A stretch of DNA of 46,906 nucleotides, taken from positions 1 through 46,906 of the forward strand of contig QWPV01000014.1 in NCBI GenBank assembly GCA_003671055.1, given 5' to 3'. This DNA comes from Planctomycetota bacterium. GTDB lineage: Bacteria; Planctomycetota; Phycisphaerae; Phycisphaerales; SM1A02. The position numbers were made by a program, and so were the translations under genes. The notes below the pieces were generated by a model. That model ran no database searches, was not told where the DNA came from, and saw only the letters and a list, made by a program, of their open reading frames with translations. Shown here one piece after another: positions 1-46,906 of the stretch (position 1 is the first letter of the stretch; each line of letters begins with the position of its first letter).

Positions 1-485
1 ATGCCATCAAGAAACGCGTGATCGATTGTGAACGCAGGTGTGGCAGCATTCGCATCGAATCGAATCTCAGGAATGCCTGATTGCAGCCATATTTCTAGCA
101 CTTTCGCGCCCTTCGTCGTCGTGACGAAGCGATCCTGATCGATGTCCTTCTCCACCCATTCGCCCCGACGGAGCAAAAATCCAATGCGGGGCGGAAACTC
201 CTTGAAGGGGACCACCGCAGTACTGCCGAACGCATCGCGCTGATCGAACGCGTACGCGCGCCCTTCGCCGTGCTCAGGCCACGCCCATACATTCCAGTCC
301 GTGTACTTCTCGTCAACGCGGTGATAGTGCACGACGAGCAGATGCGTTGCGGGCGCGCCATCCACTTTCCAATCATGCGGATCGAACGTTGAACGAACAG
401 CAGTGGATGGTGGTCCGTCTGCGTGCGCAGTGAGACCGAAGGACGCGAAAACGACAAAGAGCCATCGAAGGGCACGTGCCATCAT
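1..485 (-). CDS. N-terminal part of a secreted pullulanase-type protein (PUD/CBM41-like domain), cut by window edge
   Basis: The minus-strand frame is open from the ATG at 485 to the window edge (161 codons), so the 3' part is missing. The first 23 residues form a signal peptide ending near AHA. Residues about 48-135 contain LLVVHYHR, DWNVWAWP, a Tyr-Ala-Phe segment and EKDIDQDRFV. These match the bacterial pullulanase-associated domain, a starch-binding module at the N-terminus of type I pullulanases and related GH13 enzymes. The likely role is extracellular or periplasmic binding and hydrolysis of alpha-glucans, but the catalytic domain is outside the window. A second in-frame ATG lies directly after the first. 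The gene starts 20 bp after the rluD-like stop and is probably the last member of a three-gene minus-strand run. Confidence 0.72.
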   Translation of the reverse strand, partial: MMARALRWLFVVFASFGLTAHADGPPSTAVRSTFDPHDWKVDGAPATHLLVVHYHRVDEKYTDWNVWAWPEHGEGRAYAFDQRDAFGSTAVVPFKEFPPRIGFLLRRGEWVEKDIDQDRFVTTTKGAKVLEIWLQSGIPEIRFDANAATPAFTIDHAFLDG

Positions 486-505
486 CGCAGTGTACACACG
501 TCATT

Positions 506-1672
506 TCACACACCTGCGCTTGCAAGATCGATCGTTGCGCCTGGCGGCGTGAGCAATTCACTCACCTGCGATCCACGAAGCAATTCGAGCGCGCGTTGAA
601 GGTCAGCTGCCACTGGAGCAGTAAACATCATCGGTGTCTCCGTCATCGGATGACGGAAGCCGAGCGTCGTCGCGTGCAGTGCTTGTCGTGCGAGCAGCAT
701 CGTGGTCGCGGTGCCACCGAGATCGCGCTCGGTGACGTGCTTGCCACCGTACATGTCGTCGCCGACAAGCGGATAGCCGCGCCAAGTCATATGCACGCGA
801 ATCTGATGCGTGCGTCCGGTCTTCAACTCCAATTCAACCAGCGTGAATTGCTCGCCACTTTCGAGTGTGAATCGTTCGCGCACACGGCAGATCGTGAGTG
901 ATTCTTTGCCCGTGTCATCGTGGCGAACCGCGTACTTCTCTTTGATCGTCGCGTGCTTACCGAGCGGCGCATCGATCTGCGTGACGAGATCTGGAACCGC
1001 GCCGTGCACGATCGCGAGGTAGCGCTTGTCCGTGCGACGCATTTCGAATTGCTTGCCCAAGCGCCAGTGCGCGGTGTCATTCTTCGCAGCGACGATTGCG
1101 CCAGAGGTCCACTTGTCGAGTCGATGGACGACGCCTGGTCGCGCGAACTCTTCGCCCACGGTACTCAGCATGCCGCCCGAGAGATTCTTGAACCGCCACG
1201 CGAGCGCGTTGATGAGCGTTCCAGTCTTATGACTTCGCGCAGGATGCACGATGAGACCAGCAGGTTTGTTCACGACGATGATCGCGTCGTCTTCGAACAA
1301 TACATCAAGCGGAATATCTTCAGGTTGAATCGCGCCAGAGGGTGGTGGAGGAAGTGTCGCGATGATGTGATCACCGAGCCGCAACTTCGTTGAGTTCTTT
1401 GGCGCGCGACCATTCACAGTCACCGCCGACTCGTCAATCAAGCGTTGAATCTGCGTGCGCGAGAGAAACGGGACGCGGTCCACAAGGTATCGATCGAGCC
1501 GCTTCTCAAGATCCTTGAGCAGCTTGAACTCCACGCGCACAGGCGTCTCATCGTCTACAGCCGCTTGTCGTTCATACAACGCAAACAGCGCGTCACGATC
1601 GACCGTTCCGCTTGGACCGATGAGTTCGATGTCCTCAGGCGTGGACGCTTCTGGTTGTTCCGTATCCATCAA
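506..1672 (-). CDS. rluD: RluA/RluD-family rRNA pseudouridine synthase
   Basis: The 388-residue protein has an S4 RNA-binding domain at about residues 56-105 (RLDRYLVDRVPFLSR, VTVNGR). A pseudouridine synthase catalytic domain follows from about residue 125. The signature HRLDKWTSG is at 183-191, with Asp186 as the expected catalytic aspartate; the family usually has D or E where this protein has Trp. Downstream are GRTHQIRVH and GYPLVGD, typical of RluA/RluC/RluD enzymes. It should isomerise uridine to pseudouridine in structured RNA, most likely 23S rRNA helix 69 if it is a true RluD, but RluC or another subfamily cannot be excluded. The N-terminus has about 45 extra acidic residues compared with E. 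coli RluD. It starts 9 bp after the preceding gene, suggesting co-transcription. Confidence 0.88.
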   Translation of the reverse strand: MMDTEQPEASTPEDIELIGPSGTVDRDALFALYERQAAVDDETPVRVEFKLLKDLEKRLDRYLVDRVPFLSRTQIQRLIDESAVTVNGRAPKNSTKLRLGDHIIATLPPPPSGAIQPEDIPLDVLFEDDAIIVVNKPAGLIVHPARSHKTGTLINALAWRFKNLSGGMLSTVGEEFARPGVVHRLDKWTSGAIVAAKNDTAHWRLGKQFEMRRTDKRYLAIVHGAVPDLVTQIDAPLGKHATIKEKYAVRHDDTGKESLTICRVRERFTLESGEQFTLVELELKTGRTHQIRVHMTWRGYPLVGDDMYGGKHVTERDLGGTATTMLLARQALHATTLGFRHPMTETPMMFTAPVAADLQRALELLRGSQVSELLTPPGATIDLASAGV

Positions 1673-1681
1673 TGCTCGCGA

Positions 1682-2482
1682 TTAGCCGCCGGTAGGCGCT
1701 GGCGCAGGCGCGGGCTCGGGTTCGGGTGTTGGCGCAGGCGCGGTCACAGGCATCTCGAGTGATCGAAGAATGTCGCCAGTCATGTCAGGCGCGACAGGAT
1801 CAATCGATGCTTTCACCGGAATCGCCGCCTTCGGAGGAAGAGCGACGCCATTTTCGATTGATGCGAGTGATGCAAGCCGTGCTGTTGTAACTTTGCTGAG
1901 CGCGGTAAATCCGCCCGTTGCACTCGCGGCTTGTTCAAGCATCATGCGCGCTTGCACGAAATCGCCGCGACTCTCGGCCACAGCAGCGCGACCAATGAGC
2001 GCAGGAATCACCACAGGACCACTCGCACCACTCTTCGCAACGGATTTCGCAAGTTCGATCACCTGTGCGTAGTCATCATCGGCTGCGTCTTGCACAACTT
2101 TGCGCGATGTCTCGTCGAGTGGTTGCGCTGGTTGTCCTTCAACTGGTCGAACGATGAAGCCGCTCTGCAGTTGTTGCAGTCGCATGTCGCCCGCAGCAAG
2201 CAGCGCGAGCATGGCGATTTGCGGAACGTTTGCTTGCGCCTTCGCAACAGCTTCGAGATCTTCCACGGTCGTCGCTTCCGCGAGATCGTTCCACGCAAGC
2301 TTCACGGCGTCGCGTTGCTTCTCGCGATAGAGATTCCACCCGAGGAATGCGCACACGGTGATGAGCACAACGAGCAGGTAGTTCGAACCCTTCGTCTTGA
2401 GCCAGTAGACGAGGTCATCATTGATCCGACTCTGAGAGACGTCGGTGCTTTGAACTTGTGAAAGTCGGTTCTTGTCAGCCAT
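1682..2482 (-). CDS. Membrane-anchored protein of unknown function (TPR/YfgM-like architecture)
   Basis: From the ATG at 2482 the protein has 266 residues. A single membrane segment lies at about residues 34-52 (NYLLVVLITVCAFLGW), followed by an Ala-rich helical domain. The tail is rich in Pro, Ala and Glu and ends in TGG. The order of short cytoplasmic N-terminus, one TM helix and helical-repeat exterior resembles YfgM-type tetratricopeptide proteins, but no TPR consensus is certain. The frame is open further upstream to 2785, but the upstream residues are low quality and cover the divergent gap to the HAD gene, so the inner start is preferred. It is first in a run with the rluD-like and pullulanase-type genes. 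Confidence 0.75.
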   Translation of the reverse strand: MADKNRLSQVQSTDVSQSRINDDLVYWLKTKGSNYLLVVLITVCAFLGWNLYREKQRDAVKLAWNDLAEATTVEDLEAVAKAQANVPQIAMLALLAAGDMRLQQLQSGFIVRPVEGQPAQPLDETSRKVVQDAADDDYAQVIELAKSVAKSGASGPVVIPALIGRAAVAESRGDFVQARMMLEQAASATGGFTALSKVTTARLASLASIENGVALPPKAAIPVKASIDPVAPDMTGDILRSLEMPVTAPAPTPEPEPAPAPAPTGG

Positions 2483-2624
2483 GGGAGGGAGGAGGATACG
2501 GGGTTTGCGGCGGTGGGGAAAGTCGTTCAGTGGCTCTGAGGCGAGATTCCTCAGCGAGTAGAGTCCACATGCGGTTTTTGGACCCTTGTTCTGTACCCCT
2601 ATCGGTCTTCGCAGGCCTCTTCCT

Positions 2625-3482
2625 ATGTCGATTCGCATGTTCGTCGCTGATCTTGATGGAACCCTCCTTAATGACAAGGGGGAAGTTTCGCGTGGAGCGC
2701 TCGCGGCGATCGAGCGATTGCGGAGTCGCGGCGTCGAGTTTATTCCTGCGACTGGTCGATCGCTTCCTGAGTGCGTGCATGTCATGAAGGCGATCGGGCA
2801 CGAAGGTCGGATGATCGCTGCGGGCGGTGCGCTCGTACATGAGTGTCGTCGCGGTGATGTGCTTTTGCGTCGACCAATCGCCGCGGACCTCGTGAAGCGA
2901 CTTGTTGAAGTTGTCAGTCGACACGGACACCTCGCGCATCTACTGCAAGATCACACCGCAACCACGCACGACTATCTCATGATCGGCGAGCAGGAGTTCG
3001 ATCCTGCGACGAAGTGGTGGTTCGACACGCTTCCGCTGACGTATCGACGCATCGAGAAGTTGACCGACATGGATGCAATGCATCACACCGTTCGTGTGGG
3101 AACAGTTGCACTCGGTGATGAACTCGGCGCGGTCGCGCAGGATGTTGAAGCGACGCTCGGTGGACTTGTGACAGCGCAGCATTGGCCAGCGTTGACTGCT
3201 GAGAAGGCGATCCAAACGAGGACGCATCTTCTCGAGACCTTCGCAGCCCGCGTGAGCAAATGGACGAGTGTTGCTGCACTCGCTGCGCTTGATGGCGTGC
3301 ATCGAGAGGAGATCGCTGCAATTGGCGATGGACTGAATGACTTCGAGTTGATTCGCGAAGCAGGGCTTGGGATGGCGATGGGCAATGCGGATCCTCGCAT
3401 CGCGGCGGTCGCGCGCGTCCAAGTCGCGACGAACAGCGCGGAGGGATTCGCCGAATCCGTCGAACGTGCGTTAGCGTCCTGA
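2625..3482 (+). CDS. Cof-type HAD-superfamily hydrolase
   Basis: The protein has 285 residues from the ATG at 2625. HAD motif I is FVADLDGTLL, with nucleophile Asp9 and acid/base Asp11. Motif II is the PATGRS segment near residue 45. Motif IV is GDGLNDFEL at about 234-242, with the two metal-binding Asp residues. The large cap between motifs II and III is of the Cof/YbiV (type IIB) kind. Such enzymes dephosphorylate sugar phosphates, flavin precursors or pyridoxal phosphate; the substrate cannot be read from sequence. The frame opens earlier at 2586, but DLDGTLL proteins normally begin five to ten residues before the motif. It is transcribed divergently from the 1682-2482 gene across a 142-bp gap. 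Confidence 0.87.
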   Translation: MSIRMFVADLDGTLLNDKGEVSRGALAAIERLRSRGVEFIPATGRSLPECVHVMKAIGHEGRMIAAGGALVHECRRGDVLLRRPIAADLVKRLVEVVSRHGHLAHLLQDHTATTHDYLMIGEQEFDPATKWWFDTLPLTYRRIEKLTDMDAMHHTVRVGTVALGDELGAVAQDVEATLGGLVTAQHWPALTAEKAIQTRTHLLETFAARVSKWTSVAALAALDGVHREEIAAIGDGLNDFELIREAGLGMAMGNADPRIAAVARVQVATNSAEGFAESVERALAS

Positions 3483-3519
3483 TGCAGAGCCCAATCGCAT
3501 CTTCCCGTACCATTCAAAC

Positions 3520-6500
3520 GTGCACTCAGCTTCTGGCGGCGCATCCGCAGCAAAACCAGCACCCGCTCGACTCGCTCGCGCGGAGGGAGCGGTGTTTCTT
3601 GATGCGTACGAAGCGATTCTCAAGGGTGTGCTTGAGTCGCAAGTCCCTGTGAGTGTTGTCGCTGCGCCGCGTCGAGCGCCCTTTGAACGATTGCAGCGCG
3701 TTGCGAATGAGCCAGAGCATGCGCGCGTGCTTGCCCGTCATCAAGTTGAACTGCTCGTCGGTGGCGATGCGGCGCGCGCGATTTCACTCGCGTGTGCATG
3801 CGTTCGCGGTGGACGCAGCGCGGTTGCGCTTGTGCCCAATGATGAACTTGTGCGAGGCGCTGATGCAGTGCTGCGTGCGAGTGAGAGTTTCGTGAATCCA
3901 GAAGCTGGTCTCGCAGTGCTGTTTGAAGATGATCCGATTCGAGTTCCTGGATGCTGCCCTCGCCGCATCGCACTCGGCGCGGGTCTTCCGACGATTGAAC
4001 CAACCGATCTCTCTTCGCTTCGCAGCAGCATCGAATGGGCATTGCGACTTTCACGCGCCGCAGGAAAGCCAGTCGCGGTCATCATGCATCGCGCGCTGTT
4101 GCAAAGCGCGGACACGATCGAAGCGCGGCCCAACCGCGTGCCAGGAAGCGTTGATGAGTTGATTCTTTCGCGCAGGCAACGGCATGGACCTCGCGCAGGT
4201 GAGGCACTCGATCTTGTTCGCATGGCGCGACGACTTGAGGTCGATCAACTCAGCGCGTTGCCGAGCCCTGGCGAGCGCGAGTTTGTGGGCTTCCTCACGG
4301 TGGGTCCGTGTGACCGCGCGTTGATGCATCTCTTGGATGAGTTCGGACTCGCTGGGCGTGTTCCTGTGTTGCGCCTCGGCATGATCAGTCCCGTCGATGA
4401 CTCGATTCTCACGCGATTTCTCGATCGTGTGCAGCACGCCGTCGTACTCGAGCCGCGTCCGGGCAGCGTGGTCGCGAACGTGATTGAAGTTGCTGAAGTG
4501 ATTCGTCGCCGCGGACATCGCACGGCGAAACTTTGGTGGACAGACATGCCGCCGCTTGAAGACGGCGAAGTGCTTGATCTTCGTCCGGGCGATTCCATCC
4601 ATCCATCCTTGTTGGTGCGAAAGATTCTGCATCTCTTGCATCAAGCACGCCCGAATGCGCAGATCGGACTCAGGCTCGCATCGCAGCGAGGCATGCTTGA
4701 GTCGATCAAACTGCCGATACGCGCGCCCGAGGGCGGCGGCGCAGAAACAATCATTCGAGAGCAGTTTGCAGCACTCGATCAAGAACTACGCACCGATTCT
4801 GTGTCGCACGATGCGGATGAAATCCACACCGTGCTCGCGCTTGATGAACTCCCCGCGCCTGGCGCAGCAGCGCGCACAGTGCTCTGCGAGTTATGGAAGC
4901 GCGCGCGATTTATTGAGGAGGGCGCGGCATCAATCTTGCAAGCGGCGCGTGATCCTGCGCCTCGCATCATCGCGGTGCTTGACTTCATTCCTGGCACCGA
5001 TCCAGATCTTGAACGACTCGCGAGCGCAGCCGTTCCAGCAAATGCAGCGGACCGCGTCATCATCGAGCGTGTGAGCTTGCATGATCCCGCGGCGGTGCTT
5101 GATCGACTGCGCACGGCTGCATATCGCAGCGGCGTTTCCGTGTTGTTCTTCCACGGTGTCGATGCGCGCGGCGGAGAGTCGACAGTGGAAGCGGATCGAC
5201 TTGGCTATCCACCGCAGCAACGACTTGTCTGGCCAGCAGACCTCGCGTGTGAATTGCGCCCACAACTTGCGCCGCATCGCATCGAGAACGGGTTGGAGCG
5301 GGGCGCAACGCCGATCCAAGGGGAGTTCACGAAGAGCGATGCCCCGCGTGTGCCGGGCGTCGTTCGACTCACGATGCAAACGCTGCTTGAGCAAGTGGAA
5401 GTCACGCGAAGCAAGGCGCCGTGGTCAGCGGTTGCACGACTTGGCGGACGACTTCCAACAACGCGACCGCTGCACGCGGAGCAAGGCATTTGGCGCGCGC
5501 ATTTAGCGGGCATTCGTGCGATCGGTGAATCAGGCGTCGCAGACATCCTCGCGGATGCTGGTCGCGCGATGGGATATCGCGTGGAGATTGGATGGGATCG
5601 ATCGCTCGTTGGACTCGGTCGCATGGCGTGGGCGCAAGTGACCTTTACGAAACTCCGCGTTGCTGATGCGCGCTCGCCTTGTGCGGGCATCATTCCCTAC
5701 GGCGAAGCAGATCTCGTGCTCGGTGTGGATGCAGTGGAAACGCTCCGTGCACTCGGACCGGATCCACTGCTGCGAGTTGCGGATGCGCAACGCACTGCAA
5801 TCGTCGCAAACGACGGCGCGCTTGAAGATCAACTCGATCAGGAGTCCATTCGTCGTTGCGCGCTGTTGTTCAACGCCGCACAAATTTCCTGCGTGGGAAC
5901 GCGACGAGTCGTTGCGGATCTTGCAAGTCGCGCGCGCAACGAATTGCTCTCGGAACGACTGCTCGATGTCGCACTTCTCGGGCTCGCGTTCCAGCGCGGC
6001 TTCATCCCCGTGACGATCGAGGCGATTGAGAGTGCAATGCACGCATTCGAAGCGCGCGGATTTGGCCGTAGTTTCGAGGCATTCTGCTTCGGTCGAAGCC
6101 TCGCGGAAGACACCACGACCGCGCGACGCATCACGGAAGAACGCGAAAGCGTGAACGGCGTCATCAGTCGACTGACGTTCGAACTCGTGCGCGAACGATT
6201 CGGCGGTCGTCGCCGCGCGAAACGATTCCGTCAACACGCCACCGAACTCGTGAGGCGGCTCAACGCAACGCGCGCGGGTGCGCTTGACGAAGCAACTGTG
6301 CGCCTCGCCGTCACCGCGTTGCATCGCACATTAGTGTGGGGCGGTTCGCGCGCGCTCTTCCAATACGAAGAGTTACTCGGCGCGCTCATCGAGGCAGATC
6401 CAGAAGGGCGACTCGCGTGCGCTGCAGCAGAGCCACTCGCTGAGGCGATGCTCCCGCGCGACATTTTCTACGTGCTCTCGATGACGACGAGTCTCGAACA

Positions 6501-6870
6501 GCGTCGTCGCATTCGTGAACGGCTCGTCGTGCGCGGCAGTAATGGCGACAAGATGGAACGGCGCTACCTCAATCGCATCGACCTCGCGATCGCAACACGT
6601 CGCTATCGCCTCGACTTCAGATCCAACGATTGGCCCGCAGAAATCGTGCGTGTGCTGCGGCCACTTATCCCGTGGACATTGCGCGGCGACTCACGAGACC
6701 GAGCAATCCGCGCCTGGGCCATCGACTTCGCACGCCGAGTCACCGCAAACTTCAAAGCCGATCCACGACTCTGGCTCGCGCGCATGGAGCAGTTCGCCGC
6801 AATCTCACGCGACGGCGGCCTCCGCGCAATCGATCCGATCGAACTCCGCATCGCCGTCGAAGGCGTATGA
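3520..6870 (+). CDS. Large indolepyruvate/2-oxoacid ferredoxin oxidoreductase-like protein, apparently without TPP and Fe-S motifs
   Basis: A GTG-start frame of 1116 residues begins 37 bp after the HAD gene. Residues about 30-220 resemble the N-terminal pyrimidine-binding domain of fused indolepyruvate:ferredoxin oxidoreductases. Residues about 450-560 resemble the C-terminal TPP domain: RIIAVLDF sits where family members have a VVAVIGDS-type TPP motif, and SGVSVLFFHGV matches the closing strand. Residues about 665-850 match the gamma domain (GRMAWAQVTF, GEADLVLGVDAVETL). The last 260 residues are helical and unassigned. No GDG/GDS-N thiamine motif and no CxxCxxC ferredoxin cluster are visible, so oxidoreductase activity is doubtful. 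It could be a repurposed relative with a structural or binding role. Homology is recognised by eye and subdomain limits are approximate. Confidence 0.7.
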   Translation: MHSASGGASAAKPAPARLARAEGAVFLDAYEAILKGVLESQVPVSVVAAPRRAPFERLQRVANEPEHARVLARHQVELLVGGDAARAISLACACVRGGRSAVALVPNDELVRGADAVLRASESFVNPEAGLAVLFEDDPIRVPGCCPRRIALGAGLPTIEPTDLSSLRSSIEWALRLSRAAGKPVAVIMHRALLQSADTIEARPNRVPGSVDELILSRRQRHGPRAGEALDLVRMARRLEVDQLSALPSPGEREFVGFLTVGPCDRALMHLLDEFGLAGRVPVLRLGMISPVDDSILTRFLDRVQHAVVLEPRPGSVVANVIEVAEVIRRRGHRTAKLWWTDMPPLEDGEVLDLRPGDSIHPSLLVRKILHLLHQARPNAQIGLRLASQRGMLESIKLPIRAPEGGGAETIIREQFAALDQELRTDSVSHDADEIHTVLALDELPAPGAAARTVLCELWKRARFIEEGAASILQAARDPAPRIIAVLDFIPGTDPDLERLASAAVPANAADRVIIERVSLHDPAAVLDRLRTAAYRSGVSVLFFHGVDARGGESTVEADRLGYPPQQRLVWPADLACELRPQLAPHRIENGLERGATPIQGEFTKSDAPRVPGVVRLTMQTLLEQVEVTRSKAPWSAVARLGGRLPTTRPLHAEQGIWRAHLAGIRAIGESGVADILADAGRAMGYRVEIGWDRSLVGLGRMAWAQVTFTKLRVADARSPCAGIIPYGEADLVLGVDAVETLRALGPDPLLRVADAQRTAIVANDGALEDQLDQESIRRCALLFNAAQISCVGTRRVVADLASRARNELLSERLLDVALLGLAFQRGFIPVTIEAIESAMHAFEARGFGRSFEAFCFGRSLAEDTTTARRITEERESVNGVISRLTFELVRERFGGRRRAKRFRQHATELVRRLNATRAGALDEATVRLAVTALHRTLVWGGSRALFQYEELLGALIEADPEGRLACAAAEPLAEAMLPRDIFYVLSMTTSLEQRRRIRERLVVRGSNGDKMERRYLNRIDLAIATRRYRLDFRSNDWPAEIVRVLRPLIPWTLRGDSRDRAIRAWAIDFARRVTANFKADPRLWLARMEQFAAISRDGGLRAIDPIELRIAVEGV

Positions 6871-6900
6871 ACACAATTCAGGCAAAGCGGATTCACCCCA

Positions 6901-7174
6901 CGCGCTCAACCACGCGATTCAGCCGAATGCCGGCTGTGCCGGCGAGGCGTACGAAAGAGAGCGAAACCGCGCGGCGTCCATGCAGTTCAACGAACATATG
7001 GCAACGCGCGGTCAGTCGCGAACGCTAAGACACGCGCTCAACCACGCGATTCAGCCGAATGCCGGCTGTGCCGGCGAGGCGTACGAAAGAGAGCGAAACC
7101 GCGCGGCGTCCATGCAGTTCAACGAACATATGGCAACGCGCGGTCAGTCGCGAACGCTAAAACACGCGCTCAAC
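6901..7174. repeat. 132-bp tandem repeat, two copies plus a short third start, between convergent genes
   Basis: The segment starting CGCGCTCAAC recurs at 6901, 7033 and 7165, giving a 132-bp period. Copies 1 and 2 are nearly identical and copy 3 is only its first ten bases. These ten bases overlap the rlmN stop codon. Each full copy holds the hairpin GCCGGC-TGT-GCCGGC (6929-6943 and 7061-7075). The period is 44 codons, so one plus-strand frame stays open, but this is a side effect of period length. The 303-bp gap 6871-7173 holds only this repeat. Read on the rlmN sense strand, the core (AGCGTTCGC, GACCGCGCG, CTTTCGTA, CTCGCCGGCA) also occurs at 15703-15767, so it appears to be a dispersed family. 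Confidence 0.9.
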
Positions 7175-8280
7175 TACGCACGCACACTTTCGTGTCGTAA
7201 CTGTCCGCACGCGGCGGCGATGTCTCGACCGCGACTGGCGCGGATGTGAACATTCACGCCCTTTTCCCGGAGTAACTCTTGGAAGCGTTGCACGATGCCG
7301 TCTTCAGGGCGATTGAAGGGGACGCCCTTCACTTCGTTGTAGCGGATGAGATTCACATTCGCGCGCAGTGAGTTAGCGAGTGCGGCAAGTTCGAGTGCGT
7401 GCTCGCGGCGATCGTTGAATCCTCCGAGGAGAATGTATTCAAGTGTGACTTCGCGGCCGGTCTTCTTGAACCATTCGTTGCAAGCGTCGAGTAGTTCGGC
7501 GATTGTCGAATATTCAGCCCACGGAATGATCTTGCGACGCAGCTCATCGTTGGGCGCGTGCAGCGACAGCGCGAGCGTGACGGGAATTTCGAAGGTGCAG
7601 AGTTTGCGAATCGCTGCGGGAAGTCCAACGGTGGACACCGTAATCTTGCGCGCGCCGACACCCATGCCCCACGGCGCGTTGATCGTGCGAATCGCTTCCG
7701 TGACTTCGTTGAAGTTCGCGAGCGGTTCACCCATGCCCATGAAGACGACATTCGAAATGCGATCCACGCCATCAAGTTGCGCGAGTCGCCAAACTTGCTC
7801 GACGATCCTTCCAGCATTGAGATTTCCATCAAGACCACCGATGCCACTGGCGCAGAACGCGCAACCAACAGGGCAGCCGACTTGGCTCGACACGCATGCA
7901 GTTTTGCGATCTTCAGTAGGAATCATCACCGTTTCGGTTTGCTTCGACGGTTCGTCGCCCATGAGGCGGATGCCCGTGCCGCTCTGTGCTGCGCGCTCAG
8001 CACGCTCCGCAGCAGTCGGCCAACCGATGAGCAGCTTCTGTGTGTCGTCACTCGCGAGTTGATGCCGAATGACTTCACCATCAAGCACGGTGAATGCCTC
8101 GACGAGTTTCGCGCGCGCGAGCTTTGAGAGATTCGTCATCTGCTCGAAATCGGAAATACCTTTCGAATAAACCCAGTCGAGCACTTGTGGTGCGGCGAAC
8201 TTCGGAAGGCCGAGCGCTTCGAAGCGTTGTTCGAGCGTGGTCGGATTGAAGTTGAAGATGGAGTCGAGAGCAGTGGGCAT
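7174..8280 (-). CDS. rlmN: Dual-specificity 23S rRNA m2A2503/tRNA m2A37 methyltransferase RlmN
   Basis: The 368-residue protein is a radical SAM methyltransferase. The cluster-binding cysteines are in GCPVGCAFC (Cys136, Cys140, Cys143; CxxxCxxC). Other RlmN features are MGMGEPL, VSTVGLP, ALSLHAPND and RASRGRDIAAACGQL. Cys358 in the last motif is the expected methyl-carrying cysteine. It methylates C2 of adenosine 2503 in 23S rRNA and A37 in some tRNAs. The N-terminal helical domain (LEQRFEALGLPKFAAPQVLDW) is intact, and the length is normal for the family. It lies 14 bp downstream of ispH on the same strand, suggesting an ispH-rlmN operon. Its 3' end abuts the tandem repeat. Confidence 0.96.
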   Translation of the reverse strand: MPTALDSIFNFNPTTLEQRFEALGLPKFAAPQVLDWVYSKGISDFEQMTNLSKLARAKLVEAFTVLDGEVIRHQLASDDTQKLLIGWPTAAERAERAAQSGTGIRLMGDEPSKQTETVMIPTEDRKTACVSSQVGCPVGCAFCASGIGGLDGNLNAGRIVEQVWRLAQLDGVDRISNVVFMGMGEPLANFNEVTEAIRTINAPWGMGVGARKITVSTVGLPAAIRKLCTFEIPVTLALSLHAPNDELRRKIIPWAEYSTIAELLDACNEWFKKTGREVTLEYILLGGFNDRREHALELAALANSLRANVNLIRYNEVKGVPFNRPEDGIVQRFQELLREKGVNVHIRASRGRDIAAACGQLRHESVRA

Positions 8281-8294
8281 AGGTATTCAGGTGA

Positions 8295-9371
8295 TTAGGT
8301 GCTGCGCCCAATGGTGAGCGTCACAGTGTGATGTGCAATGCCTCGTTCTTCGAGAAACACTGCGGTATCGCGTTCGCGATCGAGCGAAATGCGGCGGCCT
8401 TCGGGGTCGATGCCTCGTTCGCGGAGCAGTGATCGGAGAGATCCTGGTAGCCCGAACTCCATGCGTTCATCAAACACATCGACTTGTTCGACTTCGCCGC
8501 CGAACGCACGCACGAGCGATTCAATCACAGCGTGCACGAGGTCTTCAGGGGCAGATGCACCTGCGGTGAGCAAGACGGTGTCGACGCCGATGAACCACTC
8601 GGATCGAAGTTCGCTCGCATCATCAATCAGACGCGCCGGCGTTCCATCAATCTCCGCGATCTCAGTCAGGCGCAACGAATTGGAACTGTTGCGGCTGCCG
8701 ACGACGAGCACGAGTTGCGCTTGCGGCGCGATGGCGCGCACAGCAGTTTGTCGATTCGTCGTCGCGTAGCAGATGTCGCTCGATGGCGGTTCTTTGATTT
8801 CCGGAAATGCTTCCTTCAGCGCGCGAATCACCGTCGCAGCGTCATCAATCGAGAGCGTCGTCTGCGTGAGATAAATAAGCTTCGTAGGATCGACGATGAC
8901 GAGGTGAGGAATGTCCGCTGGAGTCTCGACCACTTGAATCGAGTCGGGCGCTTCGCCGCGTGTCCCCACAACTTCTTGGTGCGTGCGATGACCGATGAGC
9001 AAGATCTGCCAGCCGCGCTTCGCAAACCGAATCGCTTCAGCATGCACTTTGGTGACCAATGGACAAGTCGCATCAATCGCGCGCAGCTGTTTCGCGCGCG
9101 CTTGCGCCCGAACTTCAGGACTCACGCCGTGCGCAGAGAACACGACGATCGCGCCTTCAGGCACATCCGCGATGGATTCAATGAACTGCACGCCACGGTT
9201 TCGGAAGCGCTCCACGACATGTCGGTTGTGCACGATTTCGTGGTAGACGTAGATCGCTTCGCCTGGGCAACTCGTGAGTAACTCATCGACGACATTAATC
9301 GCCATGTAAACGCCGGCACAGAAGCCGCGAGGATTGGCGAGCAGGATCTTCATCGAAGGGGGATGCATCAT
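8295..9371 (-). CDS. ispH: 4-hydroxy-3-methylbut-2-enyl diphosphate reductase IspH
   Basis: IspH performs the last step of the MEP isoprenoid pathway, reducing HMBPP to IPP and DMAPP at a [4Fe-4S] cluster. The three cluster cysteines are visible in NPRGFCAGV (Cys18), DATCPLVTK and SSDICYATTNRQ. Other family motifs are VYHEIVHNRHVV, FSAHGVSPEV, IGHRTHQEVVG and VVGSRNSSNS. The 358-residue frame starts at 9371, but homologues usually begin at the MKILLANPRGF methionine (start at 9353), and neither start has a convincing ribosome-binding site. The C-terminal GDVDIFDER-type region typical of this enzyme is present as VEQVDVFDERMEFGLPGSL. It is divergent from queG with a 42-bp gap. Confidence 0.95.
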   Translation of the reverse strand: MMHPPSMKILLANPRGFCAGVYMAINVVDELLTSCPGEAIYVYHEIVHNRHVVERFRNRGVQFIESIADVPEGAIVVFSAHGVSPEVRAQARAKQLRAIDATCPLVTKVHAEAIRFAKRGWQILLIGHRTHQEVVGTRGEAPDSIQVVETPADIPHLVIVDPTKLIYLTQTTLSIDDAATVIRALKEAFPEIKEPPSSDICYATTNRQTAVRAIAPQAQLVLVVGSRNSSNSLRLTEIAEIDGTPARLIDDASELRSEWFIGVDTVLLTAGASAPEDLVHAVIESLVRAFGGEVEQVDVFDERMEFGLPGSLRSLLRERGIDPEGRRISLDRERDTAVFLEERGIAHHTVTLTIGRST

Positions 9372-9413
9372 AGGCTACTCTTGCGCCTTCCGGCATTGCA
9401 TTGATGTTGCTCC

Positions 9414-10547
9414 ATGAACGCGCACGCCACACCGATTCACGATCCAACCGCGCTGCACGCATGGGTCGTTGCACTCGCGCATGAGCTCGGTTTCGCGCTT
9501 GTGGGAGTGACTGCGCCAGCGGAGAGTTCGCGCGCGGCTGCACTTCGCGCATGGCTCGATGCGGGCAAGCATGGCGAGATGACATGGATGGCGGAGACTG
9601 TGGAAGAGCGCTGCGATCCACGGCGATTGCTGCCATCGGTTGCGAGCATCATCTGTGTTGCGGATCGCTATCACGATGGTTCGCGCGACTGCGAGCAGAT
9701 CGTGCAAGAACCAAGTGAAGCGCGTGGTCGCATCGCTCGGTATGCGCGTTCAAAGGACTATCACAATCTCGTGCGTGATCGCATTCACAAATTGCGGCAC
9801 GCGATGCAGAAGCGATTTCCTGATGCGAGCTTTCGCCTCACGGGTGACATTCAGCCGCTCATGGAACGCGATGTACACCAAGCCGCGTTCAACGGGCAGA
9901 TCGGCAAGAACACATTGATGCTCGTGCCTGGTGAGGGCTCGTGGTTCGTGCTCGGCGAGTTGCACACCTCACTCGTCATCACACCGAGCACGCGTCCGCC
10001 CGCATGGAATCGCGATGACCCCTGTGGAAGTTGCACGCGATGCATCGATGCATGTTCGACCGGCGCGATCACGCCGTTTTCGGTGGATGCGAGCAAGTGC
10101 ATCGCGTATCTCACTATCGAACAGCGAGGAACCATTGGTCCGGAGTTCTTCGGCGCGATGAACGGCTGGATCTTCGGATGCGATGACTGCCAAACCGTCT
10201 GTCCGCACTGTCAGCCGAAGAAGCGGCGCGCGGTGGATGAGCGGATGGGGAGCGTCGCAGCTCGCTACGAAGAGAGACTCAACAGCGTGCCGCTGCTTGA
10301 ACTTCTCGGCTGGAGCGAGGAAGACCGTGCGAGACTGATCATGTCGAGTGCGCTCAAGCGTGCAACGCTTGCGATGATGAAGCGCAACGCGGTGGTGTTG
10401 CTCGCGGAGCATGCGGCCAAGCATGCAACAACACGTGAAGCCATTGAAGCACGATTGCGTTCACTTCAACTTGATAGCACGGAGGATGAGGTTGTTCGAG
10501 AGCAATGCGCGATCGCGATCGCGTGGCTCGCGAGTCAGCGCGCATGA
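9414..10547 (+). CDS. queG: Epoxyqueuosine reductase QueG
   Basis: QueG reduces epoxyqueuosine to queuosine in tRNA, the last step of Q biosynthesis, using cobalamin and two [4Fe-4S] clusters. The 377-residue protein has both ferredoxin-like cysteine sets: CGSCTRCIDACSTGAI, then CIAYLTIEQRG and CDDCQTVCPHC. The motif RIARYARSKDYHNL near residue 105 and the MERDVHQAAFNGQIGKNT segment that contacts the cofactor are characteristic. A C-terminal HEAT-like stretch (LKRATLAMMKRNAVVLL) is also present. The start at 9414 places the conserved HELGFALVGV about 25 residues in, as in homologues. The gene ends 1 bp before a convergent small membrane-protein gene. Confidence 0.95.
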   Translation: MNAHATPIHDPTALHAWVVALAHELGFALVGVTAPAESSRAAALRAWLDAGKHGEMTWMAETVEERCDPRRLLPSVASIICVADRYHDGSRDCEQIVQEPSEARGRIARYARSKDYHNLVRDRIHKLRHAMQKRFPDASFRLTGDIQPLMERDVHQAAFNGQIGKNTLMLVPGEGSWFVLGELHTSLVITPSTRPPAWNRDDPCGSCTRCIDACSTGAITPFSVDASKCIAYLTIEQRGTIGPEFFGAMNGWIFGCDDCQTVCPHCQPKKRRAVDERMGSVAARYEERLNSVPLLELLGWSEEDRARLIMSSALKRATLAMMKRNAVVLLAEHAAKHATTREAIEARLRSLQLDSTEDEVVREQCAIAIAWLASQRA

Positions 10548-10548
10548 A

Positions 10549-10935
10549 TCAGCGATTACGGCCGAGTGGATCTTCCAACGCGCCTTGATAGACGGCGATG
10601 ACCGGCATGCCAACGGCTGCGAAGAACAACGCCGCTGGGAAGAGCAGGAGGACGCTGCCGAGGCAACCCATGAGCACGGTTCGCTTACGCTGGACGAGCA
10701 TCGTGATGCCGCAGGCGAGGGCGGGAAGCGCCGAGAGTGAGCAGAGAAATGGATGCTCAATGACGAACATGCTGAGCGCAGGAATTTCCACATCCCACTG
10801 CATGATCTTTGACTTGAGCACAGGCACGAAGAGAATGAATCCAGTCATCACGAGCAGCGAGGTCGCTGTGAGCGACACGCCCTTCGCAATCGAGAGGCAT
10901 CCGCCAGCGTGCTTGAGTGTTTCGTTGTTGAGCAA
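10549..10935 (-). CDS. Small membrane protein of unknown function
   Basis: The 128-residue protein has three hydrophobic segments at about 18-40, 52-80 and 88-113. Short polar loops carry QRKR and the C-terminal PLGRNR. No family was recognised. It starts 6 bp after the stop of the upstream lipoprotein gene on the same strand, so the two are probably co-transcribed and may act together at the envelope. Its end is separated from queG by one base, so the convergent 3' ends have no room for a separate terminator. Confidence 0.7.
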   Translation of the reverse strand: MLNNETLKHAGGCLSIAKGVSLTATSLLVMTGFILFVPVLKSKIMQWDVEIPALSMFVIEHPFLCSLSALPALACGITMLVQRKRTVLMGCLGSVLLLFPAALFFAAVGMPVIAVYQGALEDPLGRNR

Positions 10936-10941
10936 GCGTGT

Positions 10942-12954
10942 TTAGCCCTCGTCGCTGCCGCGACGTCCGCGGCCTCCACCAGGCATTCCAGCGCTCATCG
11001 CCTCCTCGAGCGCTGGTCCAACATCAGCTGCATCTGTGATCTCGCCGCTCTCGACCTTCGCGGTCACTGATGCGATTGCCTTCTTGAGCATCGGCATCAC
11101 CATTGCGAATCCGGCCTTCATCATCGGAGCCATTTGCTCCATCTGCGCCAAGTCCGCGCCACTGGCTTCGAGCGTGGCGTTGAAGTCGACGAACCAACCA
11201 GTTGCCGTTTTCACGATCGGCATCGAAGTGGTGCCGCTTGTGAGCGTTCCGGTGTCGCCGGAAATATCACCAACGCTGACATCACCCGTTCCGCCTGAAG
11301 TGACGCCTGGCATTCCCATCCCTGCACCAATATCGCCAAGCGCAGAGAGTGCTTCAGGACCGAACTTCGCTGCAACAGCCTTTCGCAGCGGAATCATTTC
11401 CTTCATCATCGGACCCATCACGCTCAGCATCGCCTTGCCGCCTGCGCTTGATGCAGTAAAGCACCTCATGGGATCCGCAGCAGGATCAAGGCGTGCAGCA
11501 TTCATTGCAGCGGCAAGTGCTTCAGGCGTGGGGAAGCCAGTCGTCGCGGATGCAGTTGCGCCTGAGCTCGGGCTCAGCGTTCGCTTCACTGGCGCAACGA
11601 TTGCAACTTCGACTGGTGCTGGTGGGGTGAAGAGTTTCTCGACATCAAGCGTGTCAGCATTCTTCTTCGCATCATTGAACCACTTCTTTGTAGCAGTGGC
11701 GCGAGCATCTTCGCCGAGCATCTGTGTGGCATCGACACCCGCGGTGATCTGCTCACGCATGGCTGTGAGCCGCTCCGTTGCGCTTGCCTTGAGTGCATCG
11801 AGCGACGCGGCGTACTTCGCTTCTCCACCGAAGAGGGGGCCAGAGTTTGCAAGGACTGCGTAGACGCGTGCTTGCTCAGTCATGCCGCGAAGTGCGGACA
11901 TCGCCAACTGCGCGCGCTCCACATGCACTTCAAGTTGAAGCGCGTCGCCCGCACTTCCGCGCGCGAGTCCGCTGCACTTGTCGAGTGCTTCGGTTGCTGC
12001 GGCGTACGCATCAGCGAGCGGACCTGCGCGTTCGGCATCAATTCGCTGCGTCGTCTCAACGGCGCGATCGCGCAGTTGATTCGCGAGGTTGCGCGCGAGC
12101 TTCGATTGATCGCTCAACACACCTTTGAGTTGATTCAATTGATCAAGTTCTGACTCTGCAGCGGCATTGACCGAGCTCGCAGTTTCTCCACTGAGTGCTG
12201 CCAACTGTGCCGTGGGTGCCGTGGCGTCAAACTGCGCAACGATGTCGGACATCGAAACTTTCAACGCGGATGCTTCAGCAGTCAGTCGCGCAGATTCTTC
12301 CACGAAGGGAAGACCAGTTGCTGGTCCTGCTTGGCGCGCCTTGAGCAGGAGCACTGCGGACTCTGTCTCAAGCTGCGCAATGTTGGCGTTCATCGCCTGG
12401 ATCTGTCGTTCAAGCGCAGCGAGTGGAGCCGCGATTGCTGCTACACCAGAGCGAGCGATCTGTGCGATCTGCTGCGAACGATCACGAAGTGTTGTCGCAC
12501 TCGCTTGCGTGTTCGAGAGATCGACGTTGTCGTAACTTGATGCGATGCCGTCGAGCGATGCTGCACCGTTTGCGAGCGCAACGGCGAGTGCTCGCGCGGT
12601 GCTCTCATCCTGTTCGAAGCGGATCGCGCGCGCCAGTTCTGCGGAAGCAACCTTCCGGAAGAGACTCGCTGCGAGGGTTTGCGCTGCTTCGGTCTGTCCT
12701 GCGGTTGCGCCGTTCAGCCCACTCACTTCGTTAGCGAGTTGCTTGAGTGTTGAGAGGGAAGTCGCGTCTGCTTCCGCGCTGAACGCATCATTCGCTGAAG
12801 CAGCTGCTTCTGCGAGAGCGTTGAAGCGTGCGTCGAACGCGCGAGCGCTCGCGATGGTCGGATCGCCGCAACCAGTCAGAAGGGTCGCGCCGCTGATGAA
12901 GCCGACAGCAAGAACCGCGGACAAGGAATGGCGAAGGGAGGATGAGTTCAGCAT
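10942..12954 (-). CDS. Large Ala-rich helical lipoprotein of unknown function
   Basis: From the ATG at 12954 the protein has 670 residues. It begins with a signal peptide ending in the lipobox LLTGC, so it should be lipid-anchored. The body is strongly helical and rich in Ala, Glu, Gln and Arg (LAALERQIQAMNANIAQLETE), consistent with long coiled coils. A C-terminal part of about 180 residues contains Met-rich stretches (KAMLSVMGPMMKEMIPLRK, MEQMAPMMKAGFAMVMPML) around a Gly/Thr/Ser-rich beta segment, and a Gly/Arg tail. No named family was recognised. The longer frame from 13059 adds residues that do not look coding and would hide the signal peptide. The alternation of helical core and Met-rich amphipathic helices suggests an envelope scaffold or tether, but this is inference. 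Confidence 0.75.
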   Translation of the reverse strand: MLNSSSLRHSLSAVLAVGFISGATLLTGCGDPTIASARAFDARFNALAEAAASANDAFSAEADATSLSTLKQLANEVSGLNGATAGQTEAAQTLAASLFRKVASAELARAIRFEQDESTARALAVALANGAASLDGIASSYDNVDLSNTQASATTLRDRSQQIAQIARSGVAAIAAPLAALERQIQAMNANIAQLETESAVLLLKARQAGPATGLPFVEESARLTAEASALKVSMSDIVAQFDATAPTAQLAALSGETASSVNAAAESELDQLNQLKGVLSDQSKLARNLANQLRDRAVETTQRIDAERAGPLADAYAAATEALDKCSGLARGSAGDALQLEVHVERAQLAMSALRGMTEQARVYAVLANSGPLFGGEAKYAASLDALKASATERLTAMREQITAGVDATQMLGEDARATATKKWFNDAKKNADTLDVEKLFTPPAPVEVAIVAPVKRTLSPSSGATASATTGFPTPEALAAAMNAARLDPAADPMRCFTASSAGGKAMLSVMGPMMKEMIPLRKAVAAKFGPEALSALGDIGAGMGMPGVTSGGTGDVSVGDISGDTGTLTSGTTSMPIVKTATGWFVDFNATLEASGADLAQMEQMAPMMKAGFAMVMPMLKKAIASVTAKVESGEITDAADVGPALEEAMSAGMPGGGRGRRGSDEG

Positions 12955-13032
12955 GGGAAATGGGTTTCTACGCGACAAAAACCGTCCGCTCGAAGCGCGG
13001 AAATGAGAAGGTTGAGAGTGTACAAGAGAGTT

Positions 13033-13046
13033 GGGTTCGAGAACCC
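13033..13046 (-). terminator. Short hairpin downstream of the CX4CH protein gene
   Basis: GGGTTC-GA-GAACCC is a perfect inverted repeat with a six-base stem. It lies 25-38 bp past the stop at 13071 and before the lipoprotein start. On the transcribed strand it is followed by AACTCTCTTGT, a weak T-containing tail, so it could terminate or attenuate transcription. The short loop and poor U-tract make this uncertain. Confidence 0.35.
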
Positions 13047-13070
13047 GAGCCCTACCCACGCGCTGGCGTC

Positions 13071-14630
13071 CTACCGATCGTTCCCGCCACTACCGACAGC
13101 CTTGGTTTCTCGCAGCCGAGGGGGCTCGTACTCAATTGGATACACAGGGCGAGGCATTCGCATGTCACGCGCCCAGAGCAAGAAGTCTTCGGCAAGCGCG
13201 CGTCGACCGGGTGTGAACACTGGCTCCCATCCGCGAACGGTGGGGTGCGGAAGGCGAGCTTCAGTCCGTGGAAGTGCCATCTGATAGAGCAGACTCATCG
13301 ATGGTTCATCAAAGTCGATGAGCGGTCGTCCATCAAGCGTTGTGCGTTCGAGAACCAGAAGATTCGTGTAGCGCACTCTGACGCTCTTCCAATCACGCGT
13401 GTGAAGGATGAATCGTCCTGCATCCACGCCACCATGGCAACGGCTCGTCGCGCAGTTGTTGATGAGCCACGCGTTGTGGATCTTCGTGCGGAACACGTTG
13501 AGCGAACTCGGTTCCGTTTGCACATCGATGCGCGGATAGAGCTCTCGCGCTTTCAACGCGAAAAGCAACTTCACGACCTCGATCGGTTCTTTCGTAAACC
13601 ATGCTGCGCGCGCTTCGCTCGAACTCGGCACGAGCGCATCGGTCGCGTACTTCTCAAAGATCGTGCGGATGAGTGAGTCGTCCACTTCGACCTTTGGTGG
13701 ATGCTCGAGATCCATCTCATACACGCGAATCAGATTGACTTCATCAGCCGTGAGAATGCGACCCTTCAGTTGCTCCGCCGCGCGATCGCGAGGGCCTTTG
13801 GATTCAGGTGTTTCTGCGTCATCTTCGGAAGTTGCATCGTCGTCGTCCAACCGCGCGGCAGCGTTTGCGATGACGACGAGTTGCGCTTTTACTTCTTTGA
13901 GGAGTTGTTTCGCCTCGAAATTGTCAGTCGCTTCGAGAAGCGAGAGTAATTCCGCGTGGCACTCCTCGTACATCTTTCGCTCGTAGAGCCATGAACACAG
14001 CGACAGGCGCGCGGAGTATTGATCCGGCTCGATGGACTCTTTCGCGCGTTGATAGAGTTCTTCGTCGGTTGGAATCGCGAGTGTGCGCATGATCAGTTCG
14101 CGCTTGTAAGTCGTAGAAATTCCACCGATCTCAATCGTGAGCGATTCGAATCCGTCATCGAGAAGTAGTCCGACTTGGCGTCGACCATCACGGAACTCGA
14201 CTTCAACGCGCGTGCGCTTCGGTTCATCCAGCAGCGGGACAACTTCGAAGATTCGCGCTTTTAAAATCGTGCGCATGCGACCCGATGGTTCCTTCAGCAC
14301 AAGTTCTAGCGGAGTTTGCGAGACGACCGTGCCGCCAAACTCACTGAAGCGATCGACGATCACATAGACGCGCGCGCCGTTGACTGCGAGCGGCACATCG
14401 AAGACTGGAGGAGGCGTGGGTGCGGTTGGCGGATCGGTCGTCGTCGGCGGCGTTGCCGTGGGTGTTTCAGTCGCGGGTGGCGGCGTCGTTGCCTGCGCGA
14501 GTGCAAGAGAAGTCGCGAAGAGCGCAGTTGCTGCGAGAGCGACTGCGAAAGACGAGTGGGGCGAGGGGTTCAGCAAGGATTTCACCGCGACGGAGCGCAT
14601 TCGTTGGATTGTGGCGATCTTCGCCTTCAT
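13071..14630 (-). CDS. Secreted protein with a cytochrome-c-like CX4CH motif, unknown function
   Basis: From the ATG at 14630 the protein has 519 residues; a further in-frame ATG at 14600 is equally possible. A signal peptide (AVALAATALFATSLALAQA) is followed by a Pro/Thr-rich linker. Next comes a small beta domain with VYVIVDRF and VELVL-type strands, then a helical region with a TPR-like segment (YSARLSLCSWLYERKMYEE). The C-terminal domain contains NNCATSRCHGG. This has the cytochrome-c order Cys-x4-Cys-His, a known but uncommon heme-binding variant, and it sits in the manner of planctomycete cytochrome-like domains. Whether heme is attached is unknown. It lies 116 bp upstream of the lipoprotein gene on the same strand. 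Confidence 0.72.
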   Translation of the reverse strand: MKAKIATIQRMRSVAVKSLLNPSPHSSFAVALAATALFATSLALAQATTPPPATETPTATPPTTTDPPTAPTPPPVFDVPLAVNGARVYVIVDRFSEFGGTVVSQTPLELVLKEPSGRMRTILKARIFEVVPLLDEPKRTRVEVEFRDGRRQVGLLLDDGFESLTIEIGGISTTYKRELIMRTLAIPTDEELYQRAKESIEPDQYSARLSLCSWLYERKMYEECHAELLSLLEATDNFEAKQLLKEVKAQLVVIANAAARLDDDDATSEDDAETPESKGPRDRAAEQLKGRILTADEVNLIRVYEMDLEHPPKVEVDDSLIRTIFEKYATDALVPSSSEARAAWFTKEPIEVVKLLFALKARELYPRIDVQTEPSSLNVFRTKIHNAWLINNCATSRCHGGVDAGRFILHTRDWKSVRVRYTNLLVLERTTLDGRPLIDFDEPSMSLLYQMALPRTEARLPHPTVRGWEPVFTPGRRALAEDFLLWARDMRMPRPVYPIEYEPPRLRETKAVGSGGNDR

Positions 14631-14706
14631 ATGCAACGCGTGATGCACGAGGATTTGGTAGCGTCCGCAAGACACTCGCACTCCACAAACCTTTGAGGGT
14701 ACTCAC

Positions 14707-15699
14707 ATGCTTCTCGGCGTCATGGCAGCACTGTTTAACGGTCGCAAATTCGAAGATGTGCTCGAGTATTGTCGAGAAATCGGGCTTGAGGCGATAGAAC
14801 TGCCCGTTGGCGGTTACCCGGGCAAAGGGTTTTTCGATCCCGCAAAGGTGCTCGCGAGCAAGAAGGAACAGGATCGAATCAAGGGAATGTTGAAGGATGC
14901 GGGTCTCGTGCTGTCAGGACTTGCAGTGCATGGAAATCCTGTGCACCCCGACAAAAAGCTCGCGGGCACACATCACCGCGACTTCGCGAACGCCATCAAA
15001 CTCGCACCTGCATTGGGCACAGACATCGTCATCACGTTCAGTGGATGCCCCGGAGGTTCGAAGACCGACAAGCAGCCGAACTGGGTGACATGTGCGTGGC
15101 CCAACGAGTATCGCGATGTGCTCGACTATCAATGGAACAAAGTGCTCATTCCATATTGGAGTGCGCAAGCACGACTCGCAAGTGCGCACGGTGTGAGAGT
15201 CGCATGGGAAGCGCATCCTGGTTTCTGTGTCTACAACCCCGACACCATCATTCGATTGAGCGAAGCATCGATGAAAGCATCAGGATTGAAAGGCAAGCCA
15301 GTCCTCGGCGCGAATCTCGATCCAAGTCATTTCTTCTGGCAGGGCATCGATCCAGTGGAAGCAGCACGAGTGCTCGGTGAAGCAGGACTCCTCTACTACG
15401 TGCACGCGAAAGACACCGAACTCGCAACACACGAAGGCAAAGTCAACGGCTACCTCGACGCGCGCCCTTACGGCGACCTCAACAAACGCGCCTGGACCTT
15501 CCGAACCTGCGGCTACGGTCACGGCCACGAATTCTGGAAACCCTTTGTCTCCATGCTCCGCCGCCACGGCTACGACCACGTCCTCTCGATCGAACACGAA
15601 GACCCACTCATGAGCGTGGAAGAAGGCCTCGAACGCGCAGTGTTCTTCCTGCAAGAAGCAATCATCAACGAACAACCCGGCAAGCCTTGGTGGCATTAA
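14707..15699 (+). CDS. Sugar phosphate isomerase/epimerase (xylose isomerase-like TIM barrel)
   Basis: The 330-residue protein starts at the ATG at 14707. It belongs to the AP endonuclease 2/xylose isomerase-like TIM barrel superfamily. It begins with LLGVMAALFNGRKFEDVLEY and has EIGLEAIELPVGGYPG, VRVAWEAHPGF, ANLDPSHFFWQGIDP, YVHAKDTEL and LSIEHEDP. The Glu in WEAHPG, the Asp/His of LDPSHF, the His of VHAKD and the Glu of IEHED are the usual metal and catalytic positions. Related proteins are common in planctomycetes and act on sugars or inositols, but the substrate is not deducible. It is divergent from the CX4CH gene and convergent with the glutamate dehydrogenase gene. Confidence 0.88.
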   Translation: MLLGVMAALFNGRKFEDVLEYCREIGLEAIELPVGGYPGKGFFDPAKVLASKKEQDRIKGMLKDAGLVLSGLAVHGNPVHPDKKLAGTHHRDFANAIKLAPALGTDIVITFSGCPGGSKTDKQPNWVTCAWPNEYRDVLDYQWNKVLIPYWSAQARLASAHGVRVAWEAHPGFCVYNPDTIIRLSEASMKASGLKGKPVLGANLDPSHFFWQGIDPVEAARVLGEAGLLYYVHAKDTELATHEGKVNGYLDARPYGDLNKRAWTFRTCGYGHGHEFWKPFVSMLRRHGYDHVLSIEHEDPLMSVEEGLERAVFFLQEAIINEQPGKPWWH

Positions 15700-15702
15700 T
15701 TT

Positions 15703-15767
15703 GAGCGTTCGCTGATTGACCGCGCGCGATTTGGCTCACTTTCGTATGACTCGCCGGCATAGCCGCC
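15703..15767. repeat. Dispersed 3'-end repeat related to the 132-bp tandem repeat, with hairpin
   Basis: On the plus strand this segment reads GAGCGTTCGC, TGATTGACCGCGCG, TTTGGCTCACTTTCGTATG and CTCGCCGGCATAGCCG. It aligns with the reverse complement of each 132-bp unit at 6901-7164, apart from about 36 bp between GACCGCGCG and CGGTTT that is present only in the tandem copies. The hairpin CGGC-ATA-GCCG at 15755-15765 matches the stronger hairpin of the tandem units. It lies between convergent genes 4 bp after the isomerase stop and 9 bp before the GDH stop, so a bidirectional terminator role is possible. Confidence 0.75.
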
Positions 15768-15776
15768 TTGGCCAGA

Positions 15777-18731
15777 TCAACTAATCCCTGCGCGGGCGCC
15801 GCCTCTTTCGAGGAGTTGGGCGACGCGTTCTTTGTCGGCGAGGGTGGAGGCTCTTACCTTCGCGACGACTTCTCGGTTTTGGAGGTCGCTCTTCATGTAG
15901 CGGAGGGCGAGGTCGGCCACTTCATTGGCTGCAAGACCGTCGAAGAAGTCCATGCCTTCGCGGTAGGCGATGGAGCTTGCGAGTCGGTTCGCGATGATCC
16001 AGGTTTGGTAGGACTGTGGCAGTGATCTCCACACGCGATCGCCAGCGAATTCGAAGAGGATGCGGGGGAGGTGATCGCGGATCATTTGGTTCGCGAGTTC
16101 GCGATCTGCCGCGCTCCACTTCGGAACGCCCGCCGCGATTGCTGAAGCGGTTGTGTTGATGACCTTCGACAACTCCACTGAAATCTTCGGGAGCGAGAGG
16201 CTTGGGTACGCCTTTGCAGAGCGCATCAAGAACTCGCCTTCAACACGTGCAAGTTCGCGCAGTCGTTCGATCACTTGCGTGACGTACGTGTCCTTGATGG
16301 CGAGGAATTCCTCATCGGAGAGAATCATGCACGCGCTAATCTCGTAACTCGAGCAGATGACGCCGCACTTGTTTGCGGACGAATCCTTGATGATTGTTGC
16401 ACCACGCGCGGAGAGTTCTTCGCGTGCTCCAGGGGTGAGGAAGAGATTCGCGCCTTCGCTGATGACGGTCGCACTCGGCTTCCCATCAGCAGTAAGAAAC
16501 TCTTGCCAGTTGCCTTCGTGAATGGTGGCGGGGCGACCGCCGCCTGGAATGAAGGCATCGGTCACGAGGCGATTGTGCAGCGAGTTGCGAATACGCGCGC
16601 CGTCTGGTGCATCCACAGGTGTGATGCGACCCTTTGGCGACAACTTCTTCACATCAAATTTTGCGATCGGAAGCGCATCATGGAAGAGCCGAATCAGTTC
16701 CGCGTGATCGAGTCCTTCGGGGTCCTCACCTGAACCAGAACCATCGGCAACACCGACAATCACAGCGTTTTTGCCGTAATCGCGCTCGAGGATGTTCATC
16801 ATGTTTCCCGCAACATCGCCATCGGGTCCGCCCGTGATCTTCACGGTGAAGCGCTGCTTCTTCGGATCAATGCCGCGTGCTTTGAGCGCGATTTCGAGGA
16901 AGACATTCACGCCTTCGCTCGTCACGCCGTACACCTTGTGATTGATGCCCGCGCCAGGCTTCGAACTCATGAATGCGGTGGGCATGACATAGCCGCGTTG
17001 ACGCGCGCGTTCCACGATCCACTCGATGTGCGCTGGAGTGATGTTCTCATCCGGTCCGAGGTAGATCAGCTCTTCCTTGCCGAAGCGATCGACGACGAGC
17101 GCTTTCACTTCGGGGGTTTGCACGATGAGATCGAGAATCGAATCGACGAACGCTTTCACGCAGCGATCGATGGTCGCGTGGGGCTCGAGCAGAATCGCTG
17201 CTTTCGAGCCGCCTTCTGGAATGTCCTTGTTTTTGAGCTGTTGCGCCCACGAGAGTCCGTAGACCTCGTCAAACAAGCGTTCGCTCTCGCGTGCGTGCTG
17301 CGCAAGGCTCGACGTACGAATGACACGCAATCCGCCGCGAGCGATGTCTTGGAAGCGATTGTGGAATCCATCAAACTCGCGGCCATGCACGAAGAACGTC
17401 GCGTAGGGCTTTTCTGGACGCTCGCTGTTGGCGAGGTAGCTCGGATCGATGCGCAAGCAAAGTGCAAATCGATTCGGAAGGAAGAAGTTCGTGCGATACG
17501 TCGCATCCACACCCTCGAGCATTTTCGTCAATGCGAGCCGATGATTCTCACTCGGCTGGCGCACGATGTCGCATTCAATCGTTGCGCGCGCGATGGCGTA
17601 TGCAGCGTCGGAGAGCGGCTTGGATGGTTCGAAGCGCGCGATGAAGAGCCGGACAATGTCGAGTGATACGCCGAGCGATTCTTCCGCGAAGCCGAGGATG
17701 CGCTCGCGTGTCCACAAGAATCGATTCTGTGGACACAGCACTTGTTGCGCGAGATGGCAGAGTCCAACGAGCACTTCCGCTTCGCTGGTTGCAACTGTGG
17801 GATGCCGATCACTCAGCGCAAGCGCACGAATATCGATCCACTTGATGCGTCGAAGATCGCGCAGAATCGTCGCCCAGAGCGGCGAATCTTTCTGAATTGC
17901 GCAACCATCAGGGCCACCAACGACGAAGCCGACGAAGGTGACCGAATCGCCCTTGCCGTCGCGAACAATGTCAAGATACGCACGGTGAATCGAGACTCTG
18001 TGACGCGCAAGGATGCGCGCAGATCGCTCAAGCATCGTTCGCGTTCGTGCGTTTTCAACCACGATCACGATGCGACTCATCGTCGGATGCGACTCGGGTT
18101 CCAACTCCACGACGGTGCCATCGCTACCAGACACAATATTGAAAAGATTCCAATGCGCAGCAACACGCAGCGGCGTGCAGGTCAACACATACTCTGCGGA
18201 ACAACCAGCGAAGTAGTTCGAGATCTGATCAGGTGTCCAATCGAGTTTGTGTTCCTTCGCGTATCGAATCGTCTCGGTAAGCTTCGCAGACTGCCGTTCA
18301 TCGCGACTATCAAATGGCTCCGGTTCGCCGAACACAAACGTATCGAGCACAAGGCTCCCATCAAGCGACGAATGAATCTTTGCAGCGCGCAGTGATTGAT
18401 CGAGTGGCAGTTGCGCGACCAGTTCCGCAAGCACGCCCGGTTGGTTCGTACTCTTGATGAGTGTGAGTTGTCGGCCGTCTTCACTCTTCAGGGTGAGATC
18501 GATCGGTCGACCTGATGCCTTCGCCGCGATGATCGCACGCAAATGCGCGAGTTGGTTCGCGCGATCCGTGTCTTGGAAATACATCGGCGGCATCTGAGAA
18601 ATGAACCACGGTCCGACGCTCTCTGCTGTCGTGCGAAAACTCGAAACGAGTTCTTCGACGATGGCCGATGCATCCATTGCGTGTGTTGCGCTGCGCGTTC
18701 CGAGTTCACTGTTCATATGCTGTGGAGCCAC
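15777..18731 (-). CDS. NAD-dependent glutamate dehydrogenase, large (about 115 kDa) type
   Basis: The 984-residue length fits the 115-kDa class of NAD-GDH, shorter than the 180-kDa GdhB class. It deaminates L-glutamate to 2-oxoglutarate and ammonium with NAD. The substrate-binding and catalytic region is visible near residues 470-520: IARGGLRVIRTS, AQQLKNKDIPEGGSKAAIL. Further on, ITGGPDGDVAGNMMN is the nucleotide-binding glycine motif and VIVGVADGSGSGEDPEGLD follows. The catalytic Lys of KNKDIPEGG is retained. The N-terminal 400 residues are the regulatory-type extension found in these large enzymes; an ACT-like segment around residues 220-270 (IVVVENARTRTMLERSARIL) is plausible. The first ATG is at 18731, with an in-frame alternative at residue 6. 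It is divergent from ribF across 44 bp. Confidence 0.9.
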   Translation of the reverse strand: MAPQHMNSELGTRSATHAMDASAIVEELVSSFRTTAESVGPWFISQMPPMYFQDTDRANQLAHLRAIIAAKASGRPIDLTLKSEDGRQLTLIKSTNQPGVLAELVAQLPLDQSLRAAKIHSSLDGSLVLDTFVFGEPEPFDSRDERQSAKLTETIRYAKEHKLDWTPDQISNYFAGCSAEYVLTCTPLRVAAHWNLFNIVSGSDGTVVELEPESHPTMSRIVIVVENARTRTMLERSARILARHRVSIHRAYLDIVRDGKGDSVTFVGFVVGGPDGCAIQKDSPLWATILRDLRRIKWIDIRALALSDRHPTVATSEAEVLVGLCHLAQQVLCPQNRFLWTRERILGFAEESLGVSLDIVRLFIARFEPSKPLSDAAYAIARATIECDIVRQPSENHRLALTKMLEGVDATYRTNFFLPNRFALCLRIDPSYLANSERPEKPYATFFVHGREFDGFHNRFQDIARGGLRVIRTSSLAQHARESERLFDEVYGLSWAQQLKNKDIPEGGSKAAILLEPHATIDRCVKAFVDSILDLIVQTPEVKALVVDRFGKEELIYLGPDENITPAHIEWIVERARQRGYVMPTAFMSSKPGAGINHKVYGVTSEGVNVFLEIALKARGIDPKKQRFTVKITGGPDGDVAGNMMNILERDYGKNAVIVGVADGSGSGEDPEGLDHAELIRLFHDALPIAKFDVKKLSPKGRITPVDAPDGARIRNSLHNRLVTDAFIPGGGRPATIHEGNWQEFLTADGKPSATVISEGANLFLTPGAREELSARGATIIKDSSANKCGVICSSYEISACMILSDEEFLAIKDTYVTQVIERLRELARVEGEFLMRSAKAYPSLSLPKISVELSKVINTTASAIAAGVPKWSAADRELANQMIRDHLPRILFEFAGDRVWRSLPQSYQTWIIANRLASSIAYREGMDFFDGLAANEVADLALRYMKSDLQNREVVAKVRASTLADKERVAQLLERGGARAGIS

Positions 18732-18775
18732 TTGCTACCCTATGAGGATTGGGTGAGAGGGAAGCGGACATTGTC

Positions 18776-19780
18776 ATGCGAGCGATCATTCTCGGCAACT
18801 TCGATGGAGTCCACCTCGGACATCAGGCGCTGCTGAAGGCGGCAGGAATTGCTGTTCATTCGGCACAGGATTGCGTTCGGGACGCCCTCAGCGTTCATGT
18901 TTGGACTTTTAATCCGCCGCCGAGATCGGTACTTTCGCCTGATTTCAAGGTGGAAAGGCTGCAGCGCGTCGAGGATCGGGTTCGCCAACTTCATCTGATG
19001 GGTGCGACGGGCGTTGAGGTGATTAGGCCGACGGTAGAGCTTCTCGGACGTAGCGCTGCAGATTTTATCACTCAACTTCATGGCGACCGAGGCTTCGATT
19101 TTATTGTCGAAGGGCCAGATTTCCGTTTTGGCAAGGGTCGAGAGGGCTCGATGGACCTGCTGCGAACGCTTGGAGGAAAGCTTGGTTTCAAGGTCATCGA
19201 GGTTCCTGCCGTGTCCGTCCAACTTTCGAATGGCACTACGGTTCAGGCGCGCTCTGGAGCGATTCGCCAACTTCTTCATCAAGGGAATGTCGGCGATGCG
19301 GGCAGAATTCTTGGTCGCCCATTCTCGATGCGCGCGCAAGTCGTTCGTGGCGAGCAGCGGGGACGGACGATCGGATGGCCGACCGCGAACCTCGATGCGG
19401 AGGATTTCGCTCAACATCAACTTCTGATTCCCGCCGATGGCGTGTACGCCGGCTTTGGTCGATTGAGCCAAGCAATCGGTGAGGTTGAAGCCGCGAGTGC
19501 AGTCATCGCAGCGATTTCCGTTGGAACGAAGCCGACATTCGGGGGCACAGAAACAACCGTTGAAGCAACATTGCTCGCGCCAGACGGTCGCCCTCTCGAA
19601 ATCGAACTTGATACATACGGTTGGACACTCGAACTCGAATTCCGCGAGTGGATCCGTCCGCAGGTACGCTTCCCCTCCCTTGAGGCCTTGCTCGCGCAGA
19701 TGGAGCTCGACCGTGCAAGGATCGTTGAGCTTGCGACGCACTTCATCGAAGTGAATCCAACGGCGATGTCCGCGGAGTGA
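18776..19780 (+). CDS. ribF: Bifunctional riboflavin kinase/FMN adenylyltransferase RibF
   Basis: RibF phosphorylates riboflavin to FMN and adenylates FMN to FAD. From the ATG at 18776 the protein has 334 residues. The adenylyltransferase domain starts with LGNFDGVHLGH (His13, His16 are the HxGH motif), and has EGPDFRFGKGREG. The riboflavin kinase domain starts near residue 185, with RGEQRGRTIGWPTANL and GVYAGF. The C-terminal YGWTLELEFREWIRPQVRF matches the end of the kinase domain. An earlier frame start at 18749 adds nine residues before the conserved beginning and is not preferred. The nrnA gene follows after 4 bp, so the two are co-transcribed. Confidence 0.95.
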   Translation: MRAIILGNFDGVHLGHQALLKAAGIAVHSAQDCVRDALSVHVWTFNPPPRSVLSPDFKVERLQRVEDRVRQLHLMGATGVEVIRPTVELLGRSAADFITQLHGDRGFDFIVEGPDFRFGKGREGSMDLLRTLGGKLGFKVIEVPAVSVQLSNGTTVQARSGAIRQLLHQGNVGDAGRILGRPFSMRAQVVRGEQRGRTIGWPTANLDAEDFAQHQLLIPADGVYAGFGRLSQAIGEVEAASAVIAAISVGTKPTFGGTETTVEATLLAPDGRPLEIELDTYGWTLELEFREWIRPQVRFPSLEALLAQMELDRARIVELATHFIEVNPTAMSAE

Positions 19781-19784
19781 TTCC

Positions 19785-20849
19785 ATGACGACCATCGCGC
19801 AAGACGAAGCATCTTTTCGCTACCAATCCAATTGCAGTCTGCGCGATGTCGCGAGTCGATTGCGAAGTGCGCAATGCGTGCTCGTGACAACGCACTCGAA
19901 GCCCGATGGCGACGCGCTTGGTTCGGTGCTGGCGGTATTGCGGATGTGCCGTGCGATTGCGATTCATGCAGAAGGCTGGATCGTCGGTCCCTTCGAAGAA
20001 AACCTGCTCGAACTTTCGGGGAGCGATGCGATTGTGCGCGTCGATCCGAAATCACCACATTTACCGGATGATTCGTTCGACCTCGTCATCGTTGTAGACA
20101 CAGGCGCATGGTCGCAAGTGGAAGTTCTCGCGCCTTGGCTTCGCGCGCGCCATGCGAACATCATCAATCTCGATCACCACGCGCGCGGCGATGCGATCGC
20201 GAGTACTCGTGTGGTTGATGTGACATGCGGCTCATGCACTGCGCTACTCGTGCGACTTGCTGACGAACTCGCTGTGGACCTCGCGTTTGGTGCAGACAGC
20301 GAAGGTCGCTACTCGGTCGCCGAAGCGCTCTACATCGGACTCGCAACCGACACAGGTTGGTTCCGCCACGCGAATGCGCGTGCGAGTGAGTTTGCGCTCG
20401 CGGCGCGATTCTTACACGCAGGAGTGAAGAAGGACGATCTCTACGCGCGCCTCGAGCAGTGTCATCGCCTTGAACGCGTGCTCTTAGAAAGTCGCGCGCT
20501 CGCGAGTCTGCGCACGCTCGCGCATGGCACGGTCACGTTGATGAGTTTGTCAAAGACAGACTTCGACGAAACGCACGGCTTGCCCGAAGAACTCGCTGGC
20601 GTTGTGAATCTCCCAATGATGGCCGCACGAATACGCGCGAGCGTGTTGCTTGTCGAGCAAGACGGCGTGATCAAAGTAAGTTTCCGATCAAAGCCATCTG
20701 TCGCAGGCGGAAGCTTCCTCGACGTGAATCAAATCGCCGCAACATTCGGCGGCGGCGGTCATGTGCACGCAGCCGGTGCACGAATCAAAGGGACGCTCGC
20801 AGAAGCAGCGCAGCAGATTGATGCGGCATTCGCGCCAGACCGCGCGTAG
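19785..20849 (+). CDS. nrnA: Bifunctional oligoribonuclease/PAP phosphatase NrnA (DHH/DHHA1)
   Basis: NrnA degrades short oligoribonucleotides and dephosphorylates 3'-phosphoadenosine 5'-phosphate. The 354-residue protein has the DHH motifs: TTHSKPDGDALGS at about 35-47 (His37, Asp41, Asp43), VVDTGAW near residue 106, NLDHHARGD at about 128-136 and GLATDTGWFR near residue 187. The DHHA1 domain ends with GGGGHVHAAGARIKG near residue 325. Manganese ligands are all present. It starts 4 bp after ribF. Presence of nrnA next to ribF follows no conserved operon I know with certainty, although rbfA-truB-ribF-nrnA-type clusters exist. Confidence 0.93.
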   Translation: MTTIAQDEASFRYQSNCSLRDVASRLRSAQCVLVTTHSKPDGDALGSVLAVLRMCRAIAIHAEGWIVGPFEENLLELSGSDAIVRVDPKSPHLPDDSFDLVIVVDTGAWSQVEVLAPWLRARHANIINLDHHARGDAIASTRVVDVTCGSCTALLVRLADELAVDLAFGADSEGRYSVAEALYIGLATDTGWFRHANARASEFALAARFLHAGVKKDDLYARLEQCHRLERVLLESRALASLRTLAHGTVTLMSLSKTDFDETHGLPEELAGVVNLPMMAARIRASVLLVEQDGVIKVSFRSKPSVAGGSFLDVNQIAATFGGGGHVHAAGARIKGTLAEAAQQIDAAFAPDRA

Positions 20850-20868
20850 CGGTTGCGTTGCCGTTCAA

Positions 20869-21153
20869 TCAATCGAGTTTGTAGCCAAGTTTCTTGATTG
20901 CGGCTTCGATTGATGGGCGCAGCGTCGGTGGTGCTTCGATGTCCGCTTCGCTCTTTTCGAGTGACACTGCGCAACTCTTGACGCCTTCGATCTTCATTAC
21001 CTTGTCGGTGATCGCATCGACGCAGCCTTCGCAGTGCATGCCTTTCACGGGGATCTTCATCGCGATGGGCGCGATTTGCGTTTCGCCGCATGCAACGAGT
21101 GTGAGCGCGAGCAAGAGTGTGAGTGGTCGCGTGATGCGGCGCAACGTGTGCAT
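20869..21153 (-). CDS. Heavy-metal-associated (HMA) domain lipoprotein
   Basis: The 94-residue protein starts with a signal peptide and lipobox LTLVAC, so it is probably lipid-anchored outside the inner membrane. Residues about 28-94 form an HMA ferredoxin-like domain. It carries the metal-binding motif GMHCEGC (CxxC) and EGVKSCAVSLEKSEADIE, with the expected beta-alpha-beta-beta-alpha-beta order. Such domains bind Cu(I), Zn(II) or Hg(II), the Mer/Atx1 type. It is 10 bp downstream of the DUF1501 stop, and is probably the last gene of the 20.9-25.9 kb cluster. The length is only slightly more than one HMA domain plus signal peptide. Confidence 0.82.
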   Translation of the reverse strand: MHTLRRITRPLTLLLALTLVACGETQIAPIAMKIPVKGMHCEGCVDAITDKVMKIEGVKSCAVSLEKSEADIEAPPTLRPSIEAAIKKLGYKLD

Positions 21154-21163
21154 GATGTGAAGC

Positions 21164-22450
21164 CTAGGCGATCACTGGAGCGGGCGCGTATTCGCCGCGG
21201 AGTACGCGCGCGCTGTCTGCGCCCATCCAGTTGGTGAGCAGTGCTGCGTACACGGAGCGGAAGTCAGTCCCAAACTTGAGGTCGCCTTGATCGAGGTCAC
21301 TGAGCGATGGATGGTTCCCGACAACGCCTGGTTTCGCATTCGTTCCAATCACAAACACAGGCGCGGCAGTGCCGTGATCGGTGCCGTTGGAGGCATTCTG
21401 TTTCACGCGTCGACCGAATTCGCTGAACACCATGCTCATCACGCGGCCCTCATTTCCCTGCGCTTTCAGGTCATTTTGGAACGCGCGCACAGCATCACCG
21501 AGTTGGCGCATGAGGTTTCCGTGCGAGCCTGGTTGTCCTCCGTGCGTGTCGAAGCCGCCGAGCGATGCGTAGTACACGCGTGTCTTCATGCCGTCACGAA
21601 TCATCGCGCCGATGATGCGTAACTGATTCGAAAGTGAGCCCCCGGGATAAGAAACGAGCGGTTGCTTGGCGACTGCGGCGCGAATGCGATCGCTCGCGAG
21701 TTGCGCATCGAGTGATGTGCGCATCAGGAATTCGAGTTGCGAGTTGCGCGCCACACCATCAAGCGTGCCTGCGCGATTGAGATGGTCGTATTCAGCGCCG
21801 AGTGATTGATGGAGATCGGAACCGATCCATCGGAAGAGATCCGCGCTCTCAAACGCGATGGGCTTCTGAATGTCACCGACAAGCGCGAGCGGCGCGGTGC
21901 GACCAATCGTCACGGAGCCTTCGGGAATCGGCGTGCCATTGCAGGTGGAATCGAAGTAGCGTCCGAGCCATCCTGTGCCGCTCGCGTCAGTGCGTCCGGT
22001 GTGCCAGATGTCCATGCTTGTGAAGTGCGAGCGATTCGGATTCGGATAGCCCACGCCTTGCACGACACTCATCTGCCCAGCATCAAAAAGCTCTTTGAAT
22101 CCAGTGAGATTTGGATGCAGTCCGAGGCCGCGCGAGGTGTCGAGTTCGAGTGCTCCTGCGTTGCCGACGCGTCCCGCATTGGGCGCAGGGATCGCGATAC
22201 TTGGGCGCGCGTTGTAGTAATCGTTCATCCCGAATGGAACAACGGTGTTGAGTCCATCGTTGCCGCCGCCGAGTTGAATGACAACAAGAATGCGATCGTC
22301 GGGAACACCAGGAATCGAAGACATTCCTGCTGCGGGCATCATCCCGAGTGCGCTGCGCTGAATGAAGAGCGGCACCGTCGGCAGCAGTGAGGCGAGTGTG
22401 ATGCCTTGCTGCAGGAAGAGTCGTCGGGTGTAGGGAGTAGGGTCGGTCAT
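21164..22450 (-). CDS. DUF1501 family protein
   Basis: From the ATG at 22450 the protein has 428 residues. It starts with TRRLFLQQGITLASLLP, a twin-arginine-like export signal. Family features are VVIQLGGGNDGLNTVVPFG, LHPNLTGFKELFDAGQMSVVQGVGYPNPNRSHF (in two parts), MDIWHTG, GGFDTHGGQPGSHGNL and VFSEFGRRVKQNASNGTDHG. These are the alkaline-phosphatase/sulfatase-like metal-binding segments of DUF1501 proteins, which are abundant in planctomycetes and nearly always next to DUF1800 genes. The biochemical activity is unknown. The longer frame from 22498 would overlap the DUF1800 stop at 22458, whereas the chosen start is 7 bp after it. Confidence 0.93.
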   Translation of the reverse strand: MTDPTPYTRRLFLQQGITLASLLPTVPLFIQRSALGMMPAAGMSSIPGVPDDRILVVIQLGGGNDGLNTVVPFGMNDYYNARPSIAIPAPNAGRVGNAGALELDTSRGLGLHPNLTGFKELFDAGQMSVVQGVGYPNPNRSHFTSMDIWHTGRTDASGTGWLGRYFDSTCNGTPIPEGSVTIGRTAPLALVGDIQKPIAFESADLFRWIGSDLHQSLGAEYDHLNRAGTLDGVARNSQLEFLMRTSLDAQLASDRIRAAVAKQPLVSYPGGSLSNQLRIIGAMIRDGMKTRVYYASLGGFDTHGGQPGSHGNLMRQLGDAVRAFQNDLKAQGNEGRVMSMVFSEFGRRVKQNASNGTDHGTAAPVFVIGTNAKPGVVGNHPSLSDLDQGDLKFGTDFRSVYAALLTNWMGADSARVLRGEYAPAPVIA

Positions 22451-22457
22451 GCGGTTC

Positions 22458-23942
22458 TCAGCAAAGTTGATACTCGGGCATCGCGCTGATGAGTGCAAGC
22501 AGCGCGAGCAGTCGATCGTTGTCGATGCGGTCGCCTCGGGATTTGAGGAATTTCAACAGTTGTGCTACGCGCTCGGGACGCGGTTCAGCGCCGAGTGCGA
22601 AGCGCAGCAGATACACAACAGCTTCTTTCGTATCGATGCTCGCGTCGGCGCGTTGCAAACCCGTCACCAAATGCATCGCGTCGAATCCATCAGTCGTTGC
22701 CATCCAGTCGTAGATCTCAGGTCGGTGACCAGTGAGCAAGTACACGAGCACGTTATGGCGCACGAACAATGTCGAAGTGTTGATCCATGCGCGTCCGCCG
22801 TCCCAACCCTTCACGCTCGGCGGTTGCATCAACTGCTGTCCCATCAAGTCGCCCGCAGAAATAAGTGACGCAAGTTCGCGCGACGGGCAGCGAAGCGATC
22901 GAATCGATTGCACCATGAGTTGCATCGGGCTCTTCACGACGGCGAGTCGATTCTCTGGCGCGTAGAAGTGCGAACTCTGAAACAGCTGCGTGAGTACGGG
23001 CTTCAACTCGTACCTCGAATTCCGCAGCGTCTTTGCGAGTCCCGCGATGGCGAGCAAATCCGTGGGCGTGAGCGTCGGTGCATCGTTCACGAAGAACCGA
23101 TAGAGCTTGCGGCAAATGAAACTCGCGCATTCCTCGCGCGCGAGAATGATGTCCGCGAATTCGAGTCCGCCGAATTCTCCGTTTCGGCCGAGGATTGACT
23201 TTGAGGTTGGATCGTGCTGCGCGGGATCAAAGAAGAACGCATCGTCGCGGAATGTCCACCCGGTAAGCGCGCGCGCACCTTCTTTGATGTCGCGTTCCGA
23301 ATACGCATGACCTTCGCCGAGCGTGAAGAGCTCCATCAACTCGCGCGCGAGATTCTCGTTCGGGCTGCGCCGACGATTCTCATCGCTGTCGAGGTACTCC
23401 AACATCGCAGGGTCGTGCAAGATGCCGTGCACGAGCGTGCGAAAGTTTCCGTTCGCGTTGGCGCGAAAGAACTCGTTCTGCGCCTGCATGTGAAAACTAT
23501 CTTCGATCGTGCGATAGCCGGTGGCGAAGTGGCCATGCCAGAAGAGCGTGAGTTTTTCCTCAAGTGGCCGACCGGTTTCGATCATGCGCTGCAGCCACCA
23601 CTTCTGCATCTCGCGAAGTTGCTCACGATCGCCGCGTTCGCGATCTTGCCGCGCGCGTTGGATCTGCGCGCGCAATTCTTCATCGTTGTCGCGGCGAGCG
23701 CGTTCTTGCAGGGCGCGTTCTTCCGCAGTCGGTGGACGCATGATGTTTGCGTCGAAGGCGCGTCCAGTGGGCGCTGCGAGCGTGTCGTACTCGACGAGAT
23801 ACGCGACCGCTTTCTCAAGACCGAGTTCCGCGAGTGCGCGCGCTTGCTCGGGCGTCCCACCAAATCCAGCACGCACAAGCAAGTGTTGTGCTTGCCAGAA
23901 GTCAAACTGATTCTTGGGGAGTGGCTTGAGTGGATTCGCCAA
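22458..23942 (-). CDS. DUF1800 family protein
   Basis: The protein has 494 residues from a TTG at 23942. No ATG lies between the previous stop (24038) and the family's conserved start, so a non-ATG start is needed. The TTG is preceded by TTGAGGG at a good ribosome-binding distance. Family motifs are AQHLLVRAGFGGTPEQARAL, LTLFWHGHFATG, NENLARELMELFTLGEGHAYSE (in parts), ALTGWTFRD and SPMQLMVQSIRSL. DUF1800 proteins are exported or membrane-associated partners of DUF1501 proteins in planctomycetes and others; their role is unknown. No signal peptide is visible with this start, and an upstream GTG would not add one. Confidence 0.9.
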   Translation of the reverse strand: MANPLKPLPKNQFDFWQAQHLLVRAGFGGTPEQARALAELGLEKAVAYLVEYDTLAAPTGRAFDANIMRPPTAEERALQERARRDNDEELRAQIQRARQDRERGDREQLREMQKWWLQRMIETGRPLEEKLTLFWHGHFATGYRTIEDSFHMQAQNEFFRANANGNFRTLVHGILHDPAMLEYLDSDENRRRSPNENLARELMELFTLGEGHAYSERDIKEGARALTGWTFRDDAFFFDPAQHDPTSKSILGRNGEFGGLEFADIILAREECASFICRKLYRFFVNDAPTLTPTDLLAIAGLAKTLRNSRYELKPVLTQLFQSSHFYAPENRLAVVKSPMQLMVQSIRSLRCPSRELASLISAGDLMGQQLMQPPSVKGWDGGRAWINTSTLFVRHNVLVYLLTGHRPEIYDWMATTDGFDAMHLVTGLQRADASIDTKEAVVYLLRFALGAEPRPERVAQLLKFLKSRGDRIDNDRLLALLALISAMPEYQLC

Positions 23943-24037
23943 GGAAGGACCCTCAATGAAAATTCGCAGCGCGCGTTCGGTTGCAACGCGCACATGCAGA
24001 GTAGATTTCTTCTTACCAAGATGAAAGCGAATGAAGC

Positions 24038-25192
24038 CTAATTTGCAGGATTTCGCTGCCGCATCGCACGATCGACGAGGTAGGCGAGGACCGGAATCGC
24101 TACCCCAAGCGGGAGCAATTCCATGCTGTGCCCGATGAAACCGATCTCGAGGAACGGAATCGAGGCGGCAACCGCGATTGCAACCATAAACACAGTGGAA
24201 CGCGTGGGGCGACGCGGATGCCCGCTCATCGCGATGAGCACGTAGGCAGGAAAGAGTAATCCGTACGCGCCGAGGATTCTGAGATAGGTGTCTTCGCCAG
24301 CTGCGAACGCTGCGCACAGAATTCCGGCGAGCGAAGCAAGCGGTGCATAGAGCCCCGGCGGAATGCGCAGCAACGCGTGCGGCGGAAAACTCTTCGCATC
24401 AAGCACGCGAAGTTCGCGCGCATGCATGGCGCCAGTCACGATCAATTGCGGCGCGATGTGTGCGAGCAGCACGCCTGGGCTCGTGATCGCGCCCGCGATC
24501 GAACCGTAACAGAGCGTGAGCACGAGCATGGTTGCGAAGCCGATGCCAAATACAGCGAACGCTCGCGCATTGGGTGCCTCTTGACGAGCACGATGGAAGG
24601 TAAGATCAAGCGTTGGGCAGAGCAAGAAGCCGAACGCAAGCGTGGGAATTGCAGCCAGCAGCGCGGTGGGCGGAAGTTCGCCGAGTGATTGCAGCGGTGC
24701 AAGGTCCCACAGAGGCAACGCGATGAGCACCGTCAGACTTCCGAGAAACACAAGTACGCCGAGCGTGATGATTGCCGTGAGCGGAAGCATGCCCAACAGC
24801 AGCATCAGCGCGCCTGCGATTGCTGCAACGCCCGCTTGTCCCGCGCGACCTTCAGCAAGCAGTGGTCCAAGAATCCATCCAGCGAAGAACGATTGATATG
24901 CAATCGTCACCGCGGAAAACAGCGCCATCATTGGTCCGTGCAGCGCAACTTCATGCCGACTTTTACCGCGTGTTCGGAGGAATCCAAACAGCGCGCAACC
25001 GAGCACGTTGGGAATCACGAATGCAGCAACACCGGGCCATCCGAAGAGTCGCATAAGGATGATCGGCAGGAACATGCCGATGCACCATGTCCAACTCGTC
25101 GCGAGCGAGAGTCCCCAAGCAAGATTGAGAAATGCCGTGGCACCCGCGCCATGCGTGGAGGAGTCAGCGTCTCTCTCGTCGGATTGCGTCAT
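24038..25192 (-). CDS. Polytopic inner membrane protein of unknown function
   Basis: The 384-residue protein has about ten to twelve hydrophobic segments starting at residue 22 (LNLAWGLSLATSWTWCIGMF). Short charged loops include RTRGKSRHE and HRARQE, and the tail is AMRQRNPAN. The N-terminal glycine- and tryptophan-containing helix is reminiscent of LeuT-fold or sodium:solute symporter segments, but no family signature is certain. Its ATG overlaps the stop of the hotdog gene by 4 bp (ATGA type), showing translational coupling. DUF1800 follows 95 bp later. A transport role is plausible but not shown. Confidence 0.75.
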   Translation of the reverse strand: MTQSDERDADSSTHGAGATAFLNLAWGLSLATSWTWCIGMFLPIILMRLFGWPGVAAFVIPNVLGCALFGFLRTRGKSRHEVALHGPMMALFSAVTIAYQSFFAGWILGPLLAEGRAGQAGVAAIAGALMLLLGMLPLTAIITLGVLVFLGSLTVLIALPLWDLAPLQSLGELPPTALLAAIPTLAFGFLLCPTLDLTFHRARQEAPNARAFAVFGIGFATMLVLTLCYGSIAGAITSPGVLLAHIAPQLIVTGAMHARELRVLDAKSFPPHALLRIPPGLYAPLASLAGILCAAFAAGEDTYLRILGAYGLLFPAYVLIAMSGHPRRPTRSTVFMVAIAVAASIPFLEIGFIGHSMELLPLGVAIPVLAYLVDRAMRQRNPAN

Positions 25193-25863
25193 GGGAGGAC
25201 AGGTGGATCCTTACCAGCGTCCTTCGCGTTACGACTTAGGTGTCGCAGTCGCCGTCGCTCCGCACGTTCGCGCACCATCGACTTTGGCGTGCAGTGGAAC
25301 GTGATGTTGCAGCGACCGACGAGCAGCTCTTTGCCAGGTCGATGCAACTGCTGGTAGATCTCCATCGTGAGTGCGACATTAAATTCACCGCCGAGCGCCA
25401 CCTTTGCGTCGAGGTCTTCGCTGTCAATGACGCGATAAACCGCAGGCCCGAGGCACGGTCGCACGAACTTGTAGTTCATCTCTTTGCACACCACGGTGTA
25501 GTCGCCACCGCATTCTGCAAAGACGTAGGAGCCGCCTGCAACTTCACTGTTTCCAAGAAGCGCGGCGCCTGCCATCGCGTTGTACCAATTGCGATTGAAG
25601 CGTCGGAAGGGGAGCACCGCAGAGAACCGCGCCTTGGCAGAGTCCTTGCTCGCGCGATCGCCACGGAACACACCGCGCAGCGCGATGCCGGACCGGAACG
25701 CGTAGGGCAACCAAATGAGTGAGCAGACGCGGTGCCAGAATCGATTTCGATTGGAGAGTCGCGAGAGTGCTGCCTCCAACCGCTCGTAGAGGCTCAACTT
25801 CGCTGGCGCACTTTCGGTACGCGGAGCGTTTGAGGTGGGGATGCGAAGGTCGGCAGAACTCAC
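25189..25863 (-). CDS. Hotdog-fold thioesterase-like protein (DUF4442-type)
   Basis: The 224-residue protein has a core of YNAMAGAALLGNSEVAGGSYVF at about 95-115 (quoted in part), a segment typical of DUF4442/YiiD-like hotdog thioesterase relatives. LPFRRFNRNWYN precedes it and VALTMEIYQQ and CNITFHC follow. Hotdog proteins of this kind act on acyl thioesters, but catalytic residues are not conserved enough to assign a substrate. The C-terminus is Arg/Lys rich (RERAERRRLRHLSRN). It is first in the minus-strand cluster and is coupled to the membrane protein by a 4-bp overlap. Confidence 0.65.
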   Translation of the reverse strand: MSSADLRIPTSNAPRTESAPAKLSLYERLEAALSRLSNRNRFWHRVCSLIWLPYAFRSGIALRGVFRGDRASKDSAKARFSAVLPFRRFNRNWYNAMAGAALLGNSEVAGGSYVFAECGGDYTVVCKEMNYKFVRPCLGPAVYRVIDSEDLDAKVALGGEFNVALTMEIYQQLHRPGKELLVGRCNITFHCTPKSMVRERAERRRLRHLSRNAKDAGKDPPVLP

Positions 25864-25912
25864 AGGGTGGAAATAGTAGGGCGGGAGAGTCGCGCTGTCT
25901 CTGCAATGTGAC

Positions 25913-26746
25913 TTACACGGTGCCTAGAAGTGCGATTGCCTGTTGGATATCGCGTTCGCGGGTTTCGCCTGCTTCCCGTTCGATCACGAAGCGAGCACTT
26001 GGCACGACCCGATTCGCGCAGGCGAGGAATTGCTTCCAATCGACGCCGCCGTCACCGACCGGAACTTCGGTACCCCATTCTCCAATCTGCGCACTCGCGA
26101 TCGCGTCCTTGATGTGAATCTGTCGCACGCAGGGCGCGAGTAACTCAAGCGCGTCGACCGGGTTTCCCATGCCGTACAAAATCATGTTTGCGGGATCGAA
26201 GTTGATACCGACTGACGGGCGATCGAGTTCCTTCAGCGCGTCGGCAAGGGTGATGGCCGACTCCTGGCCGGTCTCAAATGCAATCTGCGCACCGTGGTTT
26301 GCGAAGAGATCCGCGAGCACCCGAAGTCGACCGAGAATCGCGCGGCGTGCATGATCGTGCGCCTCATGCGGGATGAACCCCGCGTGAAAAGTAACCAGCG
26401 CGATGCGTTCGTTTTCCGCAAACTGTGCGACTTCCCGCGCGCGCGCAAGCGTCGATGTCCATGTTGCATCTGGTCGAACGCCTCCAGTTTCCTTGATCGA
26501 GTCGAGCGTGGTGTAGTCCTCGCCGACCGTTTCAAGCATGCCGCTCGCGACTTCGATGCCAGCGTCACGGAGTCGCGCGCAGCCGTTGCCCCAGCGTTCT
26601 GTCCAATCATCTTCGATCGGCTCGACGAATGGTTTGAGCGCGAGTTGGACTGCCGTTACACCGACTCGGTTGAGCGACGCAATGAGGTCGTCAATAGAAT
26701 GAGGGCGCAAGCTCCATGAACAAACTCCAAGGGTCGGTCTCTGCAT
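25913..26746 (-). CDS. Sugar phosphate isomerase/epimerase (TIM barrel)
   Basis: From the ATG at 26746 the protein has 277 residues. It starts with PTLGVCSWSLRPHSIDDLI and has VTFHAGFIP, QIAFETGQESAITL, VGINFDPANMILYGMGNP, QIHIKDAI and FVIEREAG. These are the core strands of the xylose isomerase-like TIM barrel, with Glu, Asp and His metal-ligand positions kept. It is shorter than, and not closely related to, the isomerase at 14.7 kb. The frame opens five residues earlier at 26761. It is divergent from the FmdB-like gene at 26782, so promoters for both must lie in a short 35-bp space or overlap coding sequence. Confidence 0.85.
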   Translation of the reverse strand: MQRPTLGVCSWSLRPHSIDDLIASLNRVGVTAVQLALKPFVEPIEDDWTERWGNGCARLRDAGIEVASGMLETVGEDYTTLDSIKETGGVRPDATWTSTLARAREVAQFAENERIALVTFHAGFIPHEAHDHARRAILGRLRVLADLFANHGAQIAFETGQESAITLADALKELDRPSVGINFDPANMILYGMGNPVDALELLAPCVRQIHIKDAIASAQIGEWGTEVPVGDGGVDWKQFLACANRVVPSARFVIEREAGETRERDIQQAIALLGTV

Positions 26747-26781
26747 CCCACAACAGTACAACGCCTGCTACCTTTGTGTGG

Positions 26782-27075
26782 ATGCCGACGTATCTCTACG
26801 CAGTTGTGGCCCCCGACGGAACGCTCGGCGAGCATTTTGAAGTCGTGCAACGCATGAGCGACGCGACGCTTGAGGTGCACCCCGAGTCTGGATTGCCTGT
26901 GCGGCGCGTTCCAGTGCTTCCCAATATTGGCGGTCCGTACTCCACCGGCGGAGAGAAGCAGAAATTGTCGGATTCAAATCTCGGGCGCCTTGGATTTACG
27001 AAATATCAGAAGACCTCCACCGGCGAGTACGAGAAGCGCGCAGGCGATGGCCCGAGCACGATTTCGGCAGGTTGA
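26782..27075 (+). CDS. FmdB-like small protein lacking zinc-ribbon cysteines
   Basis: The 97-residue protein starts with MPTYLYAVVAPDGTLGEHFE, close in spacing to the FmdB family start (MPTY-Y, then a zinc ribbon). HFEVVQRMSDATLEVHPESG and PVRRVPVL follow the same plan. The four cysteines expected in the CxxC...CPxC ribbon are absent; in their places are V-A-P-D and H-P-E-S. The frame is open upstream to 26716, but family alignment supports the start at 26782. The C-terminus (GRLGFTKYQKTSTGEYEK) resembles the tail of FmdB proteins. It lies 41 bp before ligA and may be its operon partner. FmdB function is not well defined. Confidence 0.72.
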   Translation: MPTYLYAVVAPDGTLGEHFEVVQRMSDATLEVHPESGLPVRRVPVLPNIGGPYSTGGEKQKLSDSNLGRLGFTKYQKTSTGEYEKRAGDGPSTISAG

Positions 27076-27116
27076 CGGAACGGACAGAATCGCATTCTCT
27101 CGAGAAGGACGCGTGA

Positions 27117-29240
<2,124 letters not shown>

Positions 29241-29282
29241 CTTCGCTAAGATTCCCCATTCCGCAACTGAAGGGCACCGCAC

Positions 29283-29807
29283 TTGGGTTTGTTTCTCCTT
29301 GGACTTCGTAGCCTCTTTCTGCGACTCGCAGTTTTTGTCGTGTTTGCAGCGCTCTTCGTATGGTTTCTTGGTGGGAATCTCACCGCGAATGCCGCGCGTC
29401 GCAATCACGACAGCGTTGCGTGCGGCGGTCAACTCGTGCGAGTCGTGCAAATGATTCTTCCGATGGATTCGCTGCCGAGTGAGTTGGAGACGTGGCACGT
29501 TGAGGCGACTTCTGAAGGCGACGATGATTGGGAGGTTGTCGCAAACAACGCAACGCTCGTGCGCGCGACCGAACTCACCATCGCGCCCGATGGTGGGATT
29601 TGGTTCGCGGGAGCGAGTTCAGGAATGCGCGCATGGACGATCTATGCCTTTGATTGCACGACCCGCGCGATTGTCGTGCAAGGAACTGAGTACCGCAATC
29701 GAGCGGATGTCGAACGGCAACTCGCGCGTGTTGCGTTGGGACTAACGCTGCAGTCACCAGAAACCATCGACAGCGTCCGCGACAATATCCTCCGTCAAGG
29801 CGATTGA
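29283..29807 (+). CDS. Membrane-anchored protein of unknown function
   Basis: A TTG start at 29283, preceded by AAGGG, gives 174 residues. Residues about 10-32 (FLRLAVFVVFAALFVWFLGG) form one membrane helix. The rest is a soluble mixed alpha/beta domain with LVRVVQMILPMDSLPSE and TYRAD-type charged ends. No family was recognised. It is 42 bp downstream of ligA and 7 bp upstream of the CYTH gene, so it is likely translated from a ligA-initiated transcript or shares one with the CYTH gene. Confidence 0.65.
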   Translation: MGLFLLGLRSLFLRLAVFVVFAALFVWFLGGNLTANAARRNHDSVACGGQLVRVVQMILPMDSLPSELETWHVEATSEGDDDWEVVANNATLVRATELTIAPDGGIWFAGASSGMRAWTIYAFDCTTRAIVVQGTEYRNRADVERQLARVALGLTLQSPETIDSVRDNILRQGD

Positions 29808-29814
29808 GGGAACG

Positions 29815-30327
29815 ATGCTCAACATTGAATACAAGGCGGAACTGCGAGAGCGAGACCTTGCCCGCGGCGTGTGTCGAACGCTCGGCGCGGTCTTTCAAGG
29901 GAAGTTTGAGCAGACCGATGTCTTCGTGCGTGTCGACGAGGGTCGATTGAAGCGACGCGAGTGTCCGGGCGAACCAACGCATTGGATTTGGTACAAAAGG
30001 AGCGATCAACTCGGCGTTCGCGAGAGCCAGTGGACGAAACTTGACGAGCAGCAGGTTGACGTGCGATTCCCTGGACTCGATCGCCGACCGTGGAAGCGCG
30101 TCGTGAAGCGTCGCGAACTCTGGACGCTTGAGAACATTCGCATCCATCTCGATGAAGTACTTGGTATTGGCTCTTTTCTAGAATTCGAAGGCGTCGTTGC
30201 GCAAGGAGTCGACGCGCAAGAGACGCGGCTCAAAGTTGAGCACTTGGTCGCAGAGTTTCGGCCGTTGCTCGGAGAACCGATTGCGTCAAGTTACGAAGCG
30301 CTTGTCGAGCCGCTCACTACAGTGTGA
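29815..30327 (+). CDS. CYTH domain protein
   Basis: The 170-residue protein has the CYTH (CyaB/thiamine triphosphatase) pattern. The N-terminal strand NIEYKAELRE carries alternating acidic residues (the ExExK-like motif is altered to EYKAE). Then come the expected TDVFVRVDEGRLKRREC strand pair, WIWYKRSD, the Arg/Lys-rich KRRELW, and IRIHLDEVLGIGSFLEFEG with the conserved acidic and basic residues of the tunnel. CYTH proteins bind organic triphosphates such as polyphosphate or thiamine triphosphate; the substrate is unknown. The gene ends 11 bp inside the convergent uppP gene. Confidence 0.82.
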   Translation: MLNIEYKAELRERDLARGVCRTLGAVFQGKFEQTDVFVRVDEGRLKRRECPGEPTHWIWYKRSDQLGVRESQWTKLDEQQVDVRFPGLDRRPWKRVVKRRELWTLENIRIHLDEVLGIGSFLEFEGVVAQGVDAQETRLKVEHLVAEFRPLLGEPIASSYEALVEPLTTV

Positions 30328-31189
30328 GTTGCGCGTGACCGCTGAAGAGCAGCACGCCGAGAACGAGCGCGACAGCGATGCGCCACACACCGAAAATCTC
30401 AAGCCCACCCTTGGAGAGAAGCGACACGAGCCACCGCACCGCAAGGATGGCGGAAAGAGTTGCGACAGCGATGCCTATGAGCATCGGTGCAATTCCGCCG
30501 ATCGAATCTGCAAACGGGGCGAACCCGCCAGCTGCGTCTGATGCTTTCCAAAGTTTGTAGAGGCACGCAGCGCCAAGCGTTGGGAGTCCGAGCAGGAAGC
30601 TGAACTCTGCGCTTCGCCTCGGCGAGAGTCCGAACACGAGTCCACCGAGAATCGCCATGAGTGATCGGCTCGTTCCTGGGACCATTGCGACGCATTGAAA
30701 GACGCCAATGCCGAATGCAGCGAGGTACGACAACTGCATGAAATCCGCGCTCTCGTTTTCTTCTCGCGCGACGAGCGATCGCATCCACTTGCCGAGAAGC
30801 AGCAACAGAACGCCGCCGCCGCCGAGCATGATGAGCACGGGCATTGGATGAAACAACTTCTCCTCAATCGCATCGTCGAAAAGTTTTCCGAGGATCGCCG
30901 CTGGAAGAAACGCCACGCACAGTTTTCCGAAGAGATGAAGCCCCGCGCTGTTTTTCCCGATCATTCCGCGCAGCATCTGCACCACCCGCGCGCGATAGAG
31001 CAGCAGTACTGCAAGAATCGCGCCGCCTTGGATGATGATGTTGAACGCATCGATCGACGCGAGCCGCGCCTCGTTCTCGCGCAGGCCAAGTAGCCATGTC
31101 GCGAGAATGAGGTGTCCGGTGGAACTGACGGGCAAGTACTCGGTGATGCCCTCTACGAGCCCAAGAATGATCGCGTCAAAGATCGTCAT
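30317..31189 (-). CDS. uppP: Undecaprenyl-diphosphatase UppP (BacA)
   Basis: UppP removes one phosphate from undecaprenyl diphosphate and recycles the lipid carrier for peptidoglycan synthesis. From the ATG at 31189 the protein has 290 residues. It has the EGITEYLPVSSTGHLIL motif near the start and MVPGTSRS near residue 170, both catalytic signatures of the family. Eight or so hydrophobic helices follow the usual topology. The longer frame from 31285 would add 32 basic, non-membrane residues. Its ATG overlaps the stop of the ilvC-like pseudogene (ATGA), so uppP is translationally coupled to it. Confidence 0.93.
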   Translation of the reverse strand: MTIFDAIILGLVEGITEYLPVSSTGHLILATWLLGLRENEARLASIDAFNIIIQGGAILAVLLLYRARVVQMLRGMIGKNSAGLHLFGKLCVAFLPAAILGKLFDDAIEEKLFHPMPVLIMLGGGGVLLLLLGKWMRSLVAREENESADFMQLSYLAAFGIGVFQCVAMVPGTSRSLMAILGGLVFGLSPRRSAEFSFLLGLPTLGAACLYKLWKASDAAGGFAPFADSIGGIAPMLIGIAVATLSAILAVRWLVSLLSKGGLEIFGVWRIAVALVLGVLLFSGHAQLTL

Positions 31190-32372
31190 GCGTTGTGCTT
31201 CGCCTCTGTAAGCCACGGCATGAGCGCACGGACTCGCGCACTCGCTGCTTCGATTGGATGCGCGCGCGCGTCTGCTCGCCAACACTCGAACTCTCGATGA
31301 CCATCGTTGTAATCGCGCATGAATCGCGCGGCGAACGCGCCGGATCGCACATCAGTGAGCAGCGCCGACATTCGCGCGCGAACACCGTCATCGATGAGCG
31401 TTCGAGCTGCGACGAATGCGCCGAATTCCGCGGTATCCGAAATCGCGCGTCGCATGCCATCAGGTCCACGCGCGTACAGCAGATCGGTGACCTGCTTGAG
31501 TTCATGGCAGCATTCGATGTACGCAACTTCCGGTGGATAGCCCGCAGCAATCGCAATTTCATATGCCGCCTCGATGAGCCCAATCACACCGCCGCGTAGA
31601 GCAGATCGGTGACCTGCTTGAGTTCATGGCAGCATTCGATGTACGCAACTTCCGGTGGATAGCCCGCAGCAATCGCAATTTCATATGCCGCCTCGATGAG
31701 CCCAATCACACCGCCGCACAGCACCGCTTGTTCGCCGAACAAATCGCTCTCCGCTTCAGCAGCGAAGGTGGTCTCGAGCAGTCCACTCCGCGTGCAGCCA
31801 ATCCCAGCGCCCCATGCGGTCGCGAGCGAACGCGCCGTTTGCGCCTTGTTTTCTCGATGCACCGCCATGAGTGCAGGAATGCCTTGACCCATGAGGAAGC
31901 GCTCTCGCACCGTTGTGCCAGGACCTTTGGGAGCAAGCAGCACGATGCCGAGATCCGCGGAAGCTGAAGGCTCGATGAACCCAAATCGAATCGCGAATCC
32001 GTGCACGAATCCAACAACTGTCCCAGGACGCAACGATGACTCGATCCATCGAACCCAGGCCGCGGGTTGTGCTTGATCAGGAAGTGCAACGATCACGAGA
32101 TCAGCTCGCGCGCAAGCAAGCGAGTAATCCATCGATTCAAATCCATCCGCTGCAGCGCGCGCGCGTGCTGTGCCGCCATGCTCAAGCGGTCGACCGCCGA
32201 CGATCACATTGAGCCTTGAATCACGGAGATTCTGCGCATGTGCGCGCCCTTGATTCCCATATCCAAGTACCGCAATGCACTTGTCAACAAGCGGCGCGAT
32301 GAGCACCGTCGAAGTCAATGTGTCACTCTCTCGAAGCACTGGGAGTGAGGGCGCGAGCGGAGGCAGATGCAT
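31186..32372 (-). pseudogene. ilvC: Ketol-acid reductoisomerase-like gene disrupted by a 122-bp tandem duplication
   Basis: KARI converts acetolactate or acetohydroxybutyrate to the dihydroxyacids of branched-chain amino acid synthesis. From the ATG at 32372 the frame has IAVLGYGNQGRAHAQNLRDS (Rossmann NADPH motif), LLAPKGPGTTVRERF, QGIPALMAVH and SDLFGEQAVLCGG. It stops early at 31584 just after VTDLLYA. The rest (GPDGMRRAISDTAEFGAFV, ending HPIEAASARVRALMPWL) is in a second frame. The shift is exactly where a 122-bp unit is repeated. Removing one unit leaves 1065 bp, 354 codons, in one frame and a normal class I KARI length. uppP is coupled downstream. As given, the product would lack the last part of the C-terminal knotted domain. 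Confidence 0.85.
31474..31717. repeat. 122-bp tandem duplication inside the ilvC-like gene
   Basis: Units are 31474-31595 and 31596-31717. They are identical except for C versus G at 31477/31599. The unit begins GTACAGCAGATCGG (GTAG in the second copy) and ends CACACCGCCGC. The length is not a multiple of three, so it shifts the ilvC frame. High identity suggests either a very recent event or an assembly artefact. Confidence 0.95.
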
Positions 32373-32546
32373 TGCGAGAAAGATACTCCGTGCATGGGGA
32401 GTGCATGGGTCGCGCCACAATGTCTTGTTCCGAGAAAACTTTCGTTTATGTGCAAGGAACACCGATCATTGTTTAGATCTGTCCAAAATGGTGTTAGATT
32501 ATCGATGCGCCGCGAGGGGTTTGCGCGCATCACGAAGGGATTCGAG

Positions 32547-32975
32547 ATGCGAAACAGTTGGAACATTAACGGACTGCAAAATCTTTCGAACCGAGTCTCA
32601 CCTCAGTTCAACGCCGAGCGCCGGCAATCAGTGCGCTTTCAGGTCGAACCGATGTATTCGTCCGTCCTCGTCCGTGAAATCGGCGTTCTTGCTGCGCCGC
32701 TCGCTGGCCATGTGTACGACTTGAGTCTGCGTGGCATGCGATTCGAAGTGGATGATGCGTTCGAAGTTGGATCAGAAGTTGAAATCGAGCTCCGACTCCC
32801 AGGTCTGCGCGTTCCCGTCATCATCCGCGCACGAGTTGTGCGTGAGGACGAAATGACCGCCGCTGGTGGTCCCGTTTGCGTAGCAGTCGAGTTCGGTCGC
32901 GATGCTCGAGGTGCGCTTGCCCGGAAAGCGCTCACGCGATTGATGGTGCAACGCTGGCTTCAACTTGCTGCGTGA
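32547..32975 (+). CDS. PilZ domain protein
   Basis: The ATG at 32547 has AAGGGA seven bases upstream, giving 142 residues. An N-terminal RRQSVRFQVEP supplies the PilZ arginine motif (RxxxR), and VYDLSLRGMRFEV supplies the D/N-x-S-x-x-G strand. EIELRLPGLRVPVIIRARVVR and VAVEFGRDARGA complete the beta barrel. PilZ domains bind cyclic di-GMP and control motility, exopolysaccharide or secretion. The protein is a single domain without a fused output module. An AT-rich stretch at about 32440-32510 precedes it and may carry its promoter. The 3' end overlaps aroK by 16 bp. Confidence 0.85.
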   Translation: MRNSWNINGLQNLSNRVSPQFNAERRQSVRFQVEPMYSSVLVREIGVLAAPLAGHVYDLSLRGMRFEVDDAFEVGSEVEIELRLPGLRVPVIIRARVVREDEMTAAGGPVCVAVEFGRDARGALARKALTRLMVQRWLQLAA

Positions 32976-33559
32976 TTTGCGCGAAACGCACGGACTGCGG
33001 AAAAGCATGCGGCCGTCGTCGCAGCAGGGGAGTTTGATTCGGTGATGATTGCATCCGCGAGGGATCGGTACACGGTAAGCCGTTGCGCAGCGATCGCGGC
33101 AACCTCTTCGATCACGCCTACGCCAGTCAAACTCGGTCGATCACCGCCATCCGCCTTCAGTCGCGCGCGCATCGTTTCTACCGAGGGATCAAGGAGAATG
33201 AGGCACATCGAGTGTGAGAACTCAGCGCGGTGCGCGATCAAACGGCGTTGAGCCTCCGCTTGCATGAGTGTCCCACCACCGAGCGCAAGCACGATTGCGC
33301 CAGTGTGCGTGGATTCAATGAGCATGCGCGAGAACGCTTTACATTCAGCGTCGCGAAAGGCCAATTCGCCGCGCGATTTGAACAACTCGGCAACCGAAAG
33401 CAAACCGCCGCCTTCATGGAGAAGTGCGGCGGTGGAATGATCGAGGTCGTGAAAAGGAACTGCGAGTTCAGCAGCGAGCAGCGGACCAACTGTGCTCTTT
33501 CCACTCGCACGCAATCCTGCGAGCAGGATGAGGGGAGTGTTTGAGCATCGATCGGTCAA
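32960..33559 (-). CDS. aroK: Shikimate kinase AroK
   Basis: Shikimate kinase phosphorylates shikimate at the 3-hydroxyl for chorismate synthesis. The 199-residue protein has the P-loop GLRASGKST at about 15-23, the substrate-binding DLDHST (Asp), an FRDAE segment (Arg/Glu) and LALGGGT. The adenine/lid motif is PSLTGVG followed by RLTVYRSLAD. Length and motif order match AroK/AroL. It begins 46 bp after the rpmH stop on the same strand. The C-terminal tail overlaps the convergent PilZ gene by 16 bp. Confidence 0.9.
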   Translation of the reverse strand: MTDRCSNTPLILLAGLRASGKSTVGPLLAAELAVPFHDLDHSTAALLHEGGGLLSVAELFKSRGELAFRDAECKAFSRMLIESTHTGAIVLALGGGTLMQAEAQRRLIAHRAEFSHSMCLILLDPSVETMRARLKADGGDRPSLTGVGVIEEVAAIAAQRLTVYRSLADAIITESNSPAATTAACFSAVRAFRANHAAS

Positions 33560-33605
33560 GGTTTGCAGATCGCCGCATGCGTGCGGTCAGCGCTGCGAGA
33601 CGCGA

Positions 33606-33740
33606 TCAACGAAGCTTGAGGGTTCGTCCCATTGCGCGCTTGGCGTTGATGATCTTGCGGCCCTTGCGGGTGGACATACGAGCGCGGAAACCGACGCTGC
33701 GTACTTTCTTGATTCGACTAATTCGGTGCGGGTAATGCAT
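33606..33740 (-). CDS. rpmH: Ribosomal protein bL34
   Basis: The 44-residue basic protein from the ATG at 33740 reads MHYPHRISRIKKVRS then VGFRARMSTRKGRKIINAKR. The core GFRARM-(A/S)T-(K/R)-x-GRK is diagnostic of bL34. The usual N-terminus MKRTYQPS is replaced by MHYPHRIS. bL34 binds 23S rRNA in the large subunit. The usual downstream rnpA (RNase P protein) is not seen; aroK is next instead. The tiny gene lies inside a larger shadow frame and could be missed by automatic calls. The next gene upstream, rnc, is divergent. Confidence 0.92.
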   Translation of the reverse strand: MHYPHRISRIKKVRSVGFRARMSTRKGRKIINAKRAMGRTLKLR

Positions 33741-33914
33741 AGTGAGCTCTGTAGAGAGGGTCGAGGAGACTAGCCGAAACCCTGCGTAAAGGCAATCCGC
33801 GGAGCCGCAACTTCTGAGGAGTTCACATGGCTCTCGGACGCTCAAGGGGCTATTTGGGAACTTCAGGCTTCCATCCTTGCCACGCCGATGTAGAGTTTGC
33901 TTGAGATTCTGATG

Positions 33915-33944
33915 CAGGTCCTCCACCTGCCGCGACGTCGCGGC
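33915..33944 (+). promoter_or_regulatory. Tandem hairpins in the rnc leader
   Basis: CAGGT-CCTCC-ACCTG (33915-33929) is followed directly by the perfect 16-bp palindrome GCCGCGACGTCGCGGC (33929-33944), which in RNA folds as GCCGCG-ACGT-CGCGGC. Both lie about 95 bp upstream of the rnc start. The rest of the 297-bp gap 33741-34037 shows no gene; near its end GAGACCCGC is repeated at 33998 and 34021. In E. coli RNase III cleaves its own leader hairpin; a similar role here is only inferred. Confidence 0.4.
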
Positions 33945-34037
33945 GATTGGAGCTCCCGCCGCAGGACAAGCGAGCCAGCGCGGACTGGCATTTTGCGGAG
34001 ACCCGCAGTTCTCGATTGCCGAGACCCGCTGCGCGTA

Positions 34038-34823
34038 ATGTCCATGGAGCACGAATCTGATCCTGCGGAGTCCTCTCCGAGTCAGCCGCTGAATGCGGTG
34101 AGTTGTGAACTTGTCGAAGCCGCCCTTGGCTACACGTTCAACGATCGCGCGCTCCTCACTCGAGCGCTCATTCATGCATCGATCGCGCCCAAACGCCTTG
34201 AGAGCAATGAGCGGCTGGAGTTCTTTGGCGATGCGATCCTCGGGCTCATCGTGTGCGAGCGACTCTTCCTCGCCTACCCCGATGCGCTCGAGGGAGAACT
34301 CACGAAGGTGAAGTCCAACATCGTGTCGCGCAAAGTATGCGCGGAAGCAGCGATTGAACTCGGGTTCGATCGAGCCATCGCGCTCGGCAAGGGGGTTGGC
34401 TCTCGCGAAAAACTTCCGCAATCGTTACTCGCCGCGGTATTTGAGTCCGTCATCGGCGCGCTCTATTTCGATGCTGGATTCGAAACCACTCGCGCGTTCG
34501 TATTGAGCGTCTTGAATGGTCGCATCGCGCGCGCACATGAGCAGGGGCACCAAGAAAACTTCAAGAGTGTGTTGCAACAAACATTGCAGCGCGCAAACGG
34601 CGCGATACCTGAATACGTGATCACTTCAGAGGTCGGACCCGATCACCTCAAGTGCTTCCACATCTGCGCACAGGTAGGTGACCGACGATTTCCTGAACGG
34701 AGCGGCGCAAGTAAAAAGGAAGCGGAGCAGGCCGCAGCACTTGCAGCACTCGTTGCATTGGCGCTTGCGAGAATTGACCCTGACACGGGTGAAGCACAAC
34801 TCCTCGACGGTGCTGTGCGATAG
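34038..34823 (+). CDS. rnc: Ribonuclease III
   Basis: RNase III cleaves double-stranded RNA in rRNA maturation and regulation. From the ATG at 34038 the protein has 261 residues. The signature NERLEFFGDAILGL near residue 55 holds the catalytic Glu and Asp. A second acidic site is in LLAAVFESVIGALYFDAG. A dsRNA-binding domain follows from about 170 (NFKSVLQQTLQRANGAIPEY, SGASKKEAEQAAALAAL). The open frame starts at 33897, but the extra 47 residues cover the structured leader and are not family-like; the next Met (34044) is an alternative start. It is divergent from rpmH. Confidence 0.94.
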   Translation: MSMEHESDPAESSPSQPLNAVSCELVEAALGYTFNDRALLTRALIHASIAPKRLESNERLEFFGDAILGLIVCERLFLAYPDALEGELTKVKSNIVSRKVCAEAAIELGFDRAIALGKGVGSREKLPQSLLAAVFESVIGALYFDAGFETTRAFVLSVLNGRIARAHEQGHQENFKSVLQQTLQRANGAIPEYVITSEVGPDHLKCFHICAQVGDRRFPERSGASKKEAEQAAALAALVALALARIDPDTGEAQLLDGAVR

Positions 34824-34839
34824 CGGGTTTTGTAGTGGA

Positions 34840-35424
34840 TTAGCTGAGAAGCAGCCAACCAACGAGCCAGGCATCGGCGACGATTGCGAGCACAATTGCA
34901 ACCGCCATCACGCGAGCGAACGATTCCGTCTTGGGCGGCGTGGCCACAATCATCATGAGCGAAGGCGTGGCTGATGCAAGTGATTCACCGCGACGCGCGC
35001 GATCTTGCACCACCGCGACGATGAGATTCGCATCGAAGGGTCGCAGCCCAAGTCGCTGTGCGAGCGCCATGAGTCCCTCGCGGCGTTCGAAGGGAAGTAC
35101 TGCGCCGCCCATGGCGCGTGCAGTCTCTCGCGCAAAGATCCATCGAGGATCGTCGCTGCCGAGTGGGCTGTGTTGATCCTGTGGTTTAACTTCAAAGAAC
35201 TCGCGTGGCCGCGGATTCTTCGACAGCACTGTTTCCGCGGCGACAGCGCGGAGTCGCAGGCGCATGCGTTCGGCTTGCGCGCGAGTTGCGGAGATGGAGT
35301 GCTGGCTGTCGAGCGCAATCAGGTTCGGGAAGTTGATCAACTCGCGACGAGCAATAGGAGCCGGCTTCGAGACTTCGGCTCGAAACTCGGATGCATCTTG
35401 AGATGGATCCCTTGGTAGCTGCAT
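34840..35424 (-). CDS. Protein with C-terminal membrane anchor, unknown function
   Basis: The 194-residue protein is mostly hydrophilic and Arg-rich (RAQAERMRLRLRAVAAETVL). One hydrophobic helix at the very end (VMAVAIVLAIVADAWLVGWLL, quoted in part) would give a tail-anchored topology with the main domain in the cytoplasm. A helical segment with FDANLIVAVVQDRARRGE precedes the anchor. No family was recognised. It lies 16 bp from the convergent rnc end and 170 bp from phoU. The 35425-35594 gap shows nothing I can name. Confidence 0.6.
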   Translation of the reverse strand: MQLPRDPSQDASEFRAEVSKPAPIARRELINFPNLIALDSQHSISATRAQAERMRLRLRAVAAETVLSKNPRPREFFEVKPQDQHSPLGSDDPRWIFARETARAMGGAVLPFERREGLMALAQRLGLRPFDANLIVAVVQDRARRGESLASATPSLMMIVATPPKTESFARVMAVAIVLAIVADAWLVGWLLLS

Positions 35425-35594
35425 TGGCGAACGTACTTCCCGCGTGCGTCTGAAACCCAGTTCAGACCTATCGCGAGTTTACGCAGCAATACGACAATGC
35501 AACCTCAAAGTTTCGACTTTGCAACTTCTCTCGATGCAGCGGTCGCACAGAGTGAATATTCGGCATAAATCGCGCGTTTCAGGGGCGAAGGGAG

Positions 35595-36251
35595 TCACTC
35601 CGCGCCGTGGCGGAGGATGCGTCCTTCGACCAAGAACACGGTGTCACCCGCGATCTGGGTGATGATGTCAGCCATGCGCTCGAATCGCTGGCCGATCGCG
35701 AGGATCTCGATCGCAGCCGCGGTCGAATGCACGTCCTGCGTGATCCACTCACGACTCCACAGCATCACTTCACGGTTGAGCGCGTCCACGAAACTATCGC
35801 TGCGGCGAATCTCCAAGCAGAGCTTCGCGTCTTCGTTTGAGAGCGCGACAAGCACATCACGCAGCATCGTTCGCGTGGCTTCCGCCATATCGAGCAGCGC
35901 GGGCGGGAATCGGTAGGAGCCGCTTTCCACGAGTTTCGTCACGCGCTTGCACGAACCCTTTGCCATGTCAGCGATGCGCTCGAGTTCATTCGAGATTCGA
36001 ATCGCGCTGAGGATGAGTCGCAAATCGCTCGCGACTGGCGCGCCGAGTGCGAGCAATCGCATGCACTCGTTCTCGACCTCTGCTTGCATCGCATCAATCT
36101 CTGCATCGGTTTCGCGAACGGTCTTTGCGATGTCTACATCGCCATCGCGAACCACAGCAACTGCCAGAGCAACACGCTGCTCGACTTCGGCACCCATTGC
36201 GAGCAATTTGCGTCGGAGGTCAATGACACGAGATTGAAGGTTGACTGCCAT
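35595..36251 (-). CDS. phoU: Phosphate signalling protein PhoU
   Basis: PhoU is a peripheral, helical protein that restrains PhoR/Pst signalling when phosphate is ample. From the ATG at 36251 the protein has 218 residues. The two three-helix repeats are visible: the first has VRETDAEIDAMQAEVENECMR (in part) and RLILSAIRISNELERIADMA, the second has EIRRSDSFVDALN and IEILAIGQRFERMADIIT. The ELERIADMA and RFERMADII segments carry the ExxxD metal-binding signatures. The longer frame from 36371 is mostly pstB upstream. It lies 41 bp after pstB and closes the pst operon. Confidence 0.93.
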   Translation of the reverse strand: MAVNLQSRVIDLRRKLLAMGAEVEQRVALAVAVVRDGDVDIAKTVRETDAEIDAMQAEVENECMRLLALGAPVASDLRLILSAIRISNELERIADMAKGSCKRVTKLVESGSYRFPPALLDMAEATRTMLRDVLVALSNEDAKLCLEIRRSDSFVDALNREVMLWSREWITQDVHSTAAAIEILAIGQRFERMADIITQIAGDTVFLVEGRILRHGAE

Positions 36252-36292
36252 GGAGGTGATTTTGGGGACGCGTAACGCGGACGTGATTGGTT

Positions 36293-37138
36293 TCAACCAA
36301 AGCGGCCGGTGACGTAGTCTTCGGTCTGACGGTTGGTGGGAGTCGTAAAAATTGCTTCGGTCTCCCCCCATTCGATCATCTGGCCTTCGAAAAAGAAGGC
36401 GGTGGTATCCGAGACACGCGCGGCTTGCTGCATGTTGTGCGTCACGATGACGATCGTGTAGCGCTCTGCGAGTTGCTGGATGAGTTCTTCAATCGCCAGC
36501 GTCGACTTCGGATCAAGCGCGGAGCATGGTTCATCCATGAGCAGTAGTTCTGGACCTGCAGCAATCGCGCGCGCAATGCAGAGCCGCTGCTGTTGCCCGC
36601 CGCTGAGGCTGAGCGCGGACGCACGCAATCGATCCTTCACTTCATTCCACAACGCGGCTTGTCGAAGGCTCTGTTCGACGAGCATGTCGAGATCGCCCTT
36701 GGAGTAGACGCGGTGCAGACGCGGTCCAAATGCGACGTTGTCATAGATCGACTTTGGGAACGGATTTGGTTTCTGAAACACCATGCCAACGCGTCGACGG
36801 AGTTCAACAACATCCATCGAGCGCGCAAGAATGTCGTCGCCATGCAACTTGAGCGTTCCCTCAGCGCGCGCACTAGGAATCGTGTCATTCATACGATTGA
36901 TCCATCGAAGAAACGTGCTCTTCCCGCATCCCGAGGGGCCGATGAATGCGGTCACGCGTTGGGCTGCGATGTCGAGGGAGATATTCGTAAGCGCTTGAAA
37001 CGATCCGTACCACGCGTTGAGGTTGCGAACGACGACCCCGCTCGGCGCATGCGGCGGAGAGCCTTCAGTAGGAACACTCTGCGGGCTGTGCTGTGAAGTC
37101 ATCGAAGGCTTTTGGGTGAGAGGTCGTACGAATGTCAC
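36293..37138 (-). CDS. pstB: Phosphate ABC transporter ATPase PstB
   Basis: PstB powers phosphate import. The 281-residue protein has [10 protein letters not shown], Walker [10 protein letters not shown], the PstB-specific [13 protein letters not shown]-loop [18 protein letters not shown], signature LSGGQQQR, Walker [14 protein letters not shown] and H-loop [11 protein letters not shown]. Its first codon overlaps the pstA stop by 4 bp (ATGA). About 33 residues (Gln/Ser/Pro rich) precede the ABC domain, so an internal start is possible. Confidence 0.96.
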
Positions 37139-38436
37139 GAGAGATTCTTCTGCAACTTCTGGCGAATGAAGACAGCAATTCCATTGAACACAAGGAGCAC
37201 AACGAGTTGCACAATGATCGCTCCAGCAGCCAGTGCATGGAACGAGGTTTGTGGTCTTCCCGCCCAGTTGTAAATCTGGAGTGGAAGGACGGTGAAGTCG
37301 CTCATGAGATTTTCAGGCACTGCGAAGACTAAGAGGAATCCGCCGAGCACGAGCAGTGGAGCAGCTTCGCCGATAGCGCGACTCATCGCGAGGATCGCAC
37401 CCGTCATGATGCCAGGAATCGCTGCAGGAAGGGTCATTTCTCGCACCATCTGCCAGCGCGTGCTACCGAGCGCGAGTGCGCCTTGGCGCAGGGAACTTGG
37501 CACCGCACGCAGTGCTTCTTGCGACGAAATAATCACCACAGGAAGAATCACGAGCATCAGCGTAAGCCCACCCGCGAGCACGCTTGAACCGAACGGCAGC
37601 GAGACGCTCCACCAACTGTCTTCTCGACTTTGCGTGATCGGCTTCATCGCGTTTGCAGCGCTGACCTCCACGATGTCAAAGGATGCACTTTGTGCGGTGC
37701 TCCGCTCCACTGACGACCCTTCGACGTGCGCGATTGCGGTGCGCCATTCATCGGAGCCATCGTCGGAATCAAGCAGCACTTCAACCTGCGTGTTGTTGAG
37801 GAGTGGCGCACGAGGAGCAGGATGCGCGACCCAGATGTTCCATCGCGCGAGGGAAGCTTGCACACCATCCTCAACGCGATCTCCATCACGGTCAATCGCA
37901 CTAACCTTTACGCGAACAACTTCGCCCTCCATCGACTCATACTCGTCGTAGTAGGAGTACCCCAAGAGCACGGTTGGATCGCTCGCACTTCCGAATCCAC
38001 CGAACATGCGCGCGAATGCGGTGAGCCCGATGATGCCATAGACGATCGAAGGCACACCCGCGAGGTTCATGATGTTGAGATTGATGAACCCCGTCACCCT
38101 GTTGCGCGGCGCGAACTCTTCGAGATAGATCGCCGTACCGATGCCGAGTGGAAGTGCGCTGATTGCGCAGATCGCGCAGACCCACACCGAGCCCCAAAGT
38201 GGTCCCTTGATGCCGGATGCAGAAGGGTTTCGCGACGCAAAGTTGTCGAAGAAGTTCCAAGTGACCGAGCTCCATCCTTCAAGAAAGATAGAGAACAACA
38301 GCGCAAACAGCACGAGAATCGCAAGGGTTGTGCCCACAAGGCAGAACCAAAGGAAGACACGATTAGAAAGCGCACGCCGCGCATTGCCACGCAGCGTTCC
38401 GCGTCCAACAATCTCGGTGAGGTTCGGTGTCGTCAT
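37135..38436 (-). CDS. pstA: Phosphate ABC transporter permease PstA with unusual large insertion
   Basis: PstA forms the channel with PstC. At 433 residues it is about 130 longer than usual. Normal features are [34 protein letters not shown] and [30 protein letters not shown] (in parts). Between residues about 152 and 282, in the loop after the GVPSIVYG helix, there is a hydrophilic acidic domain. It contains [11 protein letters not shown], a DxDGDxxxD calcium-type loop, and DSDDGSDEW. The loop should face the periplasm. ATGA overlaps exist with both pstC and pstB. The domain may sense or bind ligand, but that is inference. Confidence 0.93.
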
Positions 38437-39383
38437 TCGTACTCCTCACGAAATCGTTTGAGGATGTAGCGACCGACAAGCGTGAACCCGAGCGTGATGC
38501 AGAACAGCACCGCCGCGACGGCGTAACTTGACGCGTACTCCACGCCGTTTGCTGGCGCATCTCCGAGGAAGATCTGCACCATGTATGCGGTCATGGTCTG
38601 CACTTCTGCCCACGGTTCCGCAGTCATTTGCGCGATGCCACCCGCTGCAAGCGCGACGATCATCGTCTCGCCAATTGCGCGACTCATCGCTAGTAAGAAG
38701 CTCGCGACGATGCCAGAGAGTGCCGCAGGGACGACAACTTTCACGCTCACATCGAACTTGGTTCCACCGAGCGCATACGCGCCATCGCGGAGACTTCGCG
38801 GCACACTGCGAAGTGCATCTTCAGAGAGTGAACACACGATCGGAAGGATCATGATGCCGATAGCGATACCCGCACTCATCGCGTTGTAGTTGCCGAAGCG
38901 AGGCGAGATCGATTGGAGCAAGGGCGTGATCGCAGTCAGTGCGAAGAATCCATACACCACTGTGGGAATACCTGCGAGCACTTCGAGCGCGGGCTTCAAC
39001 GTTGCGCGCGTCTTCGGACCCGCGTATTCGCTCAGATACACCGCTGCGGTAAGTCCAATCGGAAGCGCGAAACACGCGGCGATGACCGTCACGAGCATCG
39101 TGCCGCAGACAAGCGGCCACACGCCAAAGTGCTGCGTGCCGCCGAGGAGTGGGTTCCATTCCGTGCTTCCGAAAAACTCGACGATCGAGACTTGGTCGAA
39201 GCCGAAGAACAGGTACGACTCGCGCGCGAGCACCACGAGAATTGCAAACGTCACGAAGACGGAGAAGAAGGAAGCGCCGAACAGCGACCAACGGATGCCG
39301 CGCTCGCTCCAATCGCGCCAGCGTCGTGAGCGCGCGCGACCAAAGCTCATCGGATCTCGAAATGGACTTGGAGCTGCGGTCAC
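38433..39383 (-). CDS. pstC: Phosphate ABC transporter permease PstC
   Basis: The 316-residue protein has six hydrophobic segments and PstC motifs: IGLTAAVYLSEYAGPKTRATLKP (in part), LAGIPTVVYGFFALTAITPLL, CSLSEDALRSVPRSLRDGAYALG and [22 protein letters not shown]. The SRAIGETM segment is the EAA-type coupling motif. It pairs with PstA and PstB. Length is typical. Start lies just past the 39404-39433 hairpin that separates it from pstS. The end overlaps pstA by 4 bp. Confidence 0.95.
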   Translation of the reverse strand: MTAAPSPFRDPMSFGRARSRRWRDWSERGIRWSLFGASFFSVFVTFAILVVLARESYLFFGFDQVSIVEFFGSTEWNPLLGGTQHFGVWPLVCGTMLVTVIAACFALPIGLTAAVYLSEYAGPKTRATLKPALEVLAGIPTVVYGFFALTAITPLLQSISPRFGNYNAMSAGIAIGIMILPIVCSLSEDALRSVPRSLRDGAYALGGTKFDVSVKVVVPAALSGIVASFLLAMSRAIGETMIVALAAGGIAQMTAEPWAEVQTMTAYMVQIFLGDAPANGVEYASSYAVAAVLFCITLGFTLVGRYILKRFREEYE

Positions 39384-39403
39384 GTTGGAGGATCAGTGTA
39401 AGC

Positions 39404-39433
39404 GCATACGGCGACCCGTCGGTCGCCGTATGC
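39404..39433 (-). terminator. Strong hairpin between pstS and pstC
   Basis: GCATACGGCGACC-CGTC-GGTCGCCGTATGC is a perfect inverted repeat with 13 base pairs and a 4-base loop, between the pstS stop (39467) and the pstC start (39383). No T-run follows it on either strand, so it is more likely a partial terminator or an RNA-stabilising element that raises pstS over pstCAB expression, as in other bacteria, than a full terminator. Confidence 0.7.
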
Positions 39434-39466
39434 ATGTGTGTTTCATTCAGAAGTGTTGAGCAAGGA

Positions 39467-40471
39467 TCACTTGTAGACGGTCTCAAGCGCGCCCGTGAGC
39501 GACTTGCCCTCAGCATCGAAGAATTGAGAGCCAGTCTTGCGTGCGATCCAATTCGCTTTCACAAGTGCGTACATCGAATCGGGGAGTTTGACGAAGCCAA
39601 CTTCTTCCGCGTACTTGCCGGCATTTTCGATGTAGTAGTCGACGAACGCCACGATCTCGGGCTTGCTCACGCTCTTGAGACTCACATAGATGAAGAGCGG
39701 TCGGCTGAATGGCGCGTAGGTGCCTGTTTCAATCGTCTCCTTCGTCGGGCTGACTGCATCGCCCTTCGGTGAGACGATTGGAACGCAGCGCACTACGTCC
39801 TTGTTCTCGAAGTAGTACGCGCAGCCGAAGAATCCGATTGCGCCTTCATCACCCGCGACGCCGCGCACGAGCGCGTTGTCATCTTCAGAGACGCTCGCGT
39901 CGGATCGCGCTTTGCCGTCCTTGCCGAGGACAACTTCTTTGAAATAGTCGAACGTGCCCGAATCAGTGCCTGGCATGTAGACCTTAATCGGAGTCGCTGG
40001 CCACTCGCTGTTCACTTCTTTCCAAGTCTTTGCCGCGGTGGTTGCGCTGAAGATCGTCTTCAAGTTTTCCACGGTGAGTTGATTCGCAAAGGAGTTCTTC
40101 GGGTGGACCACGATGGAGAGACCGTCAAACGCGATGGGAAGTTCAAGGAAGTCAATGCCGAGTTTCGCGCACGCGTCTGCTTCGGACTTCTTGATTGGTC
40201 GCGACGCATCGCTGATGTCAATCTCGCCAGCTTGAAAGCGCTTGAATCCACCGCCGGTTCCTGAAATACCAACGGTTGGTCGAACCCGCGGCGCAGTCTT
40301 ACGAAATTCTTCCGCGACGGCTTCGGTGATGGGATACACCGTGCTTGAGCCGTCGATCTTGATTGCGCCCTTGAGATTCTTGGTCGCCGAATCTTGTGGC
40401 GCGGCTGCAGCGAGAGTCGTTGCAACTGCGAGGAGAAGGAGCGAAGCGGGGATGCGGAGTGCGTAGTGCAT
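39467..40471 (-). CDS. pstS: Phosphate-binding protein PstS
   Basis: PstS captures phosphate outside the inner membrane for the PstCAB channel. From the ATG at 40471 the protein has 334 residues with a signal peptide ([17 protein letters not shown]). Family features are [54 protein letters not shown] and [17 protein letters not shown]. The SSTVYP serine and the GTDSGTF serine/threonine are phosphate ligands. The frame from 40555 adds 28 residues that would bury the signal peptide. The Pho-box array is 85-113 bp upstream of the start, and the gene is followed by the hairpin before pstC. Confidence 0.95.
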
Positions 40472-40555
40472 GGGCAATTCTCGAAGGACGCGGGAGAGAA
40501 GACACGCGCAGAGGCGAATAAGTGGTTCTCTGGTCTTCGCATGATGGCGGCTCAA

Positions 40556-40584
40556 TATTTAGGTTGTGTTCAGATCCTGTTTAG
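40556..40584 (-). promoter_or_regulatory. PhoB box array upstream of pstS
   Basis: On the minus strand three 7-bp sites lie at exact 11-bp spacing: CTAAACA (40584-40578), GGAT, CTGAACA (40573-40567), CAAC, CTAAATA (40562-40556). This is the 7-4-7-4-7 layout of E. coli Pho boxes (CTGTCAT-type half-sites). A similar array is upstream of phoB. The site lies between the phoR stop and the pstS start, so pstS should be phosphate-controlled from its own promoter. Confidence 0.8.
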
Positions 40585-40594
40585 GCGCAGGAAA

Positions 40595-41918
40595 TTACGA
40601 GGGAAACCACACGCGAAAGTGACAGCCTTCGCCGACTTGGCTCTGTGCTTCGACGCGCCCGCCGTGAACTTGCGCGATGTGCTTCACGATCGCGAGCCCC
40701 AGTCCCGTGCCCCCGGTTTCCCGATGGCGCGACTTATCGACGCGGTAGAAGCGTTCAAAGATGCGCTCGAGGTGCTTTGAGGGAATGCCAGGGCCGCGAT
40801 CGACGACTTCAATGCCCGACGAATCTGAAGCGACCAAGCCGCGCAGAATCACGATCGAACCGACGGGCGCATGACGAATGGCGTTCGAGAGGAGATTTGT
40901 GACGGCCTGAATCGCCAGCGATCGATTCACCATCGCATGGGCGCCGTGGGGGGCTTCCATCGGGATCTTCCATCGCGATCGAAACTTCGCGAAGTTCCGC
41001 GGTATGCGCGAGATCTTCGGCGCACTCCTGCATGATTTCGAGAAGCGGAATCCTCTTCGTTTCAAGTGCCGCATGACGCGTGGGGTCTTCGAGCAAGGAG
41101 AGCGTGAGAATGTCTTCCACGATCGCAGAGAGCCGCACGACGCTCCGCTGCACGATCGCGAGGAAGCGTTCGCTTCGATCAAGATCGCTTCGACCGAGTT
41201 GCGTCAGTGTGTCGACGAATCCGCGAATGGTCGTGATGGGCGTGCGCAGTTCGTGACTGACATTCGCGGCAAACTCACTGCGCATCGCTTCAAGCTGTCG
41301 CGCGCGTGTGACATCCACCAAACTCAAAACGATGCCGTGGGGTCCGTACTTCATCTCAAGCGGCTCGCTCGATGCACTCAGCACGTGCGCACGATCCTCG
41401 CCACGATCTCCGCGCGAATGCTTCATTTCCAACTGCGTCGCCGCAACGCCACTAGCGGCGAGTGCTTCATCGATAAATGCATTGAGCGCTGGTTCAAGCG
41501 CAAGTTCCTGCAACAAGCGTCCACGCGCCTGCATTTCGTCGCACGCAAGAAGCCGCGCCGCAGCGGGATTGAGTCCGAGCACGCGCTGTTTGGCGTCAAG
41601 TGCGATGACCGCAATCGGCGTCGCTCGCAGCGTTCTGGTGACTTCGTCAAGTTGTGATTGCGCGCGAGTGGTTTGCTCGGCGTGATCGCGAAGTCGGCGG
41701 TTGATCGCGGTGGCGAGTTCACCGAGCGAACTCGCATCGACGGGGAGTTCCGCGGTGGATCCACTTTCAAGCGCGCGTCGGAATTGGCGCACGCGTCGAT
41801 GCAGCCCCCAGACATAGATCCCGCCCAGCAGCACCGCCGCGATTGCAACGATCCAACCAACCGACATCTCAGCCAAAATGAACATGGGCGCGAGCATCAT
41901 CGCATGGTAGAGGAGCAT
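40595..41918 (-). pseudogene. phoR: Phosphate sensor kinase PhoR, frameshifted
   Basis: PhoR senses phosphate status through PstSCAB/PhoU and phosphorylates PhoB. The N-terminus has one membrane helix (VGWIVAIAAVLLGGIYVWG), a PAS-like domain (ATPIAVIALDAKQRVLGLNP) and the phosphoacceptor motif NVSHELRTPITTI with His222. The ATPase half (AVTNLLSNAIRHAP, DRGPGIPSKHLERIFERFYR, GLGLAIVKHIAQVHGG) is in another frame to 40595. The switch is at the G-run 40948-40953. Removing one G gives 1323 bp, exactly 441 codons. The interrupted product (369 residues from 41918) would lack the ATP-binding domain. Confidence 0.87.
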
Positions 41919-41947
41919 CGATTCGCGCGGATCTCGTGCACAGTCGC

Positions 41948-42676
41948 TTACGCTTCATCTGCACGGGCATCTGCAAAGCGATACCCCACGCCACGTACGG
42001 TCTCCACGCACTCGCCATGGCGAAGCAATTTGCGACGCAGCGCTGTGACATGCACATCAACCGTGCGATTCGAGAGCACCGTGTGCTTGCCATGGACGGA
42101 AGCGATGATCTGATCGCGCGTGCGGACGAATCCTTTACGGGTCGCGAGATACTGCAAGATCCCAAATTCCGTGAGCGTCAGATCAATCTTGTTTCCATCG
42201 ACAAGTGTTTCGTGACGATCAGCATCAATTACGAGCGATCCACCGAGAAGGACGACGCGATTGCCATCTTCGCGAGGAAGCTCTTCCGTGTTGCGACGCA
42301 GTACCCCTTTGAGACGAGCCATGAGCACGCGTGGGCTGAATGGTTTCGTCACGTAATCGTCGGCGCCGAGTTCGAGTCCAGCGACGATGTCCGACTCTTC
42401 ACCCTTTGCAGTCACCATGACGATCGGAATGTTTCGAGTCTCTTCCGCTTGCTTGAGTCGACGACACACTTCGAGTCCACCGAGATCTGGAAGCATCAAG
42501 TCAAGCACGATGAGATCTGGTATCTGCTTGCGAATCGCTTCGAGCGCGAGCCGGCCGCTGTGGCAGGTGCGCGCGATCATGCCTTCGCGTTGCGCATGAA
42601 ACTCAATGAGTTCAGCAATCTCAGGCTCGTCTTCGACAATCAAGATTTCCGCTTTGGCAGTAGTCGTCGCGCTCAT
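41948..42676 (-). CDS. phoB: Phosphate regulon response regulator PhoB
   Basis: The 242-residue protein has a receiver domain with phospho-acceptor Asp in LIVLDLMLPDLGG and acidic residues in IVEDEPEIAEL, plus VTAKGEE and DDYVTKPFSP. A winged-helix OmpR/PhoB DNA-binding domain follows (LTLTEFGILQYLATRKGFVRTRDQI in part, and VDVHVTALRRKL). It should bind the Pho boxes upstream of pstS and of phoB itself. phoR begins 29 bp downstream. Confidence 0.93.
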   Translation of the reverse strand: MSATTTAKAEILIVEDEPEIAELIEFHAQREGMIARTCHSGRLALEAIRKQIPDLIVLDLMLPDLGGLEVCRRLKQAEETRNIPIVMVTAKGEESDIVAGLELGADDYVTKPFSPRVLMARLKGVLRRNTEELPREDGNRVVLLGGSLVIDADRHETLVDGNKIDLTLTEFGILQYLATRKGFVRTRDQIIASVHGKHTVLSNRTVDVHVTALRRKLLRHGECVETVRGVGYRFADARADEA

Positions 42677-42740
42677 GGGTCCGAAGTCCTCGTCGCTCCT
42701 AGTTGGAGAGTGAGAAGAGTAGGGGGTATGCCTCCGCTCA

Positions 42741-42769
42741 CAATTAGATCATGTGAAGATCGTGTTCAG
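42741..42769 (-). promoter_or_regulatory. PhoB box array upstream of phoB
   Basis: On the minus strand: CTGAACA (42769-42763), CGAT, CTTCACA (42758-42752), TGAT, CTAATTG (42747-42741). The 11-bp repeat spacing and CTGAACA half-site match the array upstream of pstS. It lies 65-93 bp upstream of the phoB start, suggesting autoregulation. A small plus-strand frame starts on the other side. Confidence 0.75.
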
Positions 42770-42886
42770 TAGTCCTCGCATTTGTCAAAGAATGCGAACG
42801 GCTCTGGCCACAGCGTTGGCGCTTCTCGTGAGTGGGTAGATACCCCGTTAGGGCGTTACCCGAGAAGTAGGGGGGATTTCGATCCG

Positions 42887-43084
42887 ATGTGGAAGCGACC
42901 TCCGGAGCCTTTGTGCAAGGAGTTGGGACTCACGCCAGGCGAATTCGGACTTAGGTTGTTTTCCTCGCTGCTCGTTTTTGGCGTCTCTGCTGCGAGCGAA
43001 GAGCTTGCGGCAGCTGCAACGGAAACGAGTGATCAAGTCACATTGATCACGACAACGCTGGGCGTGTTCCGCATTGCGGCCTGA
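42887..43084 (+). CDS. Possible small protein, 65 residues
   Basis: An ATG at 42887, after a G-rich stretch (TAGGGGGGA), opens 65 residues with a hydrophobic middle (LRLFSSLLVFGVSAASEEL). A TTG-started longer version from 42782 exists but its extra part looks non-coding. An adjacent 15-codon frame at 42792 (MRTALATALALLVSG then stop) resembles a truncated signal peptide, so this region may hold a decayed lipoprotein gene. It is divergent from phoB and convergent with anmK. Coding status is doubtful. Confidence 0.3.
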   Translation: MWKRPPEPLCKELGLTPGEFGLRLFSSLLVFGVSAASEELAAAATETSDQVTLITTTLGVFRIAA

Positions 43085-44245
43085 TCATCGAACATGGGGC
43101 GCAATGCACGCGCTCTCCACGACGCGCGACTGCGCGTGGACGACGTGTTCGACGCAATAGGAGACGCCATCGTCTGCGAGCGCACCGAGGACAGCGATTG
43201 CGGCGGCTTCGCGCATTCCCACAGGAATCCCGTGTGATTCGAGTGTGCTCATGGTCTTGCCTGTTCGTTGACCCGCAATTGCATGCACGAGCGCGACGTG
43301 TCGTGCAGAACCGCCAGCGAGTAGTAATGCGCTTTCGTCACGGAGTCCCGCGTCGCGGAGCACTGAGACAATGGTGCGCGCGATGGCTTCGACAATTGTT
43401 CGACACGCATCTTCGGTGCTGAGATGCTTCGTTGCGTCGATCGCATGCATGGACTCATCGCCTGTGCCGAGCGATCGACGGTGCGTGTTTCCTCCATGCA
43501 ATTTCGGGCGCAGCACTTGAAGCACTGCTTCAAGCGCGTTTGGTTCGCAGACACCGTGCGCCGCGTGCCCTCCATTTTCATCGAACGCGCAACCAAGTCG
43601 TTCCCGCGCAACACGGTCAAGGAGGTGATTACACGCGCAGACATCGAATCCACGAACGCTCTGCGCGCGGTGCGCACCGTTGCACTCACGGAGTGCTGCA
43701 ACGAGCGTCGCATTCGCGAAGCCGCCAAGGTTTAAAACGCCGAGTGCGTCCGTCTCAGATCCGAAAAGATATGCATCAGCCAGCGGCGTAATCGGCGCGC
43801 CTTCACCGCCGGATGCGAGGTTTGCTGCACGCAAATCAAATCGCACTCGGCACTGATGCACACACGCGACAGGCCACGGATTCAGGAGTTGCCAAGAGTA
43901 GGGCGGTGCATGAAACACAGTCTGTCCGTGCAGCACAATCAGATCAGGCGTGCAGCCGAGAGACGTTCGAAGTGCGTCGATTGCGTGGCTGTGCGCTTGA
44001 CCAAAGTCGTGCGCGAGTTTCGTAAACTCCATCGCAGTCATCGGCTCCTGCTGCGCAGCGCGACGTAGTTGGTTCGCGAGCGCACCGAGCGCATGGGAAT
44101 GTCCACCAAGAAACTTCGTGCGAAGCGCGTTTCCCCGTCCGGTGATCGCGATCGCAGCGACATCAAGATCGCCGTCGATACTCGTTCCCGTCATCGTTCC
44201 CATCACGATGCGAGATTCTTGTACTGCACGGTTGGAAGGGGTCAT
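43085..44245 (-). CDS. anmK: Anhydro-N-acetylmuramic acid kinase AnmK
   Basis: AnmK phosphorylates and opens anhydro-MurNAc from recycled peptidoglycan. From the ATG at 44245 the protein has 386 residues. Motifs are [15 protein letters not shown] at the start, [14 protein letters not shown] (His/Gly), [28 protein letters not shown] and [12 protein letters not shown], plus [14 protein letters not shown] near residue 310. The Asp of TSIDG is the catalytic position. The open frame to 45151 is mostly antisense to the decarboxylase gene and is rejected. It is divergent from the UDP-glucuronate decarboxylase gene across 90 bp. Confidence 0.88.
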
Positions 44246-44335
44246 GGATGCATGGTGCAGGTTTCCGATCGACGCTGCAAACGAGCGATTCGCTGCAAAG
44301 AGTCTTTGCCCATAACGCCGATACACTCGACCTCT

Positions 44336-45307
44336 ATGGTCAAGCGAATTCTTGTGACTGGCGGCGCCGGATTTCTTGGTTCCCATCTGTGTGATCGCCT
44401 TGTAGCGATGGGCCATGATGTGATTTGCCTCGACAATCTTTTCACGAGCCAGAAGTCGAATATCACGCATCTTCTGGGTACGAAGAACTTCGAGTTCATT
44501 CGGCATGATGTGACCGAGCCGATCATGCTTGAGGTCGATGAGATTTACAATCTCGCGTGCCCTGCAGCTCCTGGCCACTACCAGTACAACCCAATCAAGA
44601 CGATGAAAACCAGCGTGCTCGGCGCGATCAACATGCTTGGTCTCGCAAAGCGCGTGCGCGCGAAGATCTTCCATGCGTCGACAAGTGAGGTGTACGGCGA
44701 CCCCGATGTGCATCCGCAGCCCGAGAGTTACCGAGGAAATGTGAATCCCATCGGTCCTCGTGCGTGTTACGACGAGGGCAAGCGTGCAGCGGAAACACTG
44801 TTCTTTGATTACAACCGTCAGAACGGTCTCGACATCCGTGTCGTGCGCATCTTCAACACGTACGGCCCCCGTATGCATCCATTCGATGGCCGTGTGGTGA
44901 GCAACTTCATCCGCCAAGCGCTGATGGGCGAGGCGATCACGATTTACGGCGAAGGCACGCAGACGCGATCCTTCTGCTACCGCGATGATCTCATTGATGG
45001 ATTCCTCAAGTTCATGGACGCGCCGAAGGGCACCATCGGACCGATCAATCTTGGGAACCCGACCGAGTTTACGATTCTGCAACTCGCCGAACTCGTCGTG
45101 GAGTTGGCTGGGAGCAAGTCTGAGATCGTTCGCGCGCGTCCACTTCCGCAAGATGATCCGCTACAGCGTCGGCCAGACATCACGCTCGCGCGGAAGGTTC
45201 TTGGTTGGGAGCCCAAAATCGAGCTCCGTGAGGGACTTATGAAAACGATTGAGTACTTCCGCTCCGTCGATATCTCAAGTTTCCGAGCGCCGACGCCTAA
45301 TTACTGA
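44336..45307 (+). CDS. UDP-glucuronate decarboxylase-like SDR enzyme
   Basis: From the ATG at 44336 the protein has 323 residues. It belongs to the extended SDR family and is closest to UDP-glucuronate decarboxylases, which make UDP-xylose. The NAD motif is [14 protein letters not shown]. Further features are [54 protein letters not shown] with the catalytic YxxxK, and [12 protein letters not shown]. The CPAAP-HYQ segment favours a decarboxylase over a 4-epimerase. The chosen start follows the longer but shadow-like frame from 44069. It should feed nucleotide sugars to envelope polysaccharide. Confidence 0.85.
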
Positions 45308-45445
45308 ACCCGCGATTCACGTGTGGTAGATGGCGCAAACCCCGCTCTCAACGGTGTTTATCTCCTTTACCCATGAAGCGCTCCAAAGTATCGCAAAAGA
45401 TTTGTTAGGTATTTTGTAGGTGTTCTGCCATTGAACGCGCCGATG

Positions 45446-45454
45446 TGGTACTAT
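45446..45454 (+). promoter_or_regulatory. Likely recA promoter (extended -10)
   Basis: TGG-TACTAT is an extended -10 box (TGnTACTAT) about 360 bp before the recA start. A recognisable -35 is lacking. The presumed transcription start falls in the adjacent hairpin. The 45308-45815 gap of 508 bp holds this, the hairpin and leader features, but no supported gene. Confidence 0.45.
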
Positions 45455-45457
45455 CCA

Positions 45458-45489
45458 AACATCGACCGAACAAAAAGAAGGTCGATGTT
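45458..45489 (+). promoter_or_regulatory. Inverted repeat at the recA transcription start
   Basis: AACATCGACC, a 12-base loop GAACAAAAAGAA, and GGTCGATGTT form a ten-base inverted repeat; with one mismatch it extends to CC/GG at the outer ends. It sits just after the -10 box, so it could be an operator for a damage-response repressor or a 5' mRNA hairpin. It does not match the classical E. coli or B. subtilis LexA box. Confidence 0.5.
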
Positions 45490-45558
45490 CGGTAGATAGA
45501 TAGTCAGGGTAAGCCAAGAGTGAGCGATTCAGTTGCGGGGAAAACGCCATGTCGGTGT

Positions 45559-45725
45559 TTCGAAGCCTGAAGTTCTAGCCTTGAGGATGGGTGCCCGAGA
45601 GGGCAGCAGCAGTGCAAGCATGTAGGCAAGTTTGATTTGGGCTTGGAACTTGAAGGCGTCGAACATTTTCAGTTTCTCTTGAACTCCAGCACCCGGGAGT
45701 TCAGGGGCGGTGGAGTTCGAAGCCT
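45559..45725 (+). other. Structured recA leader with competing stems and repeats
   Basis: GAACTCC at 45681-45687 can pair with GGAGTTC at 45696-45702, or GAACTCCA with TGGAGTTC at 45711-45718; the two stems exclude each other. TTCGAAGCCT occurs at 45559-45568 and again at 45716-45725. A nine-codon ATG frame (MSVFRSLKF) at 45549 is preceded by GGGG. Such features could form an attenuator or riboregulator, but no known RNA family was recognised. Confidence 0.35.
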
Positions 45726-45815
45726 AAATTCAGAGTCGTGAAGTTCGACATCAATCAAAGCGGCTGCACGCAAGCTTTCACCGGTACGAGTTACACAAGT
45801 AGGGAACAAGACGAG

Positions 45816-46906
45816 ATGATTGCAGAAACGCAAACAGGCACGAAACAAGCCACAATGTCAGGGGCCAACGCACCAGTCGCAGTAACCAACACGGCGAGCG
45901 CAGTTGACTCAAGTAGTTCAAGGACGAACATAGCCATGACACCAACCACAATGACGAAACCAGCCACGACATCTTCCGCCTCGCAACATTCACCAGCAAG
46001 CGCGAACGCTCCAGCGCGCGCGATGATCGAGGAGAAGCGCGGCGATAGCGCGGGGCGCATTCCTCCAAAGACGATTGTTGCGACCAAGCCAGACTCGAAG
46101 CCCTTGACGAAAGTCGATGCGAAGTTAGAAGCGAAGGCCGAGGAGGCGAAGAAGGGGAAGATCGCTGCGCTTGACCGCGCTCTTGCGACTATCGAGAAGG
46201 CGTATGGCAAGGGATCCATCATGAAACTTGATGGCGACGCGCTGCTTCCGATTCCATCAGTCTCCACCGGCGCATTGAGTCTTGATTTGGCGCTCGGCGG
46301 AAGAGGCCTTCCGCGTGGTCGTGTGGTCGAGATCTATGGACCAGAATCCTCCGGAAAGACAACCCTTGCACTCACCGTGATTGCGAATGCGCAGAAGTCC
46401 GGCGGCGTGGCAGCGTTCATCGATGCGGAGCACGCGCTCGATCCTTCATGGGCGAAGCGACTTGGTGTGAGCCTCGATCAGATGTTGGTGTCACAGCCAG
46501 ATACTGGCGAGCAGGCGCTTGAAATCTGTGAAATGCTTGTGCGTTCGAATGCTGTTGACATCATCGTGATCGACTCCGTTGCTGCGCTCATTCCGAAGGC
46601 TGAAATCGAAGGCGAAATGGGCGATGCGCAGATGGGCCTGCAAGCGCGGCTCATGAGCCAGGCGTTGCGCAAACTCACAGGCGCGATCGCAAAGAGCGAG
46701 TGCATCGTGATCTTCATCAATCAGCTGCGCGACAAGATCGGCGTGATGTTCGGTTCGCCGGAAACCACCACGGGCGGAAAGGCACTCAAGTTCTACGCCA
46801 CTGTCCGCATCGACATTCGTCGTATCGGCGCGATCAAGGATGGCGACAAGAACATCGGTAACCGCGTGCGTGCGAAGGTCGTGAAGAACAAGGTCGCGCC
46901 ACCATT
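45816..46906 (+). CDS. recA: Recombinase RecA with low-complexity N-terminal extension, cut by window end
   Basis: RecA catalyses strand exchange and triggers the SOS response. The ATG at 45816, with AGGGA upstream, gives 363 codons to the window end. The core starts near residue 114 ([21 protein letters not shown]). Walker A GPESSGKT is near 174, then [25 protein letters not shown] (loop L1 part), [10 protein letters not shown] and [19 protein letters not shown] (L2). The first 113 residues are rich in Thr, Ala, Ser and then Lys/Glu, absent in typical RecA. Codons of about the first 69 residues look unlike the rest, so the ATG at 46023 is an alternative start. Confidence 0.93.

Follow-up and report, generated by a model that had tools for sequence, protein, structure and literature searches.

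The pseudo-IOR gene and its parts

The window, that is, the whole stretch of 46,906 nucleotides that was analysed, carries on its forward strand an open reading frame of 1116 codons with a GTG start and zero internal stops, and the preliminary description was right to call its product an intact, long protein. The product, here called the pseudo-IOR, resembles the fused indolepyruvate:ferredoxin oxidoreductases (IOR) and was the single match in its own genome in a search at E up to 10. A gene for a HAD phosphatase lies upstream and ends 37 nt before the pseudo-IOR start. The features are as follows.

2625..3482, + strand: gene of a HAD-IIB (Cof-type) phosphatase (Pfam and NCBIfam; DxDGTL in the translation; start codon read from the translation)
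3520..6870, + strand: pseudo-IOR, a disarmed fused IOR-like protein of 1116 amino acids (open reading frame, NCBIfam, profile-profile comparison, column reading)
3559..4662, + strand: PYR and transketolase-C-like part, approximately residues 14-381 (Z 27.5 to 6n2n_A over model residues 22-374)
4735..5169, + strand: core of the former ThDP-binding PP domain, approximately residues 406-550 (Z 11.0 over 113 residues; alignments)
5170..5469, + strand: equivalent of the ferredoxin-type part of relatives, approximately residues 551-650 (column alignments)
5470..6114, + strand: POR (gamma) domain, approximately residues 651-865 (NCBIfam, alignments; fold alignments reaching residue 863-866)
6115..6867, + strand: diverged DUF6537-like C-terminal part, approximately residues 866-1116 (Pfam matches in relatives; collinear alignment)

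In what follows f1 denotes the taxonomic family of the window itself, f2 to f6 are other families of the same order and f7 is another family of the same class; L-codes stand for homologous loci or their proteins and G-codes for genomes.

The pseudo-IOR is depleted in lysine. The median content in 31 f1 proteins was 0.8% lysine and 12.8% arginine, and lysine amounted to 0.4% in five f4 proteins and to 4.9% in 11 motif-bearing relatives. The ratio R/(R+K) was 0.91 for the window protein versus 0.50-0.81 in 11 other open reading frames of the window. Between the genes of the pseudo-IOR and RlmN (6899-7179) there are two tandem copies of a 132-nt sequence, 99% identical, followed by the start of a third. 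The two-copy stretch matched its own genome 33 times; two congeners each yielded a single short match, a search of ten further genomes yielded none, and a comparison of the window with Rfam gave no match.

Homology to fused IOR and predicted fold

The NCBIfam model of fused IOR (NF009589, PRK13030.1) matched the window protein with an E value of 9.1e-20, the best stretch covering residues 643-927, and the IOR_alpha model matched residues 29-325 (E 1.9e-4). Both matches fall far below the curated cut-offs, the former with 70 bits against a required 816; motif-bearing relatives miss the 816-bit cut-off too (468 and 431 bits, and 322 bits for L052). No Pfam family scored above cut-off. A profile of 34 f1 proteins nevertheless aligned with one of eight motif-bearing relatives collinearly over the full length (1078 columns, E 5e-111). 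Judged from these sequence comparisons the similarity to fused IOR is real, the domain order is as recognisable as the preliminary description had claimed, and the pseudo-IOR descends from a ThDP/Fe-S fused IOR. The order PYR, PP, POR and, putatively, DUF6537 is common to the pseudo-IOR and the fused IOR family (NF009589 PRK13030.1, NF009588 PRK13029.1). The difference is that the pseudo-IOR lacks the ThDP motif, the PYR-domain glutamate, the proximal-cluster cysteines and six of the seven ferredoxin cysteines, and that its POR motifs are altered.

The C-terminal 260 residues had been left unassigned in the preliminary description, which the alignments do not support. DUF6537 was matched by Pfam at the C-terminus of L042, L047 and L052 and of the diverged L053, and f4 protein L045 barely attained the cut-off; from f1, L051, L058 and the window protein were scanned and had no Pfam match to this family. 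Because the profile-profile alignment continues collinearly through the part that is DUF6537 in motif-bearing fused IORs, the C-terminus can be assigned even though it has diverged, and we read it, on alignment grounds, as a putative diverged DUF6537 and thus as a normal part of fused IORs.

A phmmer search of PDB sequences (E up to 10) found none that match the window protein, and motif-bearing L042 as query gave nothing under E 0.18; the 47-row profile A2 gave weak matches (best 4.4e-7), namely a ThDP-enzyme N-terminal domain protein and a 2-keto acid oxidoreductase subunit. AlphaFold, given the window protein with 34 f1 sequences, returned a model with pLDDT 84.1 and pTM 0.80, for which the best Foldseek matches were pyruvate:ferredoxin oxidoreductases (E 1.6e-11). 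VIA-align superposed the model on 6n2n_A with Z 27.5 and an rmsd of 3.5 over 303 residues, so that the structure prediction, proposed earlier as a check, points to a 2-oxoacid oxidoreductase fold. The predicted fold is alike in 6n2n, 9bt4, 6cin and 1b0p (Z 25.8-27.5), but sequence identity to these 2-oxoacid:ferredoxin oxidoreductases is 10-13% and the pseudo-IOR is without their cofactor-binding residues. In a viral structure library two giant-virus proteins, both ThDP-enzyme-like, matched at E 0.001 or better.

Modelled alone, the former PP region gave a weaker prediction (pLDDT 71.4, pTM 0.56), with no Foldseek match at E 0.001 or better. Re-alignment of the Foldseek candidates gave a top Z of 11.0 (rmsd 3.0, 113 residues). 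Since the best Z of unrelated models is typically 7 to 8, the PP fold, as modelled, probably survives without its cofactor site. All of the 50 matches listed for this region are ThDP enzymes by title or by known function, and some align via the related PYR domain. The fold evidence on models is thus clear for the PYR part and moderate for the PP part.

Loss of the cofactor motifs

Fifteen diagnostic columns were read in an alignment of 88 homologues: the glutamate of the PYR domain, the four cysteines beside ThDP (proximal cluster), the glycine and aspartate of GDG, the asparagine of the same motif and the seven ferredoxin cysteines. The PYR-domain glutamate has a catalytic role. The motifs that PMC4058850 gives as expected for pyruvate oxidoreductases are GDGX24-27NN, four PorB cysteines and CXXCXXCXXXCP. 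The homologues comprised 54 f1 proteins, six f4 proteins and 28 others from f2, f5, f6 and f7; the f1 set includes two proteins from G022 and the fragment L029.

Twelve of the 15 columns scored zero across the 54 f1 proteins. These were the catalytic glutamate (0/54, the region being absent from fragment L029), which is replaced by Ala84 in the window protein, each of the four proximal-cluster cysteines, the asparagine and the last six ferredoxin cysteines. The glycine of GDG was found in 4/54 and its aspartate in 1/54, never together, so that no f1 protein has the Gly-Asp pair. The first ferredoxin cysteine alone is common (46/54). The absence of the ThDP motif and of the ferredoxin cysteines, claimed from the window protein alone, extends at column level to the 54 f1 proteins read, that first cysteine excepted, and a TPP motif sought in several alignments was not found. 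A raw pattern of GDG followed by N does occur in four f1 proteins (L059, L071, L076 and L038); it lies off the aligned ThDP columns and was regarded as chance, because no f1 protein has Gly-Asp at those columns. The retained ferredoxin cysteine is residue 577 of the window protein (window 5248-5250), and 26/31 f1 proteins have an arginine three residues further on. This cysteine could be either a leftover or a residue with a new role.

Opposite the FCPGCPH segment of the relatives all of 31 f1 proteins have gaps, as have 29/31 opposite GDTGC. According to column counts the POR-domain motifs GVGGMG and KKG..RNGG of the nearest relatives are replaced in f1, with R666, R701 and W704 among the family-specific replacements; neither these changes nor the upstream HAD gene figured in the preliminary description. 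At 26 columns the 31 f1 proteins are conserved to at least 93% and at least seven of eight motif-bearing relatives differ from them. The newly fixed residues include R86, R299, R303, D559, H661, R666, W704, R813 and R1055 and are distributed over all domains.

In the six f4 proteins (L039, L045, L046, L049, L050 and L054) the glutamate, the GD pair, the asparagine and the proximal-cluster cysteines are likewise absent from 6/6, and every diagnostic column scored 0 except for one cysteine in one protein. The replacement residues, however, differ from those of f1. Among the 28 relatives from f2, f5, f6 and f7 each column was kept in 27, except for the aspartate and the asparagine (26/28 each). 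The exceptions are L053 of f6, which has lost all of them, L127, in which Asn has become Asp, and L128, in which Asp has become Ala.

The history of this loss was read from trees. As outgroup we used six full-length fused IORs from plasmids of Streptomyces, Rhodococcus, Pseudosulfitobacter, Bradyrhizobium, Massilia and Mesorhizobium; these proteins of Actinomycetota and Pseudomonadota retain GDGT..HSG, CSGCPH, CxxCxxC and GVGGxG. In a careful 30-row tree with this root f1 and f4 formed one disarmed clade (support 100/99), which L053 joined (88/95); L127 and L128, which each carry a single substitution in the ThDP motif, were basal to it (89/88). A quick 52-row tree, from which L051 was among the rows removed to obtain the 30, agreed (98, starred, for f1 with f4 and likewise for L053 joining them). 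The first tree, made without the fused-IOR outgroup, placed L053 among the motif-bearing proteins (98, starred) and gave f1 with f4 a support of 0, and it thus partly contradicts a single disarmed clade. Its outgroup (L091-L093) was homologous over the N-terminal half only, and an AU test on it left f1, f4 and L053 as a single clade unrejected (p 0.356). L053 is a long branch and we are unsure of its placement. With these long branches as a caveat, we take the motif-bearing state to be ancestral and the loss to have been stepwise, as the sequence trees suggest. Copies L001, L031-L033 and L055-L057 had been excluded from an earlier set of homologues, L079-L081 and L087 were excluded from the first tree, and L007 and L029 were outside that set. 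L112-L115, candidate outgroups because of their POR matches, were dropped, having no BLAST match to L042 or to the window protein.

Constraint, gene neighbours and possible role

The pseudo-IOR is under purifying selection and nearly universal in f1, in line with the earlier suggestion that it is selected for some role. With the window protein as query (E 0.001) 36/37 f1 genomes and 15/24 other genomes of the order gave a match. Profile A2 at E 1e-30 matched 164/301 genomes of the order, comprising 115/117 f1 genomes, in some of them as fragments, and 49/184 of other families; in these counts the listed misses start with f1 and show two f1 genomes, G549 and G572, and the 117 misses beyond the listing are taken as belonging to other families. 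As to conservation across planctomycetes, which had been proposed for checking, a draw from the phylum gave matches in 69/294 genomes. Those near full length came from the order and, elsewhere in the class, from G115; most others spanned the N-terminal third alone. Most f1 matches are long open frames, and short ones (e.g. in G023 and G026) sit at contig ends. The profile search marks one stop inside some f1 matches (e.g. in G002, G003 and G009). As the profile match overruns the end of the stop-free frame by a few codons, these were taken as terminal stops, a reading based on those compared rather than on every one. In a search at E 0.01 no member of the POR family was found in the genome of the window or in three congeners; POR enzymes are present in many other f1 genomes.

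Against the three congeners dN/dS (NG86) was 0.063, 0.058 and 0.070, rough ratios since dS was above 0.9 throughout and hence saturated. The former ThDP part evolves fastest within the protein (0.080, 0.085 and 0.114) and is still constrained. The comparison genes gave 0.065-0.096 (RlmN), 0.088-0.102 (IspH) and 0.067-0.095 (HAD). That the gene is decaying without function is the least credible explanation of all: the wholesale loss of ancestral motifs and the f4 open frame L054, which is without most of the C-terminal part, would fit decay, but a dN/dS of about 0.06 and matches in 115/117 f1 genomes, mostly long open frames, make it unlikely unless dS saturation misleads.

The recurring gene order in f1 is RluD, a TPR protein, HAD, pseudo-IOR, RlmN and IspH. 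Among 33 f1 loci with flanks, 27 have the HAD gene immediately upstream in the same orientation, one has it inverted and five lack it. The gap between the two genes ranged from -4 to 123 nt with assumed starts and was -4 at eight loci, and both catalytic motifs, DxDGTL and GDxxND, were intact in all 28 HADs found. Because the surrounding order is conserved as a block, the adjacency of HAD is weaker as evidence for coupling. In the single-contig G034 the HAD gene is retained and RluD, TPR, RlmN and IspH are absent from the flanks examined. Five genomes lack a neighbouring HAD. Among these, a good match elsewhere is present in G004 and G012, and a weak one only (4.6e-8) in G015. G025 and G031 have no HAD homologue in the genome at E 1e-5, and since the pseudo-IOR persists there it has no strict need of the phosphatase. 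At 15 loci from other families the flanks examined contained no HAD homologue at E 1e-6; in four other-family genomes tested HAD homologues exist away from the pseudo-IOR homologue. The disarmed f4 homologues belong to the same clade as the f1 pseudo-IOR but differ in their neighbours, lying between the genes of a 276-amino-acid membrane protein and Rho at 6/6 loci compared (e.g. L045:5942-11613).

We are highly confident that the pseudo-IOR has been repurposed and is unable to perform IOR chemistry; it would carry out no oxidative decarboxylation. Its molecular role we infer. The explanation we favour, at a probability of roughly 55%, is that of a repurposed, cofactor-free pseudoenzyme that has been retained as a partner, perhaps of the HAD phosphatase, with a ligand-binding or scaffold role. 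The retained scaffold would bind a different ligand or partner via newly fixed residues such as R86, R299, R303 and D559, most likely as a non-redox partner of the co-encoded phosphatase, and a functional partnership with the phosphatase itself is put forward only tentatively. The broader proposition, that a near-universal cofactor-free pseudoenzyme on a 2-oxoacid:ferredoxin oxidoreductase scaffold was disarmed once, before f1 and f4 split, and then came to reside in two gene contexts (HAD phosphatase in f1, membrane protein and Rho in f4), is an even bet. No description of the pseudo-IOR was found in the open-access full-text literature.

It is possible, if unlikely, that the protein is still an enzyme, with a new chemistry independent of ThDP and Fe-S that is based on the altered POR domain, the PYR/PP interface or both and uses the newly fixed Arg, Asp, His and Trp residues. 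The 26 f1-specific columns, the strong constraint and the frequent position beside a phosphatase with intact motifs are what such an enzyme might show. Set against this, no recognised active-site family emerged, neither as a Pfam family above cut-off nor as a sequence in the PDB (E up to 10), and the newly fixed residues are scattered over all domains.

We give a similarly low probability to a protein with a structural or regulatory task that has nothing to do with HAD, for instance one that binds nucleic acid by its basic DUF6537-like part. The C-terminal part has a pI of 11.2, the protein persists where HAD is missing, and the f4 homologue adjoins Rho at all six loci. The same part is, however, already basic in the motif-bearing L042, L047, L125 and L129 (pI 9.5-10.9), so its basicity is inherited, and the wealth of arginine accompanies a poverty of lysine. 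The arginine-rich f1 columns, tried as a sign of nucleic-acid binding, are weakened by the same two observations.

A ThDP enzyme with an unrecognised mode of cofactor binding is very improbable: the predicted model does still show a recognisable PP-domain fold, but the Gly-Asp pair, the asparagine and the PYR-domain glutamate are each missing from all 54 f1 proteins, and gaps stand opposite FCPGCPH in 31/31 f1 proteins and opposite GDTGC in 29/31.

The general expectation is that a large Fe-S enzyme should be lost once its chemistry becomes superfluous, instead of being disarmed and retained. In f1 the cofactor sites are gone, yet about 1100 residues remain constrained. Annotation based on similarity could name the pseudo-IOR an indolepyruvate oxidoreductase and ascribe a ferredoxin pathway to its hosts. 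The order of loss could be tested on the graded series of relatives that leads from motif-bearing to disarmed.

Follow-up and report, generated by a model that had tools for sequence, protein, structure and literature searches.

In the window, by which we mean the whole stretch of 46,906 nucleotides that was analysed, a gene for a xylose-isomerase-like TIM barrel protein on the plus strand converges on a NAD-glutamate dehydrogenase-like gene on the minus strand, and the gap between their 3' ends (15699 and 15777) is filled by a single short repeat. The repeat directly adjoins the TAA stop codon of the upstream gene (15697-15699; distance 0 nt), and its far end meets the 3' end of the opposing gene. 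A homologous, intact pair of copies lies at 7.0 kb in another convergent gap (plus-strand gene end at 6870, minus-strand gene end at 7174), in sense behind an RlmN-like gene and 11 nt past its stop codon. The original prediction, that a core repeat occurs at two loci, each time between convergent genes and in sense behind one of them, is borne out in all of these points. Genes were called with our own fifth-order codon-phase Markov model trained on these loci, on which the gene ends rest, and tRNAs with ARAGORN. The features concerned are the following, with bit scores from a covariance model built from intact own-genome copies (R1):

3520..6870, plus strand, convergent neighbour of the 7.0-kb copies (gene call; no Pfam match)
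6878..6912, minus strand, truncated third unit, a hairpin-2/tail remnant only, of the second own-genome subfamily
6919..7030, minus strand, intact copy 2, in tandem with copy 1 at a 132-bp period (122.9 bits)
7051..7162, minus strand, intact copy 1 (125.8 bits; fold z about -2)
7174..8280, minus strand, RlmN-like radical SAM gene (gene call; Pfam PF21016/PF04055)
14707..15699, plus strand, xylose-isomerase-like TIM barrel gene upstream of the focal copy (gene call; Pfam PF01261)
15700..15776, plus strand, focal decayed copy (50.2 bits)
15777..18716, minus strand, NAD-glutamate dehydrogenase-like gene, convergent neighbour of the focal copy (gene call; Pfam PF05088/PF00208)

The focal copy matches R1 with an E value of 7.8e-12 in the window and 4.7e-10 in the whole genome, and the next best match in the window after the known copies scores 13 bits, which is chance level. 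Its 5' motif, TTTGAGCGTTCGC, is intact, hairpin 1 has collapsed and hairpin 2 is kept in part. Because 35 consensus positions, comprising the hairpin-1 loop and part of both arms, are absent from it in the R1 alignment, the focal copy arose by deletion from the full form that is seen at 7 kb. The length difference that had been described as a 36-bp insert in the other copy is therefore real, but its polarity is reversed. Slippage involving the CGCG tracts in the two arms of hairpin 1 is the probable cause. In comparison with shuffled sequences the focal copy folds no better than chance (z +0.8); the intact copies fold better than their shuffles (z -2 to -4). Intact copy 1 comprises the 5' motif, hairpin 1 with a 31-nt loop, the TCGCTCTCTTT motif and hairpin 2, the units of the 132-bp tandem at 6899-7162 are 99% identical, and the truncated third unit is recognised by a pattern match at 6878-6896 with a chance expectation of 0.04. 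Elsewhere in the window, at 31471-31714, a 122-bp tandem duplication (99% identical) lies inside a minus-strand coding region, whose reading frame is broken since 122 is not divisible by 3; it is either an assembly artefact or a recent frameshifting duplication.

An intact unit is about 112 nt long and consists of the 5' motif TTTGAGCGnTCGCGACT, hairpin 1, a TCGCTCnCTTT motif and hairpin 2, the consensus from an alignment of 19 own-genome copies being TTTGAGCGnTCGCGACTGACCGCGCG-31 nt-CGCGCGGTTTCGCTCnCTnTnGTACGGC-hairpin 2-TTCGCCTGA. According to RNAalifold, hairpin 1 has 13 pairs with a CT bulge and hairpin 2 has 8 pairs. Hairpin 1 combines conserved arm bases and the two-base bulge with an apical loop whose length is fixed and whose sequence varies: in the long subfamilies of the own genome (G000) and of the two same-genus genomes G016 and G053 the loop is constant at 30/31 nt, with a mean column conservation of about 0.6 as compared to 0.83-0.99 in the arms. 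On the RNAalifold structure 98.5% of cells are paired and 20 change on both sides, whereas shuffles average 5.0 such cells; none of 500 shuffles has as many, and sliding the partners leaves 0-1. This covariation lies mostly in hairpin 2. A G-U wobble is invariant in the sense strand. Across lineages the hairpin-1 sequences differ yet still pair (A2 counts: 85.2% paired, 23 double changes versus 13.5 shuffled). A shorter own-genome subfamily is 87 nt long, has another hairpin 1 (TGATGATTT...AAATCATCA) and often occurs in tandem, and the family as a whole features tandem mosaics and lineage-specific subfamilies. The arms of hairpin 1 are inverted around a fixed loop, but hairpin 2 is unrelated to it, which makes the unit asymmetric and not an inverted REP doublet. 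The hairpin-1 loops of the G016 type often end in GTAG.

In the 2.85-Mb own genome a BLAST search with the 7-kb copy returned about 40 significant matches and R1 returned 79 at E values up to 1, 76 of them below about 0.02; about 26 of the R1 matches are full A-type copies and about 50 are mostly shorter, chiefly of the 87-nt subfamily. A genome-wide search, as the original prediction had called for, thus yields about 75 matches and refutes the case of just two loci. In the same-genus genomes G016 and G053 R1 finds 43 and 13 matches, and it finds weaker ones in G045, G029 and G023. A search of GTDB genomes with a pattern of the two conserved motifs retrieved more than 100 stretches, nearly all of the named ones from planctomycete MAGs (Planctomycetaceae pond MAGs, Planctomycetia F1-140-MAGs141/142, Phycisphaera sp. 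RI_241), apart from one bin with the label Limnohabitans and others with 'uncultured bacterium'. With a general covariance model spanning lineages (R2), at least 10 of 301 genomes of the order, in two genera, are positive; R2 counts are lower bounds, since the same-genus genome G262 is R2-negative yet carries a further divergent subfamily. For the same reason G262, considered as a copy-free congener, was dropped from that role. Viral contigs and plasmids gave no element match, Rfam 15 gave none at the gathering threshold in the window and, at E 0.5 over eight element loci, nothing except one tRNA, and our literature search found no published description of this repeat. Many copies lie at contig ends. 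Two other repeats were seen beside the family: a longer one of a few hundred bases with CCATCACCAGAGGTGATGCCACACG and GAAGGCGGAGCGCAGCGAAGCCT, often after element arrays in pond MAGs (L201, L212, L298), and a module, CTACCGACGGAGTCGGTGAGGGGA, that accompanies the divergent subfamily in G262 (L320, L321, L322).

The copies are placed with a marked preference relative to genes. A sense gene lies upstream of 44 of 54 own clusters, 26 of 33 in G016 and 37 of 46 in six other MAGs, or 107 of 133 clusters when pooled (p 7e-13), which gives the enrichment at gene 3' ends that the prediction of a dispersed 3'-end element had implied and, together with the copy number, supports it. The element is present in 28 of 40 sampled convergent gaps versus 21 of 130 other gaps (p 4e-10), and convergent gaps make up 28 of 49 occupied own gaps versus 12 of 121 unoccupied ones, the background gaps being drawn from the neighbourhoods of copies. 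One third of the own clusters (18 of 54) begin between -6 and +5 bp of the stop-codon end, where random insertion into intergenic DNA on a random strand would place 1.6% (p 2e-19). In 13 own copies element positions 3-5, mostly TGA, are themselves the stop codon of the gene; a stop in the next frame at element position 19 is used in only two copies across two genomes. Several copies lie 2-80 nt past tRNA genes, and only one of 56 own clusters overlaps a CDS.

Occupancy differs between relatives. We followed twelve upstream genes of the own genome into G016 and G053: 10 of the 12 G016 orthologs had no element behind the stop codon, and none was found behind the traced G053 orthologs, one G053 contig ending too early to judge. 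The focal gap itself holds a copy of G016's own short subfamily directly after the stop codon in G016, none in G053 and a third-subfamily copy on the other strand in G262. G000 and G016 have about seven occupied gaps in common; as only about one would be expected by our own estimate if sites were independent, some sites are either hot spots or old and functional. Two pond MAGs with about 95% identity in the aligned loci differ by exactly one unit at one gene end, the difference falling between two copies of the 5' motif (1.9 of 6.3 kb compared). It fits either an insertion or recombination between the 5' motifs, and the comparison established neither an exact insertion boundary nor a target-site duplication.

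We consider the focal feature to be a degraded copy from a family of REP/BIME/REPIN-like mobile elements that are miniature, palindromic and non-autonomous, with a probability of roughly 0.68. This assignment is built on the copy number, the structure, the tandem mosaics, the lineage-specific subfamilies, the sense placement at gene 3' ends and the gain and loss described above; transposition itself we infer. Units might spread by a nuclease acting on the folded single strand, and the mobilising enzyme is probably one other than RAYT. New units would be tolerated at or just past stop codons, since their own 5' end supplies a stop triplet. Each unit would then be transcribed as a double hairpin in the 3' UTR, which may delay the release of ribosomes or shield the 3' ends of mRNAs. 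Ribosomes in E. coli are stalled by REPs lying within 15 nt of a stop codon (PMC12306157), and stalling would by analogy be the likeliest effect on the upstream gene. A more specific version, which we put forward tentatively, is that of a sense-directed stop-codon inserter that brings its own stop, whose hairpins are swapped between lineages under retention of two recognition motifs, and which is moved by an enzyme that is neither a RAYT nor a reverse transcriptase.

Other readings start from the transcript. That selection maintains the element chiefly as a functional structure of the 3' UTR, slowing ribosome release or shielding the mRNA 3' end, with mobility secondary or past, is possible, if doubtful: the sense bias and stop-codon anchoring, the strong pair conservation with the wobble kept in the sense strand, the gaps shared between G000 and G016 and the precedent of the E. 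coli REPs (PMC12306157) all agree with it, but most own sites tested are empty in congeners, sites occupied in both species, such as the focal one, hold the local subfamily and no shared ortholog, and in the focal copy hairpin 1 is gone and folding is no better than in its shuffles. The original prediction had also offered a terminator family, and a preference for convergent gaps, a position after tRNA genes and stop codons and GC-rich hairpins are what bidirectional or intrinsic transcription terminators would show. We nonetheless regard this as unlikely, and intrinsic termination as unsupported, because there is no U-tract: the longest T run is at most 3 nt around the end of hairpin 1 in 68 of 69 copies scored and after the element in 113 of 117. 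Moreover, a pattern scan reports no terminator-like site at the window copies, and some copies (e.g. C90, C63) are followed by an independent, classical-looking hairpin terminator.

The anatomy would also suit a true REPIN moved by the RAYT (TnpA-REP) transposase of the same genomes, and a search with Pfam PF01797 in 14 genomes, combined with reading of the flanks, did find four RAYT-like Y1 genes in the own genome and 1-4 in each second-genus genome searched. However, the same search found no Y1 gene in G016 (99% complete, 43 copies) or G053 (100% complete, 13 copies), no convincing copy lies in the retrieved flanks of any Y1 gene inspected (4 own, about 10 elsewhere), with none within 1.4 kb of the own four, and no GTAG or CGTC tag marks the element ends, GTAG being confined to the hairpin-1 loop in some copies of the G016 type. 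Mobilisation by RAYT at the present day is thereby largely refuted and this reading improbable. Of the original proposal of a REP-like family, the copy number, hairpin covariation and sense placement stand, while the tag and the link to RAYT do not. The four Y1 proteins of the own genome (L036-L039) are unusually long, at about 390-420 aa, and share a common architecture. A retroelement was rejected as a candidate, as no RVT_1 was found in the copy-bearing genomes G000, G016, G053, G045, G191 and G206. Finally, the 99% identity of the tandem at 6899-7162 and the many copies at contig ends could suggest an assembly artefact of the metagenome bin, which has almost no probability left: copies of distinct sequence occur at dozens of loci in independent assemblies from several projects, so that an artefact is already refuted for the family and doubt attaches only to exactly how many units some of the tandems contain.

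REP-like repeats are common, and how they avoid harm and are mobilised is mostly understood for GTAG/RAYT systems. The family described here, with its strand bias, its tight anchoring at stop codons and no RAYT in two of the genomes that carry it, lends itself to telling targeting and selection apart and may lead to a further enzyme that processes hairpins. It also matters for annotation, as convergent gaps in compact planctomycete genomes are commonly filled by the repeat, and for metagenome assembly, as contigs often break at copies.

The element agrees with the general description of REPs and REPINs as high-copy, mainly intergenic, hairpin-forming palindromes. With the REPINs of Pseudomonas fluorescens it shares conserved ends, a spacer that varies more but keeps its length, compensatory changes and a dispersal mostly outside genes with tandem clusters; in REPINs, too, length and hairpin capacity are the critical features of the spacer and compensatory changes are frequent (PMC3116915). 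Unlike REPINs, it is not a doublet of inverted REPs but an asymmetric unit with two different hairpins, it is strongly sense-biased at the 3' ends of genes, and RAYT is absent from two of the genomes that carry it. The REP/BIME elements of E. coli and the GTAG- or CGTC-tagged palindromes resemble it as small intergenic palindromes in mosaic arrays, with a bulge in the stem and some of them within 15 nt of stop codons, and CGTC REPs likewise occur without a dedicated transposase (PMC3733652, PMC8266576). In contrast to these, the element measures 87-112 nt versus 20-40 nt and often supplies the stop codon, and its 5' ends read TTTGAGCG and variants, with no GTAG/CGTC tag. Integron attC sites are imperfect hairpins of variable sequence with bulged bases, lying directly behind the stop codon in sense. 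The bulged, variable hairpin of the element in the same position offers a lead in that direction; unlike attC, however, the element has by eye no RYYYAAC/GTTRRRY core sites, and its copies are scattered behind individual genes of the chromosome instead of forming cassette arrays. Rickettsial RPEs and bacterial MITEs are short, non-autonomous palindromic repeats as well (PMC3733652, PMC10969869); in the element we recognised no terminal inverted repeats or target duplications, and its copies lie at gene ends and not inside genes. While REP-like repeats themselves are already known, what is new here is the anchoring at stop codons in a family with no link to RAYT.
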